Below are positions 1 to 64,000 of a stretch of 64,000 nt of DNA, piece by piece. The translations under genes were made by a program, and so were the position numbers. Position 1 is the first letter of the stretch. Each line of letters opens with the position of its first letter. The stretch is from Thermococcus sp. P6 (GTDB lineage Archaea > Methanobacteriota_B > Thermococci > Thermococcales > Thermococcaceae), in assembly GCF_002214525.1 (NCBI RefSeq), contig NZ_CP015104.1:1426001-1490000 (forward strand), in the 5' to 3' direction. The notes beneath the pieces were generated by a model. That model did no database searches, had not been told where the DNA came from, and saw only the letters and a list, made by a program, of their open reading frames with translations.

Positions 1-174
1 GTCGTGTACCCGGCAGCTTACATACCTGTGATGGTCAAGGAAACCGGCGGAAAGGTGATCGAGGTGAACGTCAGGGAGAGCGGCATAACGCCCATAGCGG
101 ACGTCTTCCTCCGCTGTCCGGCCGAAGAGGCGATGAAGAAGCTGGTGGAAAGGGTACGGAGGATGGTGGGATGA
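1..174 (+). CDS. NAD-dependent protein deacetylase (Sir2 family), C-terminal fragment
   Basis: Only the last 57 residues are in the window; the gene starts upstream. The frame opens with [20 protein letters not shown], which matches the C-terminal part of the sirtuin Rossmann fold, where the V-x-P-A segment contributes to NAD binding. Sirtuins remove acyl groups from lysines and consume NAD; in archaea a known substrate is the chromatin protein Alba. The stop overlaps the start of the next gene (ATGA at 171-174), so the two are probably translated together. Identification rests on this short tail. Confidence 0.8.
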
Positions 175-584
175 GCTCGAAGGTTTTGATAATCGGTTTT
201 AATTCCAGAGAGGTCGAAAAACTCAGGGAAGCCATCGACGTTCCGGTCTTTGAGGTTCCAGAGTACTGCGGGGACTGGGTCGTCAGGGACGTGGTTGAAA
301 GGGCGGAGGAGCTTCGCGGTTCCGGCGACTGGCACGAGAGGAAGTTCGTGATAATGCATGAACTCGAAAACGAAGCCCTGAAGGATGTTATCGGCTCCGT
401 CCGGTCCCTGAACCTTGGGGACGTCATATTCGCCGCAACGACCGAGAACTCGCTCACCTTCAGGCTTAAGGACCTCCTCGAGGAGCTGATGGAAGAGCAC
501 GAGTACTTCAGGGCCCTGCGGTGGGCAAGAAGGGAAGCGAGGAAGGGAAAGGGCCCGTTCCTTGACATCGACAGGGTTAAATAA
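171..584 (+). CDS. DUF3783-like protein
   Basis: 137 residues, no signal peptide or membrane segment. The N-terminus forms a beta-alpha start ([19 protein letters not shown]) and the middle holds a short hydrophobic strand ([13 protein letters not shown]); this resembles the small DUF3783 family of archaea and bacteria. Function is unknown. The C-terminal third is a charged helix rich in Arg and Glu. It overlaps the sirtuin stop by 4 bases and is followed 30 bases later by the HAD phosphatase, so it is likely in one transcription unit with both. The DUF label is from memory and is tentative. Confidence 0.65.
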
Positions 585-614
585 ACAAACGGAGAATACA
601 AAAAGGGTGAGTGG

Positions 615-1343
615 ATGATAAAGGTGGTTTTCTTCGACCTCGACGATACGCTCGTCGACACCAGCCGGCTGGCGGAGATGGCCAGACGGAACGCCGTGGA
701 GAACATGATCCGCCACGGTCTTCCCGTTGACTTCGACACCGCCTACGGGGAACTCCTTGAGCTCATAAACGAGTACGGGAGTAACTTCGGCAGGCATTTC
801 GACTACCTTCTCCGGAGACTTGACCTTCCGAGCGATCCGCGATGGGTTGCGGCGGGGGTGGTTGCCTACCACAACACGAAGTTCGCCTACCTGAAGAGCG
901 TCCGTGGGGCGAGAAGGCTTCTCCTCGAGCTCAAAAAATCCGGCTATCGACTCGGCATAATCACGGACGGTAACCCCGTGAAGCAGTGGGAGAAGCTCAT
1001 CCGCCTCGAGCTCGATGATTACTTCGACGGCGTCTTCATCTCCGATTACCTTGGGGTCAAGAAGCCCCACGCCAAGATATTCCATAAGGCCCTCAGGAGC
1101 ATGGGCGTCAAACCGGAGGAGGCCGTTATGGTTGGCGATCGGCTCTATTCCGATATCTACGGCGCGAAGGAGGTAGGTATGAAAACCGTGTGGTTCAGGT
1201 ACGGCAAGTACGCCGACAGGGAGCTGGAGTATCTGGATTACGCCGACTTTACAACCGGGAAACTCGAGGATGTCCTCGATATAGTGAGGGGGCTGAACCT
1301 TGAGGATGAAGAGCGTTCAGATAAGGAAGTTCCTTCTGATTGA
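615..1343 (+). CDS. HAD-family phosphatase (TIGR02253 / PH1421-like)
   Basis: 242 residues with all four HAD motifs: FFDLDDTL near residues 6-13 (nucleophile Asp), ITDGN near 117, Lys in VKKPHAKIF near 151, and [10 protein letters not shown] near 173. An alpha-helical cap lies between motifs 1 and 2. Thermococcal proteins of this group are Mg-dependent phosphatases; the Pyrococcus PH1421 relative has been described as a glyceraldehyde-3-phosphate phosphatase, but the substrate here is inferred only. A weak ribosome site (AAAAGGGTGA) precedes the ATG. The 3' end overlaps the ASCH gene by about 38 bases. Confidence 0.87.
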
Positions 1344-1881
1344 CTCCGCCTACAAATCGAGGATACTGCGAGGGGATAAGGTCACCACGATACGCTACGG
1401 GAACTACGAGGCGGAACCCGGGAGCGAGGTTTACCTCGTCCTAACGCCGAGCGATACCGCGGTGGCGAAGATCAGGATAACAGGCATCGAAAGGAAAAAG
1501 GTTCGAGAATTGACCGATAGGGATGCAAAACTCGACGGTTTCCGGGACGTCAGGGAGCTTCTGGGGGAGCTCAACAGGATATACGGCGAGCTCTACGGGG
1601 ACGATGAGGTTACCGTCATAAGCTTCGAGGTGACGAAGCGTTTTAAAGACGGGATCCCCCTGAAGTGGCTCAAGGGGCTGAACTACAGGGAGCCGGAGGA
1701 GATAGCGAGGCTCTACCTCGAAAATCAGGAAAGGCTGAACCTGAACCGCGGGACGGACTTTATCATGAGGAGGATCTACAACGAGGGCCTCGGAAGGGCC
1801 GTGAGGACCTTCGGACCGAAGAGGGTTCGGGAGGCTCTGCTCAAAACTTACCACGCCCTCTACGGAGAGGGTATAATTTAG
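1306..1881 (+). CDS. ASCH domain protein
   Basis: 191 residues from the ATG at 1306; a TTG two codons upstream is also possible. Residues 1-100 fit an ASCH domain, a beta-barrel related to [30 protein letters not shown] carries the G-x-K-x-x-T-x-R signature. ASCH proteins are thought to bind RNA or modified nucleotides; some are N4-acetylcytidine amidohydrolases. The C-terminal part (residues 110-191) is helical and of unknown role. It overlaps the 3' end of the HAD gene and ends 36 bases before the PAP2 gene, so it is probably cotranscribed with the HAD gene. Confidence 0.75.
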
Positions 1882-1917
1882 GGAAACTTTTATCTATCCC
1901 CCCGTGTTTCCCTTCCC

Positions 1918-2562
1918 ATGCCTCCGGAAGGAAAGAAGCTCCAGCTACTCACCCTCGCGCTCGTTATACTGCTCGTGGCTCAGGTTCTGGGATGGCTCGA
2001 GAGCGTAAACGCTTACATCTACGCCCGCACTCCCTCCGTTAACCCTACGCTGATAGGTCTCATAACGAACTCCGCCGGTTTTTGGGCTTCGGTGATTTAC
2101 GTTCTTCTCTTCCTTCTGTGGGATCTGAAGGGGGGTAAGCTCAGGCCCTCCACCCTGAGCTTCGTCCTCTCGATTCCCATCGGCATGGTGATGGTTGGTC
2201 TGCTGAAGGTCCTGACGGGTGTTCCACGACCCGGAGGGACCGGGGTTCACTGGAGCCTCCTCGGATCACTGAGGAACGCCGATTACTTCGCTTTTCCTTC
2301 GGGGCATACCACGAGGGCCTCGATTCTGGCCTCTTTCCTGAGCGAGCGCTTCCCCGGATACAAAGCCCTGTGGTGGGGTTACGCCATATTAATCGCCCTC
2401 TCAAGGCTGTTCCTTCACGTTCACTGGTTGAGCGACGTTCTCTTCGGCCTGCTCCTCGGCCCGTGGGTTTTTATGCTGGTGGAGTGTACCCAGAAGTCGT
2501 GGCTCCCGCTCTATAGGGCCATCATCAAAAAGCTCGGACTGGGGGTGCTCGACGTTGAATGA
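1918..2562 (+). CDS. PAP2-superfamily membrane phosphatase
   Basis: 214 residues with about five to six membrane helices. All three PAP2 motifs are present: K97-LTGVP-RP near 104, PSGH at 127-130, and SR..H..D at 162-173 (SRLFLHVHWLSD). The family removes phosphate from lipid phosphates or polyprenyl pyrophosphates on the membrane face. In an archaeon with N-glycosylation a dolichyl (pyro)phosphate phosphatase role is plausible but not shown. A TATA-like AAACTTTTATC lies about 30 bases upstream. It overlaps the next gene by 8 bases. Confidence 0.87.
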   Translation: MPPEGKKLQLLTLALVILLVAQVLGWLESVNAYIYARTPSVNPTLIGLITNSAGFWASVIYVLLFLLWDLKGGKLRPSTLSFVLSIPIGMVMVGLLKVLTGVPRPGGTGVHWSLLGSLRNADYFAFPSGHTTRASILASFLSERFPGYKALWWGYAILIALSRLFLHVHWLSDVLFGLLLGPWVFMLVECTQKSWLPLYRAIIKKLGLGVLDVE

Positions 2563-3016
2563 TCTCCTTCAGGTTTTCCTCCTATCGCTGGTTCCCACCT
2601 TTGAAGGTCGATACGCCATCGTTTACGGTATTGGAAGGGGCTATCCAGTATGGTCAACCCTGTTGGTGGCTTCCCTCGGCGTTCTGCTCCTTTCACTCCT
2701 CCTCCCAGCAGTATTGCCCTACATAGACAGGCTCATGCTCTGGCTCGAGGGGACGCCCCTTGGGAAGGTTGCTACTCTCTACATCTACTACGTCAACAGG
2801 GTTAGGAAAAAGGCCCACCCCTACGTGGAGAAATGGGGCTTTCTCGGGCTCCTCCTCTTCGTCGCCGTTCCCCTCCCCGGAACCGGGGTCTGGACCGGAG
2901 CTCTGGCCGCTTACATCCTCGCCATCGAGATGAGGAAAACGGTTCCGGCGCTGATCCTCGGGGGACTGCTCAGCATGATGATAACCCTCCTCCCGGCGCT
3001 GGGACTGTTCGGGTGA
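2555..3016 (+). CDS. Small multidrug export family membrane protein (COG2426)
   Basis: 153 residues, with four hydrophobic segments and the family core LVPTFEGRYAIVYGIG near residues 12-27 and VPLPGTGVWTGALAA near residues 105-119. The start is a TTG at 2555, preceded by GGGGGTG at good spacing; no ATG in this frame gives the N-terminal helix. It overlaps the PAP2 gene by 8 bases, so translation is probably coupled. The family name comes from one early resistance phenotype; the transported substrate is unknown. Confidence 0.8.
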   Translation: MNDLLQVFLLSLVPTFEGRYAIVYGIGRGYPVWSTLLVASLGVLLLSLLLPAVLPYIDRLMLWLEGTPLGKVATLYIYYVNRVRKKAHPYVEKWGFLGLLLFVAVPLPGTGVWTGALAAYILAIEMRKTVPALILGGLLSMMITLLPALGLFG

Positions 3017-3058
3017 TCGGAAGGGGTTGGGGGACGTTGTTCGTCACAATGCTGAAGG

Positions 3059-3068
3059 TTTATATAAC
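3059..3068 (+). promoter_or_regulatory. TATA box of the HD phosphohydrolase gene
   Basis: TTTATATAAC sits 31-40 bases before the ATG at 3099, with GGTGGT just before the start. Its position inside the longest open frame (which opens near 3027) argues against an upstream start. Confidence 0.65.
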
Positions 3069-3098
3069 CCCTCCTTCAAAATTCCAGCGGTGGTGGTT

Positions 3099-4349
3099 AT
3101 GGATGGGAAGATCATTCACGACGGAGTTCACGGTAGTATGAAGATCACGGGGCTTATCCTCGACCTCGTTAAAACCCCGGAGTTCCAGAGGCTGAGGAAC
3201 ATAAAACAGCTCGGGCTGGCTTACCTCGTCTATCCCGGTGCGAACCACAGCCGTTTCGAGCACTCCCTCGGGGCGTGGCACCTCGCCAGAAGGCTCTCTC
3301 AGGAGGTCGGACTTGAGGAGAACGAAAGCATGCTCCTGCAGGTGGGAGCGCTCCTCCACGACATAGGACATGGCCCCTTCAGCCATACCTTCGAGACCAT
3401 ATACCGGCACTACGTAAAGGAGCGCGACCACATGCGCCTCGGTCGGGAAATGATACTCGGGAAGACGAACATCACCGAGAGCGAGAACGGGGGAAGGATA
3501 CCCGAGATAATAGAAAGCTACGGTTACGACTTCTCGCCGGGGGACGTTGCCGATCTTATCCTCGGAAAGCACGAGAAAGGCTACCTCGGCAGCATGCTGC
3601 ACGGGGATGTGGACGTTGACCAGCTGGACTACCTCGTGAGGGATGCCCACTACACGGGCGTTGCCCACGGAATAATAGACCTCGAGAGGCTCATGAAGGT
3701 TCTCAGGGTATATAAGAATGAGCTCGTTGTGGATGAGAAGGGAGTGGAGGCCGTTGAGGGTATGATGGTGGCGCGCTCTCTGATGTACTCGAGGGTTTAC
3801 TTCCACCACACCGTTAAGATAGCCGAGGGCATGCTGACCCGTGCCCTTGAATTCGCCCTTGAGGAGGGCCACCTATGGGACTTCTGGCGCATGACGGACT
3901 GCAGGGTTCTCGTGGAGCTCGAGGATCTCGAGGGCCTCCCCTCGGAGATGGTGAAACGGATCAAGTACCGCGAGCTTTACAAGGCTGCGGTTCTGGCCGG
4001 GGCGGATGAGCTGACGGGAGAGGAGAAGAGGGAGCTCCTGATAGCGTATAGGAACGTTGAGCGCAGGCGTGAGATCGAGAGGAACCTCGCGGATGCGGTG
4101 GGGGCAAGGGAGGGGGAGGTTATCCTTGAGTTCAGCACGGCAGACCTAATGCTCAGCGAGCCGAGGCTCAAGGCAGCGGAAATAAACGTCCTTCTGGGCA
4201 ACGGGGAATTAAAGCCCCTGAGAAAGGTTACACCCCTGGCGAACGCCCTCAAACGGCGCCAGACACCGCGGTGGGCGATCCTCATAGCGTCTCCCGAAAG
4301 GTACGCCCGGAAGTTGCGGGAGGTATGGAGGCGGGTCCTCTTCAGGTGA
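3099..4349 (+). CDS. HD-domain phosphohydrolase (SAMHD1/dNTPase-like)
   Basis: 416 residues. The HD metal site is visible as H50 (GANHSRFEHS), H87-D88 (LLHDIGHGPFSH) and a later Asp in VDVDQLDYLVRDA near residue 177. The layout, with the R-x-x-x-I-x-Q-L-G motif at residues 31-39, matches COG1078, which includes dNTP triphosphohydrolases and SAMHD1-type proteins. A role in nucleotide pool control or phosphate ester hydrolysis is inferred. The start was chosen because a TATA box lies at 3059 and GGTGGT precedes the ATG. The last 8 bases overlap the convergent regulator gene. Confidence 0.85.
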   Translation: MDGKIIHDGVHGSMKITGLILDLVKTPEFQRLRNIKQLGLAYLVYPGANHSRFEHSLGAWHLARRLSQEVGLEENESMLLQVGALLHDIGHGPFSHTFETIYRHYVKERDHMRLGREMILGKTNITESENGGRIPEIIESYGYDFSPGDVADLILGKHEKGYLGSMLHGDVDVDQLDYLVRDAHYTGVAHGIIDLERLMKVLRVYKNELVVDEKGVEAVEGMMVARSLMYSRVYFHHTVKIAEGMLTRALEFALEEGHLWDFWRMTDCRVLVELEDLEGLPSEMVKRIKYRELYKAAVLAGADELTGEEKRELLIAYRNVERRREIERNLADAVGAREGEVILEFSTADLMLSEPRLKAAEINVLLGNGELKPLRKVTPLANALKRRQTPRWAILIASPERYARKLREVWRRVLFR

Positions 4350-5301
4350 AGAGCCCCTTCTTTATCTCCTTCTTGAGTTCCTCTATCATCTCCACGAGCT
4401 CGTCGGCGTCCTTTATCTCCTTCAGGCGGTCCTTGGGTATCAGGGGGACCTCCCCGATCACGTCGGTCCTCGTTTTCTCCAGTATGAAAACACCGTCGCT
4501 GTTGATAACCCTGCTCACCTCTGCGACCATCTCGGCCCTTCTGACCGTTGAGCGGGTCTTCCTCTCGTCTATGCCCGTGAGGATTTTGAGGTCGTCCTCC
4601 TTCGATACCGCGTTGAAGGGTGCCCTCCTGACCTTCATAACGCCGAGACCGAGGGCCTTCAGGCGCTTGAATACCTCCCTTTCGAGGGGACTCTCGGGGC
4701 TTACGTTGATGTTCGCCTTAACCGAGGAGTGGAGAACGTCTATGGGTTCGGCGAGAGGCTCGTTGAAGATGTCCTCCAACCTGAGCGCAACCTCAAGGGA
4801 AACCGCTTGATTGCCCCGTTCGTAGTTTATCAGGCTCTTCCTCGAAACGCCGAGAAGACGGGCGAGTTCGTTTATGGAATAACCGTGTTCCTCCCTCAGC
4901 TTCCTCAGAAGTTCACCGTTTATGCGGACGTAGAAACCCCCGCGCTCCGCGAATATGGCCGGAAGCTCGTTCTCGACGAGGATGTCGTAGAGCGTCTCGG
5001 GCCTCAGCGCGTAGATATCGAACCTCTCGTAAACGACCCCCTCCTCAAGTTCGGCGTTCTTCGCCTTCAAGCCCACTATGAGCGGCGAGGCATTAAAGAA
5101 CCCGGATAGCCGCTTGAGGTCTTCTGCCTGCTCCCTGGTGACGGTATCAACGTTGGTTACCACCTTTAGGAAGAGCAGGAGGAATAACCTGCTCGCCACT
5201 ATGTCGAAGCACGAACTCCTGAGGTCCATCCGCGCCGTTTTGTATCCCGTGCCCCTGAGTATGGCCTCGACCGTTCTGATGAGTTTTTGCCTGTCCATCA
5301 T
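4342..5301 (-). CDS. Archaeal HTH transcriptional regulator (conserved euryarchaeal family)
   Basis: 319 residues. A Cro/C1-type helix-turn-helix is clear at residues 131-170 (LREEHGYSINELARLLGVSR, then LINYERG). The N-terminal 100 residues resemble a nuclease-like fold with a conserved Arg-Ser-Ser-Cys-Phe-Asp segment near residue 28; the C-terminal 120 residues are conserved in the family but without known function. These proteins are annotated as putative HTH-type regulators in Pyrococcus and Thermococcus; targets are unknown. The gene shares a short divergent promoter with the acetyltransferase, which it might regulate. Confidence 0.85.
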   Translation of the reverse strand: MMDRQKLIRTVEAILRGTGYKTARMDLRSSCFDIVASRLFLLLFLKVVTNVDTVTREQAEDLKRLSGFFNASPLIVGLKAKNAELEEGVVYERFDIYALRPETLYDILVENELPAIFAERGGFYVRINGELLRKLREEHGYSINELARLLGVSRKSLINYERGNQAVSLEVALRLEDIFNEPLAEPIDVLHSSVKANINVSPESPLEREVFKRLKALGLGVMKVRRAPFNAVSKEDDLKILTGIDERKTRSTVRRAEMVAEVSRVINSDGVFILEKTRTDVIGEVPLIPKDRLKEIKDADELVEMIEELKKEIKKGLFT

Positions 5302-5302
5302 T

Positions 5303-5332
5303 CTTAAATATACGAGGACCTTAATAAATTTA
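5303..5332. promoter_or_regulatory. Overlapping divergent promoters
   Basis: The 41 bases between the regulator and the GNAT gene contain two AT-rich boxes. AAATTTATTAAGG read on the minus strand (5318-5330) is about 25 bases from the regulator ATG, implying a nearly leaderless message. TTAAATATA on the plus strand (near 5305-5313) is about 30 bases from the GNAT ATG. The two polymerases cannot occupy this site together. Confidence 0.5.
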
Positions 5333-5342
5333 AGGTGTTCCC

Positions 5343-5885
5343 ATGAGGCCGGTGGTTCTCAGGGGCGATCTCGTTTCACTCGGAACCCTCCTCAAGGAGG
5401 ATCTAAGGCTGGTGTGGGAGTGGTACGGCAGCGGTGAGGTCAGGAGGTACCTCTCCCATCCCGAGGAGATGCTTTTCTACGAGGACGAACTCGGGTGGTA
5501 TGAGGCCCTCAGAAGGGAGAAGGATAAAGAGCGGGTCTTCACGATAATTGAGAACTCCTCACGCTCCCCGGTTGGGTTGATAGGCCTCCATAATATCGAT
5601 TACCGCAACGGAAGGGCGGAGATTGGCTACTTCCTCGCCAGAGAGAGCTGGGGACACGGGTACGCCAGTGAAGCTGTTAAACTCGCCCTCGAGTACTCCT
5701 TCGAGTGGCTCAACCTTCGAAAGGTCTACGCACACGTCTTCGAGCCCAACGTCGCTTCAATACGCGTGCTGGAAAAGAACGGCTTCACACTGGCCGGACG
5801 ATGGAGGAAGCACCAGTACGTCCCGGGTGAGGGCTTCGTTGACGTGCTCTGCTACGAGAGGTTCCGGGATGACGGCTCCGGTTGA
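5343..5885 (+). CDS. GNAT N-acetyltransferase (RimJ/RimL type)
   Basis: 180 residues. The acetyl-CoA binding loop is seen as ARESWGHGYASEAVKLAL near residues 99-116 (R/Q-x-x-G-x-G/A variant), followed by the beta-strand and helix LNLRKVYAHVFEPNVASIRV-LEKNGF near residues 125-150, typical of COG1670. The family acetylates protein N-termini or small amines such as polyamines; the substrate cannot be read from sequence. It stands alone on the plus strand between the divergent regulator and tiaS. Confidence 0.85.
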   Translation: MRPVVLRGDLVSLGTLLKEDLRLVWEWYGSGEVRRYLSHPEEMLFYEDELGWYEALRREKDKERVFTIIENSSRSPVGLIGLHNIDYRNGRAEIGYFLARESWGHGYASEAVKLALEYSFEWLNLRKVYAHVFEPNVASIRVLEKNGFTLAGRWRKHQYVPGEGFVDVLCYERFRDDGSG

Positions 5886-5915
5886 TTTTTAAAGCCCCCT
5901 TCGTCTCTTTCATCG

Positions 5916-9149
<3,234 letters not shown>

Positions 9150-9153
<4 letters not shown>

Positions 9154-10022
9154 AAGTAGATTCCCATTTCCTCGGCTATCTTTCTGAGCCTCTCTATCCT
9201 CGCTTCCGTCGGCGGGTGCGTGGAGAACAGGCTGGCGAGGCTCATTCCCCTGAAGGGGTTGATTATGAACATGTGCGCAGTAGCGGGATTGCCCTCCCTC
9301 ATGGGTCTGTATCTGACTGCATTCTCGATCTTCATTAAGGCACTGGCCAGGGCATGGGGCTTGCCGCTGATTCTGGCGCCCCCCTCGTCCGCCAGAAACT
9401 CCCTCGACCTGCTCACGGCGGCCTGTATTAGCATTGCCGCTATGGGGGCGAGGATGGCCACGAGGATGGCGGTTAGCACGTTGGAGGAATCGTCCCGGTC
9501 CCCCCCGAAGCCTCCAAATATGGCTATCCATCGGGCCCAGTAGGCCAGCTGGACTATCGCGCCCGCCATGGCTGCGGCGAAGGTTCCTATGAGCATATCG
9601 CGGTTCTTTATGTGGGTCAGCTCGTGGCCTATCACCCCTTCGAGCTCGTCCCTGTTGAGGAGTCTTAGAAGCCCCGTGGTGACTGCAACAACCGAATGCT
9701 TTGGATCCCGGCCGGTTGCGAAGGCGTTGGGCGTCTCGGTTGGAATTATGGCAACCTTCGGAACCGGCAGGCCCGCGTTCCCCGCGAGCTTTCTGACCAC
9801 CGCGTAGAGTTCCGGTGCTTCGTGTTCATCCACCACCCTTGCCCGGTACCAGCCGAGGACGATCCTGTCGCTGTACCAGTAGGTGATGAAGTTAAAGACC
9901 AGTGAGAAGATGAACATCAAAAATGCCACGTTCGGCCCGCCGAAGAGGTAGCCTATGGCCATCAGCAGACCCGTTAGCAGGGCCATCAACAGGCCGGTTC
10001 TCAACCACATAACCAGACTCAC
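9150..10022 (-). CDS. htpX: HtpX family membrane zinc metalloprotease
   Basis: 290 residues from GTG at 10022. HtpX degrades damaged membrane proteins. Two N-terminal membrane helices (about 8-28 and 32-50), HEXXH at 133-137 ([11 protein letters not shown]) and the downstream [12 protein letters not shown] with the third zinc ligand are all present; further hydrophobic segments lie near 145-170 and 178-200. An ATG five codons upstream (10037) exists, but GGAGGGTGA lies between the two at ideal distance from the GTG, and GGTTTATGAC near 10056 would start transcription near 10035. Known family members start at the same point. Confidence 0.92.
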
Positions 10023-10102
10023 ACTCTCACCCTCCATTTCATCCCTCAGAAGAACAGGTCATAAACCTTACGGGTAAAGGAGGTAAAAAAGGTTGAAGGG
10101 CA

Positions 10103-11764
10103 TCACATTCCCATGTCCATGCCGCCCATTCCACCCATTCCGCCGGGGGTTCCCTGAGAGCCGCCCTCCGGCTTGCTCACCTTGGCCGCTATTACGTCGT
10201 CGATTCTGAGTATCATTATTGCTGCTTCGCTGGCGCTCTTGATGGCCTGCTTGGGGACTCTAAGGGGTGTTATGACGCCGCGCTCCATCATGTCGGCCGG
10301 CTCGCCCTCGAACACGTCAATGCCAACGTTCGGCCCCTTCTCCTTGTGCTCGCTCACCACCTTAACGAGCACTTCTATCGGATCCAACCCAGCGTTCTCC
10401 GCCAGCGTCTTCGGAATAACCTTGATTGCTTCCGCAAAGGCTTCGATGGCGAGGGCCTCCTTGCCGCCGACTTCCTTCGCGTACTCGTCGAGTCTAATGG
10501 CGAGCTCAATCTCGCTCGCACCGCCCGCTGGGAGGATAGCACCGTCCTCCATGACGTCCTTCGTAACCTTTATAGCATCCTCGAGGGCCCTCTCAACCTC
10601 GTCAATAACGTGCTCCGTTCCGCCCCTGATGAGTATGGTGACGGCCTTCGGGTTCTTGCAGCCCTCAACGAAGATCATGTTTTCTCCCGCAACCTTGCGC
10701 TCTTCGACAAGCTCGGCCTCACCGAGGTCGTCACTGGTGAGGTCGCGGACGTTCGTCACTATCTTGGCCCCAGTTGCCTTGGCGAGCTTCTCCATGTCGC
10801 TCTTCTTAACGCGCCTCACTGCAAGGATGCCGTACTTGGCGAGGTAGTGCTGGGCGAGATCATCAATACCCTTCTGGACGAAAACAACGTTCGCCCCAGC
10901 ATCCTTAATCTTCTCAACCATCTCCCTCAGCATGCGCTCCTCCTGCTCAAGGAAGCTCGTGAGCTGATCCGGGTTGGTGATGTTTATCTTGGCGTCCGTC
11001 TCGGTCTTCTTGACCTCGAGAGCCTCGTTTATGAGGGCAATCCGGGCGTTCTCAACTCTCTTGGGCATCCTCGGGTGAACGCGCTCCTTGTCGATGACGA
11101 CGCCGCGGATGAGCTCGCTCTCCTCGACGCTCTCTCCTTCCTTCTTCTCGAGTTTGATGTTGTCGATGTCCACCTTGTAAGTTTCACCGTCCTTCTCGGC
11201 CACCTGCTTAACCGCCTCAACCGCGAGGTTTGCGAGGAGCTCCTTGTGGCTCTCGGCGTTCTTGCCGGTGATTGCGGTCATGGCTATGTTCTTCAGGGTT
11301 TTCTCGTCGTCGGGGGTTACCTTCTTGGCCATGTTGTCGAGTATTTCTTGGGCTTTCTCGGCGGCCATTGTGTAACCTTTGATGATTATGCTTGGGTGAA
11401 TGTTCTGGTCGAGGAGTTCTTCGGCTTTCTTCAAAAGTTCGCCGGCTATGACGACGGCTGTTGTGGTTCCGTCGCCGGCTTCTTTGTCCTGGGTTTTGGC
11501 GATTTCAACCATCATTTTTGCAGCCGGGTGCTGGATGTCCATTTCGTCGAGGATTGTGGCGCCGTCGTTGGTGATTACGATGTCTCCGAGGCTGTCTACG
11601 AGCATTTTGTCCATTCCTTTGGGTCCGAGGGTTGTTCTGACGGTTTCGGCTATTATTCTTGCCGCGAGGATGTTCAGCCTCTGGGCGTCCTTTCCAACGT
11701 ACCTCTGGGTCCCCTCAGGCAGAATAACAACCGGCTGTCCACCTTGTCCAACTAACTGAGCCAT
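10103..11764 (-). CDS. Thermosome (group II chaperonin) subunit
   Basis: 553 residues; forms the double-ring ATP-driven folding chamber of archaea. Seen: [12 protein letters not shown] near residue 44, ATP motif GDGTTT near residue 100, and the Gly/Met-rich tail [13 protein letters not shown]. That tail is like the heat-inducible CpkB type of T. kodakarensis rather than the acidic CpkA tail; a second subunit gene would lie elsewhere. GGAGGA is 8 bases before ATG, and a strong TATA box is at 11811. Codons 40-140 (11341-11640) use almost only AAA for Lys and GAA for Glu, unlike the rest, which uses AAG and GAG (see findings). Confidence 0.97.
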
Positions 11765-11810
11765 CTTTCATTCCTCCTAAATCTTGTTTTCGGAATACCT
11801 ACGTTAGCGC

Positions 11811-11820
11811 TCTATAAAAA
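11811..11820 (-). promoter_or_regulatory. Thermosome gene promoter
   Basis: TTTTTATAGA on the minus strand with an A-rich BRE (CGAAAAAT) just upstream, and a ribosome site GGAGGA at 11772-11777. Predicted start of transcription is near 11788, giving a short leader. Heat-shock regulation by Phr is likely from what is known of the order, but I see only a partial Phr-like pattern. Confidence 0.65.
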
Positions 11821-11969
11821 TTTTTCGTTTAATTTGGCAAAAATACTGGCTAATTTAAAGCTAAAAATCAATATTTGGTGCTAATTCCTGTCGAAATATC
11901 AAAAGTTTAAGGAACTCCGGGAATAGGATTTTTAAATGAACAATTTCTACATCAGATTAAGGTGAGGGG

Positions 11970-12635
11970 ATGGAGCTGATAAAGCAGGGCGCCGAAGCCA
12001 GGATATATCTGGCCAGTTTTGAAGAGCTTTACTTCCCATTGGGCACAGAGAAGGTTATAATAAAGGACAGGATACGTAAAAGATACCGGATAAGAGAGAT
12101 AGATAAAAAGCTCAGGAAGGAAAGAACCGTTATGGAGGCCAGAATACTGCACAGGGCCAAGGAGTTTGGAGTCAGGGTTCCCCATGTTTATGAGATTGAT
12201 TTAAAAGACATGAAAATAGTGATGGAGTTTATTGAAGGCGAGAGGCTTAAGGAAGTTCTCGAAAAGGTCCCCATGGAAGACCGTTTAAAGCTCTGTCGTG
12301 AAATCGGAAGGCAGCTTGGAAAACTACACGAAGCCGGAATTGTACACGGCGATTTAACGACTTCAAACATGATTCTGAAAGGGGAGGATGTTTATTTCAT
12401 AGATTTTGGTCTTGCTGACTTTGACCCAACACTGGAGGCTCAGGGGGTTGATTTGCACCTTTTAAAGCGTGCTATGGAGAGCACCCACTACAGATGGTTC
12501 GATAAGGGGTTTGAGGCGGTACTTCAGGGCTATGCGGAGGTTAGAGGGGAGGAAAAAGCTGAAGCACTGAATGAAAAGATAGAGGAGATCGAGAGCAGGG
12601 GCAGATACGTAAGGGAGAGGAAATGGATGAAATAA
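11970..12635 (+). CDS. bud32: Bud32 kinase/ATPase of the KEOPS complex
   Basis: 221 residues, a minimal RIO/piD261-type kinase. Seen: GAEARIYLA loop (7-15), HGDLTTSNM catalytic loop (126-134), DFG (145-147) and the basic C-terminal tail YVRERKWMK needed in the family. Bud32 works with Kae1, Cgi121 and Pcc1 to make t6A37 in tRNAs that read ANN codons. In many methanogens it is fused to Kae1; here it is free, as in other Thermococcales. GGTGAGGGG precedes the ATG. The gene and its upstream region are visibly richer in A and T than the neighbours. Confidence 0.95.
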   Translation: MELIKQGAEARIYLASFEELYFPLGTEKVIIKDRIRKRYRIREIDKKLRKERTVMEARILHRAKEFGVRVPHVYEIDLKDMKIVMEFIEGERLKEVLEKVPMEDRLKLCREIGRQLGKLHEAGIVHGDLTTSNMILKGEDVYFIDFGLADFDPTLEAQGVDLHLLKRAMESTHYRWFDKGFEAVLQGYAEVRGEEKAEALNEKIEEIESRGRYVRERKWMK

Positions 12636-12682
12636 AGGCATAAAAGGGCTCACGGAACGGACAAAATTTCGAAAACTCCAGC

Positions 12683-13150
12683 TTAAACATCCCCCTTAAC
12701 CTTCTCCACGACCCTTACGTCGTAGATCCTCGTGGTGGGGTACTGGCCTTTCTCGTCCTTTTCAACGGCCTTCACCATGTCCCAGATGGTCAGAAGCGCG
12801 ACGCTTACGCCCGTCAGCGCCTCCATCTCGACACCCGTCTTGTAGTACGCCCTGACCTCGCAGGTTGCTTCAATGTAATCTTCCCCAACCTCAAAACTTA
12901 TGTCCACGCCCGTGAGGGGAATCGGGTGGCACAGGGGAATAAGTTCAGGGGTTCTCTTAACCGCCAGTATGCCGGCTATCTGCGCACTTGCCAGAACGTT
13001 GCCCTTTCTGGTCTTTCCTTCCTTTATGAGCTCTATCGTCTCCGGTTTAAGCCTTATCCTTCCCCTTGCCACGGCCCTCCTGAAAACCTCTTCCTTGTGG
13101 CCCACTTCAACCATTTTAACGCCCTTTTCATCCACGTGAGTTAGGTCCAT
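12683..13150 (-). CDS. moaC: Cyclic pyranopterin monophosphate synthase MoaC
   Basis: 155 residues. MoaC turns the cyclised GTP product of MoaA into cyclic pyranopterin monophosphate, the first committed intermediate of molybdopterin. Motifs [26 protein letters not shown] and the C-terminal [16 protein letters not shown] are characteristic; the Lys, His and Asp of the active site are present. ATG at 13150 is preceded by GGTGGTG; a TTG four codons upstream would contain that site. In this organism the pterin mainly serves tungsten enzymes such as the formaldehyde oxidoreductase at 34 kb. Confidence 0.96.
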
Positions 13151-13199
13151 AACACCACCCAAGCTTTCTCTACAAGTTTACAATGGGAATAGGGAGGAT

Positions 13200-14639
13200 T
13201 CAGCCCTTCGCCACCCCAATGGGCCTCATCCTCGCCACGAGGTTGGCTATATCCGCCTCATGGACGACGTTAACGACGTTGTCAACGCTCTTGTAGGCTC
13301 CGGGAGCTTCCTCCGCAACCACACGTTTGCTTGCGGCTCTAACGTATATACCCCTCTGGGCGAGCTCGCGCTCGATCTTCTCGCCCCGCCACTTCCTCGT
13401 AGCGGCATGCCTGCTCATGAGCCTCCCCGCACCGTGGCAGCTCGAGCCGAAGGTTTCCCTCATCGATCCTTCCGCACCGGCCAGAACGTAGCTCGCCGTT
13501 CCCATGGAGCCCGGAATGAGAACGGGCTGGCCAACCTCCCTGTAAGCCGCCGGAACGTCCGGGTGCTTCGGCGGGAACGCCCTCGTTGCGCCTTTCCTGT
13601 GGACCACGACCCTGACCTTTCTTCCATCCACCTCGTGCTCCTCCACCTTGGCTATGTTGTGGGCGACGTCGTAAACTATCTCCATCCCCATGTCCTCCGC
13701 CTTTCTCTTGAAGACCTCCTCGAAGCTCTCCCTGACCCAGTGTGTTATCATCTGCCTGTTGGCCCACGCGAAATTGGCGGCGGCCTTCATGGCGCTGAAG
13801 TACCTCTGCCCTTCTTCGCTCTGGAAGGGGACGCTGACGAGTTCCCTATCGGGCCACGGCACTTTGTACTTCCTGTTGGCCTTCTCCATCACCCTGAGGT
13901 AGTCGCTCGCCACCTGATGGCCGAGCCCCCTCGAGCCGGTGTGCACCATGACCACAACCTGTCCCTCGAAGAGGCCATAGGCTTCCGCCGTTTTTTCGTC
14001 AAAGATTTTATCGACCACCTGAACCTCGAGGAAATGATTCCCGGAGCCGAGGGAACCGAGCTGCGGTGCTCCACGCTGCTTTGCCTTCTGGCTCACGGCT
14101 TCCGGATCGGCCCCCTCCATCCTTCCGCCTTCCTCGAGGTGCTTGAGGTCTTCTTCCCAGCCGTAGCCGTTTTCAACGCCCCACTTCGCCCCATCGGCCA
14201 GAACGTCGTCGAGCTGGCTCCAGTGGAGCCTCACCCTGCCTTTGCTCCCGAGCCCGCTCGGAACGTTCTTGAAGAGCGTGTCGACGAGTTGCTTAATCCT
14301 CGGCCTTACCTCCTTCTCGGTCAGGTCGGTCCTGATCAGCCTGACGCCGCAGTTGATGTCGTATCCGACGCCTCCGGGGCTTATTACGCCATCCTTAGCG
14401 TCAAAAGCTGCCACGCCTCCGATGGGGAAGCCATAGCCCTGATGACCGTCGGGCATGACTATCGAATATTTGTAAATTCCCGGGAGCATGGCTACATTGG
14501 CAGCCTGCTCGAGGGTTCTATCGTTCTTCATCTTCTGGATCAGGGCATCGTCTGCGTAAACCCTGCCCGGAACCCGCATTCTCTCGTCGAACCGCGGGAT
14601 CTCCCACCTTATCTTATCGATCCCCTTCAGCGGTACCAT
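13200..14639 (-). CDS. rtcB: RNA-splicing ligase RtcB
   Basis: 479 residues, the intein-free length; several Pyrococcus and other homologues carry an intein here and this one does not. RtcB joins 2',3'-cyclic phosphate and 5'-OH ends with GTP and Mn, the ligation step of tRNA splicing. Metal and guanylylation motifs are visible: [11 protein letters not shown] near 95, [10 protein letters not shown] near 200, [10 protein letters not shown] near 233, and SSCHGAGR near 400. GGTGGGGGT precedes the ATG. It is the last gene of a minus-strand cluster that begins with archease, its activator. Confidence 0.96.
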
Positions 14640-14669
14640 ACCCCCACCCCCATCCTATTGTCTTTGAAG

Positions 14670-15128
14670 TTATTTTAAGCTTTTTTTAAACCTCAGCCGC
14701 CTCTCCTTCGGGATGTAGTTCATGAGCCTTCCATCCTTTGCCTTCGCCGAGCCGAGAAAGTAGTCCCTCCACGCCACTATGACCCAGCCGTGGATTTCCT
14801 CAGTTATCTCCACGTTCTCACCGGCCAGATACCTTCTCGCCCTTTCATCGTCGAGTCTGACGACGTTTCTGGTTGCCCCCGGTCCGACGAGAAAGCTTCC
14901 CTCGATGCTCAGCCTTATCCCGTCGCTCTCCACCCTGCCGAAGTAGACCCCCCTGCGCTCCACGTCTCTAACTTCGAGGGGACAGGGTTTCCAGGCGTAG
15001 ACCCTGTGCCCCCTCCCGCTTATCCTGTAAACGAGCTCCGGCGCATGGCCGTAGTTCTCCATAAGGAGCCTCTTGACGAGTTCCGTGTCGCTTTCCAGTC
15101 CTATCTTCCCTCGCGGGTTCTCCTTCAT
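14670..15128 (-). CDS. PUA-like partner of the NOL1/NOP2/Sun methyltransferase
   Basis: 152 residues. It is related to the NOL1/NOP2/fmu ribosome-biogenesis proteins, the stand-alone form of the PUA-like tail of RsmF-type methyltransferases (PF13636): GRGHRVYAWKP, VYFGRVESDGIRLSIEG and the C-terminal basic strand. Its RNA-binding role is inferred. The ATG at 15128 overlaps the stop of the methyltransferase gene (ATGA) and GGAGGGGGGAG precedes it, so the two proteins are made together in a fixed ratio. RtcB starts 30 bases downstream. Confidence 0.8.
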   Translation of the reverse strand: MKENPRGKIGLESDTELVKRLLMENYGHAPELVYRISGRGHRVYAWKPCPLEVRDVERRGVYFGRVESDGIRLSIEGSFLVGPGATRNVVRLDDERARRYLAGENVEITEEIHGWVIVAWRDYFLGSAKAKDGRLMNYIPKERRLRFKKSLK

Positions 15129-16060
15129 TCTCCCCCCTCCGGTTTGATTATCCTGGCCACGAAGAAGGCTTCGGTGTCGTTGTCGTTCGGGTGTATCCTG
15201 AGGGCTTTCTTCAGCTCCCCGGAGTATTCCCTCCCCTCCCATTCCAGCACGGGCTCGCTACTCCTCACCGGCAGGTCTATGCTCCCGAGCCTCGCGTCCG
15301 TCTTCCGCAGGAGGTAATCGACCACCTCCTCGTTCTCGAGGGGGTCTATCGTGCAGGTGGAGTACACCAGCGTCCCCCCGGGCTTTAGAGCGCGGTACGC
15401 GGCCATTATGAGCCTCTTCTGGAGGTTCATATACCTGATAACCCCCCTCAGGCGCCAGCCTTCCAGAAAACGCCATCCCTTCCTTATCATCCCGACCGAG
15501 GAACACGGAGCGTCCAGTAGGATTCTGTCGAAGGTGTTCTCAAAGCGGCCGAAGTAGGCCCCCTCCCTCACGGTTACCCGGGCGATGAGAACGCCAAGCC
15601 TGTTCAGGTTCGCGATTAGGACGTTGGCCCTGCCCACCACCGGATCGTTGGCCACTATGCAGCCCTCGTTTTCCATGTATGATGCCATCTGCCCCGTCTT
15701 TCCGCCGGGGGCCGCGGCCATGTCCAGCACAAGCTCCCCGGGTCCCGGATCGAGGACGACCGCCGGAATCATGGAGCTCGCCTCCTGACCGAAGATCAGG
15801 CCGAGGCCGTGCTCGGGAACCTTCGCGAGGTTGTCAACGTCGATGAAGAACCCCTCACGAACCCACGGTATCGGCTCGAGCTCGAACTCCTCGCTGAGCC
15901 TTTCAACGACCCTCTCGAGGGGAGCCTTGAGGGTGTTGACCCTCACGCTCTGCCTTAAAGGTCGGATCATGAACTCCCAGAACTCGTCGCTGTCCTCGAG
16001 CTGGGAGTAGCGCTCGTAAAAGGCCGGGTTTGTCTCCCTGATCTTCTCCCGAGCTCCCAT
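15125..16060 (-). CDS. tRNA (cytosine-5) methyltransferase, RsmB/NOP family
   Basis: 311 residues. Class I SAM methyltransferase of the NOL1/NOP2/Sun group: SAM site LVLDMAAAPGGKTGQMA near 112, DAPCSSVGM near 180 and the catalytic cysteine in YSTCTIDPLENE near 235. The close Pyrococcus abyssi protein PAB1947 methylates several tRNA cytosines and is kept specific by archease, the gene just upstream here. GAGGTGATCC precedes the ATG and overlaps the archease stop region. The short RNA-binding N-terminal extension (RSVRVNTLKA) is present. Confidence 0.9.
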   Translation of the reverse strand: MGAREKIRETNPAFYERYSQLEDSDEFWEFMIRPLRQSVRVNTLKAPLERVVERLSEEFELEPIPWVREGFFIDVDNLAKVPEHGLGLIFGQEASSMIPAVVLDPGPGELVLDMAAAPGGKTGQMASYMENEGCIVANDPVVGRANVLIANLNRLGVLIARVTVREGAYFGRFENTFDRILLDAPCSSVGMIRKGWRFLEGWRLRGVIRYMNLQKRLIMAAYRALKPGGTLVYSTCTIDPLENEEVVDYLLRKTDARLGSIDLPVRSSEPVLEWEGREYSGELKKALRIHPNDNDTEAFFVARIIKPEGGE

Positions 16061-16069
16061 GGGATCACC

Positions 16070-16495
16070 TCATATGTCCGGCACCAGCTGGGCCATCCAT
16101 CTCCCGTCCGGCAGTCTTTCCACCTTCATGTCGTGGTAGGTTATGGCCTTTACCTCCTCCCGGGGCTCGTGTTTCCCGTAATCGAGCGGCTCCCCGCAGG
16201 CCACCACCCTCAGCCTGTAGGTGCCGTCCTTCTCTATCTTAACCCTGAAGTCCCCGAAGACGAGTCCCTTCACGTCGTGGAGCACGAGCAGTTCCTCGAG
16301 GAAGCTGTAGAGGAGCCCCATGAGATCCTCTCCCTCGACCTCCAGTTCGTGGCATTCTCTCTTCTCAACCTTTCTCACGTCCACCATCACGTCGAAGAGC
16401 GCCAGTGCGACGGCCTCGAAGGCCTCCTCGAGGGTCGAACCGTAACCCCTTATGCCAACGTCTGCTGTGTGTTCGTAGTGTTCCCATTCCCTCAT
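16070..16495 (-). CDS. Archease
   Basis: 141 residues, full family length. Archease activates RtcB by promoting its guanylylation and also improves specificity of the tRNA m5C methyltransferase. Motifs: [13 protein letters not shown] at 7-19, and metal-binding residues in the C-terminal [10 protein letters not shown] and final DI. The start at 16495 has GGAGGTGGG upstream; longer frames run antisense into panB. It is the first gene of the cluster archease, methyltransferase, PUA partner, RtcB, all on the minus strand with gaps of at most 30 bases. Confidence 0.95.
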
Positions 16496-16552
16496 TCGCC
16501 CACCTCCAGAAGGCTTAATAAGATGGAGGTTTATTAGCCTAAGGGTGGGAAC

Positions 16553-17410
16553 ATGAGGGAGATAACGCCACGTAGAATAATCGAGATGAAGGGCAGGGAA
16601 AAGATAGCCATGGTAACAGCCTACGATTACCCCTCCGCGCTCATAGCGGACGAATCCGGGATGGACATCGTGTTCGTCGGCGACTCGCTGGGGATGGTGG
16701 TTTACGGCGAGGAGAACACCCTCAATGTCACGATGGATCAGATGGTCTTCCACACCCGTGCCGTTTCAAGGGCGGTTAAGAGGGCCCTCGTCCTTGCGGA
16801 CATGCCCTTCGGAAGCTACGAGGTCAGCGTTGAGGAGGGCATCAGGAACGCCGTCCGGCTCATACGGGCAGGGGCCGATGCGGTCAAGATCGAGGGCGGT
16901 TACGACCACAGGGAGCTCGTGAGGAAGCTCGTGCGCATGGGGATTCCCGTGATGGGGCACACGGGATTAACGCCGCAGAGGTACCTCCGCCTCGGCGGTT
17001 ACAGGCTCATGGGCGAGACGGAAGAGGAGATAGAGGAGATCCTCCGTGATGCGAGGGCCCTCGAAAAGGCTGGGGCGTTTGCGGTGGTCATTGAGTTCAC
17101 GCTCTCGGATGTGGCCAAGTTAGTGACCGAGGAGGTCTCGATACCCACTATCGGAATCGGCGCCGGACCTTACGTGGACGGTCAGGTTCTCGTCTGGCAC
17201 GATCTCCTTGGAATCTACGAGAAGACGCCGCCCTTCGTCAAGAAATACGCCGACATCTCCGGAATGATGAGGTTGGCCCTCGAGAACTACAGAAATGAAG
17301 TTAAAAACGGGCAGTTCCCGGCGAGGGACCACTACTGGGAGTTCCTCGACAAGGATGACTTCAGGAGAAAGGCCCAGAGGGCCCTCAAAAGGCTTGAAGG
17401 GGACGGGTAG
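16553..17410 (+). CDS. panB: 3-methyl-2-oxobutanoate hydroxymethyltransferase
   Basis: 285 residues. PanB makes ketopantoate from 2-oxoisovalerate, entering coenzyme A synthesis. Signatures: [47 protein letters not shown] and [17 protein letters not shown], with the Mg-binding Asp and His residues in place. A TATA-like GGTTTATTAG lies near 16528 and AAGGGTGGGA precedes the ATG. Archaeal PanB feeds a different route (pantoate kinase) from the bacterial one. The glycosyltransferase starts directly after its stop. Confidence 0.97.
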
Positions 17411-18079
17411 ATGCTTAAGGGTTTGAAGGTCACGGTTATCGTGCCCGCCTACAACGAGGGACGAAACCTTCCGCGGGTTCTCGAGGGTATACCCGGCTTC
17501 GTTGACGAGGTGGTGGTCGTTGACGACGGCTCGACGGATGACACCTATTCTGTAGCCAGAACAACCTCCGAAGGGGACGGAAGGATAAGGGTTATCCGGC
17601 TGGAGAAAAACTGCGGTAAAGGATGTGCAATGCGCGAGGGGATGGGGGTTTCCACGGGCGACGTTGTGGTGTTCATAGATGCTGACGGCCAGCACAAACC
17701 GGAGGAGATAATCAAACTCGTTGAACCCATAGCGGGGAACGAGGCCGACGTTGTCATAGGATCCAGGAAGGTCGAGAAGGCCGGCAGGAGGCCGTTCCAC
17801 AGAAGGCTCAGCAACGTGATAACCACCCGCCTCATAAGGTTCAAGCTACACCGCCACATCTACGACACCCAGAGCGGCTTCAGGGCCTTCAGAAGGGAGT
17901 TTCTGCCGGAGGTAGAGAGCGACCGCTACGAGGTGGAGACCGAGATGCTCATAAAGGCCGTTAAGATGGGGGCTCGCGTGCTGGAGGTTCCGGTGAGCAT
18001 GATATACGACCCCCGCAGGGAAGGACGCTTCGGTTTGATGGACGTTTTTCGATTCCTTCGGGTTCTCTTCAGGTTCTGA
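17411..18079 (+). CDS. Family 2 glycosyltransferase (dolichyl-phosphate sugar synthase-like)
   Basis: 222 residues. GT-A fold with VIVPAYNEGRNLPRVL (9-24), the DDGS element at 42-45 and the metal-binding DADGQHKPEEI near 94. It is soluble, with a basic hydrophobic C-terminus, and resembles the dolichyl-phosphate mannose/glucose synthase group. It may charge lipid carriers for N-glycans, but the donor sugar is not certain. It begins at the base after the panB stop, so it is in that transcript. The last 11 bases overlap the convergent transporter gene. Confidence 0.85.
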   Translation: MLKGLKVTVIVPAYNEGRNLPRVLEGIPGFVDEVVVVDDGSTDDTYSVARTTSEGDGRIRVIRLEKNCGKGCAMREGMGVSTGDVVVFIDADGQHKPEEIIKLVEPIAGNEADVVIGSRKVEKAGRRPFHRRLSNVITTRLIRFKLHRHIYDTQSGFRAFRREFLPEVESDRYEVETEMLIKAVKMGARVLEVPVSMIYDPRREGRFGLMDVFRFLRVLFRF

Positions 18080-18911
18080 GCTCGCTCTCAACCCTTACGG
18101 CTCCCAGCGTTCCGAGGGTGATGAGAAGAAAACCCACCGCGTGGTGGATGGTAAAGCTCTCCCCGAGGAGGATTCCGATCCCTATGGCGACCGCAGGGGC
18201 GGGCGTTATTATGGTGGTCGCCTTTGAGAGGTTGATCCGCTTTATGGAGCCGTACCAGACTACCTGACCGGCGGCCATTATCAGGCCCTCCGCGACGGCA
18301 GAAGGCGAGAATTCAAGGCCCGTGACGATCGCAAGGGGCAGTAAGAGGAGAAAGCCGAAGGTGTTTCTGAGCGTGGCTATCGTCGGGGGACTGTAGGGGA
18401 GTTTTCTGGCCATCACGTGGGCCAGCTGCCAGAAGAGAGGAACCAGAAGGAGGAGCAGATCGCCGGTATGAGGCGTTAGAGAGCGTCCCTGAAGTATAAC
18501 GAGCACCAGTCCGGTGATTATGCTGGAGGAGTAAAGCAGAAGCCTCTTGGTTATCCTCTCCCCGAGAAGGAGCCACGATAGGATGAAGGAGAAAAGGACC
18601 TCGCTCCGGGTTATCAGGGCGGCGTTTATGGCGGTGCTCATCCGCACCCCGAAGGAGTAGGCCACGTAGGCAAGGGCCGTCCCGGAGAGACCCACGAGAA
18701 AGGCCCCCTTAAGCCCTCCCGGGTTTTCCCGGATTTCCCGGGTTCTACCGGAGATCCAGAGGAGAGCCCAGAGGAGAACCGATGCGATGAGGGCTGAGAA
18801 GGCCGCGAAGCTCAGCGGGTTGGAGGGGTTGGTCTTTATAACCACGGGTTCAACGCCGTAGATGAAGGCCCCCATCAGGGCAAGGAGCACTCCGGTGGAT
18901 TCCCTCCTCAT
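18069..18911 (-). CDS. DMT-superfamily (EamA) transporter
   Basis: 280 residues with ten predicted membrane helices in two EamA repeats (for example LLALMGAFIYGVEPVVIKT, LIASVLLWALLWIS, VAIGIGILLGESFTIHHAVG). Members move small metabolites such as amino acids or nucleotide sugars; the substrate is unknown. The ATG at 18911 is chosen because GAATTTTTTAAG at about 18934-18945 is 25-30 bases upstream, which would give a leaderless message; a GTG at 18947 lies upstream of that TATA box. Confidence 0.85.
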   Translation of the reverse strand: MRRESTGVLLALMGAFIYGVEPVVIKTNPSNPLSFAAFSALIASVLLWALLWISGRTREIRENPGGLKGAFLVGLSGTALAYVAYSFGVRMSTAINAALITRSEVLFSFILSWLLLGERITKRLLLYSSSIITGLVLVILQGRSLTPHTGDLLLLLVPLFWQLAHVMARKLPYSPPTIATLRNTFGFLLLLPLAIVTGLEFSPSAVAEGLIMAAGQVVWYGSIKRINLSKATTIITPAPAVAIGIGILLGESFTIHHAVGFLLITLGTLGAVRVESELRT

Positions 18912-18960
18912 AAACGCCAGCTCTTTTTCTCGTCTTAAAAAATTCACGGGAGAACGTTTA

Positions 18961-19037
18961 TGGAGCCGGGAGCGGGATTTGAACCCGCGACCTGCGGATT
19001 ACGAGTCCGCCGCCCTACCGAGCTAGGCTACCCCGGC
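18961..19037 (-). tRNA. tRNA-Thr (anticodon CGU)
   Basis: Reads 5' GCCGGGG on the minus strand at 19031-19037, pairing with UCCCGGC at 18965-18971 (one G-U). Anticodon stem GCGGA/UCCGC encloses loop CUCGUAA, anticodon CGU, which reads ACG. The T arm GCGGGUUCAAAUCCCGC is regular. Discriminator U73 is usual for archaeal Thr, and the CCA end is encoded (18961-18963). No intron. Confidence 0.95.
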
Positions 19038-19060
19038 ACCCGATGTTAAGGTTCGAAGGA

Positions 19061-19072
19061 GGTTTATAAATC
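19061..19072 (-). promoter_or_regulatory. TATA box of tRNA-Thr
   Basis: GATTTATAAACC on the minus strand, preceded by GAGAAA as BRE, begins 24 bases before the tRNA 5' end. This is the usual position for archaeal tRNA promoters. Confidence 0.75.
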
Positions 19073-19107
19073 TTTCTCAGGCTACGGGAGGAAACCCCTC
19101 ACGAGGT

Positions 19108-19890
19108 TCAGCCACCCCCGGGATCGAGTGCTATCAGGAGAACCAGAATCGCAAGGAGAAAGTTCGCAAGCGTCACCCGCTTAAGGTAGGCAACCTCAAG
19201 CTCGCAGAGTCTCGCGGGAATCCGGGTTTTCCAGCCGGCTGTGACCTTCGATACCACCACTCCAAGGAGGATGCCGGTTAAGACGTCGTAGATCCAGTGG
19301 TGGGCGAGCAGGACCGTTGCGAAGGGTATAAGTGAGTTCAGCAGCAGGATAGCCTTCCCGCTGAGGCTTTTTCTGTACTTCCAGACGGTTAAGATGTTTA
19401 TTGTGGCCATGGTGTTGTGGAGGGAGGGCAGTACGAACTCCTGCCTCGTCAGGAGATTGTTCGAGGAGCTGTAGCCCGGAAGGTTGTAGACGAAGTGGGG
19501 AGCGTAGATGTGGGCAACGAGATAGACGGCACCAGCTGTAAGGTAAGCCAGAATGTACCTGACGAGTAGCTCGTCGGATGACTTTAAATCCCTCCGGTAG
19601 AGGAGGAGGTAAGCCACCATCAGGGCTATCGAACCCGAGAAACCTACGTAATAGACGATCCTCAGGAGGGGATAAAGGCCCGGGACGGACCTTGTGAACT
19701 CCAAAAGCCCGAGAACGAAGTTCCTCGATGTCAGGGGAAGCCTTAAGAACTCCTCAGTGATGTCAACACTCCAACGGCCGATGAGCCCGTAGAGGATCCC
19801 GAAGGTTATCCATCCGAAGTAGCTAAGGGCGAAGGCGTTGAGCCTTGAGAGCACTTTGGGGTCATGAATCAATCGCCGAAATGACTCCAT
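19108..19890 (-). CDS. PAP2/Aur1-like membrane phosphatase or phosphotransferase
   Basis: 260 residues with about six membrane helices. The second and third PAP2 motifs appear in the Aur1 form: FVLPSLHNTMA near residue 155 and HHWIYDVLTGILLG near residue 200. Aur1-like proteins transfer or remove head-group phosphates of membrane lipids; which of these applies is unknown. GGGGAGGT precedes the ATG, and a TATA-like GTTAAAAGC lies near 19935. It differs strongly from the PAP2 protein at 1.9 kb and is not a recent duplicate of it. Confidence 0.8.
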   Translation of the reverse strand: MESFRRLIHDPKVLSRLNAFALSYFGWITFGILYGLIGRWSVDITEEFLRLPLTSRNFVLGLLEFTRSVPGLYPLLRIVYYVGFSGSIALMVAYLLLYRRDLKSSDELLVRYILAYLTAGAVYLVAHIYAPHFVYNLPGYSSSNNLLTRQEFVLPSLHNTMATINILTVWKYRKSLSGKAILLLNSLIPFATVLLAHHWIYDVLTGILLGVVVSKVTAGWKTRIPARLCELEVAYLKRVTLANFLLAILVLLIALDPGGG

Positions 19891-19987
19891 GGCTTTACCT
19901 CCCCGGGACTCAAGGGGATTCCGGCCCGGCTACCGCTTTTAACTCCAACCCTTAAAAACCTTATACCCAACCACCACCGGTGGGAGC

Positions 19988-20431
19988 ATGGAGGTACCGA
20001 ACTACGGGAGAATAGAATTCCGGGCGGTTCTCTTCGACCTGAACGGAACGCTCGGAGAGAAGGGCAGGGTCGATGAGGACACGAGGAACCTGCTGAAAAG
20101 GCTGGCCGATAGGTACACGGTCGTCGTCCTGAGCGCCGATACCTTCGGAACGCTGGAGGAGCTCACTGATCTCCCAATCAGGATCGAAAGGGTCTCGAAC
20201 GGCGAGGAAAAGGCGAGGATAGCCCGATCCTACAGGCCCTACGCGGCCGTGGGCAACGGCAACAACGACGTGGCGATGCTTGAGGGGGCAGAACTGGCCT
20301 TCTGCGTGATAGGGCCCGAGGGGGCCACCGTCGATGCCCTCCTCGCGAGCGACGTGGTTGTGAGGGACGTAAGGGACGCGCTGGGGATGCTCCTCGACGA
20401 GAGAAAGCTCGTGGCGACCCTGAGGGGATGA
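19988..20431 (+). CDS. HAD-family protein, soluble P-type ATPase domain
   Basis: 147 residues. It resembles the P domain of P-type ATPases without membrane parts (COG4087): FDLNGTLGEKG near residues 18-28, a Ser/Thr motif in VVLSADTF near 48, and VGNGNNDVAMLEGA near 85, which matches the hinge motif GDGxNDxxAL. The second acidic residue of motif 1 is Asn (DLNGT). It is probably a small phosphatase or pseudo-pump domain; no substrate can be named. CCTTAAAAACC at about 19958 is a good TATA box. Confidence 0.8.
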   Translation: MEVPNYGRIEFRAVLFDLNGTLGEKGRVDEDTRNLLKRLADRYTVVVLSADTFGTLEELTDLPIRIERVSNGEEKARIARSYRPYAAVGNGNNDVAMLEGAELAFCVIGPEGATVDALLASDVVVRDVRDALGMLLDERKLVATLRG

Positions 20432-20483
20432 GGAACCCGCAACCCTTTAAAACCCTCCCCGTCAGCCTAACCCGGTGGTGGGA

Positions 20484-22256
20484 ATGAGGATAGCGGTCAT
20501 CGATTACGACAGGTGCAATCCGGACAAATGCGGTAACTTCCTGTGCGAGCGGGTCTGTCCCGTCAACAGGATGGGAGGCGAGGCCATAATCATAGACGAG
20601 GAGAACTACAGGCCGGTGATACAGGAGGCGAGCTGCACGGGTTGCGGGATCTGCGTGCACAAATGCCCCTTCAGGGCGATAGCGATAGTTAACCTCCCGG
20701 AGAAGCTTGAGGAGGGCTGCGTTCACCGCTACGGGGTGAACTCCTTTGTTCTGTACCGACTGCCTGTCGTCAAGGACGGGATGGTCGTCGGCATACTCGG
20801 TCCCAACGGTACGGGTAAGACCACGGCCGTGAAGATCCTCTCGGGCGGAATGGTTCCGAACCTCTGCCGGGACAACGATTCGTGGGAGGGTGTGATAAAG
20901 GCCTTCAGGGGCAACGAGCTTCAGAACTACTTCGAGAGGCTTAAGAACAACGAGATAAAGCCTGTCGTCAAGCCGCAATACGTTGATCTAATACCTAAGG
21001 CGGTCAGGGGAAGGGTCAGGGAGCTTTTGAAGAGAGCGGACGAAAGCGGAAGGTTCGAGGAGGTCGTGAGGGAGTTCGAGCTCGAGAACGTTCTCGACAG
21101 GGACGTAAGGCACCTCTCCGGCGGGGAGCTGCAGAGGGTGGCCATAGCGGCTGCAATGCTCAGGGAAGCCCACTTCTACTTCTTTGACGAACCCTCCAGC
21201 TACCTCGACATAAGGCAGCGCCTGAAAGCTGCTAAAACCATCAGGAAACTGGCCGATTCCGGAAAGGCCGTGCTAACGGTCGAGCATGACCTGGCGATAC
21301 TCGACTACATGAGCGACATAATCCACGTAGTCTACGGCGAGCGCGGCGTTTACGGTATATTCTCCCAGCCGAAGAGCACGCGCAACGGCATAAACGAGTT
21401 CCTGCGGGGTTATCTAAGGGATGAGAACGTCCGCTTCAGGCCCTACGAAGTCAGCTTCACAAAGAAGAGCGAGAGGAAGTCTCAGGAGGGCGAGGTGCTC
21501 GTCGAGTATCCCGCTCTGGTAAAGGACTACGGCCCCTTCAGGCTCGAGGCAGAGGGTGGGGAACTCTACACGGGCGAGGTCGTGGGTATAGTAGGTCCCA
21601 ACGGGATCGGAAAAACGACCTTCGTGAAGATGCTGGCCGGTGTGGAGAAGCCCACGGAGGGGGAAGTGGACTGGACGCTTACGGTTAGCTACAAACCCCA
21701 GTACATAAAGGTGGACTACGAGGGGACGGTGTTCGACCTTCTGAGCGGCATAGACTCTTCAAAGCTGTTGAGCAACTTCTACAAGACCGAGCTTCTGAAA
21801 CCCCTCGGGATAACGGAGCTCTACGACAGGAACGTGAACGAGCTTAGCGGTGGCGAGCTCCAGAGGGTGGCCATAACGGCCTGCCTGATACGGGAAGCGG
21901 ACCTCTACCTCCTCGACGAGCCTTCGGCCCACCTCGATGTTGAGCAGAGGCTGGCCGTCTCCAAGGCCATAAGGTCCCTCATGGCGAAGAACGAGAAGAC
22001 GGCCCTGATAGTAGAGCACGACGTTATGATGGTGGATTACCTTAGCGACAGGCTGATAGTGTTCGAGGGCGAGCCCGGAAGGAGGGGGAGGGCCCTGCCG
22101 CCGATGGGCATGAGGGAGGGGATGAACAGGTTCCTTGCCTCGATCGGGATAACCTTCAGGCGCGATCCCGATACGGGAAGACCGAGGGCCAATAAGGAGA
22201 ACTCCGTGAAGGACAGGGAACAGAAGGAGAGGGGGGAGTACTACTACGTCGATTGA
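20484..22256 (+). CDS. ABCE1 ribosome recycling ATPase (RLI)
   Basis: 590 residues. ABCE1 splits ribosomes after termination with aRF1 or Pelota. The N-terminus has two 4Fe-4S sets (C-x4-C-x3-C-x3-C near 13-25 and CTGCGICVHKCPF near 57-69). Two ABC domains follow: Walker A GPNGTGKTT and GPNGIGKTT, signatures LSGGELQRVAIAAAM and LSGGELQRVAITACL, with the hinge region between. The ATG at 20484 follows GGTGGTGGGA; upstream GTG codons belong to that site. CCTTTAAAACC at about 20450 is the likely TATA box. Confidence 0.97.
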   Translation: MRIAVIDYDRCNPDKCGNFLCERVCPVNRMGGEAIIIDEENYRPVIQEASCTGCGICVHKCPFRAIAIVNLPEKLEEGCVHRYGVNSFVLYRLPVVKDGMVVGILGPNGTGKTTAVKILSGGMVPNLCRDNDSWEGVIKAFRGNELQNYFERLKNNEIKPVVKPQYVDLIPKAVRGRVRELLKRADESGRFEEVVREFELENVLDRDVRHLSGGELQRVAIAAAMLREAHFYFFDEPSSYLDIRQRLKAAKTIRKLADSGKAVLTVEHDLAILDYMSDIIHVVYGERGVYGIFSQPKSTRNGINEFLRGYLRDENVRFRPYEVSFTKKSERKSQEGEVLVEYPALVKDYGPFRLEAEGGELYTGEVVGIVGPNGIGKTTFVKMLAGVEKPTEGEVDWTLTVSYKPQYIKVDYEGTVFDLLSGIDSSKLLSNFYKTELLKPLGITELYDRNVNELSGGELQRVAITACLIREADLYLLDEPSAHLDVEQRLAVSKAIRSLMAKNEKTALIVEHDVMMVDYLSDRLIVFEGEPGRRGRALPPMGMREGMNRFLASIGITFRRDPDTGRPRANKENSVKDREQKERGEYYYVD

Positions 22257-22411
22257 TGCTTCCCCTTGAACCCCTGAATAACCTTCTTCTCCCGGTAGCT
22301 CTCCCCCAACAGCCCGGTTTTTAATTTTGTTCTTTAAAACCGCTCCTTAAACGGGAGTAAACCATGGATAACGTTTTTTAACGGTAGAACCTGAAGAAAG
22401 GAAGAAAAAAC

Positions 22412-22445
22412 CGTCGGGATAAATAAACGTGAATGTAAACCGACG
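22412..22445. promoter_or_regulatory. Inverted repeat upstream of the glycoprotein promoter
   Basis: CGTCGG (22412-22417) and CCGACG (22440-22445) form a perfect 6-base inverted repeat separated by 22 AT-rich bases. It ends just before the TATA region at 22460. The spacing of three helical turns between centres would suit a dimeric regulator or looping. Confidence 0.35.
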
Positions 22446-22452
22446 ATTTCGT

Positions 22453-22479
22453 GAAAAAAGCTTAAATAGGGCTTTTTTC
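22453..22479. promoter_or_regulatory. Perfect 9-bp inverted repeat around the TATA box
   Basis: GAAAAAAGC (22453-22461) and GCTTTTTTC (22471-22479) flank TTAAATAGG, which is the likely TATA box of the gene starting at 22504. Transcription would start near 22490. The repeat could be an operator or could form a hairpin only if transcribed from upstream. Confidence 0.5.
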
Positions 22480-22503
22480 ATAGGAAGAATCTAGGTGATT
22501 GGC

Positions 22504-23694
22504 ATGATGTGGAAGAAAGGAATCGCCCTGCTTTGGGGTTTGATGCTGCTGGCGACCGTGCCGACCTTTGGAAGGGCGGCGGCAGAGAGCAACGCAAAGG
22601 TCACGGTAATACTGGTGAGCGACAACGAAGCGGACGGGAGCGTGGTCCAGTACCTCGCCAACGTTACGGGAGCGGTGGTGGTCACCACCCCGTGGGGACG
22701 CTACGATCCGAACGTCACTGCAAGGATCATCGCCTACGCGCCCGACGAGGTCATAATAATCGGCGGGCCCGTCGCGGTTTCAGAGGAGTACGCAAGTGAC
22801 TTAGAGGAGCTCAACATAACCGTTGAACGCTGGGGCGGTGCGAACAGATACGAAACCAACCTCAAGGTCATGAAGGAAGCCATGGCCAGGTTCGGGCTCA
22901 GCTTCAACGAGAGCGTGATAATCGTCCCGGGAAACGACAGCGTGGCTCTAAAGAAGGCCGTCAAAATAGCGCTGAGGAAAAGGGCCCTGTTGCTCTTCGT
23001 AAACGGCACGGATAACGTTACCGAGAGGATCATAGAGCTCCACATGAGGCCCAAAAACGTCACACTGATAGGAACCCCCGTGATGGAGAGGGTCCTCCTG
23101 AGGGCCAGGGAACACATCCGGGAGCACCTCAACACCTCAGTGGAGGAAGTTGAGGTCAACATGACGGCCCAGACGGCACTTGAGGCGATCAACGCGAGTG
23201 AGGAGAGGATAGAGGCGGCCAGAGAAATGCTCCAGAACGTAACCCTTCCCCCAAGCAGGGAAAAGCTGGCCGATAAAATGCTCAACCTGTCAGAGATGGA
23301 GCTTGAGAGGGCAAAGGAAGCCTACAACGAGGGCAAATACGGAAGGGCGTACGGACAGGCGATAGCTGCCGGGGCCCATGCGGAGTTCGTCATAAAGATA
23401 GCTTCGGACGAATGGAACGTTCAGATCAAGGCAAACAGGACCAGAATGGCAGAGGTATTCGTCTGGAAGGTCGAGAAGCAGCTTCAGGTACTTGAGAAGG
23501 CAGGAATCAACGTTACGGAACTGAAGGGGCTTGTGGAACAGCTCAAAACCGCGATAGCAAACAGGGATTACGATGCCATAGACTCTTTGATCCACCGGAT
23601 AAGGGAGAAGCTCCTCGAGATCTACACTCAGGGCAGGTTTAAGCTCAGGGAAAGGATCGTCTTCCCGGCTCACAGGGGTCACGGGAAGCCGTGA
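22504..23694 (+). CDS. Secreted glycoprotein with cell wall-binding repeat 2-like domain
   Basis: 396 residues. A signal peptide is clear (KKGIALLWGLMLLATVPTFG, about 1-25). Residues 30-200 resemble the CW_binding_2 fold (PF04122), with IIIGGPVAVS and RWGGANRYETN as its marks. The C-terminal half is helical, with Ala/Glu-rich segments (EINAS..., MELERAKEAYNEGKYGRAYGQ) and no membrane anchor. At least ten N-x-S/T sequons are visible, so it is a likely substrate of the AglB at 57.7 kb. AGGTGATT precedes the ATG at 22504. Confidence 0.8.
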   Translation: MMWKKGIALLWGLMLLATVPTFGRAAAESNAKVTVILVSDNEADGSVVQYLANVTGAVVVTTPWGRYDPNVTARIIAYAPDEVIIIGGPVAVSEEYASDLEELNITVERWGGANRYETNLKVMKEAMARFGLSFNESVIIVPGNDSVALKKAVKIALRKRALLLFVNGTDNVTERIIELHMRPKNVTLIGTPVMERVLLRAREHIREHLNTSVEEVEVNMTAQTALEAINASEERIEAAREMLQNVTLPPSREKLADKMLNLSEMELERAKEAYNEGKYGRAYGQAIAAGAHAEFVIKIASDEWNVQIKANRTRMAEVFVWKVEKQLQVLEKAGINVTELKGLVEQLKTAIANRDYDAIDSLIHRIREKLLEIYTQGRFKLRERIVFPAHRGHGKP

Positions 23695-23770
23695 AGGTTT
23701 CCTTTTTTCACGCCCTTTTCTTTCAAAAGTTTTTTAACCCGAACCCCATTCGATAAACCCGGGGATTCGG

Positions 23771-24763
23771 ATGCTGCCACCGGGCAAAGTTCCACCGGAG
23801 AAACTCGAGGAACTCGTTTTCACCCACCTCGGAAAAAAGGATGGGAGGGTTATAATCGGCCCCGGGCCGGGGATAGACGCGGCCGCCATCGACTTCGGGT
23901 CTTCCGTTCTCGTGGCTTCAACCGATCCAATAACCGGTGCCGGAAAGGGGATAGGCTTCTACGCCGTTCACGTCAATGCCAACGACGTTGCGACGTTCGG
24001 TGCCGTGCCCCGGTGGTTTCTGGTGACCGTACTCCTGCCGGAGGGAAGTGACGAGGGGCTTCTCGGCATGATAATGGGCGAGATCCACGAGAGTGCAGAG
24101 AAGCTCGGGATTACCGTGGTCGGTGGCCACACCGAGGTAACACCGGCCCTCGGGAGGCCCGTGGTTGTCGGGACGATGCTCGGCGAGGTGGAGAAGGGGA
24201 AGCTCGTTACCTCGAACGGTGCCAGACCCGGGGATGCCATCGTCGTTACCAAGTGGGCCGGTCTGGAGGGAACTTCCATAATAGCGAGCGAGCGTGCGGA
24301 GGAGCTTGAGAGATCATTTGGAAGGGAATTCGTCGAGAGGGCAGCCTCGTTCATCGGGATGATAAGCGTTGTTGAGGACGCCCTAACGGCCGTTGAAGCT
24401 GGCGTTCACGCCATGCACGACCCCACTGAGGGGGGTCTGGCCAACGGCCTGCACGAGATGGCGGACTCGGCCGGGCTGGGATTTCGAGTTCACGCGGATA
24501 GGATACCCATCCGGGAGGAGACGCTCAGGATATGCGAGTTCTACAACCTGAACCCGCTGGCCCTGATAAGCTCCGGCATGCTGATGGTGGCTACACCCCC
24601 GGAAAGGGCCGGGAAGCTCGTCGAAGCGCTGGAATCCAGAGGGATAAAAGCCTCCATCATAGGCGAGTTCGTCGAGGAGGGGGACATCAGGGTAATCGTT
24701 GAGAAGGGGAAGGAGAAACCCCTCGAACGGCCCGAAAGCGACGAGCTCTGGAAGGTTGTTTAG
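23771..24763 (+). CDS. AIR synthase-related protein (PurM/HypE superfamily)
   Basis: 330 residues. The superfamily binds ATP and makes phosphorylated intermediates (PurM, PurL, HypE, SelD, ThiL). Seen: GPGPGIDAAAIDFG (Asp metal site), VHVNANDVATFGAVPRWF, VVGGHTEVTP and HDPTEGGLANGLHEM, in the family order. It is closer to HypE than to PurM, but it lacks the C-terminal Cys that HypE must have, since it ends in DELWKVV; it is therefore not HypE. The real substrate is unknown. AAAGTTTTTTAACC at about 23725 is a probable TATA box. Confidence 0.8.
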   Translation: MLPPGKVPPEKLEELVFTHLGKKDGRVIIGPGPGIDAAAIDFGSSVLVASTDPITGAGKGIGFYAVHVNANDVATFGAVPRWFLVTVLLPEGSDEGLLGMIMGEIHESAEKLGITVVGGHTEVTPALGRPVVVGTMLGEVEKGKLVTSNGARPGDAIVVTKWAGLEGTSIIASERAEELERSFGREFVERAASFIGMISVVEDALTAVEAGVHAMHDPTEGGLANGLHEMADSAGLGFRVHADRIPIREETLRICEFYNLNPLALISSGMLMVATPPERAGKLVEALESRGIKASIIGEFVEEGDIRVIVEKGKEKPLERPESDELWKVV

Positions 24764-25503
24764 GGTTCCACCTCAAGCACGTACTTTCTGCTCTCCCCCT
24801 CGAACCCCCTGAAAGAGCCGAGTTTGAGCTTTAGAAGTGCCCGCTCAACGTTCGTAACGCTCATGGACGCGAGGTGTGTCACCCCGCTGCCCCTGAGAAA
24901 GTCCGGATGGAGCTGGGCGGTCGGGCCCGTGAGGATGAGCGCTCTGGCCTTCTTCGACCTCTCCAGTATCATGTCGATGCTCCCGTTGATCACCGCGGAA
25001 CCGCTCACCACCACCGCATCCGCCTCCGGGAGGAGGTCGTACTCGAGGGCGTCGCTCAGGGTATCCCTGTCCCAGAGCTTCGGGTTGCGTTCGAAGACGA
25101 GAACCTCGAAGCCCCTCCTGCGAAGTCCCGAAACCACCGGGGGCATGTTCCCGATCACCGCCACAACCTTGGGGTTTTCTCCGAGGAGCTCAACGACGTC
25201 CTTATCCGGGGCCCCGGAAAGGTCGAGGTAGTACTGGGAAAGGGCGTTTATCGCGGCCATTCCGAGGGTTCTTTCTATCACGTTAATGCTATCGGCTCTC
25301 TCTATGAAAGCCTCGAGGGAGGGCTCTTCGATGGAACTCCTGTACCTTCCGACCTCCTCCGGGAGGGTCATGGCCACCCCGAGGGCTCTGCGCCGCCCCT
25401 CTATCAGAACGTAGGTGTAGGGGAGTGCGAAGGAGAAATCCACGAGTCGAAAGTCCTCTCCGATGGCCTTCAGGGCCCTCTGCTTAACCTTCCTCAGCAG
25501 CAT
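24760..25503 (-). CDS. DUF364 / DUF4213-type Rossmann-like protein
   Basis: 247 residues. Residues 1-85 fit the DUF4213 part and residues 105-215 the DUF364 part, a Rossmann-like domain: VVAVIGNMPPVV, FEVLVFERNP, DAVVVSGSAVINGS and ALILTGPTAQLHPD. A heavy-metal chelate role was suggested for the family but not proved. The gene overlaps the stop of the convergent AIR synthase-like gene by 4 bases and diverges from the amidotransferase gene. Confidence 0.78.
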   Translation of the reverse strand: MLLRKVKQRALKAIGEDFRLVDFSFALPYTYVLIEGRRRALGVAMTLPEEVGRYRSSIEEPSLEAFIERADSINVIERTLGMAAINALSQYYLDLSGAPDKDVVELLGENPKVVAVIGNMPPVVSGLRRRGFEVLVFERNPKLWDRDTLSDALEYDLLPEADAVVVSGSAVINGSIDMILERSKKARALILTGPTAQLHPDFLRGSGVTHLASMSVTNVERALLKLKLGSFRGFEGESRKYVLEVEP

Positions 25504-25570
25504 GGGGTACCTTGAGTGTACCGGCCTAAAAGCTTTATGGGAAAAGAGCTATCCTCATCGGTGAAGGGGA

Positions 25571-26362
25571 ATGTGCAGGATACTCTTTGCGACGGGTGAG
25601 GGCAGGGCAGTTATTCCCCTGCTCGAGGGGCTCGTTAGGGCCTCCGGGAACGATCCGTACAAGGAAAAACGGGGTAAGGGAAGGGAGCATCGGGACGGCT
25701 GGGGCTACCTCCTGATTAAAAACGGAAGTGTGAGGCACTACAGGTCCATGACGCCCCTTTTCAAGGACGGGGATGCCCTTGAAACCCTCAGGGGGGAACT
25801 CCATGGGTTTGTGACCCTCATGGTGCATGCACGGGCTGCCTCGCAGGGTTCGAAGGATCTCTTCAACGTTCAGCCACTGGCCTTCTCCTCGAGGCACGGC
25901 TTCACCTTCTGGCTCATCCACAACGGTGACCTCGACAAATCCAGAATAATGAACCTCGCGGAGCTCGATGCTGAAGAGCTCGAAAGGGCATCAGATACTT
26001 ACGCCTTCGCGACCTACCTGTGCAGGAGGCTCCAAAACCCAACCCCGGAGGAGCTGCTGCTCCACTACAGAAGGGGGGCGGAAGCAACGAGGTCCCTCTT
26101 CAACACTGCGGGCATTTTTCACCTCTCCAGCGGGGATTTCGTGGCTTTCTTAACCGCGAAGATGGGCGATAACTACATCAGGGATCCTTTGAGCTATGAC
26201 TACGGTAAGCTACTCCTTCTCAGGAGGGAGAACCTCTTCGCCGTGGCATCTTCAACGGTGGGGCTCTACTACAGGGCCGAATACGACGTCGTGCCGAACA
26301 ACACGGCCTTTTACGTCCGCATCGGAAGGGAATCCTTTTACGTCAAAAGTCTGCACCTGTGA
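25571..26362 (+). CDS. Class II glutamine amidotransferase-like protein
   Basis: 263 residues. The second residue is Cys (MCRILFATG), which becomes the N-terminal nucleophile after removal of Met. Other class II amidotransferase marks: RDGWGYLLI near 45, VHARAASQG near 87 and the QPLAFSSRHGFTFWLIHNGDL segment near 103. Family members (YafJ/DUG3-like) hydrolyse glutamine or gamma-glutamyl peptides. No synthase domain is attached, so the acceptor is unknown. GGTGAAGGGG precedes the ATG. Confidence 0.85.
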   Translation: MCRILFATGEGRAVIPLLEGLVRASGNDPYKEKRGKGREHRDGWGYLLIKNGSVRHYRSMTPLFKDGDALETLRGELHGFVTLMVHARAASQGSKDLFNVQPLAFSSRHGFTFWLIHNGDLDKSRIMNLAELDAEELERASDTYAFATYLCRRLQNPTPEELLLHYRRGAEATRSLFNTAGIFHLSSGDFVAFLTAKMGDNYIRDPLSYDYGKLLLLRRENLFAVASSTVGLYYRAEYDVVPNNTAFYVRIGRESFYVKSLHL

Positions 26363-26365
26363 AGC

Positions 26366-26373
26366 TTTATATA
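26366..26373 (+). promoter_or_regulatory. TATA box of the CBS/phosphoesterase operon
   Basis: TTTATATA starts 4 bases after the amidotransferase stop and about 35 bases before the CBS start at 26405; GGGGTGG lies at 26395-26401 as ribosome site. Confidence 0.7.
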
Positions 26374-26404
26374 CAATGATGCCCTAACACTCAGGGGTGG
26401 TTGG

Positions 26405-26812
26405 ATGGACACGAAAGCCCCCATCAAGGTTTACATGACCCGGAAACTGATAGGGGTCGAGCCGGAGGACAGCGTGAAGCGGGCCTGCGAGATCATGGTG
26501 GAGTTCGACATAGGCTCCCTGGTCGTGATTGAGAACGGAAAGGTGGTTGGGTTCTTCACGAAGAGCGACCTGATAAGACGCGTCCTCATCCCCGGCCTGC
26601 CGAACACCACGCCCGTCAAGGAGATAATGACCCGGGAACTGGTAACCGTTGATTCAAACACCCCCCTCGGTCAGGTGCTCGACCTGATGGCCAAGAAGGG
26701 AATCAAACACATGCTCATCGAAGAGGATGGGGACATAGTGGGGGTATTCAGCCTGATGGATCTTCTCATGGCGAGCAGGAGAAAGCTTGAGACGGCCATA
26801 GCGGCGGAGTGA
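26405..26812 (+). CDS. Two-CBS-domain protein
   Basis: 135 residues made only of two CBS repeats (about 8-62 and 70-125): YMTRKLIGVEPEDSVKRACE and IMTRELVTVDSNTPLGQVLD open each repeat, and DIGSLVVIENGKVVGFFTKSDL and GIKHMLIEEDGDIVGVFSLMDL close them. Such Bateman modules bind adenine nucleotides and control partner proteins. The stop is 6 bases before the phosphoesterase ATG, so the two proteins are probably coupled and may interact. Confidence 0.88.
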   Translation: MDTKAPIKVYMTRKLIGVEPEDSVKRACEIMVEFDIGSLVVIENGKVVGFFTKSDLIRRVLIPGLPNTTPVKEIMTRELVTVDSNTPLGQVLDLMAKKGIKHMLIEEDGDIVGVFSLMDLLMASRRKLETAIAAE

Positions 26813-26817
26813 TGGCC

Positions 26818-28332
26818 ATGATAAGGATAGCCCACATAAGCGATACCCATATAACGAGCGAGAGCGCCTACAAGGGGTACGCCTACGACCTGATAGTCAA
26901 CGAGATAAACACCGGGAACTTCGACTTCGTGATACACACCGGTGATGTCACCAATCAGGGGCTCCGCGAGGAGTACGAGAGAGCAGCTTACGAACTCGGG
27001 AAGATCAAAAAACCCCTCGTTGTGGTTCCCGGCAACCACGACGTCAGGAACGTGGGTTACGCCCTCTTCGAGAAGTTCGTGGGGCCGCTGAACGGTGTCT
27101 TCGAGTTTAAAGACGGAGTGGTTATATGGGTGGACTCCACCATCCCGGACCTGAGCGACGGAAGACTGGGCGGTTACAAGTTCAGATGGCTCAGGGAGAA
27201 GCTGGAGGAGTACTCGGACAGGAAGTTCAAGATAGTGGCCTCCCACCACCACCTCGTGCCCCTTCCGGACACCGGCAGGGAAAGGAACGTGCTCTTCAAC
27301 GCGGGCGACGTCCTCGATCTGCTCCTCAGACACGGCGTGAACCTCTACACCTGCGGTCACAAGCACGTGCCCAACGTTTACAGGATAGAGGACATGGTGG
27401 TTGACAACGCCGGTTGCACCTCCTGCAGAAAGACCCGCAAGGGCGATGTGAACAGCTACAACATCGTAACCCTCCATGAAGATGGACGGGTGGAGGTTAG
27501 GATAAAGAGGGTTACGGGAGGGCAAGTGGTCCGGGAGCACAGGCCGGTAAAGCCGAAGCTCTTCATTCCAAGGGGAAATCGCCTCCTCAGGATAGTTCAG
27601 ATAAGCGAGAGCAACGTTTCGGACAGGATTTATTTCAGGAGAAAGGTGCTTGAAAACGCCATCAGGACCATAAACGAAAGGCTGAAGCCGGACATAGTGA
27701 TCCACTGCGGTGACGTCGTTGACATGGGGATAGAACGCTACTACGAAAGGGCCATGGAGTTCTACGAGATGGTAAGGACGGAAAAGCTCGTCGTTCCCGG
27801 CCACAACGACATAACCTATCTCGGCTACGACCTTTTCTCCGAGTACTTCGGCGAACCCGAGGTAAAGGAAAGGGGGAAATTCACGTTTATTCCCGTGCTG
27901 AGTGCCCAGTACGAGACGCCCATAGGGGTCGTGGGCAGGATGGGACAGAAAAAACTCGCCCGGCTCCTTGAAGAGTACAGGGACAGCTTTACCGTCGTGG
28001 TTATGCACCATAACGTGGTTCCCGTGCCGAGGAGCAGGGACGTGGGGTTCCTCGAGGATGCCGGGGACGTTCTCAGGGTTATAACAGAAGGTGAGGCCAA
28101 CCTCGTCCTCACGGGCCACGGCGGTAACTCCTTCGGGATCAAAATCGAGAAAACGCCAATCATCAACGCCGGTTCGATAAGCTGGGAACTCCACAGGAAC
28201 CCCTACGGAAACAGCTTCAACATCATAGACGTCTACCCGGACATGGTGGTGGCCTTCGAGATGCAGGCCACGTGGGGATCGAGAAGGCCCATCGGGATGT
28301 GGAAGGTAAAGGGGCCCTTTAAACCTCTATAG
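26818..28332 (+). CDS. Tandem metallophosphoesterase with degenerate second domain
   Basis: 504 residues. The first half is a complete calcineurin-like phosphoesterase: SDTH near 8-11, HTGDV near 41, GNHD near 74, SHHH near 143 and CGHKHV near 178. The second half (about 258-504) repeats the fold in the same order, but SESN replaces D-x-H, GHND replaces GNHD and TGHGGN replaces GHxH; only HCGDVVD and MHHN remain close. So one domain is likely active and the other regulatory. ATG at 26818 follows GGAGTGAT; ATG 26812 is an alternative. It overlaps the convergent kinase gene by 14 bases. Confidence 0.88.
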
Positions 28333-29200
28333 CGTCTCCGATACGCTCCATGAGGCGCTCCATCACCCCTTCCATTATCCTGTTAACTGTCCTCTCGAGC
28401 TCAACGTTTTTTATGACCGGGATCCCGTGTTCCCTTGCTTTTGCAACGATGAAATCCTGTATCTCCATTATCGCATCAATGTGTTCAATGTAGTATTCCG
28501 CCCTTCGTTTACTGTAGCGTTCTCTATCGTAGAACCGGGCTTCCAGATCCTTTCTTCCGTCCACAGTTATGACGTACATGAAGCTGTTGCTCCCAAGCTC
28601 GAGGTAGCCCGGGACGAGGTGTATGCCCTCGATTATGGCGTTAAAGCCCTCGCGGTAGGCCCTTTCGAGAACCGCGGAGACGCCGACCGAGACGTGTTCC
28701 ACCTGCTTTTTAAAGCCGGCTATAATGGGGGAACCTTCGCCGTCGCTAGATACTCCTGCAAGGAACGATGAGGTGTGCAGCTCTGGTAGCAGTTCAGGCG
28801 TGATTATCTTCCTCATTACCTCCCTCACGGTGTCGGTCCCTATGACGCTCCTTATGCCGAGACGGAAAGCCAGTTCCGTTGCTATCGTCGACTTGCCCAC
28901 CCCCGTTGCACCCCCGAGAAGCAGGATTATCGGGATCCTGAGCCTCCTGAACCGGCGCCAGAAGAGGTAGCGCCTCGCCTCCTCTTTGAGGCCGTGATCG
29001 AGGAGTTTTCTATAGGCCAGCCCCCTTATATCCTCGGTTGTGATAAGCCTGTGTCCCCCTTTGGCCAGTTCCTTCTGGATCTCGGTTGCTATGCTGTAAG
29101 CCACGCCAACGTCAACGCCTGCGAGCGTTAGGGAGCGCGTAAGTATGCCCCTCGAGAAGGGCAGGCGAGTTCTCCTCTCAGGATCGGTGACGACTATCAT
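28319..29200 (-). CDS. 2-phosphoglycerate kinase
   Basis: 293 residues. N-terminal ATP-cone-like region ([19 protein letters not shown], about 10-28), then a P-loop [11 protein letters not shown] near 97-107, and a kinase core with EGIHLVPG. The enzyme phosphorylates 2-phosphoglycerate to 2,3-diphosphoglycerate. Its ATG overlaps the stop of the cyclic 2,3-diphosphoglycerate synthase gene (ATGA at 29197-29200), with GGAGGGAGGGGG upstream. The pair forms a complete two-step route to cyclic 2,3-diphosphoglycerate, a solute known from thermophilic methanogens. Confidence 0.9.
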
Positions 29201-30501
29201 CCCCCTCCCTCCAGTATGGAACGTCCCAGCTTTAGAACGGCCGTTTTCAGGTCCTTTCCGTCCACGTTCACGGGCTCGTTGTCGAGGTATATCACCTCGA
29301 GGCCCCTCTCCAGCGCCCACCTCGTAACCACGTCAACGGCCGCAGCCTTGAGCTCAACCGCGACCGCATCCACGCCCTCGAAGGACCTCAGATCCCTCAT
29401 AAGGGCATCCCTCCGGGACAGGTTTGGCGAGGATGCCACCACCTCGGCGCCCATCCCCTCGAGCCATTTACCTGCCTTCGGGAGGGCGTCCCGGGACGTC
29501 ATGACGAGGCCGAGTCTCTTTCCGGATACCTCTCCAAGGGGTCTCGGACGGAAGGCCGTGAGATGAACCTCCGCCTCCGGGTTTATCGACTCTACAACCT
29601 CCTCCAGAGCCCTCAGGCGATCCTCACCGACGGAATCGGCCATCGTAACCACGACCAAATCTGCCAGCCTAACCCTGAACGGCCCGAAGTAACCCTTTAT
29701 GAAGTCGAGCTTCTGCCTCGCGCCGGTTACGAGGACGTAACCGTCCGCCCTGTAAGCGGGGAAGGTTGCTCCGCTTCCCTCGAGGATGACGAGATCGTTG
29801 GGCAGGCTCTCGGCGATCCTCACCCCGTCGTCGATCACATCGAAGAAGGAAAACCCGGCCATCCCCCCGCCGCACCTGCGACAGCCCACCGTGGTTACCC
29901 TCGCGGTTAGGGCATCCTCGAAGTGGTCTGAAGCCGCGTGCCTTCCCTCCTCTGCGAGCTTCAGGAGAAATTCGGGCGTTATCTCGAACCTATCCCCCTC
30001 AACGATCTCGGGCCTTTCCGGACCTCCCCTGCCCATGGTGACTATCACCGGCTTGGCTATCTCCTTAAGCGTCCTCGCTATGAACCCGCTGACGGCGGTT
30101 TTTCCCACCCTTTTCCCCGTTCCGATGATCGCCAGAGAGGGCTTCTTCAGGGTTTTAAGGGGCTTTGGACGGAAGTAAAAGTCGGCCCCCCTGTAGGGAA
30201 CGCCGTGGAGCATGCAGATGGAGGCGATGGCAAAGCGGTCCTCATAGTTAAGCACAGGCTCGTCGCTCAGATCCACAACCTCGGTTACGTCCTCCTCCCT
30301 CAGGGCCCTTTCAAGGGAAGAAACGTAATCGCTCCCGTGATAAACCTTCAGATCAAGTTTTTCCTCTATGTCCCTCACGCTCCCGATCTTCTCGCTTCCA
30401 CCGAGGAAAAGGGCACAGCATACATCCTCCAGCTTTCCGACGGCCCATGCGACGACGTCCGGATAGTGCTCCCCGTCTATGAGCACCAGCCTTCCCCCCA
30501 T
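29197..30501 (-). CDS. Cyclic 2,3-diphosphoglycerate synthase
   Basis: 434 residues. The N-terminal part starts [16 protein letters not shown], and a P-loop-like [14 protein letters not shown] lies near 140. The rest resembles the methanogen Cpg[26 protein letters not shown] and [16 protein letters not shown]. The enzyme closes the ring of 2,3-diphosphoglycerate with ATP. The ATG at 30501 follows GGGTGGTG; a TTG nine codons earlier lies upstream of that site. It is first in the two-gene unit with 2-phosphoglycerate kinase. Confidence 0.9.
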
Positions 30502-30626
30502 AACACCACCCCTGAGGTTTGCTCCCAAGGGGATTTAACCTTTCCCCCCGCGTAACGGGAAAAGGTTAATAAACATCCGGGAGTAGAAGAAACCGCTGGA
30601 GATGGCTCCAGTGGAGGTGCAGGAAA

Positions 30627-30806
30627 ATGGTAGAGCTGGTAGTTAAGTCCAAGGTTAAGGAGGCCGTCAAGGCCATAGAGCCCGAGATGAGGGTCAGCCC
30701 GGAGTTCTACGACGCTCTTGAGGGCGAGCTCAAGGTTCTCATCGAGAAGGCAGTTAAGAGGGCCAAGGAAGAGGGTAAGAAGACCCTTTACCCGAGGCAC
30801 GTCTGA
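30627..30806 (+). CDS. Small histone-fold-like protein (DUF1931 / NFYB-HAP5-like)
   Basis: 59 residues. The sequence starts MVELVVKSKVKEAVKAI and ends EEGKKTLYPRHV. It has a middle helix with Ser-Pro-Glu-Phe-Tyr and a final basic segment, as in archaeal relatives of the CBF/NF-Y histone fold. True archaeal histones are a little longer and have different loops. The role is probably DNA or protein binding, unproved. GTGGAGGTG precedes the ATG and AAGGTTAATAAAC near 30565 is the likely TATA box. A T-rich tract follows the stop. Confidence 0.75.
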   Translation: MVELVVKSKVKEAVKAIEPEMRVSPEFYDALEGELKVLIEKAVKRAKEEGKKTLYPRHV

Positions 30807-30854
30807 CCTCTTTTTGTCCTTTACCTTTTATCTTTCGGCGCTCTGGTGGTGTTT

Positions 30855-31730
30855 ATGGGGCTTAGAAAACTGGGTGATTCCGCCTATCTCTATCCGGGGA
30901 GCCCTTCGACCTTTGTGAGGGTTTTTGAGGGGAGGGCCGTGATAGTTGACCCCGGTCACGGGAGCGGAAGGCACAGGGACCTGAAAAGGGAAGTTAAAAA
31001 GCTTGGGGTTGGAATAGAACTGCAACTGGCAACCCACGGGCACGCGGATCACGTTGCCGTGGCCCCCCGCTTGGAGGCTCCGCTTCTGCTTCATCGCTTT
31101 GAGTTCTCCATAGCCGAGAGCCCCCTTAACAGGGAGCTGCTTACCTTCGGCTCAAAAGCGCCCGAGGGGTTCCTCGTCTTTCAGTTTCAGGATGAGGTCA
31201 AAGTCCACGGGATCTTCGAATGGGGAGATGAGATAAATGGTCTGAAGGCCCTAAGGCTGGACGGCCATTCCCCGGGCATGACGGGCTTTCTTGACGGGGA
31301 GAACGGTGTGATATACGCGGGCGACGCCTTTTTCGGGGAGAGGGTCATCGAAAGTGTCGGAGTTCCCTACCTCGTTGAGCCGGGGCTGTTTAAAGCTTCG
31401 ATTGAGAAACTGCGGAACTACGCTGAAAAGGGTTTTCTGCTCGTTCCCTCCCACGGAAAGCCCGTGAAGGGGGAGGAAGCTGTTGAACTGCTCGATCTCA
31501 ACGCAAGACGCATCGGAGAGGTTGAAAGGCTGATACCAGAGCTCCTCAGGAAGCCAATGAGCCTTGACGAGCTGGCCTTCAGGATTATGCAGAGCTACGA
31601 TGTGAAACCCACGCCACAGAAGCTTGCACTGAATCTCGTTCCCCTGAGGGCCTTTGTGGCAACGCTCTACAACGAGGGAAAAATCGAGGCTTTCGTGGAT
31701 AGGGGGTTGAAATGGAGAACCTCTGAGTGA
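30855..31730 (+). CDS. MBL-fold metallo-hydrolase
   Basis: 291 residues. The metal motif is THGHADHVA near residue 60 (H-x-H-x-D-H), followed by a His in LDGHSPGM near 137, Asp in YAGDAFF near 155 and His in VPSHGKPV near 198, so all five metal ligands are there. A C-terminal winged-helix-like extension (about 225-291, MSLDELAFRIMQSYDV) resembles that of LACTB2-type proteins. Function may be hydrolysis of thioesters or nucleic acids. ATG at 30855 follows GGTGGTG; two GTGs upstream are part of that site. Confidence 0.87.
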   Translation: MGLRKLGDSAYLYPGSPSTFVRVFEGRAVIVDPGHGSGRHRDLKREVKKLGVGIELQLATHGHADHVAVAPRLEAPLLLHRFEFSIAESPLNRELLTFGSKAPEGFLVFQFQDEVKVHGIFEWGDEINGLKALRLDGHSPGMTGFLDGENGVIYAGDAFFGERVIESVGVPYLVEPGLFKASIEKLRNYAEKGFLLVPSHGKPVKGEEAVELLDLNARRIGEVERLIPELLRKPMSLDELAFRIMQSYDVKPTPQKLALNLVPLRAFVATLYNEGKIEAFVDRGLKWRTSE

Positions 31731-31731
31731 G

Positions 31732-32361
31732 CTATCCTCCATCAGGATAGCAGAGGTACCTGTAGGGGCAGAACCTGCACGCGTAGTTGTTCCAGCCCTT
31801 CGGGGGCTTTCCCCTCTCGTAGGCACGCTTGACCGAGTAGAAATGCCTGAGGGTCTCCCTGAACAGCTTCCCGTCGTAGGGAACTTCGAAGGCCCTGAAG
31901 TTCGGCCCCTCAACTATGGGGAAGCGCGAGAAATCGATCTTCCCTATTACCTTCATGGGCTCCTCGTGGAGCTTGATGTAGTAGAGGTAACCGTACTCTG
32001 CCTCCGCCCACCGGAGGTAGATGTTGAGCTGTGCCAGATGGTAGTCGTAGGGGCCCTTCGGAAGGCTCGTCTTACCCTTTATCTCTATCGGAAAATCTCC
32101 TATGGCGTCGACCCTACCGTGTATCTCAAGGCCGAGCCTCCGCGATCGAAGCACCATGTGTTTCTCGAGCTCAAACCCGAACCTCTTCTGCAGGATCTCA
32201 CCGAGGAGGTTGTGTGTGTTTATCCCCTGTTTGAGCCTCACCCTCACGAAGTCTGGCCATCTCTCGGGATAACCCTTGAGGCGGAAGTATATCCTCCTCG
32301 GACAGGTCAACGCTTCGCTGGCGTAGAACTCGAGGAATCCGTCGTTTTCGTCGGTGGACAT
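31732..32361 (-). CDS. Cas4-like RecB-family nuclease (stand-alone)
   Basis: 209 residues. PD-(D/E)XK core: CPRRIYFRLKG near 20, GRVDAI near 106, EIKGKTSLP near 116 and QLNIYLRWAE near 134. Cys20 and the C-terminal CRFCPYRYLCYP (C-x2-C-x5-C) give four cysteines for a 4Fe-4S cluster, as in Cas4. Cas4 proteins cut 3' or 5' ends of DNA; with no other cas gene or array nearby, a repair role is as likely as CRISPR spacer capture. GGAGGGGCG precedes the ATG. Its leader contains a candidate C/D sRNA (32418-32472). Confidence 0.82.
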   Translation of the reverse strand: MSTDENDGFLEFYASEALTCPRRIYFRLKGYPERWPDFVRVRLKQGINTHNLLGEILQKRFGFELEKHMVLRSRRLGLEIHGRVDAIGDFPIEIKGKTSLPKGPYDYHLAQLNIYLRWAEAEYGYLYYIKLHEEPMKVIGKIDFSRFPIVEGPNFRAFEVPYDGKLFRETLRHFYSVKRAYERGKPPKGWNNYACRFCPYRYLCYPDGG

Positions 32362-32383
32362 CGCTCGCCCCTCCGTAGACGGG

Positions 32384-32400
32384 GCGGGTCATCGGCCCGC
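32384..32400 (-). other. Leader hairpin before the Cas4-like gene
   Basis: GCGGG (32384-32388) and CCCGC (32396-32400) can pair around a 7-base loop, between the sRNA and the ribosome site (about 32368-32376). It might separate or stabilise the sRNA and the mRNA parts. Confidence 0.35.
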
Positions 32401-32417
32401 GAACCTCACCGCCCCTC

Positions 32418-32472
32418 TGTCAGCTAATACCGACGTCATCACCCATCAGACTGGGCAAGGGTCTTCATCCGC
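32418..32472 (-). ncRNA. Candidate C/D box sRNA
   Basis: On the minus strand, in order: box C-like CGGATGA (32465-32471), 15-base guide AGACCCUUGCCCAGU, box D' CUGA (32446-32449), 3-base spacer UGG, perfect box C' GUGAUGA (32436-32442), 12-base guide CGUCGGUAUUAG and box D CUGA (32420-32423). Size and spacing match the short C/D RNAs of Thermococcales that direct 2'-O-methylation of rRNA or tRNA. Box C has one core mismatch (GGATGA for TGATGA). A TATA box at 32491-32500 would start transcription near 32472. Targets not assigned. Confidence 0.72.
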
Positions 32473-32490
32473 CGGAAGTTAGAGTCGAGC

Positions 32491-32500
32491 CCATTTAAAC
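32491..32500 (-). promoter_or_regulatory. TATA box for the sRNA and Cas4-like gene
   Basis: GTTTAAATGG on the minus strand with CCCAAAG as BRE upstream. Its centre is about 25 bases before box C of the sRNA. No second promoter is obvious between the sRNA and the nuclease gene. Confidence 0.6.
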
Positions 32501-32521
32501 CTTTGGGAGAATATGTAAAAA

Positions 32522-32866
32522 TCAGAACATGTTACCTTCCTGCCTCCTGAGGGAGTAGCTGAGACCGTAGACAGGCCACAGGCTCGGTGTCTGCCGGTAG
32601 TGGTGCAGGTTCCTGAGTATCTTTTCTGCGCTCTCGCGGTTCTTTGCCCTGATGCGGAGGGCGTCTCTTTCAAGCTCCACGATGCCGTTCGGGAGCCGGA
32701 CGATAAGCTTTGAACCATCCACCTCAGGACGGGCCCTCATCAGGAGCCTGCGGTAGTCCTCGTATGCCTCGGGGCTCAGTTTCTGCTCGAGAAGGGCCGA
32801 TTTTTTACGCGGTCTCAACAGGCGGGAAAACCAACTACTCGAGGACTCATCGTCCATACCTCTCAT
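32522..32866 (-). CDS. Uncharacterised small protein
   Basis: 114 residues, no recognised family. The N-terminus is Ser-rich (DDESSSSWFSRLLRPRKK), perhaps disordered; the middle (residues 50-90) could form an alpha/beta unit (SKLIVRLPNGIVELERDALR, then a helix with AEKILRNLHHYR); the tail has several aromatic residues and ends EGNMF. No membrane segment. The ATG at 32866 follows GGGGGT. Codon use fits the neighbours and the frame is long for the local composition, so I consider it a real gene of unknown role. Confidence 0.7.
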   Translation of the reverse strand: MRGMDDESSSSWFSRLLRPRKKSALLEQKLSPEAYEDYRRLLMRARPEVDGSKLIVRLPNGIVELERDALRIRAKNRESAEKILRNLHHYRQTPSLWPVYGLSYSLRRQEGNMF

Positions 32867-32974
32867 CGACCCCCGGAGTTTATCGATTAATCCTTATCAT
32901 CCGCACCTTTTAAGGATTTCCCTTCTTTTCCCGTCAGAACGACGGAGAAGGCTTTTAAAGTTTCCGGGGAATCC

Positions 32975-33820
32975 ATGTCGATGCCGGGTACACAGCTGAT
33001 AAAACCCCGCATAAGGGAGATACTTTCAGAGGATCTTACGCCGGAGCTCTTGGATATGCTTCCAAAACACTGGGTTCGGATAGGTGACGTGCTCATTCTG
33101 CCTTTAAGGCCGGAGCTGGAGCCCTACAAAGAACGCATCGCGGAAGTTTACGCCCGGGTTCTCAACGTTAAAACCGTGGTGAGAAAGGGACGAATAAAGG
33201 GCGAGTTCAGGGAGACCAACTACGAGGTGCTCTACGGGAACGACACCGTAACCACACACGTGGAGAATGGAGTGAAGTACAGGCTCGACGTTGCGAGGAT
33301 AATGTTCTCCCCCGCCAACGTCAGGGAGAGGATAAGGATGGCGGGCGTGGCGAAGCCCGGCGAGCTGGTGGTGGACATGTTCGCCGGCGTGGGGCACCTG
33401 AGCCTTCCGATGGCAGTTCACGGAAAAGCCCGCGTTGTGGCCCTTGAGAAGAGCCCCTACACCTTCCGATTTCTGGTCGAGAACATCGAGCTGAACCGGG
33501 TTCGGGACAGGATGACGGCCTACAACATCGATAACCGGGACTTCCCGGGCGAGAACATAGCCGACAGGGTGCTCATGGGTTACGTGGTGAAAACCCACGA
33601 GTTCATACCCAAGGCCCTGAGCATAGTCAGGGATGGGGGAATCATACATTACCACAACACGGTTCCCGCGAAGCTGATGCCGGAGGAACCCTTTGGGACC
33701 TTCCGGAGGGTGGCTGAGGAACACGGCTACAGGGTCGAGAAGCTCAACGAACTGGTCATCAAGCGCTACGCTCCCGGGGTATGGCACGTGGTGGTGGATG
33801 TTAGGGTTTTCAGGGAATGA
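32975..33820 (+). CDS. taw2: Wybutosine-pathway aminocarboxypropyltransferase Taw2
   Basis: 281 residues. It is very like the Pyrococcus horikoshii PH0793 protein (archaeal TYW2), which transfers the aminocarboxypropyl group of SAM to yW-86 or imG-14 in tRNA-Phe. SAM-binding [14 protein letters not shown] near 130 and the characteristic IIHYHNTVP near 222 (replacing the NPPY of methyltransferases) are both present. GGCTTTTAAAGTT at about 32950 is the TATA box, so the message starts near the ATG at 32975; ATG 32981 is an alternative. Confidence 0.93.
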
Positions 33821-33980
33821 ACCCGGCACTCAAACGGTTCCTCGAATGAACCCCTCACCCTGCCGCTGCTTCCAGCGTGTGAGATTAACATATGGACTTA
33901 ATTTTTCATCATTTTCAAACGCTTTAATTTGCGAAGACCTTATATTCTCCGAATCGAAAATCTTTCGAGGTGATTCTGGT

Positions 33981-35849
33981 ATGAGCATGAAAGGATGGTG
34001 GGGGCGGATTCTCAGGGTCGACCTGACCAGTGGCAAGATTTGGGTGCAGGAGTACCCCGAAGAGGTGGCCAAAAACTTCATAGGTGGCAGGGGTCTGGCC
34101 GCCTGGATCCTCTGGAACGAGGCTAAGAACGTTGATCCGCTCGGCCCGGATAACAAGCTCGTCTTTGCTTCGGGTCCCTTCAACGGTCTGCCAACCCCAA
34201 GCGGGGGCAAGATGGTGGTAGCTGCAAAAAGCCCGCTCACGGGTGGTTACGGCGATGGCAACCTCGGTACCATGGCAACGGTCCATCTGAGGAAGGCCGG
34301 TTATGACGCTATTGTAGTTGAAGGAAAGGCCAAAAAACCGGTTTACCTTTACATCGAGGACGATGATGTCGCTATTTTGAGCGCCGAGGGTCTGTGGGGC
34401 AAAACGACCTTCGAGACCGAGAGGGAGCTCAAGAAGATACACGGAAAGAACGTGGGCGTTCTGAGTATCGGCCCGGCTGGAGAGAACCTCGTTAAGTACG
34501 CGGTGGTGATCTCACAGGAGGGTAGGGCCGCTGGAAGGCCCGGTATGGGTGCGGTAATGGGAAGCAAGAAGCTCAAAGCCGTCGTTATAAAAGGTACTAA
34601 AGAAATTCCAGTTGCAGATAAGGAAAAACTCAGAAAGCTCTCACAGGAAGCCTACAACGAGATACTCAACTCACCCGGCTATCCCTTCTGGAAGAGGCAG
34701 GGAACGATGGCGGCCGTGGAGTGGACCAACGAGAACTCGGCGCTCCCGACGAGGAACTTCAGCGATGGTTCCTTTGAGTTCGCCCGCTCGATAGACGGCT
34801 ACACTATGGAGGGAATGAAGGTCAAGCAGCGCGGGTGCCCCTACTGTAACATGCCCTGTGGAAACGTCGTCCTCGATGCCGAGGGGCTTGAGAGCGAGCT
34901 CGACTACGAGAACGTTGCCCTGCTGGGAGCCAACCTGGGCATTGGAAAGCTCAACGAGGTTTCGGTCCTCAACAGGATAGCGGATGAGATGGGTATGGAC
35001 ACGATATCCCTTGGCGGCTCGCTGGCGTTCGTAATGGAAGCCGGGGAGAAGGGCCTCATCAAGGAAGACGCTCCCGAATTCGGGGACTTCAAGAAGGCGA
35101 AGCAGCTCGCCCTAGACATAGCGTACCGCAGGGGAGAGCTCGGAAACTTCGCAGCTGAAGGCGTCAAGGCCATGAGCGAGAAGCTTAACGCTAAGGACTT
35201 CGCGATGCACGTGAAGGGCCTCGAAGTGAGCGGTTACAACTGCTTCATCTATCCGGCAATGGCCCTCGCCTACGGAACCAGCTCCATCGGAGCGCACCAC
35301 AAGGAAGCGTGGGTCATCGCATGGGAGATAGGAACCGCCCCCATAGAGGGTGAAAAGGCCCAGAAAGTCGAATACAAGATCACCTACGGTCCGGAGAAGG
35401 CCGCAAAGGTCATCGAGCTTCAGAGACTCAGGGGCGGGCTCTTCGAGATGCTAAGCGCGTGCAGGCTCCCGTGGGTTGAGGTTGGGCTCAGCATAGACTA
35501 CTATCCGAAGCTCATTGAGGCCATCACCGGCGTCAAATACACATGGGACGACCTCTACAAAGCCGCCGACAGGGTTTACGCCCTCATAAGGGCCTACTGG
35601 GTCAGGGAGTTCAACGGCAACTGGGACAGGAAGATGGACTATCCGCCCGAGAGGTGGTTCAAAGAGGGACTCAAGAGCGGGCCCCACAGGGGACAGCACC
35701 TTGAAAAGGATAAGTACGACGAACTGCTCAGCGAGTACTACAAACTTAGAGGCTGGGACGAGCGCGGGATCCCGAAGAGGGAGACGCTTAAGGAGCTCGG
35801 TCTCGACTTCGTTGTTCCAGAACTTGAGAAGGTCACGAAGCTCGAGTGA
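33981..35849 (+). CDS. for: Formaldehyde:ferredoxin oxidoreductase (tungsten enzyme)
   Basis: 622 residues. Very like FOR of Pyrococcus furiosus rather than AOR or [24 protein letters not shown] at the N-terminus and [20 protein letters not shown]. It oxidises short aldehydes with tungstopterin and reduces ferredoxin. The 4Fe-4S ligands are C286, C289, C293 (CPYCNMPC) and C494 (SACRLPW). GAGGTGATT precedes the ATG at 33981; the open frame continues upstream only by chance. A MoaD-like protein gene follows 61 bases later. Confidence 0.95.
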
Positions 35850-35910
35850 TCTTCTTTTTCTTATTCCTTACTTATGGGTTTTTGCTTAAAATCCGCTACG
35901 GGTGGTTTCA

Positions 35911-36141
35911 ATGGTGAGGATTAAGCTCATGGGAGCTTTCGCACACCTCGCAAGGGCGAGGGAAATCGAGGTCAGGATCGATGCCCCCAAAAGGGTCGAT
36001 GAGATTCTGGAGGAGGTTATCCCGAGGTATCGTGAGTTCCGCGATAAGATCATCATGATCAACGGCCACCCGGCGAGGGGCGATGCCGAGGTTGAGGATA
36101 AAGACGAGATCAAGGTGATGCCCGTTCTGAGCGGGGGATGA
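35911..36141 (+). CDS. MoaD/SAMP-like ubiquitin-fold protein
   Basis: 76 residues: beta-grasp pattern IKLMGAFAHLARAREIEVRI, and an end VMPVLSGG with the C-terminal Gly-Gly that is thiocarboxylated or joined to lysines. MoaD proteins carry sulfur for the dithiolene of molybdopterin; archaeal relatives (SAMPs) also tag proteins. The place after FOR suggests a link with the tungsten cofactor. ATG 35911 follows GGTGGTTTC; TTTGCTTAAAATCC at about 35880 is a possible separate promoter. A second paralogue lies at 61.6 kb. Confidence 0.82.
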   Translation: MVRIKLMGAFAHLARAREIEVRIDAPKRVDEILEEVIPRYREFRDKIIMINGHPARGDAEVEDKDEIKVMPVLSGG

Positions 36142-36164
36142 TCCGTCCCGGTTAAAAAGTTTGG

Positions 36165-36251
36165 TGGCGCCGGGGCAGGGATTTGAACCCTGGTGGGCTA
36201 ACGCCCACGGACTCTCCAGGCCCGCGCCTTCCCAGGCTAGGCTACCCCGGC
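36165..36251 (-). tRNA. tRNA-Ser (anticodon GGA)
   Basis: 5' GCCGGGG at 36245-36251 pairs with CCCCGGC at 36169-36175. Anticodon stem CGGGC/GUCCG encloses CUGGAGA, anticodon GGA (UCC/UCU codons). The long variable arm GUGGGCGUUAGCCCAC is typical of Ser. Discriminator G and an encoded CCA (36165-36167) complete it. It lies 13 bases after the S10 gene and has no clear promoter of its own. Confidence 0.96.
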
Positions 36252-36264
36252 ACAAAAAGGAGAA

Positions 36265-36573
36265 TCACGAGATGAGCTCGATCTCGATGGTAACGTCTTC
36301 AGGAACGCGAATGCGCATGATCTGACGCATGGCCCTTTCGTCCGCCTCTATGTCAACGAGTCTCTTGTGAACGCGGAGCTCGAACCTGTCGAAGGTGGCC
36401 GTTCCCTCTCCGTCAGGGCTCTTTCTGGTGGTGATCCTGATTCTCTTGGTTGGAAGGGGTATGGGCCCGCTCATCCTTACGCCGGTCCTGTCCGCTATCT
36501 CCTTGATCTGCTGGGTGACCTCATTAAGGGCCTTAACGTTGGTGCTCGCAAGTTTTATCCTTGCCTTCTGCAT
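36265..36573 (-). CDS. rps10: Ribosomal protein S10 (uS10)
   Basis: 102 residues, the archaeal length. Binds the head of the 30S subunit. Starts [19 protein letters not shown] and has the conserved [22 protein letters not shown] loop split around residues 36-57. It follows the EF-1alpha gene by 46 bases on the same strand, the standard EF-1alpha/S10 order of archaea, and is followed by tRNA-Ser. It probably shares the EF-1alpha promoter. Confidence 0.97.
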
Positions 36574-36618
36574 TTCAGTCCCTCCGGGAAATGGGGAAAT
36601 TAAAGGGGGTAGAAGACC

Positions 36619-37905
36619 TCACTCGGCCTTCTGAATGGAGATGACCATACCGGCCGCGACCGTCTGGCCCATGTCCCTGATGGCGAACCTGCCCATCTGC
36701 GGTATCTCCTTGACGGGCTCGATGACCATCGGCTTGGTCGGTCTGAGGACGACTATTGCGGAGTCACCCGTCTTGATGAACTGCGGGTTCTCCTCGACGA
36801 CGTTACCGGTCCTCGGGTCGAGCTTGGCGAGGAGCTGCTCGAACCTTACCGCGACCTGAAGGGTGTGCGCGTGGAGAACGGGGGTGTAACCGACGGTGAT
36901 TGCCGTTGGGTGGTTGAGGACGATGATCTGGGCCTTGAAGGTGTCCTTCGGCCTGACGACCGTTGGCGGGTTGGTGGTGTGTCCGGCAACGTCACCCCTC
37001 TTGATGTCGTTCTTACCAACGCCACGGACGTTGAATCCGATGTTGTCGCCCGGAAGGGCCTCCTGCATGGGCTCGTGGTGCATCTCGATGCTCTTGACTT
37101 CACCCTGTATGGGCTTATGGAAGATCGTTGAAGCCGGCTCGAAGATGACAACGTCGCCGACCCTGAGCCTTCCGGTCTCAACCCTGCCAACGGGAACCGT
37201 ACCGACACCCTTGATGGAGTAAACGTCCTGAATCGGGATGCGGAGCGGCTTGTCAACTGGCTTCGGCGGCTCCGGAATCTGGTCGAGGGCATCTATGAGG
37301 GTCGGGCCGTTGTACCAGGGCATCTTGTCGCTCTTCTTGACAACGTTGTCGCCTTCCCATGCGCTGATCGGGATGATTGGGAAGTTCTTGTAACCGAGCA
37401 TCGTGAGGAGCTTCTTGACCTGATCGGCGACGGCCTTGAACTTCTTCTCGTCGTAGTTCACCATGTCCATCTTGTTGATGGTGACTATGATGTGGTTGAT
37501 ACCGAGCGTTCTGGCGAGGAAGGCGTGCTCCTTGGTCTGGGGCATGACACCATCTGTTGCGGCAACGACGAGGACTGCGGCGTCGGCCTGTGAGGCACCG
37601 GTGATCATGTTCTTAACGAAGTCCCTGTGGCCCGGGGCGTCGATGATGGTGATGTACTTGTGCGGGGTCTCGAACTTGGTGTGGGCAACGTCGATGGTGA
37701 TACCCCTCTCCCTCTCTTCCTTGAGCCTGTCCATGACCCATGCGAACTTGAAGGACTTGCCCTTCTCACCCATCTCCTCGAACTTCTTGATGATGTTCTC
37801 CGGTATGTTGGCTGTGTCGAAGAGTAGCCTTCCGATGGTGGTGCTCTTTCCGTGGTCGACGTGGCCTATAAAGACGATATTAACGTGTGGCTTTTCCTTA
37901 GCCAT
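36619..37905 (-). CDS. tuf: Translation elongation factor EF-1 alpha
   Basis: 428 residues. GTPase that brings aminoacyl-tRNA to the ribosome. G motifs: GHVDHGKST (13-21), [10 protein letters not shown] near 91-100, NKMD near 148 and SAW near 184. The start at 37905 (MAKEKPHVN) has GGAGGTG 7 bases upstream; the ATG two codons earlier is too close to that site. A strong promoter lies at 37951. Sequence is close to the known Thermococcus and Pyrococcus proteins throughout. Confidence 0.98.
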
Positions 37906-37950
37906 TTCCATACACCTCCGTACTTTGACCTAATCCCGTTGAATAGGACG

Positions 37951-37966
37951 GCTTTTTAAATCTTTC
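37951..37966 (-). promoter_or_regulatory. EF-1alpha promoter (BRE + TATA)
   Basis: GAAAGATTTAAAAAGC on the minus strand. Expected transcription start is near 37930, giving a leader of about 25 bases with GGAGGTG. The same GAAAGATTTA core is found before EF-2 and tRNA-Thr. Confidence 0.7.
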
Positions 37967-37973
37967 GAACCTC

Positions 37974-38014
37974 GGTCCCCTCGGACGGGAAACCCGTCGT
38001 TTCTCGGGAGGACC
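37974..38014 (-). other. Structured intergenic element, possible small RNA
   Basis: Between the EF-2 and EF-1alpha genes. GGTCC (37974-37978) can pair with GGACC (38010-38014), and inside lies a perfect stem GACGGG/CCCGTC (37984-37989, 37993-37998) with a 3-base loop. On the minus strand a TATA-like AACTTTTTAAAGG (about 38047-38059) is placed to start a transcript near 38026. No C/D boxes and no ACA end were found, so the class is open; a terminator-like hairpin for EF-2 is the alternative. Confidence 0.35.
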
Positions 38015-38132
38015 TCATGAGTTCCGCCTTAAGTTACGGACAGCCTTTAAAAAGTTAACTAAAACGGGGATCCATCCCCATCGAAGACCGCTAAAAAGAA
38101 GGTCGCCGGAGGAATAAAAAGGGTGAAGGGCT

Positions 38133-40331
38133 TCACTGCTGCGGGCAGACGTCCTGTTCCGTCGGCGGGTTGGGATCGAGCCCTTTCCTCTGGCGTATCT
38201 GTCTGATCACCTGCCGGGCGAGTTCCGCGGGAACCCTTCTGAAGCCGGCATGCTCCGTGCTCCAGAGGGCCCTTCCGCTCGTGGCTCCTCTTATGGCGCC
38301 AGCGAACCCGAACATCTCGGCAACCGGGGCCTCGGCGATGATGATCATAACCTCCCCTTCCTGGCGCATGTCGATGAGCTGGCCGCGCCTCTGGTTCATC
38401 TCCCTGCTCACCGCACCCATGTACTCATAGGGAACGTTGATGATGACCTTCTGGTACGGCTCGTAGAGCACCGGACCGGCCTTCATGATGGCGCACTGGA
38501 TGGCTCCTCTGATTGCGGGGTATATCTGGGCCGGACCACGGTGGACGTTGTCCTCGTGGATCTTGGCGTCGTGCAGGCGGACCATCACCTTCATGACCGG
38601 CTCCCTTGCGAGGGGACCTTCATCCATGGCCTGGTGGAAACCGTCAACGAGCAGATCCATGACCTCGTTGAGGTACTGGATACCCTTCGTGTTGTCAAGG
38701 AACAGGTTGCCGTTGTATACGTCCACGATTCCCTTGGCGACCTCGTAGTCCATGCCGAGCTCGGCGAGCTTCTTGGCGACCTCCTTCGGGTTCTTAGGCC
38801 TTCCCTCCGGGATGAATCCTTCGTGGATGGCCTCGTATATCTCGTCCGGGAGCGGTTCCACGGTTATGTAGAACCTGTTGTGCTTGTTGGGGGACTTACC
38901 TTCGACTATCGGGCTCATCTTGCTGACGCTCTCGCGGTAAACCACGATGGGCGGTGAAACGTCCACGTCCAGCTTCCAGTCCTCCTTGAGCTTGACGAGC
39001 TTGACCTCGAGATGGAGCTCGCCCATACCGCTGAGGAGGTGCTGGCCAGTTTCCTCGTCTATCTTAACATGGAGCGTCGGATCCTCCTTGGCGAGCTGTC
39101 TCAACGCCTCGATGAGCTTGGGCAGGTCCTTAACGTTCTTGGCCTCAATGGCCACCGTAACGACCGGCTCGCTCGCGTAATGGAGGGCCTCGAAGGGTTC
39201 GATCGGCTCCTGAGCAACGGTCTCACCGGCCATCGCATCCCTCAGACCGGTTACCGCAACTATGTTCCCTGCAGGAACGGCTTCCATGTTGACCCTCTCG
39301 GGACCCATGTAGATGCCAACCTGCTGTATTCTGCTCTTCCTCTTGGCGTTGATGAGGTAAACCTCCTGACCGGTTTTGACGGTACCGCTCCAAACACGGC
39401 CGGTTGAAACCTCACCCGCGTGCTTGTCGAGGATTATCTTGGTAACGACCATGACCATCTTGCCCTTCGGATCGCATCCGAGCATGGCCTGACCGACCTC
39501 GCTCTCGATGTCACCCCTCCAGAGGTGCGGGATCCTGTACTTCTGGGCCTCGAGGGGGTTCGGCAGGTGCTTGACGACCATGTCGAGGACGACAACGTGG
39601 AGCGGAGCCATCTCCCTGAGCTTCTTGAGATCGCCGCTGTTGGTGAGGTCAACGATGTGCTTGAAGGACACCCCGGTCTTCTTCATGAAGGGAACGCTGA
39701 GGGCCCAGTTGTAGTAGGCGCTACCGAAGGCGACGCTTCCGTCCTCGACCTTAACCATCCACTTGCCCCGGAACTCCGGCGGGGCGTACTTCTTGATGAG
39801 CCTGTTGACGTCCGTGATTATCTTGGCGAACCTCTGGAGTATGTCGTTCGGACCGAGCTTGAGCTCCTTGATCAGCCTGTCAACCTTGTTGATGAACAGG
39901 ACGGGCTTAACGTACTCCCTGAGGGCCTGCCTCAGAACGGTCTCCGTCTGGGGCATGACGCCTTCAACGGCGTCGACCACGATGATGGCACCGTCTATGG
40001 CCCTCATTGCCCTCGTAACGTCACCCCCGAAGTCAACGTGTCCCGGGGTGTCGATGAGGTTGATGAGGTAATCCTGCCCCTCGTAATTGTGGACCATTGA
40101 AACGTTGGCAGCGTTGATGGTGATTCCCCTTGCCTGCTCCTGCTCATCGAAGTCAAGAACGAGCTGTTTTCCGGCCAGCTCCTCGCTTATCATCCCCGCC
40201 CCGGCAAGGAGGTTATCGCTGAGCGTCGTCTTGCCGTGGTCAATATGAGCGGCGATACCCATGTTCCTGATCCTCTCGGGCTGGTTCATGAGCTCCTTAA
40301 TCTTCGCAATCATCTCTTCCCTTCTTCCCAT
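38133..40331 (-). CDS. fusA: Translation elongation factor EF-2
   Basis: 732 residues. Translocase GTPase. G motifs AHIDHGKTT near 27, [11 protein letters not shown] near 92 and NKVD near 146. The diphthamide loop [18 protein letters not shown] holds the histidine that is modified to diphthamide in archaea. The ATG at 40331 follows AGGTGGTG; a GTG three codons earlier lies upstream. It ends DVCPQQ. Its promoter at 40383 resembles that of EF-1alpha. It is separated from EF-1alpha by 227 bases that contain a structured element. Confidence 0.98.
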
Positions 40332-40382
40332 TCGCACCACCTTCTAACTGATGAGCCTGTTCACCCCCCACTAAAGAAGCCC

Positions 40383-40394
40383 GGTTATAAATCT
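40383..40394 (-). promoter_or_regulatory. EF-2 promoter (TATA)
   Basis: AGATTTATAACC on the minus strand, with GGGAA upstream, so GGGAAAGATTTATAACC in full. Transcription should start near 40360, about 30 bases before the ATG. Confidence 0.7.
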
Positions 40395-40466
40395 TTCCCA
40401 GTGAAGACTCCTGCTCAAGCCACCTGAGGTCCGGGTGGAAAAAATCCAGCGGGAGAAAACCGGTCG

Positions 40467-41270
40467 CTAACTCCACGTCTCGGCTATGACGTTGTGCTTG
40501 TGTATGCTCTCCTCGCTGATCACCCTGACGTGGATCTTACCTTTAAAGCGCTCCCTTGCCTTGGAGAATATCTCCCTCGCAACGTCCTCGACGAACTTCG
40601 GGTTCCTGTACATCCCCTGAACGACGGCGTTCTCGTCAACGGTCTTGAGAAGGGTGTAGGTCGGATGGCTGAAGGAGCTTTCGACGACGTCGATCATTTC
40701 CTCGAGGGATATCTCCTCGTCAAAGGCCGTCCTGACCTCGAGCTCGCCCCTGGCCCTCTGTATGTGCGTCTTTCCGTTGTTGTTTGCCATGGCGTGGGGG
40801 CAGACCGTGTTTCCTATAACCCTGACGCGGAGGACCTTCTCGAAGGAGTTATCATCGTGCTTTATCACCCCGACCTCAACGTCGTAGGGCTCGTAGGTGG
40901 TCCTTCCGCTTGCGGGCGTCTCCCGGGGGATTATGAGGTGGGTCTTTATCCAGACCTCCGCGCGCCTGTGGGGGTGCTTTCCCTCGAGTCTCCTTATAAC
41001 GCACCTCCCGAGTTCCTCAAGGGAGCCGTGAGCCCCGCCCACTTCCTCCTCAACGGCCTCGCTCATGGCCTCGGTTATGCTCTCAACCAGCCGGCTCATA
41101 TGGATGCCCTTCTTCTCGGCCGGGACGTCTATGGTCACCTCGAACACAGGGAGAAACGTGTAAACCTTCCCTTTCCAGTTTATCTTCGCCACCGTGCGCA
41201 GATCGGTTATTCCGACACGGTAAAGGCGTTCCATTATCTCGGGCCTTTCCTCCTGAGTTTCAACGGGCAT
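40467..41270 (-). CDS. mptA: GTP cyclohydrolase MptA (FolE2 type)
   Basis: 267 residues. Starts archaeal pterin synthesis by converting GTP to 7,8-dihydroneopterin cyclic phosphate with Fe. Marks: [11 protein letters not shown] near 53, the metal-site Cys/His in [20 protein letters not shown] near 155-174, and [21 protein letters not shown] split near 186-205. The product leads to the folate-like C1 carrier of Thermococcales. GGGTGATCCC precedes the ATG, and AGGTTTAAAAGG near 41308 is a plausible TATA box. Confidence 0.95.
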
Positions 41271-41320
41271 GGGATCACCCTCGGTTTTTTAGGGACTTCT
41301 AATTCGGGGACCTTTTAAAC

Positions 41321-42088
41321 CTACCTCAACATCTTCATGAGCCTGTCGTAGCTCTTCCTCGCCCTGATGACTTCATCTTCCCCGAGCCTTCCGGCGTATC
41401 TGGCCCTCTCGAATACCTCCGTGAGAACGTCGAGGTCTTTGATGTCGGGAAAGATCCCCCTCAGCCTCTCCTCGTACTCCCGGTGCGTCCAGCTCTTCCT
41501 GTAGGGGTAACCCTTCATAACGAGGCCCGCTGTGACGTTTTTGTACATCTTTATCACCCTCTCCTCGGGCGTCCCCTCTATTGACTCGTAACTCATGCCG
41601 GGCTCGAACTTCACCTCAAAGACCCCTGCCGTTTTCCGCTTCTTGACGGTCAGGAGGATCGCGAAGAAAAGGACGAGGGGAAGGACGTAGAATATCCATG
41701 GAAGGTCCCTCAGGGTAACCACAAAATCGTTTGGGGTGACGTTGTACCGGATCCCCGGGATCGTTTCCCCCACCCCTCCGCCCCTCACGAGTTTTTCCGG
41801 CTTTTTTTCAAAGAGCAGTTTAAGGGCAACGAAGATGGCTAACAGGGTTATTGCACCGGCAAGAACGTTTCCCCTGCTGGGCCTCCCGGTCCCCCTCTGG
41901 AGTTTCCCCTCGAGGAGAAGCTTTAACGTGTAACCTGCGGCCCCGAACAGGAAGATGCTGGCGAAGAAAAAGATCCACTCGAAGTTGAAGACCGTCGTTC
42001 CCCCTCCTATCCTGCCCCCGCCCATGAGTGAGGAGATAAGGAGGAAGGAAAGGAAGAGGAGAGCGTAAAGCACCTTTGTCCTTTCCAT
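41321..42088 (-). CDS. Membrane protein with DUF4129-like tail
   Basis: 255 residues with four hydrophobic segments (about 6-23, 36-57, 76-92 and 128-148), then a soluble C-terminus (about 165-255): RVIKMYKNVTAGLVMKGYPY and THREYEERLRGIF resemble the DUF4129 pattern found beside transglutaminase genes. No catalytic residues are seen. The ATG shares its A with the stop of the upstream HTH gene (TGATG). A transglutaminase partner is not in the window. Confidence 0.65.
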   Translation of the reverse strand: MERTKVLYALLFLSFLLISSLMGGGRIGGGTTVFNFEWIFFFASIFLFGAAGYTLKLLLEGKLQRGTGRPSRGNVLAGAITLLAIFVALKLLFEKKPEKLVRGGGVGETIPGIRYNVTPNDFVVTLRDLPWIFYVLPLVLFFAILLTVKKRKTAGVFEVKFEPGMSYESIEGTPEERVIKMYKNVTAGLVMKGYPYRKSWTHREYEERLRGIFPDIKDLDVLTEVFERARYAGRLGEDEVIRARKSYDRLMKMLR

Positions 42089-42483
42089 CACTCAACCCCA
42101 TTCCGTTCGATCAGGTAGTAGACCGTCCGGAGGGGAATGCCGGTTCTGGCGCTTATCTCCCTCGCAGGGACGCCCTCCCGGAAGAGCGTCCGAACCTTCC
42201 GAACGGTCCCCTCATCGTACTTTCTCGGCCTTCCCCGCGGATAGCCCTCGGGGACGAGCTCTATCCCCAGCTGGGATAGGGCCTCGATAACCCTCCTGGA
42301 AACCTTTGGATACAGGCTCGGGGGGCAGGAGATCCTCCTAACGTTTGGGGCGCGATCGAGTATCGCCACCACTATCTCGGCCGTCGGGCGGAGGTTCACG
42401 TAGACTTCGGTAACGTTTTCGTCAAGGTTCCTGAGCTTCCTCAGGAGTTCCGGAACGTTCCGGGCCTTGACTTCCACCCTCAT
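42088..42483 (-). CDS. DUF1699-like protein with C-terminal helix-turn-helix
   Basis: 131 residues. Residues 1-85 form an alpha/beta domain (VEVKARNVPELLRKLRNLDE, TEVYVNLRPTAEIVVAILDR) as in the archaeal DUF1699 family. Residues 88-131 are a resolvase-type HTH: RGRPRKYDEGTVRKVRTLF, then ISARTGIPLRTVYYLIERNG. So it probably binds DNA. It lies 4 bases after the DUF530-like gene and is translationally coupled to the membrane protein gene. The DUF assignment is from memory. Confidence 0.65.
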   Translation of the reverse strand: MRVEVKARNVPELLRKLRNLDENVTEVYVNLRPTAEIVVAILDRAPNVRRISCPPSLYPKVSRRVIEALSQLGIELVPEGYPRGRPRKYDEGTVRKVRTLFREGVPAREISARTGIPLRTVYYLIERNGVE

Positions 42484-42487
42484 GGGC

Positions 42488-43729
42488 TCATCCCCTGAGG
42501 AGGGCTAAAAACTTCCTTGCCTTATCGCTCTCCGGCAGGAACCTCTCGAACCTCTCGGTGCTGGCGAAGAGGGTCTTGTGAAGGCCGGAGATAACGAACT
42601 TCTTTATGGCCTCTTCAAGCTCGTCCCCGGGAATGCCGAGGAGTCCGGCCACCTCGTCCGTGGTGTAATCGGTCATGCCGTAGAGGAGGACCCCCCCGAG
42701 CAGGTAGTTGGGGGTGTTCAATATCTTCTTCCTCCTGCCCACGAGGAAGTTTTCCATCTCGCACTTCCGTATGACGAGCATGCTCCCGTAGCCCGTCCTG
42801 AAGTTCGGCTCCTCCCTGAAGGGAACGTCGAGTATGGAGTAGTGGCAGTTAAGGCAGAGCTTTATCCCGGGATAGATCCCGAGGGTCTCCCTCTCGTTCT
42901 TCGATGTCAGGAAGTAGTAACGGAAAAGGTCGAGGCCGAGTTTTTTCATTCCATCCTCCGGATCAAGGATGGAATAGGCGAGGGAAAGGTTGTCGACGGT
43001 GTAGTGGTTGTTTATGAGCGTTCCCCGGGTTTTGGCGAAGTTTAGAACGTGCCAGCGGAATCTCTTACCGTAGCGTTTTCTCAGTTCGACCTCTATGTCA
43101 GCGTCCGCCGGGAGGTAGATTCTGTCCTTTTTGAGCCTGTTGTTGTCCCAGTAATCCACCTCTATTCTGACACTGCTGGCGTTAACGATTCCCTTCTCGC
43201 GGAGTCTGCCCTTTATGGCTTTGAAGGATTCCCTGACGGATACGCTTTCCCTTGCCAGAAGCCTCAGAACGTCGCCGGAGTAGGCGAGGTGGGGAAGGAC
43301 CTCCACCCTGCCGATGGAAACCTTCCGGGGAAGGGCGTCGACTTTATCGAGGTTATCCCTCTTCAGTTCCTCGGAGCTTAGAGGTTTCCTTCCGAGGAAA
43401 AAGGTGTAGTTGGCCGATATCAGAGACAGGGCCATCTTGTGGGCGGTTATCGCTGAGGTGAGTCTCTCAAGGGCCAGAATCCTGTTGCGCTTCTTCCTGT
43501 AGATCCACTGGAGATGGGGATCCCTCTCCTGTTTGCCGGAGGAGGGCAAACCCGTCCCGCCCACGCGCCTTGACAGTTCCTTCTCAAGGTCCTGAAGGAG
43601 TGATAGGTTCTCCTTAAGCCTGTAAAAGAGGGTGGGAACGTGGAAGGTCTCGAATAACCCATCCATGTCTATTCCAATATCGTCCAGTGTCTTGTTCACC
43701 CGTGCGACGAGTTCCTCCGTCGTCGTCAT
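42488..43729 (-). CDS. DUF530-like archaeal protein
   Basis: 413 residues, soluble. It appears to belong to an archaeal family of unknown function (DUF530). Features: a predicted coiled coil near 40-57 ([19 protein letters not shown]), a CLNCH pair near residue 303 and a lone Cys in IRKCEM near 335, which could bind a metal together, and a C-terminal winged-helix-like region ([20 protein letters not shown], about 361-380). Its start overlaps the stop of topoisomerase VI subunit A (ATGA), so the products may act together. Confidence 0.6.
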
Positions 43730-44880
43730 GGCAGTAGCTCACCGTTGTTTATCTTCTCGGGTAGGTACTCCCTCGCCACGAACTCGAGGCTCTTGTTGGC
43801 CAGGGCCTGCTGCTCGATCCTGACCCCCATCTTGATGGCCATCTTGAGCTGTCTCTGCCACTCCTTCCTCTGGAACCACGGGTATTCCATCTCCTCCAGA
43901 ATGCGCTTGTAGTCGCCCGTGGGACCGCCCTTCTTGTTCGGTGGGATCCCTTTGAGCTTTTCCGTAACGTTCTCGAGGCCGTAGCGTTTTATATCGTCCA
44001 TCGTCATTCCCACGAACTTTGCCTCAGGGGTGGTCAGTTTGTCGCTGAGGTAGGCGAGGTTTATGGAACCCTGCTTTATGGTGGAGTAGATGTACCATCC
44101 GTAGGGATCCCCGTCCGTGAAGACTATGATCGGCAATCCCTCCTCGTAATGGAGCCTGTGGATGAGCCTCCTGACGCCGCGCGAAGCCTGTCCCTGAGTG
44201 GCTACGATGAGGGCGTTCTCCCGCCGGGGAAACTTCTCCTCTATCAGCCTGTCGGCCATGGCTGCCGTCTCAACGACCAGCGCGTAGTCGACGTTGACCT
44301 CGACGAACTGGAGGTGTTCAACCGTTCCCGGCACGGCCCAGCCGCCCATTCCGAGCCTGCTCGTGTTGAACTCGTCCTCACCGTCCCTTATGGTTACGTC
44401 CCCGTATATGTAGCCCCTCCTGTCCGCTGTGAGGTGCATTTCCTCGCGCAGGACCCCCAGCATTCTCTCGAGGTCCTCTATGATGGGGTCGCTCTCCCTC
44501 TGGTCCTCGAAGGTGTTTTTCCTCGTTCCGGGTATGGTGTGCTTGTTTGCGTAGTAGGCTTCACGGAGGCTCGCGTGCTTTCTCTCCTTCACGAGGCGCT
44601 TGACGTAGGCCATCATGAGTAGCGTCTGCATGAACTTCCTTGCGTGGGCCACGTTGAGGAAATAGCGCCTCGAGAGCTTGTCCCCCATCATGATGACGCG
44701 TCTCTTATCATCGAAGTAGACGTTGCCACGCCCGCGCATGGGGATGTCGAAGTACGGGTTCTTCCCGTTCTTTACCTCTTCGAGGATCCTCTTTCCGTGC
44801 TCCTCAAGTCTGCTCAGCACCTTGGTGGGATCGTAGGAGAACTTTTCCTTCGGCTTTTCCCGTTTTACCGATTTAGGCAC
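43726..44880 (-). CDS. top6A: DNA topoisomerase VI subunit A
   Basis: 384 residues, Spo11 homologue that cuts both DNA strands. The catalytic tyrosine is in [10 protein letters not shown] (Y109 or Y110); the Toprim domain has [11 protein letters not shown] near 204 and the acidic [11 protein letters not shown] near 254. The start is GTG at 44880, with GGAGGTGAG 8 bases upstream; it overlaps the subunit B stop by 8 bases. Its own stop overlaps the DUF530-like start. Subunits A and B form an A2B2 enzyme. Confidence 0.97.
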
Positions 44881-46564
44881 TCTCGCTCACCTCCGCCTTC
44901 CGGGTCTCCCTCGCTTTGAAGCGGTTCTCTATAAACTTCAGGAAGTAGTCCGCGATGACCCCTTCGTCCTCGCCCGTGAGTATGCTCAGGGCCCTCGCTA
45001 TCTCGGGAACGTACTTCTCGAAGGTTTTCCTCCTCCTGACCTGATGGAGCGTCCTGTGTTTTCCGCTGATGTAGGTTTTAAGCCTTCTCGCCGCGTCCAT
45101 TATGGCGAGTCTTATCTCGTTCTGAATCTCCTCAACGCTGGCTATGCTCTGCTTCCCCGTGCCCGTGTAGGGAACGTGAACGCTGACGACGTTTATCAGC
45201 AGCACCAGAGGAGTATGTTCCGGGTCTTGCACCCTGTAGCGCTTCCAGTCCACGGATCTGGAAGCAAGGGTCGTTACACAGGAGCCGGCATCGAAGAGGA
45301 GCGGTACCCTGTTCGCGTACCTCAAAAGCTCGAAGCCGTTTTCGATCTCTCCGCCGTAGGCGATGCCGACCTCGACCTGGAATGGTATACCCCCGGAGTA
45401 AACCTTCGGCGGTCTCGTTACGGCCGTCACGAACTCCGGCTTGAGGATTCCCTTAAGGCCCTTCTCGATGTTCTCCTCCCCTATCGGCCTGAGCCCGTGG
45501 GTTGGCGGGGCAAGGAACTTCATGTACTTAAAGGCCTCCACTATCTCCTCGGCCTCGTGCCATGTGAGCTTTTCGGGGGGCTTTTCCATGAGCCTGGCGA
45601 CCTGCTTTACAACCTTCGTGTAACCCCTGAAGGAGCGGAGGACCTCCTTAACTTCCCCGTTCATGAGCCTCTCGTAGAGCTGCTCCTGAACGTTTTTGTC
45701 CGTCTCCGTCTTTATGAGCCTCAGGGCGGCGATGTACTCGATGAGCTCCTTCACCTTACCCTCGCTCGTGCGCGAGAACTCGCCGATCAGGAAGCGCTTT
45801 ACCGTGGTGCGCCGGCTCTTTCGGGCCATTCTGTAAACGTCATCCGTAAGCACACCCTTCGGATGGGGTTTCATCTCGACGGGCGGTTCCGGAACCTCGT
45901 CACTCGACCTCGGGAAGACTATCAGCCTGCCGTCGGGTTCTATGAGCTCTATGTGGGCGTGGGGGTTTGCTATGGCCGTTAGTTTCAGGTACCAGTAGAC
46001 GCCCTGCTTCGAGAGGATGTATCTAACGTTCTTCACCTCAAGCTCGATCCTCGTCCCGCGCCAGCCTCGGGGATTTGGATGCCTCTCCTTCTTTACGACT
46101 TTTCCCTCGTTTTTGTCCACGTCGATCTTGACCCACGCTTCTAAGATGTCCCCTCCCGTTGAGGTTATGACGCGGGTTGCCTTCCCGCTAGTCACCTGGG
46201 CGAACATCACCGCACCGCTTATACCTATACCCTGCTGGCCACGGCTCTGGATGTTCCTGTGGGCCTTCGTGCCCGCCAGCATCTTTCCAAAGACGTGGTT
46301 TATGTACTTCTCGGGGATACCGGGACCGTTGTCCTCGACTATAACCCTGTAGTGCTCCTTTCCGAGCTCTTCGAGTTCAACCCTGATATACGGTGGTATT
46401 CCGGCCTCCTCGCAGGCATCAAGGGAGTTCGTTACCGCCTCGTGGATCACGGTGGTGAGGGAACGCACTTTACCCGTGTAACCGAGCATGGCCGCGTTCC
46501 TGCGGAAGAACTCACTGACGCTTTGAACCTTAAACTCCTTGAACAGCTGATTCGCCTCGGCCAT
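44873..46564 (-). CDS. top6B: DNA topoisomerase VI subunit B
   Basis: 563 residues, the ATPase subunit. GHKL motifs: [15 protein letters not shown] near 40 (N box), EDNGPGIP near 76 (G1), and [14 protein letters not shown] near 106 (G2); the transducer Lys is in GTGKQSIAS near 427. The ATG at 46564 follows GGAGAGGAGTG, which also contains the stop of the Dim2 gene. It controls DNA gate opening in the A2B2 complex and relaxes supercoils in archaea. Confidence 0.97.
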
Positions 46565-46566
46565 TT

Positions 46567-47256
46567 TCACTCCTCTCCGGGTTTTTCTTCTTCACCAGAG
46601 GCCTCGTAGCTGAGGCTTTCCATTTCAACCTCTTTCTTGCGCCGCTCCAGATACCTGTAAACGGCGCCGTGCGGGGAGCCTCTGACGAGCTTTTCTATCG
46701 CGGTTTTTGCGACCTCAACCTGAACCGGATTGCCAATTATCGCAACGGTCTTACCGTAAACGCTAACGTCCGCTCCGCTCATCTCCTCTATGATCTCGCG
46801 CGTTCTTCCCTTCCTTCCGATTATCCTCCCCCTGACCCGCGGAAGGGCGTTTTTATCGTTTCCGATTATTATGTCGGGGAGGTTGATAACCTCGAGGACC
46901 TCACCCTCGTTGAAGAGCCTGAAGGCTCTCTGAGGCGAGAAGCCCCTTCCTATCGCCATCACAACGTCCCTCGCCTTCCAGACCGCCAGAGGGTCGTCCG
47001 TATCTTCGGTGGAGGTTATGAACACCTCTCCCGTCTCGCTGTCCACCTCTACCTTCGTCTTCGTCCTCTCCTCTATCTCCCTCTTCGTCCTTCCGTCCTT
47101 CCCTATGACCACCGCCACCCTGTTCTTCGGGACCCTCACAAACTCCTCCTGCTCCCCCGGGCTCTCGTAGGTCCCCTCTGCGGGGGGCTTTCGGATCGGT
47201 TCCCCGTCCTTATCAACACGTTCGTACTTTTTGAGGAGTTTCTCAAACTCGTCCAT
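46567..47256 (-). CDS. Archaeal Dim2/Pno1 KH-domain protein
   Basis: 229 residues with two KH domains: first with VAVVIGKDGRTKREIEE near 48-64, second with RIIGRKGRTREIIEEMSG near 143-160. Dim2 (Pno1/Krr1-like) binds the 3' end of pre-16S rRNA and helps Nob1 and Rio kinases in small-subunit maturation. The tail (about 205-229) is acidic. It is 11 bases after rio1, its partner in the same process, and 2 bases before the topoisomerase VI B start. Confidence 0.93.
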   Translation of the reverse strand: MDEFEKLLKKYERVDKDGEPIRKPPAEGTYESPGEQEEFVRVPKNRVAVVIGKDGRTKREIEERTKTKVEVDSETGEVFITSTEDTDDPLAVWKARDVVMAIGRGFSPQRAFRLFNEGEVLEVINLPDIIIGNDKNALPRVRGRIIGRKGRTREIIEEMSGADVSVYGKTVAIIGNPVQVEVAKTAIEKLVRGSPHGAVYRYLERRKKEVEMESLSYEASGEEEKPGEE

Positions 47257-47267
47257 AACCTCACCCT

Positions 47268-48047
47268 CTATTCGATGAGTTCGCGGAACTTCTCATCCGG
47301 ATCGTCAACGTCCACGCCCTTCCTACCGAAGTAGTTTATGACGTTGTGCAGGTCGCGCCTGAGCAGTTCGAGGCTCATGCGGTTCCTCCTTACGGTCGCC
47401 TGAGACCAGTCGATTATAACGGGTCCATCGTGGATCAGGATGTTGTACTCGCTCAGGTCACCGTGGACCATGCTTCCCCTTTTCCAGAGCCTCTCTATGG
47501 CATCGATCGTGAAGTCGTAGAGTTCCCTGAAGTCCCGGGGCTCAAGTTCCTTCTCCGCATCCTTCAACCGCGGGGCTGGAAGTTCATCCCCAACGAACTC
47601 CATCACCAGGATGTTGTTGCGAAAGGCCAGCGGTTCCGGAACCCTTACGGCGTACTTTATCGCCCGCTGAAGGTTCTTGTACTCCCTTCGGGTCCAGATG
47701 AAGACGAGCTTCCTCAGGTCCTTCGGTAGGTAGCCGAACCTCGGATCCGCGGCAAGGTACTCCCACATCTTCCTGAACTGCGTGGTGTAACTCCTGTAAA
47801 CCTTCACCGCTATCCTATTCCCCTCGCTATCAACGCCTGCAAAGACGTTGGCTTCCTTGCCGGTGCTGATGACCCCATGGAGTTCTCCGATCTTCCCGCG
47901 CCTGTGCAGATAGGCGAGGCTCTCCTTCGTGGTTTTGTCGAAGACCTCGTTGACTATCCTGTAGAGCTCGTCCCCCTTCTCCCGTTTTTCCCTGAGGCCG
48001 AGTACCTTTTCGATCTCCCTTTCGATGAGATCCTCGTGCATCCCCAT
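47268..48047 (-). CDS. rio1: RIO1-type atypical serine protein kinase
   Basis: 259 residues. ATPase/kinase of small-subunit maturation. Seen: STGKEANVFAG P-loop near 61-71, HRRGKIGELHG just before it, HGDLSEYNIL near 195-204 and metal-binding IIDWSQA near 209-215. ATG 48047 gives MGMHEDL; ATG 48041 is a possible alternative and the ribosome site does not decide clearly (AAGGGCAAGAGTG). It lies between aIF1A and Dim2. Confidence 0.95.
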   Translation of the reverse strand: MGMHEDLIEREIEKVLGLREKREKGDELYRIVNEVFDKTTKESLAYLHRRGKIGELHGVISTGKEANVFAGVDSEGNRIAVKVYRSYTTQFRKMWEYLAADPRFGYLPKDLRKLVFIWTRREYKNLQRAIKYAVRVPEPLAFRNNILVMEFVGDELPAPRLKDAEKELEPRDFRELYDFTIDAIERLWKRGSMVHGDLSEYNILIHDGPVIIDWSQATVRRNRMSLELLRRDLHNVINYFGRKGVDVDDPDEKFRELIE

Positions 48048-48059
48048 CACTCTTGCCCT

Positions 48060-48425
48060 TCAGAAGAGCCCTTCGCCGCCGGCAAGGAAGTCCTGACTTA
48101 TCTTGCCCCTCCTGAGGAGCCAGTCCACCTGAGTTCTGGTGTAGCGGTAAACTATGTCGCCCCTCTTATCGCTCTGGACGGGCCATGGACGGACTATGAC
48201 GACGTCACCAACGCGCGTCCACATCCGTCTCCTGAGCTTGCCTGGGATCCTGCACCTCCTGATCTTCCCGTCCTCGCAGCGAACGTCCATCCAGCTCGCG
48301 CCGAGTGCCTGTTCAACCACTCCGAAGAGCTCCCCCTCCCTCGGCAGGCGAACGCGTATAACCTCATCACCCTGAACCTGCCGGTTGTCCTTCTTTTTTC
48401 TGTTGTTTGCCCCGTGATACGCCAT
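48060..48425 (-). CDS. Translation initiation factor aIF1A
   Basis: 121 residues. OB-fold factor that binds the A site of the small subunit during initiation. Basic N-terminus ([16 protein letters not shown]), then [39 protein letters not shown] and [16 protein letters not shown]. The ATG at 48425 is placed 6 bases after GGAGGTG; the ATG two codons upstream is too close to it. First gene of the long minus-strand cluster; TATA box at 48456. Confidence 0.96.
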
Positions 48426-48455
48426 GAGCATCACCTCCAGCAGATAGGTGCCCAC

Positions 48456-48467
48456 CCTTATAAACCT
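48456..48467 (-). promoter_or_regulatory. aIF1A operon promoter (TATA)
   Basis: AGGTTTATAAGG on the minus strand, about 31-42 bases before the aIF1A start. The rest of the divergent region holds two further AT boxes, TTTTTTAAAATTTTT near 48509-48523 and CTTTTTAAACC near 48570, the second serving the permease gene. Confidence 0.65.
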
Positions 48468-48609
48468 GAGCCTTGCAGAAATTTTTCAGCAGGAGTAGGA
48501 GGCGGTTTTTTAAAATTTTTGCATAGGACCTCTGTGAATGAACTGTGCCACGGGGCATCCCTGCCGCAAACTTTTTAAACCAGAATCCACTCCACTCGAG
48601 CGGGCTTTA

Positions 48610-49893
48610 ATGGCCAATGGAATGAAAGTTGGAATCGAAGAGAAGGTTGAAACTAAAAAGGCCCTTCTTCTGGGAATCCAGCACGTCCTTGCGATGTTTG
48701 GAGCGACGGTAACGGTGCCACTTGTTGTGGGCACAGCGATAGGACTCCGGACGCAGGAGATAGCGCTCTTAATTCAGGCAGTGCTCCTGGCCATGGGCAT
48801 AGCAACGATCCTTCAGACCACGTGGGGCTCACGCTATCCAATAGTGCAGGGCTCGAGCTTCGCCTTCATACCGGGTTTGATGAGCATAGGGGCAAAGCTT
48901 GGACTGGCAGCGGTTGAGGGAGCCCTCCTCGTTGGAGGGCTCCTGGAAGCCTTGGTCGGTGGTCTCGGCATAATCGGGAAGGTCAAGAAGCTCTTTTCAC
49001 CTGTGGTTACGGGAGTCACCATAATGCTCATAGGATTCAGCTTAGCCAACGTTGCCGTGAAGTACACGTTCAACTTCTATGCCGACCCAAGCGGGGCGAG
49101 CATCCCAAAAGCGACTCTAATAGCCCTGATAACGTTTGCAACTACAGTATACGTAGCTCTCAGAGGTAGGGGGAGCTTGAGGGCGATGCCCGTTGTTATA
49201 GGAGCGTCTGTTGGTTACGGGGTTAGTTTAATACTTGGGATGGCCGATCTAAGCCTTGTAAAAGAGCTCCCGCTCTTCAGCATTCCAAAGCCGCTTCCAT
49301 GGGGAACCCCGACCTTCGAAGCAACCGCAATAATAACGCTCCTCTTCGCCTTCATGGTGAGTATAATAGAGAGCGTCGGGGATTACCATGCTATATCCGC
49401 GATAGCGGAGGCACCCATAGAGAACACGAACATAAACAGGGGCATAATGAGCGAGGGGGTCTCGTGCATGATAGCGGGTGCACTGGGAGCCTGTGGAACC
49501 ACGAGTTATTCTGAAAACATAGGACTCGTTGCACTAACAAAGGTTGCGAGCAGGCAGGTTGTGCAGATTGGAGGAGCGATTTTGATTTTAACCTCTCTAA
49601 TCCCGAAGTTTTCGGGAATTCTGGCATCAATACCCGCCCCGGTGCTCGGTGGACTAACGACGGCGCTCTACGGGATGATAAGCGTAACGGGGTTAAGGCT
49701 AATAAAGGACAGGGTTGAGCTCAACGATAGGAACACACTGATAATAGCGAGCGCCCTCATACTGGGGCTCGGAGCTCCCCAGCTGCCGCCCGAGTTTCTG
49801 GAGCACTTTCCCCGGCTTGTAGGGAGCATACTGGAATCGGGTATGGCGGTTGGAGCTCTGACCGCTGTGGTACTGGATCAGGTGTTGAGGTGA
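48610..49893 (+). CDS. Uracil/xanthine permease family protein
   Basis: 427 residues from ATG 48610, with about 12-14 hydrophobic segments. NCS2 (UraA-like) marks: [20 protein letters not shown] near 20-39, [11 protein letters not shown] near 78-88, and the family motif [19 protein letters not shown] around 246-264 with its conserved Glu and Asp. Probably imports uracil, since uracil phosphoribosyltransferase follows 5 bases later. CTTTTTAAACC near 48570 is the TATA box. Upstream frame to 48538 lies before that box. Confidence 0.92.
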
Positions 49894-49898
49894 TGGAA

Positions 49899-50597
49899 AT
49901 GATGGAGGATAAGAGATGGAAGGGGGTTTACTCCTTCGAGGATTCGCCCTTCATAATGGAGATACTCACGGAGCTGAGGGATAAGGATACGGACAGCATA
50001 TCCTTTAGAAAGGGACTTGTGAAGCTCGGAAGGTACATGGGCTATGAGCTCACGAAAACGATGGAAGTGGAGAAGATAAAGGTCGAGACCCCCCTTGAGG
50101 AAACGGAAGGGGTTGTGGCGAAGGATAGAAAGAACGTGGTGATAATAACCGTTCTAAGGGCTGCGATTCCACTCATGGAAGGACTGATAAAGGTCTTTGA
50201 GAACGCAAGGGTGGGCATCATTTCAGCCTCGAGGGGGAAGGCGCCAGAATTTGAGATTGAGATGAAATACGTGAAGGTTCCCCAGATAAAGCCTGAGGAC
50301 ACGTTGATAATCGCGGACCCCATGATCGCGACGGGCTCGACTCTAACGAAGGTGCTGGAAGAGGTCAAAAAATACGGGAAGCCAAAAAGGGTCATAATTC
50401 TGGGAGTTCTGGCCGCTCCCGAGGGGATAGAGCGGATAAAGAAGGAAAATCCAGAGGTTGAAATATTCGTCACGAAGGTGGACAGGGAGCTCAACAAAAA
50501 GGGCTACATCCTCCCGGGACTCGGAGATGCCGGGGATAGAGCCTTTGGCGCCCCAGTAAAGGTCTCAACACTCCCCCAGATGCACACCATTGAGTGA
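49899..50597 (+). CDS. upp: Uracil phosphoribosyltransferase
   Basis: 232 residues. Makes UMP from uracil and PRPP. Marks: [18 protein letters not shown] near 80-97, [20 protein letters not shown] near 140-159 (PRPP loop) and [12 protein letters not shown] near 204-215 (uracil loop). ATG 49899 is placed after GAGGTGATGG; ATG 49893, which shares bases with the permease stop, is too close to that site. With the permease it forms a uracil uptake and salvage pair. Confidence 0.96.
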
Positions 50598-50644
50598 TCT
50601 CTCCCAGAACCTTCTTATTTTCCTTCCTCCGGCTCGCTTTTTTT

Positions 50645-50660
50645 AACCGCTCGAACGGTT
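50645..50660. promoter_or_regulatory. Inverted repeat upstream of the metal ABC transporter
   Basis: AACCG (50645-50649) and CGGTT (50656-50660) around CTCGAA, about 30 bases before the TATA box. It could be a regulator site or, with the T tract before it, part of the upp 3' region. Confidence 0.3.
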
Positions 50661-50688
50661 TGCCCTTTCAGGTTCTCCCGCACGTAAA

Positions 50689-50698
50689 GGTTTAAAAG
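50689..50698 (+). promoter_or_regulatory. TATA box of the metal ABC transporter operon
   Basis: GGTTTAAAAG, 32-41 bases before the ATG at 50730; GGGAGG lies at about 50719-50724 as ribosome site. Confidence 0.65.
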
Positions 50699-50729
50699 AT
50701 GCCGCCTTAACCAGAAACCCGGGAGGCCG

Positions 50730-51518
50730 ATGGCGGTTGTAAAAGCTGAGAACCTAACCGTGACCTACGGTAACAGACCAGCCGTGGAAGGGGTCACCTT
50801 CGAACTTAAAGAGGGAGAGACGCTTCTCCTCCTCGGACCGAACGGGGCGGGAAAGACGACGCTCCTCAAAACGATAGCCTGTTTCCACAGAGAGTACTCG
50901 GGGGAACTCAGGGTTTTCGATAGATCGCCCTGCGAGGCGAGGGACCTGATAGGCTACGTCCCCCAGATCCAGACGATAAACGTAAAGGTCCCCCTGACGG
51001 TTCTGGAGGTAGTCGCCATGGGGGCCGTTTACAGGAGGGGCTTCGTGCACTTCAAACTGCCACCTGAGATCATAGAAAAGGCCAAAAGGGTCCTTGGCTT
51101 CGTGGGACTGTCGGACCTTGAGGAAAAACTCTTCCGTGAGCTCTCCGGCGGACAGAGACAGAGGGTTCTTCTGGCGAGGGCCCTGATAAGCGATCCGAAG
51201 CTGCTCCTCCTCGACGAGCCCCTCTCCGCTCTGGATCCGAGCGCGAGAGTTGAGGTTGCAACCGTTCTTGGAAGAATAAAGCGCGAGAGGGGCATAACCA
51301 TGATGGTGACCACCCACGACATAAACCCCCTGCTCGAGATAGGCGACAGGATCATGCTCCTGAGCAAAAGGCTGGTAGCCTTTGGAAAGCCTGAAGAGGT
51401 TCTGAAGGATTCCCTAATCAAGTCCGTCTACGGTCCCCTCGCGAGGGTCGTGCCCGTTGAGGACAGACTCTTCTGCATAACCGGGGACGCGCACGTCCAC
51501 GCCACGGGGGTGAAATGA
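50730..51518 (+). CDS. Metal ABC transporter, ATP-binding protein
   Basis: 262 residues, ZnuC/MntB type. Walker A GPNGAGKTTLL near 37-47, Q loop YVPQIQTI near 77, signature LSGGQRQRVLLARAL near 138-152, Walker B LLLLDEPLSALD near 158-169 and His switch TTHD near 196. Hydrolyses ATP to drive import of Zn or Mn; which metal is not clear. A His pair in the tail (GDAHVHATG) might sense metal. The permease start follows the stop by 1 base. Confidence 0.92.
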   Translation: MAVVKAENLTVTYGNRPAVEGVTFELKEGETLLLLGPNGAGKTTLLKTIACFHREYSGELRVFDRSPCEARDLIGYVPQIQTINVKVPLTVLEVVAMGAVYRRGFVHFKLPPEIIEKAKRVLGFVGLSDLEEKLFRELSGGQRQRVLLARALISDPKLLLLDEPLSALDPSARVEVATVLGRIKRERGITMMVTTHDINPLLEIGDRIMLLSKRLVAFGKPEEVLKDSLIKSVYGPLARVVPVEDRLFCITGDAHVHATGVK

Positions 51519-51519
51519 G

Positions 51520-52350
51520 TTGATTCCCGAATATCTCCTGAGGGCGATCCTTGCCAGCATCGTGGTCAGCGTCCTCCTCGGAACGCTCAGTCCCCTGATC
51601 AACACGAAGGGGCTGGCCTTCCTCACCCACGCCCTCTTCCACGCACTTCTCTTCGGCGCCGTTCTCGGGATGATACTCGGGCTCCTCCTCTCGAACATCG
51701 CGCTCGTAACGGCCACCGCCCTGATCGTGACGGTTCTGGTGGTCCTCCTCATAGCCTGGCTCGAAAGGGCCGGCTTCTCCCCGGATTCAGCGGTTGGGAT
51801 AGTTGCGAGCTTCGTGGCGGGTCTGACCGTCCTCGGCTTCGGCGTTCTGTACAGGGTCATGGCGAGCAGGCCCTACTTTCCCCTTAGCCAGAACATCGTT
51901 TCCTACCTCACGGGTGAGATATTCCTGATAAGTCTGAACGACCTCACGGTGCTCGTCTTCGGCGGTGCACTGCTCTTCTTCGTCCTTCTCCTCCTCTACC
52001 GGGACTTCCTGTACCTCAGCTTCGATCCCGAGGGGATTGAGAGCTACGGGGGCAACGTGGGGGCCTACCTGATGACCCTCTACGTCCTCGTGGGTGCGAC
52101 AGGGGCTTTGATAGTTCAGACGGTCGGACTGATCACACTGCAGGTGGTTGCCGTCCTCCCCGGTGCAATAGCCCTCATGGTGAGTTCGAACGTGAGGAAG
52201 GTGCTCGCCGTTAGCGTGGCGCTCACCCTTGCGGTACAGCTCTCCTCGGTGGCTCTGGCTTACCTGACCGACATACCGCCGAGCGGTCTGGCAACGATAA
52301 TGCTTGGAGTGGTTTACGGCGGACTTCTCCTCCGGGGGGTGAAGGCTTGA
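51520..52350 (+). CDS. Metal ABC transporter, permease
   Basis: 276 residues with eight to nine membrane helices, ZnuB family: PLINTKGLAFLTHALFHALLFG near 25-46 and GLITLQVVAVLPGAIALMVS near 204-223. The start is TTG at 51520, with GGGGTGAAATGAG before it; no ATG fits the first helix. No substrate-binding protein gene is adjacent, so it must be elsewhere. The stop overlaps the RNase HII start. Confidence 0.9.
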   Translation: MIPEYLLRAILASIVVSVLLGTLSPLINTKGLAFLTHALFHALLFGAVLGMILGLLLSNIALVTATALIVTVLVVLLIAWLERAGFSPDSAVGIVASFVAGLTVLGFGVLYRVMASRPYFPLSQNIVSYLTGEIFLISLNDLTVLVFGGALLFFVLLLLYRDFLYLSFDPEGIESYGGNVGAYLMTLYVLVGATGALIVQTVGLITLQVVAVLPGAIALMVSSNVRKVLAVSVALTLAVQLSSVALAYLTDIPPSGLATIMLGVVYGGLLLRGVKA

Positions 52351-53042
52351 AGCTCGCGGGCATCGACGAAGCCGGGAGGGGACCGGTAATAGGTCCCATG
52401 GTGGTGGCGGCCGTTGTGGTTGATGAGGAAAAAACCGAGGAACTCAGGAAGCTCGGGGTCAGGGACTCCAAGAAGCTCACGCCGAAGAGAAGGGCGGCGC
52501 TCTTCGATGAGATAATCAAAGTTCTGGACGATTACGTGATCCTTGAACTTTCACCCGAGGAGATAGATTCGCGCGGTGGGACGCTCAACGAGTTCGAGGT
52601 TGAGAACTTCGCCAGAGCCCTCAACTCGCTGGGCGTTAAGCCGGACGTCGTTTACGTAGACGCGGCGGACGTAAAAGAGGCCCGTTTCGGCGCCGATATT
52701 GAGCCGAGGCTGAACTTCAAGGCCAGAATAGTCTCGGAGCACGGGGCGGATGACAGGTTCATACCCGTTTCCGCGGCCTCGATACTGGCAAAGGTGACCC
52801 GTGACAGGGCGATAGAGAGGCTCAGAGAGGAATACGGCGAGATCGGGAGCGGTTATCCGAGCGATCCGAGGACGAGGGAATTCCTTCGGGAGTACTACGT
52901 AAAGCACGGTGAGTTCCCGCCCATAGTCAGGCGGAGCTGGAAAACCCTGAGGAAGATCGAGGGGGAAATAAAAGGAAGGAAGTCCAGCCGGAAACAGTAC
53001 GGGCTGGACCGTTTCATCGGAGGCTCATCTCCTCAGCCATAA
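52347..53042 (+). CDS. rnhB: Ribonuclease HII
   Basis: 231 residues. Cuts RNA in RNA-DNA hybrids and at single ribonucleotides in DNA. GIDEAGRGPVIGPMVVA at 5-21 holds the Asp-Glu of the active site; the GRG recognition motif and further Asp residues in VYVDAADV near 104 and SILAKVTRDRAIE near 148 follow. The start is TTG at 52347 with GGGGGGTGAAGG upstream, overlapping the permease stop by 4 bases. The tail has a PIP-box-like QYGLDRFIGG near 218, fitting PCNA binding. Confidence 0.95.
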   Translation: MKLAGIDEAGRGPVIGPMVVAAVVVDEEKTEELRKLGVRDSKKLTPKRRAALFDEIIKVLDDYVILELSPEEIDSRGGTLNEFEVENFARALNSLGVKPDVVYVDAADVKEARFGADIEPRLNFKARIVSEHGADDRFIPVSAASILAKVTRDRAIERLREEYGEIGSGYPSDPRTREFLREYYVKHGEFPPIVRRSWKTLRKIEGEIKGRKSSRKQYGLDRFIGGSSPQP

Positions 53043-54407
53043 CCTTATCCTGTCCTTCACCTCGAGAAGCCACTCCAGATAGAGCCACAGGGAATCGGTA
53101 AAGGCCTCCCAGCGGAGGAGTTCCTTCAGCGCGACCCCCATGACGATGGCCGCCGGCGGGACGAGGATCGTGGCGTAGAAGCTGAACTGCGTCGTTCCTC
53201 CGAGGACGTACTGGAGGGCGAAGAGGGCAACTATGCTCCAGAAGACGGAGTAGGGTATCAGTAGCTTTCCCCTCCTGCGGTAAAGCCACGGCAGGGCCAG
53301 CAGGAAGAGCACCATGCTGAGGAGCAGGAAGGGATCGGTCTGGGCGAAGACGTTGGGGTTGTAGTGGAAGGGGAAGGCTTTCCTGTTTATGAACCAGTCC
53401 CAGACGGGCGAAGCGGCCGGGTGGCCTCCCTTGGAGGAGAGGTGCCACCGAAAGCTGCCCAGAAGATCGCGCAGCCATTTCTCGAAGCCGATTCCCTCTA
53501 TCGCCACGAGGTTCGGCAGGAGGAACCCGATGCCGGGAAGAATGGTTATGGTGAGGAGGAAGTTCCGCAGGTTCCTCTCCCTGAAGGCCCTGATAAGGAG
53601 CACCGGATAGCCGAAGGCCCCGCTGAGCTTGACCGCGGCGGCGAGGCCGAGGGAGAAGGCGGAGGATTTCCTCATGTCGTAGACGAGCAGGGTCGTGAAC
53701 AGGGCCACGAAGAGGGCGACGTGGATGTCAAGCATGGCGGTGATTGCGGGGGCCTCGAGCGTTGGGTCCCCTATGGTGAAGAGGAGCGCTATAAGAGCCG
53801 CGAGGTAGCTTCCGCTAATCCTGTAGGTAGCTAAAATAACGAGGATGGCTATCAAAACGAAGGCCACTATGCCCGGAAGGCGCCAGTTTATCGGCCTGTC
53901 CTCGATGAGCATGCCGAGCATTATGAGGTCCTTTCCAAGGAAGGGGTGCTCGGTGTTCAGGTAGTTCTGGATGTTCTCCTTGTCAGGATACCTGTAACCC
54001 TTAACCACACTGTAGGCATCTGGAGGCAGCTTCTCCGAAAGGGCGCTCAAAAAGCCCCCAACGTTTCCCGCGGGTATCTCAAAGTAGAGGCCGGGGAACT
54101 TGAGGTATTCCCTCTCGTAGGTCGCGTTGTAGCGGATGGCCAGCTTTTCAACCTCGTACTGGTACTTTATCCGGGTACTCTTGTTTGAGAAGATGACGTT
54201 TATCCCCTCCGAGCCGGTGGTGTCGTTCACGTAGTGGAGCTCAACCCCGAGCCTGTGGAGGAGGTTCCTGCTCGCCGGGACGTACCACACCTCGTCACCG
54301 ATGTAATCCCTCAGGTCTGGCCGGGAGGCGAAGTCGTAGAGGTACCAGAAGGATCCCCCCAGCATGATGGCCGAAAGCACGATGAAGGTGATTTTTCTCC
54401 AGTTCAT
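53025..54407 (-). CDS. Membrane glycosyltransferase of the PMT/ArnT type
   Basis: 460 residues. One N-terminal helix, then an external loop with the acidic pair IGDEVWYVPASR near 36-47, as in protein O-mannosyltransferases, TEHPFLGKDLI near 151, and about nine further helices. Family members use lipid-linked sugars as donors at the outer membrane face. Target and sugar are unknown. GGTGGTGG precedes the ATG. The 3' end overlaps rnhB by 18 bases, tail to tail. Confidence 0.8.
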   Translation of the reverse strand: MNWRKITFIVLSAIMLGGSFWYLYDFASRPDLRDYIGDEVWYVPASRNLLHRLGVELHYVNDTTGSEGINVIFSNKSTRIKYQYEVEKLAIRYNATYEREYLKFPGLYFEIPAGNVGGFLSALSEKLPPDAYSVVKGYRYPDKENIQNYLNTEHPFLGKDLIMLGMLIEDRPINWRLPGIVAFVLIAILVILATYRISGSYLAALIALLFTIGDPTLEAPAITAMLDIHVALFVALFTTLLVYDMRKSSAFSLGLAAAVKLSGAFGYPVLLIRAFRERNLRNFLLTITILPGIGFLLPNLVAIEGIGFEKWLRDLLGSFRWHLSSKGGHPAASPVWDWFINRKAFPFHYNPNVFAQTDPFLLLSMVLFLLALPWLYRRRGKLLIPYSVFWSIVALFALQYVLGGTTQFSFYATILVPPAAIVMGVALKELLRWEAFTDSLWLYLEWLLEVKDRIRLWLRR

Positions 54408-54465
54408 TCCACCACCTGAGGAACATGGCGGATAACGTTTTTAAGTCTCTCTCCCAGTGGAGAAC

Positions 54466-55614
54466 ATGCTCGAAGGGATCACCGCGGAGGATATCGAGGA
54501 AGCCGTTGAGATGATAAAGGGCGGAAGGGAAAGAAAACTCCGCGAGAAGCACGGCGAGAAGTGGGAGCTCGTTGTGGAGGTGGCGAGGGCCAGAATAAGG
54601 GCCGGAGACAAGTTCTCGAGGAACGACCTCTGGATGGACCTGGAGGGCCTTCGCTACGCCACCCACGAGGCCGTGGCGAGGTACCGTGCCGAACGTCTGG
54701 GTGAGATGGGGGTTGAGAGCATAGCGGACGTCTCCTGCGGTGTTGGAATCCAGCTGATCTTCTACGCCATGAAGGTTAAGCGGGCCTACGGGATTGACAT
54801 AGACCCCCTAAAACTCGAGTTCGCCCGAAGGAACGCCGAGATCTACGGCGTCAGCAACGTGGAGTTCATCAACGCCGATTCCCTGTCCCCGGAAACCGTG
54901 GAGAGGATCGATGCGGAGGTTATCTTCTCCGATCCGGCCAGACCACCCGAGGCGCCGGAGAGAAGGCTTGAGGACCTGCTCCCGAGCCCCCTGAAGGTTT
55001 ACGAGCTCTACAGAGCCAGAACCGACTCGTTCATCTTCGACCTGCCGCCGCAGATGGCTCGCGAAAGGGTCCCGTGGCGGGGCGAGTTCGAGTACATCGA
55101 CCTCTTCGGGGCCCTCAACAGGCTGACCTTCTACACCGAACCCCTCGCCAGGGCCGAGAGGAGCGCCGTGATCCTGCCGGCCGGGGTCAGGCTCGAGAAC
55201 GATCCGAACCTCGAGAACATCGTGGAATGGTCGGATGAACCCGGGGAGTACCTCTACGAGATCCCTCAGGGCATCGATCGTGCGGACCTTATAAACGAGC
55301 TCTTCCACACCCTGAGGGCGGACGTAAGGATGCTCCTGCGCGAGAAGAGGCGCGTTCTTGCAACGGGAGATGAAGAACTCAGGAGTCCCTATCTCAAAAG
55401 GACCTACGCCATAGTTGGGATCGTTCCGTTCCATCCCCTCAGGATAAACGACCTCCTCAGGAGGGAGGGTTTCGGCAGAGCAACGCTCAGGGTAAGCGTG
55501 CCCGATCGGGACTACTGGAAGCTGAGAAAGAGGATAGAGGCGAACCTTAGAGGTGAAAGGAGGGCCTTCGTCTTCAAACTCGGCGAGAGGGCTATAGTGG
55601 CCGAGGAATTATAG
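54466..55614 (+). CDS. SAM-dependent methyltransferase with THUMP-like C-terminal domain
   Basis: 382 residues. Rossmann methyltransferase core: [16 protein letters not shown] near 88-103, [16 protein letters not shown] near 110-125, and [14 protein letters not shown] near 152-165, the D-P-A-R-x-x-x-x-R-R mark of this family. The last 75 residues ([20 protein letters not shown]) resemble the THUMP-like domain, so RNA is a likely substrate. The ATG at 54466 lies about 25 bases after GTTTTTAAG, so leaderless. It overlaps the next gene by 6 bases, tail to tail. Confidence 0.78.
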
Positions 55615-55797
55615 GCCGTCTATCTTCGCGTTCCTCATCTTCTTGGAGCCGATCCTGAGCTTTTTGAAGTAGTTTATCTGTTCTTCGGGTAGGAAAGATT
55701 CCAGACTGGTTGATTTCAGGCGCCTCTTCTTTTTATCCGGTTCCCTTTCCTGACTCCCGGTCGCGTTCGCGAGAAAGTCGTCGAGCTTTCCGTCCAT
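55609..55797 (-). CDS. Probable PCNA inhibitor (TIP, Thermococcales inhibitor of PCNA)
   Basis: 62 residues, very basic and without a hydrophobic core. The conserved part is [20 protein letters not shown] near 33-52 followed by SKKMRNAKI. It resembles the T. kodakarensis TK0808 protein, which binds PCNA and stops its use by polymerase. Gene order supports this: in T. kodakarensis the neighbours are also glmS and an AglB gene. GGGGGTG precedes the ATG at 55797. Assignment is from memory of family and order. Confidence 0.72.
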
Positions 55798-55880
55798 CGC
55801 CACACCCCCGTAGGTACGTTCCGCCCTATAAAGGTTTTTCCATCCCCCATATCGTGCTCAGGTGAGAAACCCTTTTAACC

Positions 55881-55898
55881 CCCCGGGTTTATCCGGGG
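55881..55898. promoter_or_regulatory. Perfect inverted repeat in the glmS-aglB promoter
   Basis: CCCCGG (55881-55886) and CCGGGG (55893-55898) around GTTTAT. A TATA-like CTTTTAAC lies just upstream (55872-55879), and GTTTAT within the repeat could also act as TATA. Either way a protein bound here would block initiation for glmS at 55924. Confidence 0.45.
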
Positions 55899-55923
55899 AG
55901 GGAGTAAGGGGAGAGTGGATTCA

Positions 55924-57732
55924 ATGTGCGGCATAATCGGTTACGTTGGAGATAGAAAGGCCTGTGAGGTTATAGTCAGGGGACTCAAGAGGCTCGAGTA
56001 CAGGGGCTATGACTCCGCGGGTATCGTCACAGGGGATAACGGGAGGCTTTACATAAAGAAGGGTGCAGGGAGGGTTGACGAGCTCAGGGAGAAGCTCGGC
56101 TTCCTCCAGATGCCCGGGAAGATCGGCATAGGACACACGCGCTGGGCCACCCACGGCGTTCCGGACGATACCAACGCCCACCCCCACACGGACTGCACGG
56201 GGAGGATAGCCCTCGTTCACAACGGCATAATCGAGAACTTCTCCTCCCTGAGGGAATGGCTCGTGGAAAGGGGCCACACCTTCAGGAGCAACACCGATAC
56301 GGAGGTCATAGCCCACCTCATAGAGGAGGAGCTTAAGTCAGGGGGGAGCTTTGAGGAGGCGATGCGCAGGGCCCTTCTGAGGCTCAGGGGTTCCTTCGCC
56401 CTCGGCATAATATACGCCGGGGAACCGGACAGGCTTTACTTCGTCAGGAACGAGAGCCCGCTGGTTCTGGGAATAGGGAGGGGCGAGAACTTCGCCGCGA
56501 GCGACGTTCCCGCGTTTCTTGAGTACACCAAAAGGGCGGTCTTCCTTGACGACGGGGAGTACGCCATCCTAACGAAGGACTCGTGGATCGTTAAGAACCT
56601 CTACACGGGGGAGGTCGTTGAGAAGGAGGTTCAGGAGATAGAATGGGATCTGGAGATGGCGGAGAAATCGGGTTACGAGCACTTCACCCTCAAGGAGATA
56701 TACGAACAGCCCCGGGCCGTGAGGGATGCCATACACGGGAACGCCGAAGTCGTAAGGAAGGTGGCCGAGGAGATAGCCGGATACGACAGGATATTCATCG
56801 TGGCGATGGGGACTTCATACCACGCGGGCCTCGTCGCCAAGTACCTCTTCCAGAGGCTCACCCGCAGGGTCCCCATCGTTGAGGAGGCAAGCGAGTTCCG
56901 TTACGAGTTCGGTGAGATACTGAACGAGAGGGACCTCGTGCTGGCCATAACCCAGAGTGGGGAGACCGCCGATACCCTCGCCGCCATGAGGCTGGCCAAG
57001 GAGAGGGGGGCGAAGGTTCTCGCGATCGTCAACGTCGTCGGGAGCATGGCCACGAGGGTGGCGGATCTTACGCTCTACACCCACGCGGGGCCGGAGATAG
57101 GGGTGGCGGCGACCAAAACCTACACCACCCAGCTGACGGTCCTCACGATGCTGGCAATAGAGCTGGCGAGGATCCTCGGAACAACCGATGGAGAGGAACT
57201 CAGGAGGCTGGAGGAGAACCTTAAGGCCGTTCCAGAGCTGATGGAGAAGGTCCTCGGGCACGATGGAGCACTGAGGGAGCTCGCCGAAGGGCTCCTTGGG
57301 AGGGAGGATTTCTTCTACATCGCCAGAGGGATAAACGTTCCCACGGCCCTCGAGGGGGCCCTGAAACTGAAGGAGATAAGCTACGTCCACGCCGAGGGCC
57401 TGAGCGCCGGTGAGCTGAAGCACGGGCCCCTCGCCCTGCTCGAGAACGGTGTTCCCGTGGTGGCGATAGCACCGGGTGGAAGGACCTTCGACAAGATGGT
57501 GGCCAACATCGAGGAGGCCCGGGCGAGGGGAGCCCACGTGATAGGCCTCGGGGAGGAGCCGGAGCTCCGCGACATCTCGGACGTTTTCATCGAGATGCCC
57601 GGGATGGACGAACTCCTTACTCCTATAGTTTACGCCCTTCCACTGCAGCTTCTGGCCTATCACCTCTCCGTCCTGAGGGGTAACGACCCGGACAGACCGA
57701 GGAACCTTGCCAAATCCGTTACCGTTGAATGA
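55924..57732 (+). CDS. glmS: Glutamine-fructose-6-phosphate aminotransferase (isomerising)
   Basis: 602 residues. Makes glucosamine-6-phosphate for amino sugars. The N-terminal [12 protein letters not shown] gives the glutaminase nucleophile Cys after Met removal; GHTRWATHG near 75 and HNGIIENF near 99 follow. Two SIS domains lie at about 285-420 and 455-590 ([19 protein letters not shown], the C-terminal [13 protein letters not shown]). It ends 10 bases before aglB, so supply of amino sugar and glycan transfer share one transcript. Confidence 0.96.
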
Positions 57733-57742
57733 GGTGGTAAAA

Positions 57743-60607
57743 ATGGTCAAGACGGACGTTAAGGAGAAAAGGAAGGGGAGGAGGGAAAAGTCCTCTTCCG
57801 GAGCTTACTATGAAAAGTTCAAGGCCTACGGGCTACCCCTGATAGCCCTCCTGCTGGCTTACTGGGGTTTCAGGATAAGGAACCTCACCTCGAACTACAG
57901 GACCTTTCTCGACCCGGATACCTTCTTCCACTACGAGATGTACAGGCAGGCGATAACTGACTGGATCCCGAAGTACTTCGCCTACGCCGATCCCCCAACG
58001 GGGGTAAAGGCGGCCGGTTACCTTGGGCTCTACACCATACAGGCGGCCTTTTATAAGGTGGTCTCCGTATTTGGCTACGATCAACTCGGGGCCTTCAAGC
58101 TCTGGCCACCCTTCGTGGGGGCGGTTAGCATAATAGCCATTTACTTCCTCGGAAAGAAGCTCCACTCAAACTGGGCCGGCCTCTGGGCGGCCGCCTTCAT
58201 GATGTTCTCCTACGCCAACTTCAGCAAGACCTACTCGGGCAACAACCGCGGTGAAGGGCCCTTCATGATGTTCTTCCTTATAGCAGTGTTCCTGCTCATG
58301 GCTTACCTCGACGAGAAGGAGTGGAACTGGAAGAAAATAGCCTCCGGGCTCTTCTTCCTCATCGCAAGCGTCCTCTACATGGCGGCATGGGGAGGAAGCG
58401 TCTTCGGCGTTGGAATACTCCTCCTCTTCGCGGGAACCACGATACTCGTTTACTTCATCTTCGGCCAGCTCGACGCCCTCAGGGTCTTCGTCAGGGACTT
58501 CTTCCCCCTCTTCGGCCTGTCGCTCCTCCTCGGGCTGGGCCTTTCCTACACGGGCTTCGTGGGCATAAGGGGCTTCCTCATCTTCGCCATAGAGGTCTTC
58601 GTGGCCCTGAGCCTTCTGGCGGGGATAATGCTCTACGGTGAAAGGTTCGGCCTCAACTACTCCGACGGGAAGCATCGCTTTGGAACGGTTCTGGCCATAG
58701 CCGTTGTCGGTTTTCTGGCTTTCTACGGCTACTTCGGCAGGGATCTTGCAAAGTTCCTCGGGGGGGCCACGCAGTCGAACCCGCTCTACCAGACGGTGGC
58801 GGAGCTCGCAAAGACCGACTGGGACACGATAAAGGGCTACTACAGCGTCAAGAGTAAGGACGCCCTGATGTTCCTCCTCTCGGTGGTCGGCTTCGGTATA
58901 GTTGCCGCAAGGTTCGTGAGGAAGCTGGTCAGGAACGATCTTACGGGCCATAAGGAGATATTCCTCTTCGCCTACTACCTCGGTTCCGTATACCTTCTTA
59001 TCTTAGCCGTCCGTTTCGTGTTTCAAGCTTCGGGAGCCATACTCCTGCTCGCTGGAGTGGCCGTTGGGGAGATCTTCCTCTACGTTGAGGCCATGAGGGA
59101 AAGCGTCTCCACGAAAGCCCTCTACGCGGTCCTGCTGGTGCTCCTCTTCGTCCCGCTTCCGCTGATAGGTGCCCAGTACACGGGGGGTATAGCGAAGAAC
59201 ACGGCGAAAAGCGGGGGGTCGGTTCCGACGGACTGGGTGAACGAACTCAACTGGCTCAGGAACAACAGCAACTCCCTCGACAGTGCAACGAGCTGGTGGG
59301 ACTACGGCTACTGGATAGAGAGCTCCCTCCTCAGCCACAGGAGGAGCGCCACGGACGGTGGCCACGCTTACGACAGGCGTTACATAGTTGCGGACTTCTT
59401 CTCCCACTACGGCAACGAAAGTGAGGTGGATTTCGAGGCGTGGGAACTGAACTACCTGATAACATGGCAGCAGGACATATACAAGTTCAACGCCATAAGC
59501 TACCTCGGCGGTGCCATAACCTACGGGGAATACGAGCACAACCCGATGTTCCAGCTCCTCCCGAGGAATTACATCCAGTACAAAAACGAGAGCGGGAAGA
59601 CGGTCGTTTACATAAACGCGGGTGAGTACTCCTACCAGCCCGCCATGACCATCGATCTCACGAACGGTCGGATGATAGCGGGCCGTGGAGACATCCCCTA
59701 CGTCCTTTACGTCTTCTCCAATTACGGGCTGCTGGCCTATCAGAAGATAGCCTTCAGCAACTTCTTCCGGCTGGCGTTCCACATACCCTTCTCCTTCCAG
59801 CAGTGGGACGCTCAGAAGCTCTTTGCCAACTTCAAGCCGGCCCATAACTCCGGTGGTGTCTCCACTTATGAGTTCAGGCCCTTCGCGGTTTACAGGATCG
59901 ACAGGTTCGACAACGGAACCTGGGAGCCGTTCTACAGCACCCTCAGTGGCGGAAAGCTCCCCATTGGAGAGCAGAGGCTCAGGCTGTGGATATCGGCCTT
60001 TGGAAGGGACGTTAAGAACGCCACGCTCATCTTCGAAGCCTACAACGGCAGTTCGCTTGTGGAGAGGGAAGTCCTCGCCGGGGGGCTGAACATGGACCAC
60101 CTGAACGAGGTCCCGGTAGAGGTTAACCTGACGGTGCCCAACGCCACCGGCTACCGCTTCCTCCTCCTTCAGGACGGCCCCGTGGGGGTGCTCGACGGAC
60201 CCGTCTACGTGGACGGAAAATCCGTTAACCCGAGCTACGTTCTCGATGAAGGGAGTAGCGGTGAGCTCAAACTCACCGCCGCCTTCAGGAAGGAGCATAC
60301 CGTTGACCTCTACCTGAGGGCGAGCCTCGTCTATTACGTGGCGCCCAACGGGAAGGACATCTATCGGGATGAGTTCTACCTTGAACCCCATCAGGACATC
60401 GTAGCCTACGTTCCGGTGGAGAAGGGGATAAGCGTCGCCGCTGGCGACAACGGGATAACCGCTAAAGCATCGATGCCCCGGGACGTTTTCGAATCCTACA
60501 TCAACGAACTCTACCAGAAGTACGGTAAGGATAAGGTCGTCGTGGTCAGAAAGCGCGTTGAGCCGATCTTCATAACGAAGAAGGCCTACGTCGTATGGGA
60601 GGGCTGA
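57743..60607 (+). CDS. aglB: Oligosaccharyltransferase AglB (long form)
   Basis: 954 residues. Transfers the lipid-linked glycan to Asn in N-x-S/T of secreted proteins. About 13 membrane helices (30-480), with the first D-x-D as D57-P-D59 in LDPDTFFHYE; the soluble C-terminal domain has WWDYG at 518-522. Length matches the AglB-L of Pyrococcus rather than the short form. GAGGTGGTAA precedes the ATG 10 bases after the glmS stop. Substrate candidates include the glycoprotein at 22.5 kb. Confidence 0.96.
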   Translation: MVKTDVKEKRKGRREKSSSGAYYEKFKAYGLPLIALLLAYWGFRIRNLTSNYRTFLDPDTFFHYEMYRQAITDWIPKYFAYADPPTGVKAAGYLGLYTIQAAFYKVVSVFGYDQLGAFKLWPPFVGAVSIIAIYFLGKKLHSNWAGLWAAAFMMFSYANFSKTYSGNNRGEGPFMMFFLIAVFLLMAYLDEKEWNWKKIASGLFFLIASVLYMAAWGGSVFGVGILLLFAGTTILVYFIFGQLDALRVFVRDFFPLFGLSLLLGLGLSYTGFVGIRGFLIFAIEVFVALSLLAGIMLYGERFGLNYSDGKHRFGTVLAIAVVGFLAFYGYFGRDLAKFLGGATQSNPLYQTVAELAKTDWDTIKGYYSVKSKDALMFLLSVVGFGIVAARFVRKLVRNDLTGHKEIFLFAYYLGSVYLLILAVRFVFQASGAILLLAGVAVGEIFLYVEAMRESVSTKALYAVLLVLLFVPLPLIGAQYTGGIAKNTAKSGGSVPTDWVNELNWLRNNSNSLDSATSWWDYGYWIESSLLSHRRSATDGGHAYDRRYIVADFFSHYGNESEVDFEAWELNYLITWQQDIYKFNAISYLGGAITYGEYEHNPMFQLLPRNYIQYKNESGKTVVYINAGEYSYQPAMTIDLTNGRMIAGRGDIPYVLYVFSNYGLLAYQKIAFSNFFRLAFHIPFSFQQWDAQKLFANFKPAHNSGGVSTYEFRPFAVYRIDRFDNGTWEPFYSTLSGGKLPIGEQRLRLWISAFGRDVKNATLIFEAYNGSSLVEREVLAGGLNMDHLNEVPVEVNLTVPNATGYRFLLLQDGPVGVLDGPVYVDGKSVNPSYVLDEGSSGELKLTAAFRKEHTVDLYLRASLVYYVAPNGKDIYRDEFYLEPHQDIVAYVPVEKGISVAAGDNGITAKASMPRDVFESYINELYQKYGKDKVVVVRKRVEPIFITKKAYVVWEG

Positions 60608-60670
60608 CCCTCTCTTCAATATCTTATTTTCGACCGTTCCGACTCGCCAGTCTTATTGGTAGGGTTCTCT

Positions 60671-61342
60671 TCAGGGCTTGACCCCCCTCACGGCTATAAA
60701 GGCCGCGATGTTCTTCCATTCCCTGCAGAACCTCCTGTCAATTTTCTCCGCAAGGCCGTGGAAGGGCCAGAAGGAGGGGAAGAATATCACCCCGGCGCTC
60801 TCAACGTCCTTGAAACCGGCCTTCCTGAGGAGATCCTCGAGCTCTCCCGGTGTGTAGAAGCGGGCGTACCTGTAGGCCGTCTCAACGAAAAGGCTTTTTA
60901 GCCTTTTGAACAGAAACCACGCGCTTCTCCCGTTCATCGTGCCTATGAGCACCTCTCCACCCGGTTTTAGAACCCTCCATATCTCTTCCACAACCTCCTC
61001 GGGCTCGTGGATGAACTCGAACATCGTGACGCTGAGAACGAGGTTAAAGCTCCCGTCCGGGAAGGGCAGATCGCGGGCGTCCCCTTTGATGCAGTTCAGA
61101 CCCTTTGAACGGGCGACCGAGAGCATGCCCTCGCTGGCGTCGAGACCGATAACTTCAAAACCCCTCCTCTTAAGCTCGAGGGTGTAGTTTCCGGTTCCAC
61201 AGCCGAGGTCGAGGGCCCTTCCGGATCTGGAGCGCAGCATCGAGAAAACGAGCCACTTCTCGGTCCGGTCCACGTAACTGCCCGTCTTCGTCCCGTACCA
61301 GTCGTCGTACCTCCGGGCTATCCTGTTGAAGTACTCCGCCAT
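60671..61342 (-). CDS. Class I SAM-dependent methyltransferase (UbiE-like)
   Basis: 223 residues. SAM motif I ALDLGCGTGNYTLEL near 43-57, motif II EVIGLDASEGML near 62-73, motif III DLPFPDGSFNLVLSV near 89-103 and WRVLKPGGEVLIG near 124-136. The C-terminal third is probably the substrate part. It is third in an operon with the MoaD-like and thiamine-binding-like genes (1-base gap), but its substrate is unknown. Confidence 0.85.
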   Translation of the reverse strand: MAEYFNRIARRYDDWYGTKTGSYVDRTEKWLVFSMLRSRSGRALDLGCGTGNYTLELKRRGFEVIGLDASEGMLSVARSKGLNCIKGDARDLPFPDGSFNLVLSVTMFEFIHEPEEVVEEIWRVLKPGGEVLIGTMNGRSAWFLFKRLKSLFVETAYRYARFYTPGELEDLLRKAGFKDVESAGVIFFPSFWPFHGLAEKIDRRFCREWKNIAAFIAVRGVKP

Positions 61343-61343
61343 G

Positions 61344-61625
61344 TTAGACCCTCATCTTTCCCTCGATCGTCAGGGGTTTATCGATCCTGTCATCGATCTT
61401 CAGGCTTATCACGACCCTCTTCGCCCCGGCTTTTAAAATGGCTTCGTGGCAGGCCTTAACGAGGTTGAGAATCTCCTCCACGGAACCCTCGACTACCGTC
61501 CCCATCGGGCACACCCTGTACTTGAGCCCGCTGGCCTTGATAACCTCTATCACGGGCTCGAGGTACTTTCCAACGCCCGGCGTGGAGGTTCCAAGGGGGA
61601 AGAGGCACAGCTCAGCTATGGCCAT
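61344..61625 (-). CDS. MTH1187-family thiamine-binding-like protein
   Basis: 93 residues. Ferredoxin-like fold: IAELCLFPLGTSTPGVGKYL at the start, YRVCPMGTVVEGSVEEIL in the middle and RVVISLKIDDR near 70-80. The family (DUF77/COG0011) binds thiamine or related ligands in some members. Its ATG shares the A of the MoaD-like stop (TGATG) after GGTGGTGGG, so the two are coupled. No thiamine enzyme gene is adjacent. Confidence 0.88.
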   Translation of the reverse strand: MAIAELCLFPLGTSTPGVGKYLEPVIEVIKASGLKYRVCPMGTVVEGSVEEILNLVKACHEAILKAGAKRVVISLKIDDRIDKPLTIEGKMRV

Positions 61626-61912
61626 CACCCACCACCCGCGGGAGGGAATATGTGGACGACGTCATCATCCTTCAGTTCGGTCTCAAGGCCCTTCAGGTGG
61701 AGGACGTTGTGCCCGTTCACGAGTATCATTCCATCGACGGGCTTCTGCTCGTTGACGCGCTCCGTTTCAAGGAGCTCTTTTTTGATCTCAGGGTTGTAGT
61801 GCTTTGACAGGTACTCTATGAGCTCCCCCACAGTTTTAACGCTGTGGACCTCAACTTCCTTGGTGCCCATAAGCTCCCGGAAAGTCGCGTAAAACCTCAC
61901 CCTCACTTCCAT
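61625..61912 (-). CDS. MoaD/ThiS-like ubiquitin-fold protein (second paralogue)
   Basis: 95 residues. VRVRFYATFRELMGTKEVEV, then a helix, VDGMILVNGHNVLHLKG and the end IFPPAGGG with terminal Gly-Gly. It is a better MoaD match than the 35.9 kb paralogue. It could carry sulfur for the tungsten cofactor, tRNA thiolation or thiamine; the coupled thiamine-binding-like gene makes a thiamine link worth testing. CTTAAAGG near 61938 may be the TATA box; if so, the message is nearly leaderless. Confidence 0.85.
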   Translation of the reverse strand: MEVRVRFYATFRELMGTKEVEVHSVKTVGELIEYLSKHYNPEIKKELLETERVNEQKPVDGMILVNGHNVLHLKGLETELKDDDVVHIFPPAGGG

Positions 61913-61953
61913 CACCGGTCTTTAATTCCCGGAAACCTTTAAGGCAGTTTTGC

Positions 61954-62619
61954 CTACCCGGATACGGATTCCCTGTTGCTTATGTAGTCCAGAAGGGGCC
62001 TTATCCTCTCCCAGACCTCCTCTATTCCACCGTGCCCGTCCACCCTGACGTAGATGCCCTGCTTCCTGTAGAACTTGATTATGGGCTCCATGTTTTTCAC
62101 GTAGAGGTCGTACCTCTTTTTTACCACCTCTGGCCTGTCGTCCTCCCTCTGAACGAGCCTTCCGCCGCAGACGTCGCATTTCCCCGGGACCTTTGGAGGG
62201 TTGTATTTAACGTGATAAACGGCACCGCAGCTTGAACAGATCCTCCTTCCGGAGATCCTCTCGACGCTCTCCTTCTTTGAAATCGATATCTCCATGGCGA
62301 GGTCTATCTTCATGCCGTGGTCGTAGAGGTAGTTCTCGAGCGCCAGAACCTGCTCCGCTGTCCTCGGGTAGCCGTCTATTAGGAAGTTTTTTCTATCGCG
62401 CCTGAGCCGGGAGATTATCAGGGTGTTGACGACCGTGTCCGGTATCAGCTCTCCCCTCGCAAGATACCTTTCCATCTCGACCCCGAGGGGGCTCTTACGC
62501 TCGATCTCTGAGCGTATCATGTCCCCGGAGGATATGTAGGTGAGACCGTAGCGCTCGGTTATTCTCTGGGAATGGGTTGATTTGCCGCTTCCGGGCGGGC
62601 CGAATATGAGGACGTTCAT
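61954..62619 (-). CDS. adk: Adenylate kinase
   Basis: 221 residues. P-loop FGPPGSGKST at 6-15, NMP-binding SGDMIRSEI near 31-39, and FLIDGYPRTAEQ near 79-90. The lid has a zinc site of four cysteines: C-x2-C near 128-131 and C-x2-C near 148-151. It has the bacterial-type fold, common in Thermococcales, and keeps AMP, ADP and ATP in balance. It diverges from the coiled-coil protein gene at 62675. Confidence 0.95.
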   Translation of the reverse strand: MNVLIFGPPGSGKSTHSQRITERYGLTYISSGDMIRSEIERKSPLGVEMERYLARGELIPDTVVNTLIISRLRRDRKNFLIDGYPRTAEQVLALENYLYDHGMKIDLAMEISISKKESVERISGRRICSSCGAVYHVKYNPPKVPGKCDVCGGRLVQREDDRPEVVKKRYDLYVKNMEPIIKFYRKQGIYVRVDGHGGIEEVWERIRPLLDYISNRESVSG

Positions 62620-62674
62620 GCCATCACCGGTAGTTATTTATGCATCAAACGATAAAACCTTTACGGGATGCCCT

Positions 62675-63121
62675 ATGAGGCTGAGCACCGGTTTCGTCCG
62701 CGCTTCTGGATACGCGCATAAGGTGAGGCGCGTCCTCTTTGCGTTGACGAAGAAGAAGGTCGATCCGGGGGAAGTTCTCAGGGCGGCGGGGGAACTGAAC
62801 CAGAGGATCTTTGAAAGGTTTCAGGAGCTCGGGGTTGACAGGGGTGACGTCGTGAGGATAACGGTACCCTTCAGGATAGAGAACGGTTCCATCCTGTGGG
62901 ACTACGAGGGCCTGAACGTCGAGGTCTACAGAAAGGACAGGGAGAAGAACCTCGCGATGGCCATGGAAGAAGTCGAGGAACGCGAGAGGGAGCTCGAGAA
63001 TACCGTGAAGGAGCTCGAGGAACTGGCACTTCGGCTCAAGGAGACTGTGGAGGACATGATCGAGAAGGTGGAGGAACTGAAGAGGGAGCACACCTCCCTC
63101 AAGCTCAGGGAAGAGGAATAA
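62675..63121 (+). CDS. ThermoDBP-related / DUF2258-like protein with coiled-coil tail
   Basis: 148 residues. N-terminal domain (1-85) starts MRLSTGFVRASGYAHKVRRV, typical of an archaeal family with ssDNA-binding members (ThermoDBP and its Pyrococcus relatives). The C-terminal half (about 92-145) is a long coiled coil with leucine heptads (EVEERERELENTVKELEELA), which would hold a tetramer. RNA or ssDNA binding is inferred. ATG 62675 is chosen from the conserved N-terminus; GATAAAACC near 62651 may be the TATA box. Confidence 0.72.
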   Translation: MRLSTGFVRASGYAHKVRRVLFALTKKKVDPGEVLRAAGELNQRIFERFQELGVDRGDVVRITVPFRIENGSILWDYEGLNVEVYRKDREKNLAMAMEEVEERERELENTVKELEELALRLKETVEDMIEKVEELKREHTSLKLREEE

Positions 63122-63144
63122 AGCCCCGGGGGTTCCTTTTCTCT

Positions 63145-64000
63145 TCATACCATGAATATCCTGATGGTGTTCGTCCCGGCGGTTCTGCCTATCGGCGTTC
63201 CCTTGGTCAGGAGGACGACGTCGTTGTCCTTCACTATGCCGAGGGACCTTATCAGGTCCAGTATCTCATCCTCGCTGGTTTCCTTTACGGTGAAGGGGTA
63301 AACGCCGTAGGAGAACATCAGCCTCCTTGCAACGGACTCCCTCGTTGCGAAGGCCAGAATCCACTGCTTCGGCTTGAAGCGGGATATGAGGCGGGCCGTT
63401 TCGCCGGTCCTCGTCGGGGTCAGGATGTACTTGATGTTCATCGAGGTCAGTGCCTCCATTATGCTCCTCGCGATCGTGTCCTTTATGGTACCCTTCTTGG
63501 GCCCTTTCTCGCTCAGGCCCGTCATCTTCCACTCGAGTATGCGGGTTGACCACTGGGATTCCCGGTAGGCCTCCGTGGCTTTCGATATCCTCGCCATCGT
63601 CCTGACGGCATCTACGGGATACTTTCCAACGGCCGTTTCCTCGGAGAGCATCACCGCATCGGTCCCGTCGAGGATCGCATTTGCCACGTCGGTAACTTCC
63701 GCCCTCGTCGGCAGCTTCTCCTCGGTCATGCTCTCCAGCATCTGGGTGGCGGTTATGACGGGTTTGCCCGCAACGTTGGCCCTGCTTATCATCTTCTTCT
63801 GGAGGATCGGGAGCTTTTCAATCGGCATCTCAACGCCCAGATCTCCCCTCGCCACCATTATCCCGTCGGAGGCGTTGAGAATGTCATCGAAGTTCCTCAC
63901 GGCGTCGGGCCTCTCTATCTTGGCCACTATGAACAGGTCCCCGTTGTTCTCGCTGACGAACCTCCTGACCTTTATGATGTCGTAGGCGGAACCGACGAAG
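63145..64000 (-). CDS. pyk: Pyruvate kinase, C-terminal part (cut by window end)
   Basis: About 284 residues, the N-terminal part being beyond base 64000. Transfers phosphate from PEP to ADP. Seen: FIVAKIERPDAVRNFDDIL (active-site Lys-x-Glu), GIMVARGDLGVEMP, SRANVAGKPVITATQMLESM and DVANAILDGTDAVMLS. The C-terminal regulatory domain ends DVVLLTKGTPIGRTAGTNTI. Its promoter, where a glycolytic regulator motif would be expected, is outside the window. Confidence 0.96.
   Translation of the reverse strand, partial: FVGSAYDIIKVRRFVSENNGDLFIVAKIERPDAVRNFDDILNASDGIMVARGDLGVEMPIEKLPILQKKMISRANVAGKPVITATQMLESMTEEKLPTRAEVTDVANAILDGTDAVMLSEETAVGKYPVDAVRTMARISKATEAYRESQWSTRILEWKMTGLSEKGPKKGTIKDTIARSIMEALTSMNIKYILTPTRTGETARLISRFKPKQWILAFATRESVARRLMFSYGVYPFTVKETSEDEILDLIRSLGIVKDNDVVLLTKGTPIGRTAGTNTIRIFMV

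Follow-up and report, generated by a model that had tools for sequence, protein, structure and literature searches.

The locus described here raises the question of why a guide RNA of the C/D box type stands directly in front of a gene for a Cas4-family nuclease, and whether anything in the shared leader connects the two. It lies on the minus strand of a 64,000-nt stretch of the Thermococcus sp. P6 chromosome, to which we refer as the window. The nuclease ORF (209 amino acids, 31732-32361, minus strand) scores 88.3 bits against the TIGR00372 profile, for which the curated cut-off is 65, and also matches PDDEXK_1, as befits a Cas4-family protein of the PD-(D/E)XK type; its neighbours are non-cas genes. 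The ATG codon, at 32361, is located 59 nt beyond box D of the sRNA, and the Shine-Dalgarno sequence GGAGGG (32369-32374, minus strand) is conserved in the leaders. On the far side of the locus, just upstream of the promoter, there is an ORF of 114 amino acids (32522-32866, minus strand) with no Pfam or NCBIfam match.

The C/D box sRNA

A complete archaeal C/D box sRNA, with four boxes in the order C/D'/C'/D, is evident from the sequence of the minus strand between 32420 and 32471. Its layout is CGGATGA-AGACCCTTGCCCAGT-CTGA-TGG-GTGATGA-CGTCGGTATTAG-CTGA, in agreement with the original prediction of such an RNA of about 52 bases on this strand. In the direction of transcription, it consists of box C (CGGATGA, 32465-32471), the D' guide (32450-32464), box D' (CTGA, 32446-32449), the D'/C' spacer TGG (32443-32445), box C' (GTGATGA, 32436-32442), the D guide (32424-32435), and box D (CTGA, 32420-32423); boxes D', C', and D are also recognizable in the alignment of homologous loci. 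A relaxed version of the four-box pattern matches the 64-kb window once, at this site, and matches nothing in 60 sequences simulated from the window with a first-order Markov model. Boxes C and D form a terminal stem with a k-turn, in which box C supplies the GAU bulge and the GA. In most orthologs this element has the form GCG-GAUGA...CUGA-CGC, with UG/CA in L019; in the window, according to the alignment, the G-C pair is kept and the neighbouring pair is C.A.

The sRNA itself is an already known kind of RNA. An Rfam scan of the region matches it to RF00095 (snoPyro_CD, a Pyrococcus C/D box sRNA) with 38 bits and an E-value of 8e-7, below the gathering score of 45, whereas orthologs from four genera (L007, L034, L101, and L108) exceed that score with 46.5-54.8 bits. 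Boxes, length, and guide core are the same, and the window sRNA is an ortholog of the RF00095 members that itself falls under the cut-off. Compared with the family, the window copy has drifted at the end of the D' guide, where the first base is changed, and in the terminal stem, where one pair is broken. The Rfam entry covers neither the cas4 leader nor the hairpin discussed below. With A as the first base of the D' guide and C.A in the terminal stem, the window copy belongs to the drifted copies within the genus; its genome (G000) measures 1.52 Mb at 99% completeness, and other near-complete Thermococcus genomes span 1.7-2.4 Mb. Another known Thermococcales non-coding RNA, SscA (RF00063), is found in the window at 37929-38025 on the minus strand (83.8 bits).

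Predicted methylation targets in helix 18 of 16S rRNA

A sense-strand scan of the rRNAs of the same genome places the best match of each guide in helix 18 of 16S rRNA (the 530 region), and the two sites are 29 nt apart. The D' guide AGACCCTTGCCCAGT pairs with positions 440-450 of the 16S rRNA (GCTGGGCAAGG), and the D guide CGTCGGTATTAG pairs with positions 470-480 (TAATACCGGCG), in both cases by 10 Watson-Crick pairs and one G.U pair. By the N+5 rule, the nucleotides selected are G444 and U473, and the modifications are probably Gm and Um, respectively; counted back from the 530 loop, these positions correspond to about G505 and about U534 of E. coli. An sRNP made of L7Ae, Nop5, and fibrillarin would thus 2'-O-methylate helix 18 at G444 via the D' guide and at U473 via the D guide. 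Taken singly, the guides are modestly better than their shuffled versions (2.6% and 7.5% of shuffled guides score as well); no pair among 1000 shuffled ones yields two sites as strong as these at a distance of 60 nt or less.

It had been proposed that the guides be compared with the rRNA and tRNA of the same genome, and both turn out to match helix 18. The N+5 targets named at that time need correction: the strings had been written as perfect complements of the guides, from which the actual targets in 16S rRNA depart at a few positions. Targets in 23S rRNA, suggested by a first scan, were rejected because the matches lay on the strand opposite the rRNA, the best sense-strand sites being both in 16S rRNA. 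Of the 44 tRNA loci of the genome, 30 were scanned, and none of these matches the guides as well as the two sites in 16S rRNA do.

The 16S target is identical in six other genomes, and their guides retain the paired core, which is the part of the guides conserved in other genera. In Pyrococcus, position 1 of the D' guide becomes a Watson-Crick pair and the D' pairing reaches position 12; in genera g10 and g11 it extends to 13 positions. Helix 18 is a known hot spot of methylation in Archaea, where crenarchaeal double guides are predicted to act at A535 and G515 (PMC4644070), so the window sRNA is a Thermococcales counterpart, directed to the same region and to other sites. The crenarchaeal RNAs (Tte sR114, Pca sR28, and Sac sR115; PMC4644070) are likewise double guides with two closely spaced targets, but their guide sequences are different, and their E. 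coli positions are A535 and G515 rather than approximately U534 and G505.

Distribution in Thermococcaceae

The sRNA is present throughout Thermococcaceae, in six genera; five of them have it immediately in front of the cas4-like gene, in line with its original placement inside the leader of that gene. This order is seen in 23 of 23 Thermococcus genomes in which the full-length locus could be read, and again, with the sRNA immediately before the ORF, in genera g9, g10, g11, and g12. We take g9 to be Pyrococcus, including P. abyssi, P. horikoshii, and P. yayanosii, and genome G011, in which the 16S coordinates match the published ones, to be T. kodakarensis. In the sixth, Palaeococcus-like genus (g8), one genome of which is presumably that of Palaeococcus pacificus, the sRNA is located elsewhere, apart from cas4. 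Across the 23 aligned genomes the GGATGA of box C is invariant, and in the aligned Thermococcus genomes the guides are nearly so, in contrast to the three variable bases between D' and C'. This is the reverse of the pattern, variable boxes in conserved surroundings, that had been named as speaking against an sRNA.

The g8 loci L030, L031, and L032 have no cas4 behind the sRNA; 4-6 nt past box D they carry a plain, long GC hairpin, possibly a 3' element of the sRNA. In the Pyrococcus locus L034, the H/ACA RNA HgcF (RF00058, 1277-1444) is found back to back with the C/D sRNA (1495-1550), so that two guide RNAs share one intergenic space.

These observations bear on the idea that the boxes do not guide methylation and instead give L7Ae a binding site acting in cis on the nuclease mRNA, as was considered for some leader 'snoRNAs' with k-turns by Jager et al. 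2014 (PMC4247193). Against it stand the conservation of both guides and their match to helix 18, as well as the persistence of the sRNA in g8 with no cas4 downstream; we consider this explanation very improbable.

The promoter and a proposed composite transcript

A TATA box (TTTAAA, 32494-32499, minus strand) precedes the sRNA at a conserved distance: of 71 distinct homologous loci, 68 have their last TATA-like box beginning 26-32 nt ahead of box C. Archaeal transcription starts approximately 23 bp downstream of the TATA box (PMC4247193), and from this spacing the RNA should begin at box C or within a few bases of it, much as the original prediction had it. No second evident TATA box was found between the sRNA and the cas4-like ORF, and 11 leader-encoded snoRNA candidates have been described in T. 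kodakarensis (PMC4247193); on these grounds we infer that the sRNA and the nuclease mRNA are co-transcribed.

The single promoter would accordingly give rise to a composite transcript, of which the first 52 nt or so would be the double-guide sRNA and the remainder the message for a solo Cas4-family nuclease. Release of the sRNA would proceed by protection within the RNP and trimming, so that each transcript may yield either the sRNA or the message, or both if it is cleaved between the two. The T. kodakarensis ortholog may well be already catalogued among the Tko-sR RNAs. The published table of circular RNAs of this species has no entry at the sRNA locus, about 58.3 kb, and circular forms of the sRNA are therefore not evident in that table.

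A kink-turn hairpin between the sRNA and the nuclease gene

Between the sRNA and the Shine-Dalgarno sequence, the window contains a 35-nt hairpin (32381-32415, minus strand), overlooked in the original prediction, with the structure GGGGCGG-T-GA-GG-[TTCGCGGG]-CC-GAT-GA-C-CCGCCCC. The same arrangement, stem-N-GA-GG-loop-CC-NAU-GA-N-stem, which is the layout of a kink-turn, is seen in all 43 distinct Thermococcus leaders and is absent from the 28 leaders examined in other genera. One Thermococcus leader has CU in place of CC, with pairing retained via G.U. Some of the distinct Thermococcus leaders came from a pattern scan of genome contigs, which otherwise matched many unrelated bacteria by chance. 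Neither the tandem GA nor the AU in the bulge varies among the 43 leaders, and the C helix stays paired, while positions 3n and 3b take all four letters each, in nine combinations (the listing of these positions also includes L034 and L078, two chance matches with no stem). Loop lengths are 5 to 8 nt. Three helix pairs are changed on both sides, as compared to a mean of 1.0 in shuffled data (3 of 500 shuffles), and not one of 500 shuffles attains the observed covariation score, in a test that controls for the relatedness of the sequences only in part; sliding the partner strand abolishes the pairing. Layout and covariation together display all parts of a kink-turn, i.e., the C helix, the 3-nt bulge, the tandem G.A/A.G pairs, the variable 3b.3n position, and the NC helix.

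A covariance-model search detects one strong match per genome in 56 of 61 Thermococcus genomes and none in 33 other genomes of the family. The five Thermococcus genomes with no match are drafts, four of them 73-82% complete, and the fifth, G002, with cas4 cut by a contig end. The hairpin follows box D after 3-5 nt and precedes the Shine-Dalgarno sequence by roughly 3-10 nt (6 nt in the window). Folded freely, with no protein, the stem has a probability above 50% in just 24 of the 43 leaders, which neither proves nor disproves it.

Other identities for this element were considered and rejected. It is not an H/ACA RNA, being about 35 nt long and lacking both a pseudouridine pocket and an ACA. 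It is not a DNA operator, as it lies downstream of the expected start of transcription, and the conserved tandem G.A pairs are fitting for RNA. A conserved fold that sequesters the Shine-Dalgarno sequence (in the window, CGCCCC can pair with GGGGCG) was dismissed because the extension of the Shine-Dalgarno sequence that enables it is absent from most leaders; the pairing of the Shine-Dalgarno sequence differs widely among species.

One may ask whether the sRNA and the nuclease gene are ordinary neighbours that merely share a promoter, the hairpin being a neutral stable stem. C/D sRNAs do often occur in leaders or at the ends of ORFs (PMC7994747; PMC4247193), but neutrality is hard to reconcile with compensatory changes and a conserved GA tandem in 43 leaders, or with one strong copy per genome, which makes this account unlikely.

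L7Ae and the possible functions of the hairpin

K-turns with a bulge like this one are the target of L7Ae, which attaches to k-turns both in its own mRNA and in further mRNAs and represses them; the mRNA leaders in which it is known to bind k-turns include that of T. kodakarensis l7ae (PMC5539422; PMC6298567). The archaeal l7ae leaders resemble the cas4 leader in having, in the 5' UTR near the Shine-Dalgarno sequence, a stem-loop with tandem GA and, mostly, a GAU bulge. We regard the Thermococcus hairpin as a likely L7Ae site, judging by its sequence; bound by L7Ae, it would mark the border between the sRNP and the 5' end of the mRNA, and with plentiful L7Ae it may lower or tune translation of the nuclease.

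The cas4 leader nonetheless differs from the l7ae leaders in the gene it precedes, in the C/D sRNA in front, and in the position of the Shine-Dalgarno sequence, which is outside the hairpin. In Thermococcus l7ae leaders, this sequence forms part of the putative k-turn strands or adjoins them. In the parsed cas4 leaders it is found several nucleotides 3' of the stem, and the occluded Shine-Dalgarno sequence typical of the l7ae-type OFF switch was not observed; since the ribosome site lies beyond the closed stem, there is no support for simple occlusion. Initiation might nevertheless be impeded by a bulky stem with L7Ae bound close by, or the main role of the element could be to separate the sRNP from the mRNA. 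Accordingly, an effect on translation and a boundary or processing function are each put forward tentatively, with slightly more doubt than trust.

In its strictest form, the second idea is that the hairpin serves purely in processing and insulation, halting the trimming of the sRNA and folding the 5' end of the mRNA with no translational control. The fixed distance of 3-5 nt from box D and the location of the Shine-Dalgarno sequence outside the hairpin are consistent with this, and so is g8, where the hairpin found in the same place, with no cas4-like ORF adjoining, hints at a role in 3' processing of the sRNA. Yet four genera with the identical sRNA-cas4 order do without the hairpin, and a plain stem would suffice for the purpose, while in Thermococcus the GA pairs and the bulge of the k-turn are conserved. 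This possibility deserves to be taken seriously, though we would not bet on it.

Our preferred reading, held with some confidence, combines a shared transcript, a helix 18 guide, and an L7Ae-bound k-turn at the boundary that would tune the nuclease. One observation against it is that Pyrococcus and three other genera have the sRNA-cas4 order and no hairpin.

Relation to known leaders and implications

C/D sRNAs or k-turn RNAs in 5' UTRs have been reported in the same order of Archaea, namely the leader snoRNAs of T. kodakarensis (PMC4247193) and the k-turn RNA sRkB of P. abyssi (PMC3124441). Unlike these cases, an sRNA with a separate k-turn hairpin before cas4, or a leader k-turn of this kind, was not found in the main texts of the literature searched. 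The type of sRNA is already known; its combination with a k-turn in the leader of a solo cas4 appears to be a new variation on it.

A bolder and rather doubtful proposal is that L7Ae, by occupying the extra k-turn, reports the level of free L7Ae and switches translation of the solo Cas4-family protein, with the same transcript delivering a guide for the decoding centre. If true, the Thermococcus leader would link a DNA nuclease to the supply of an RNP for ribosome biogenesis. The locus occurs genus-wide as a single copy and places a guide for the 16S decoding centre and a stand-alone Cas4 nuclease on one promoter, with a covarying k-turn between them. It makes two matters accessible to experiment in T. 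kodakarensis, a species with genetics: the way in which leader-encoded C/D sRNAs are released from mRNAs and the question whether, in Thermococcales, L7Ae acts on genes beyond the RNP machinery.
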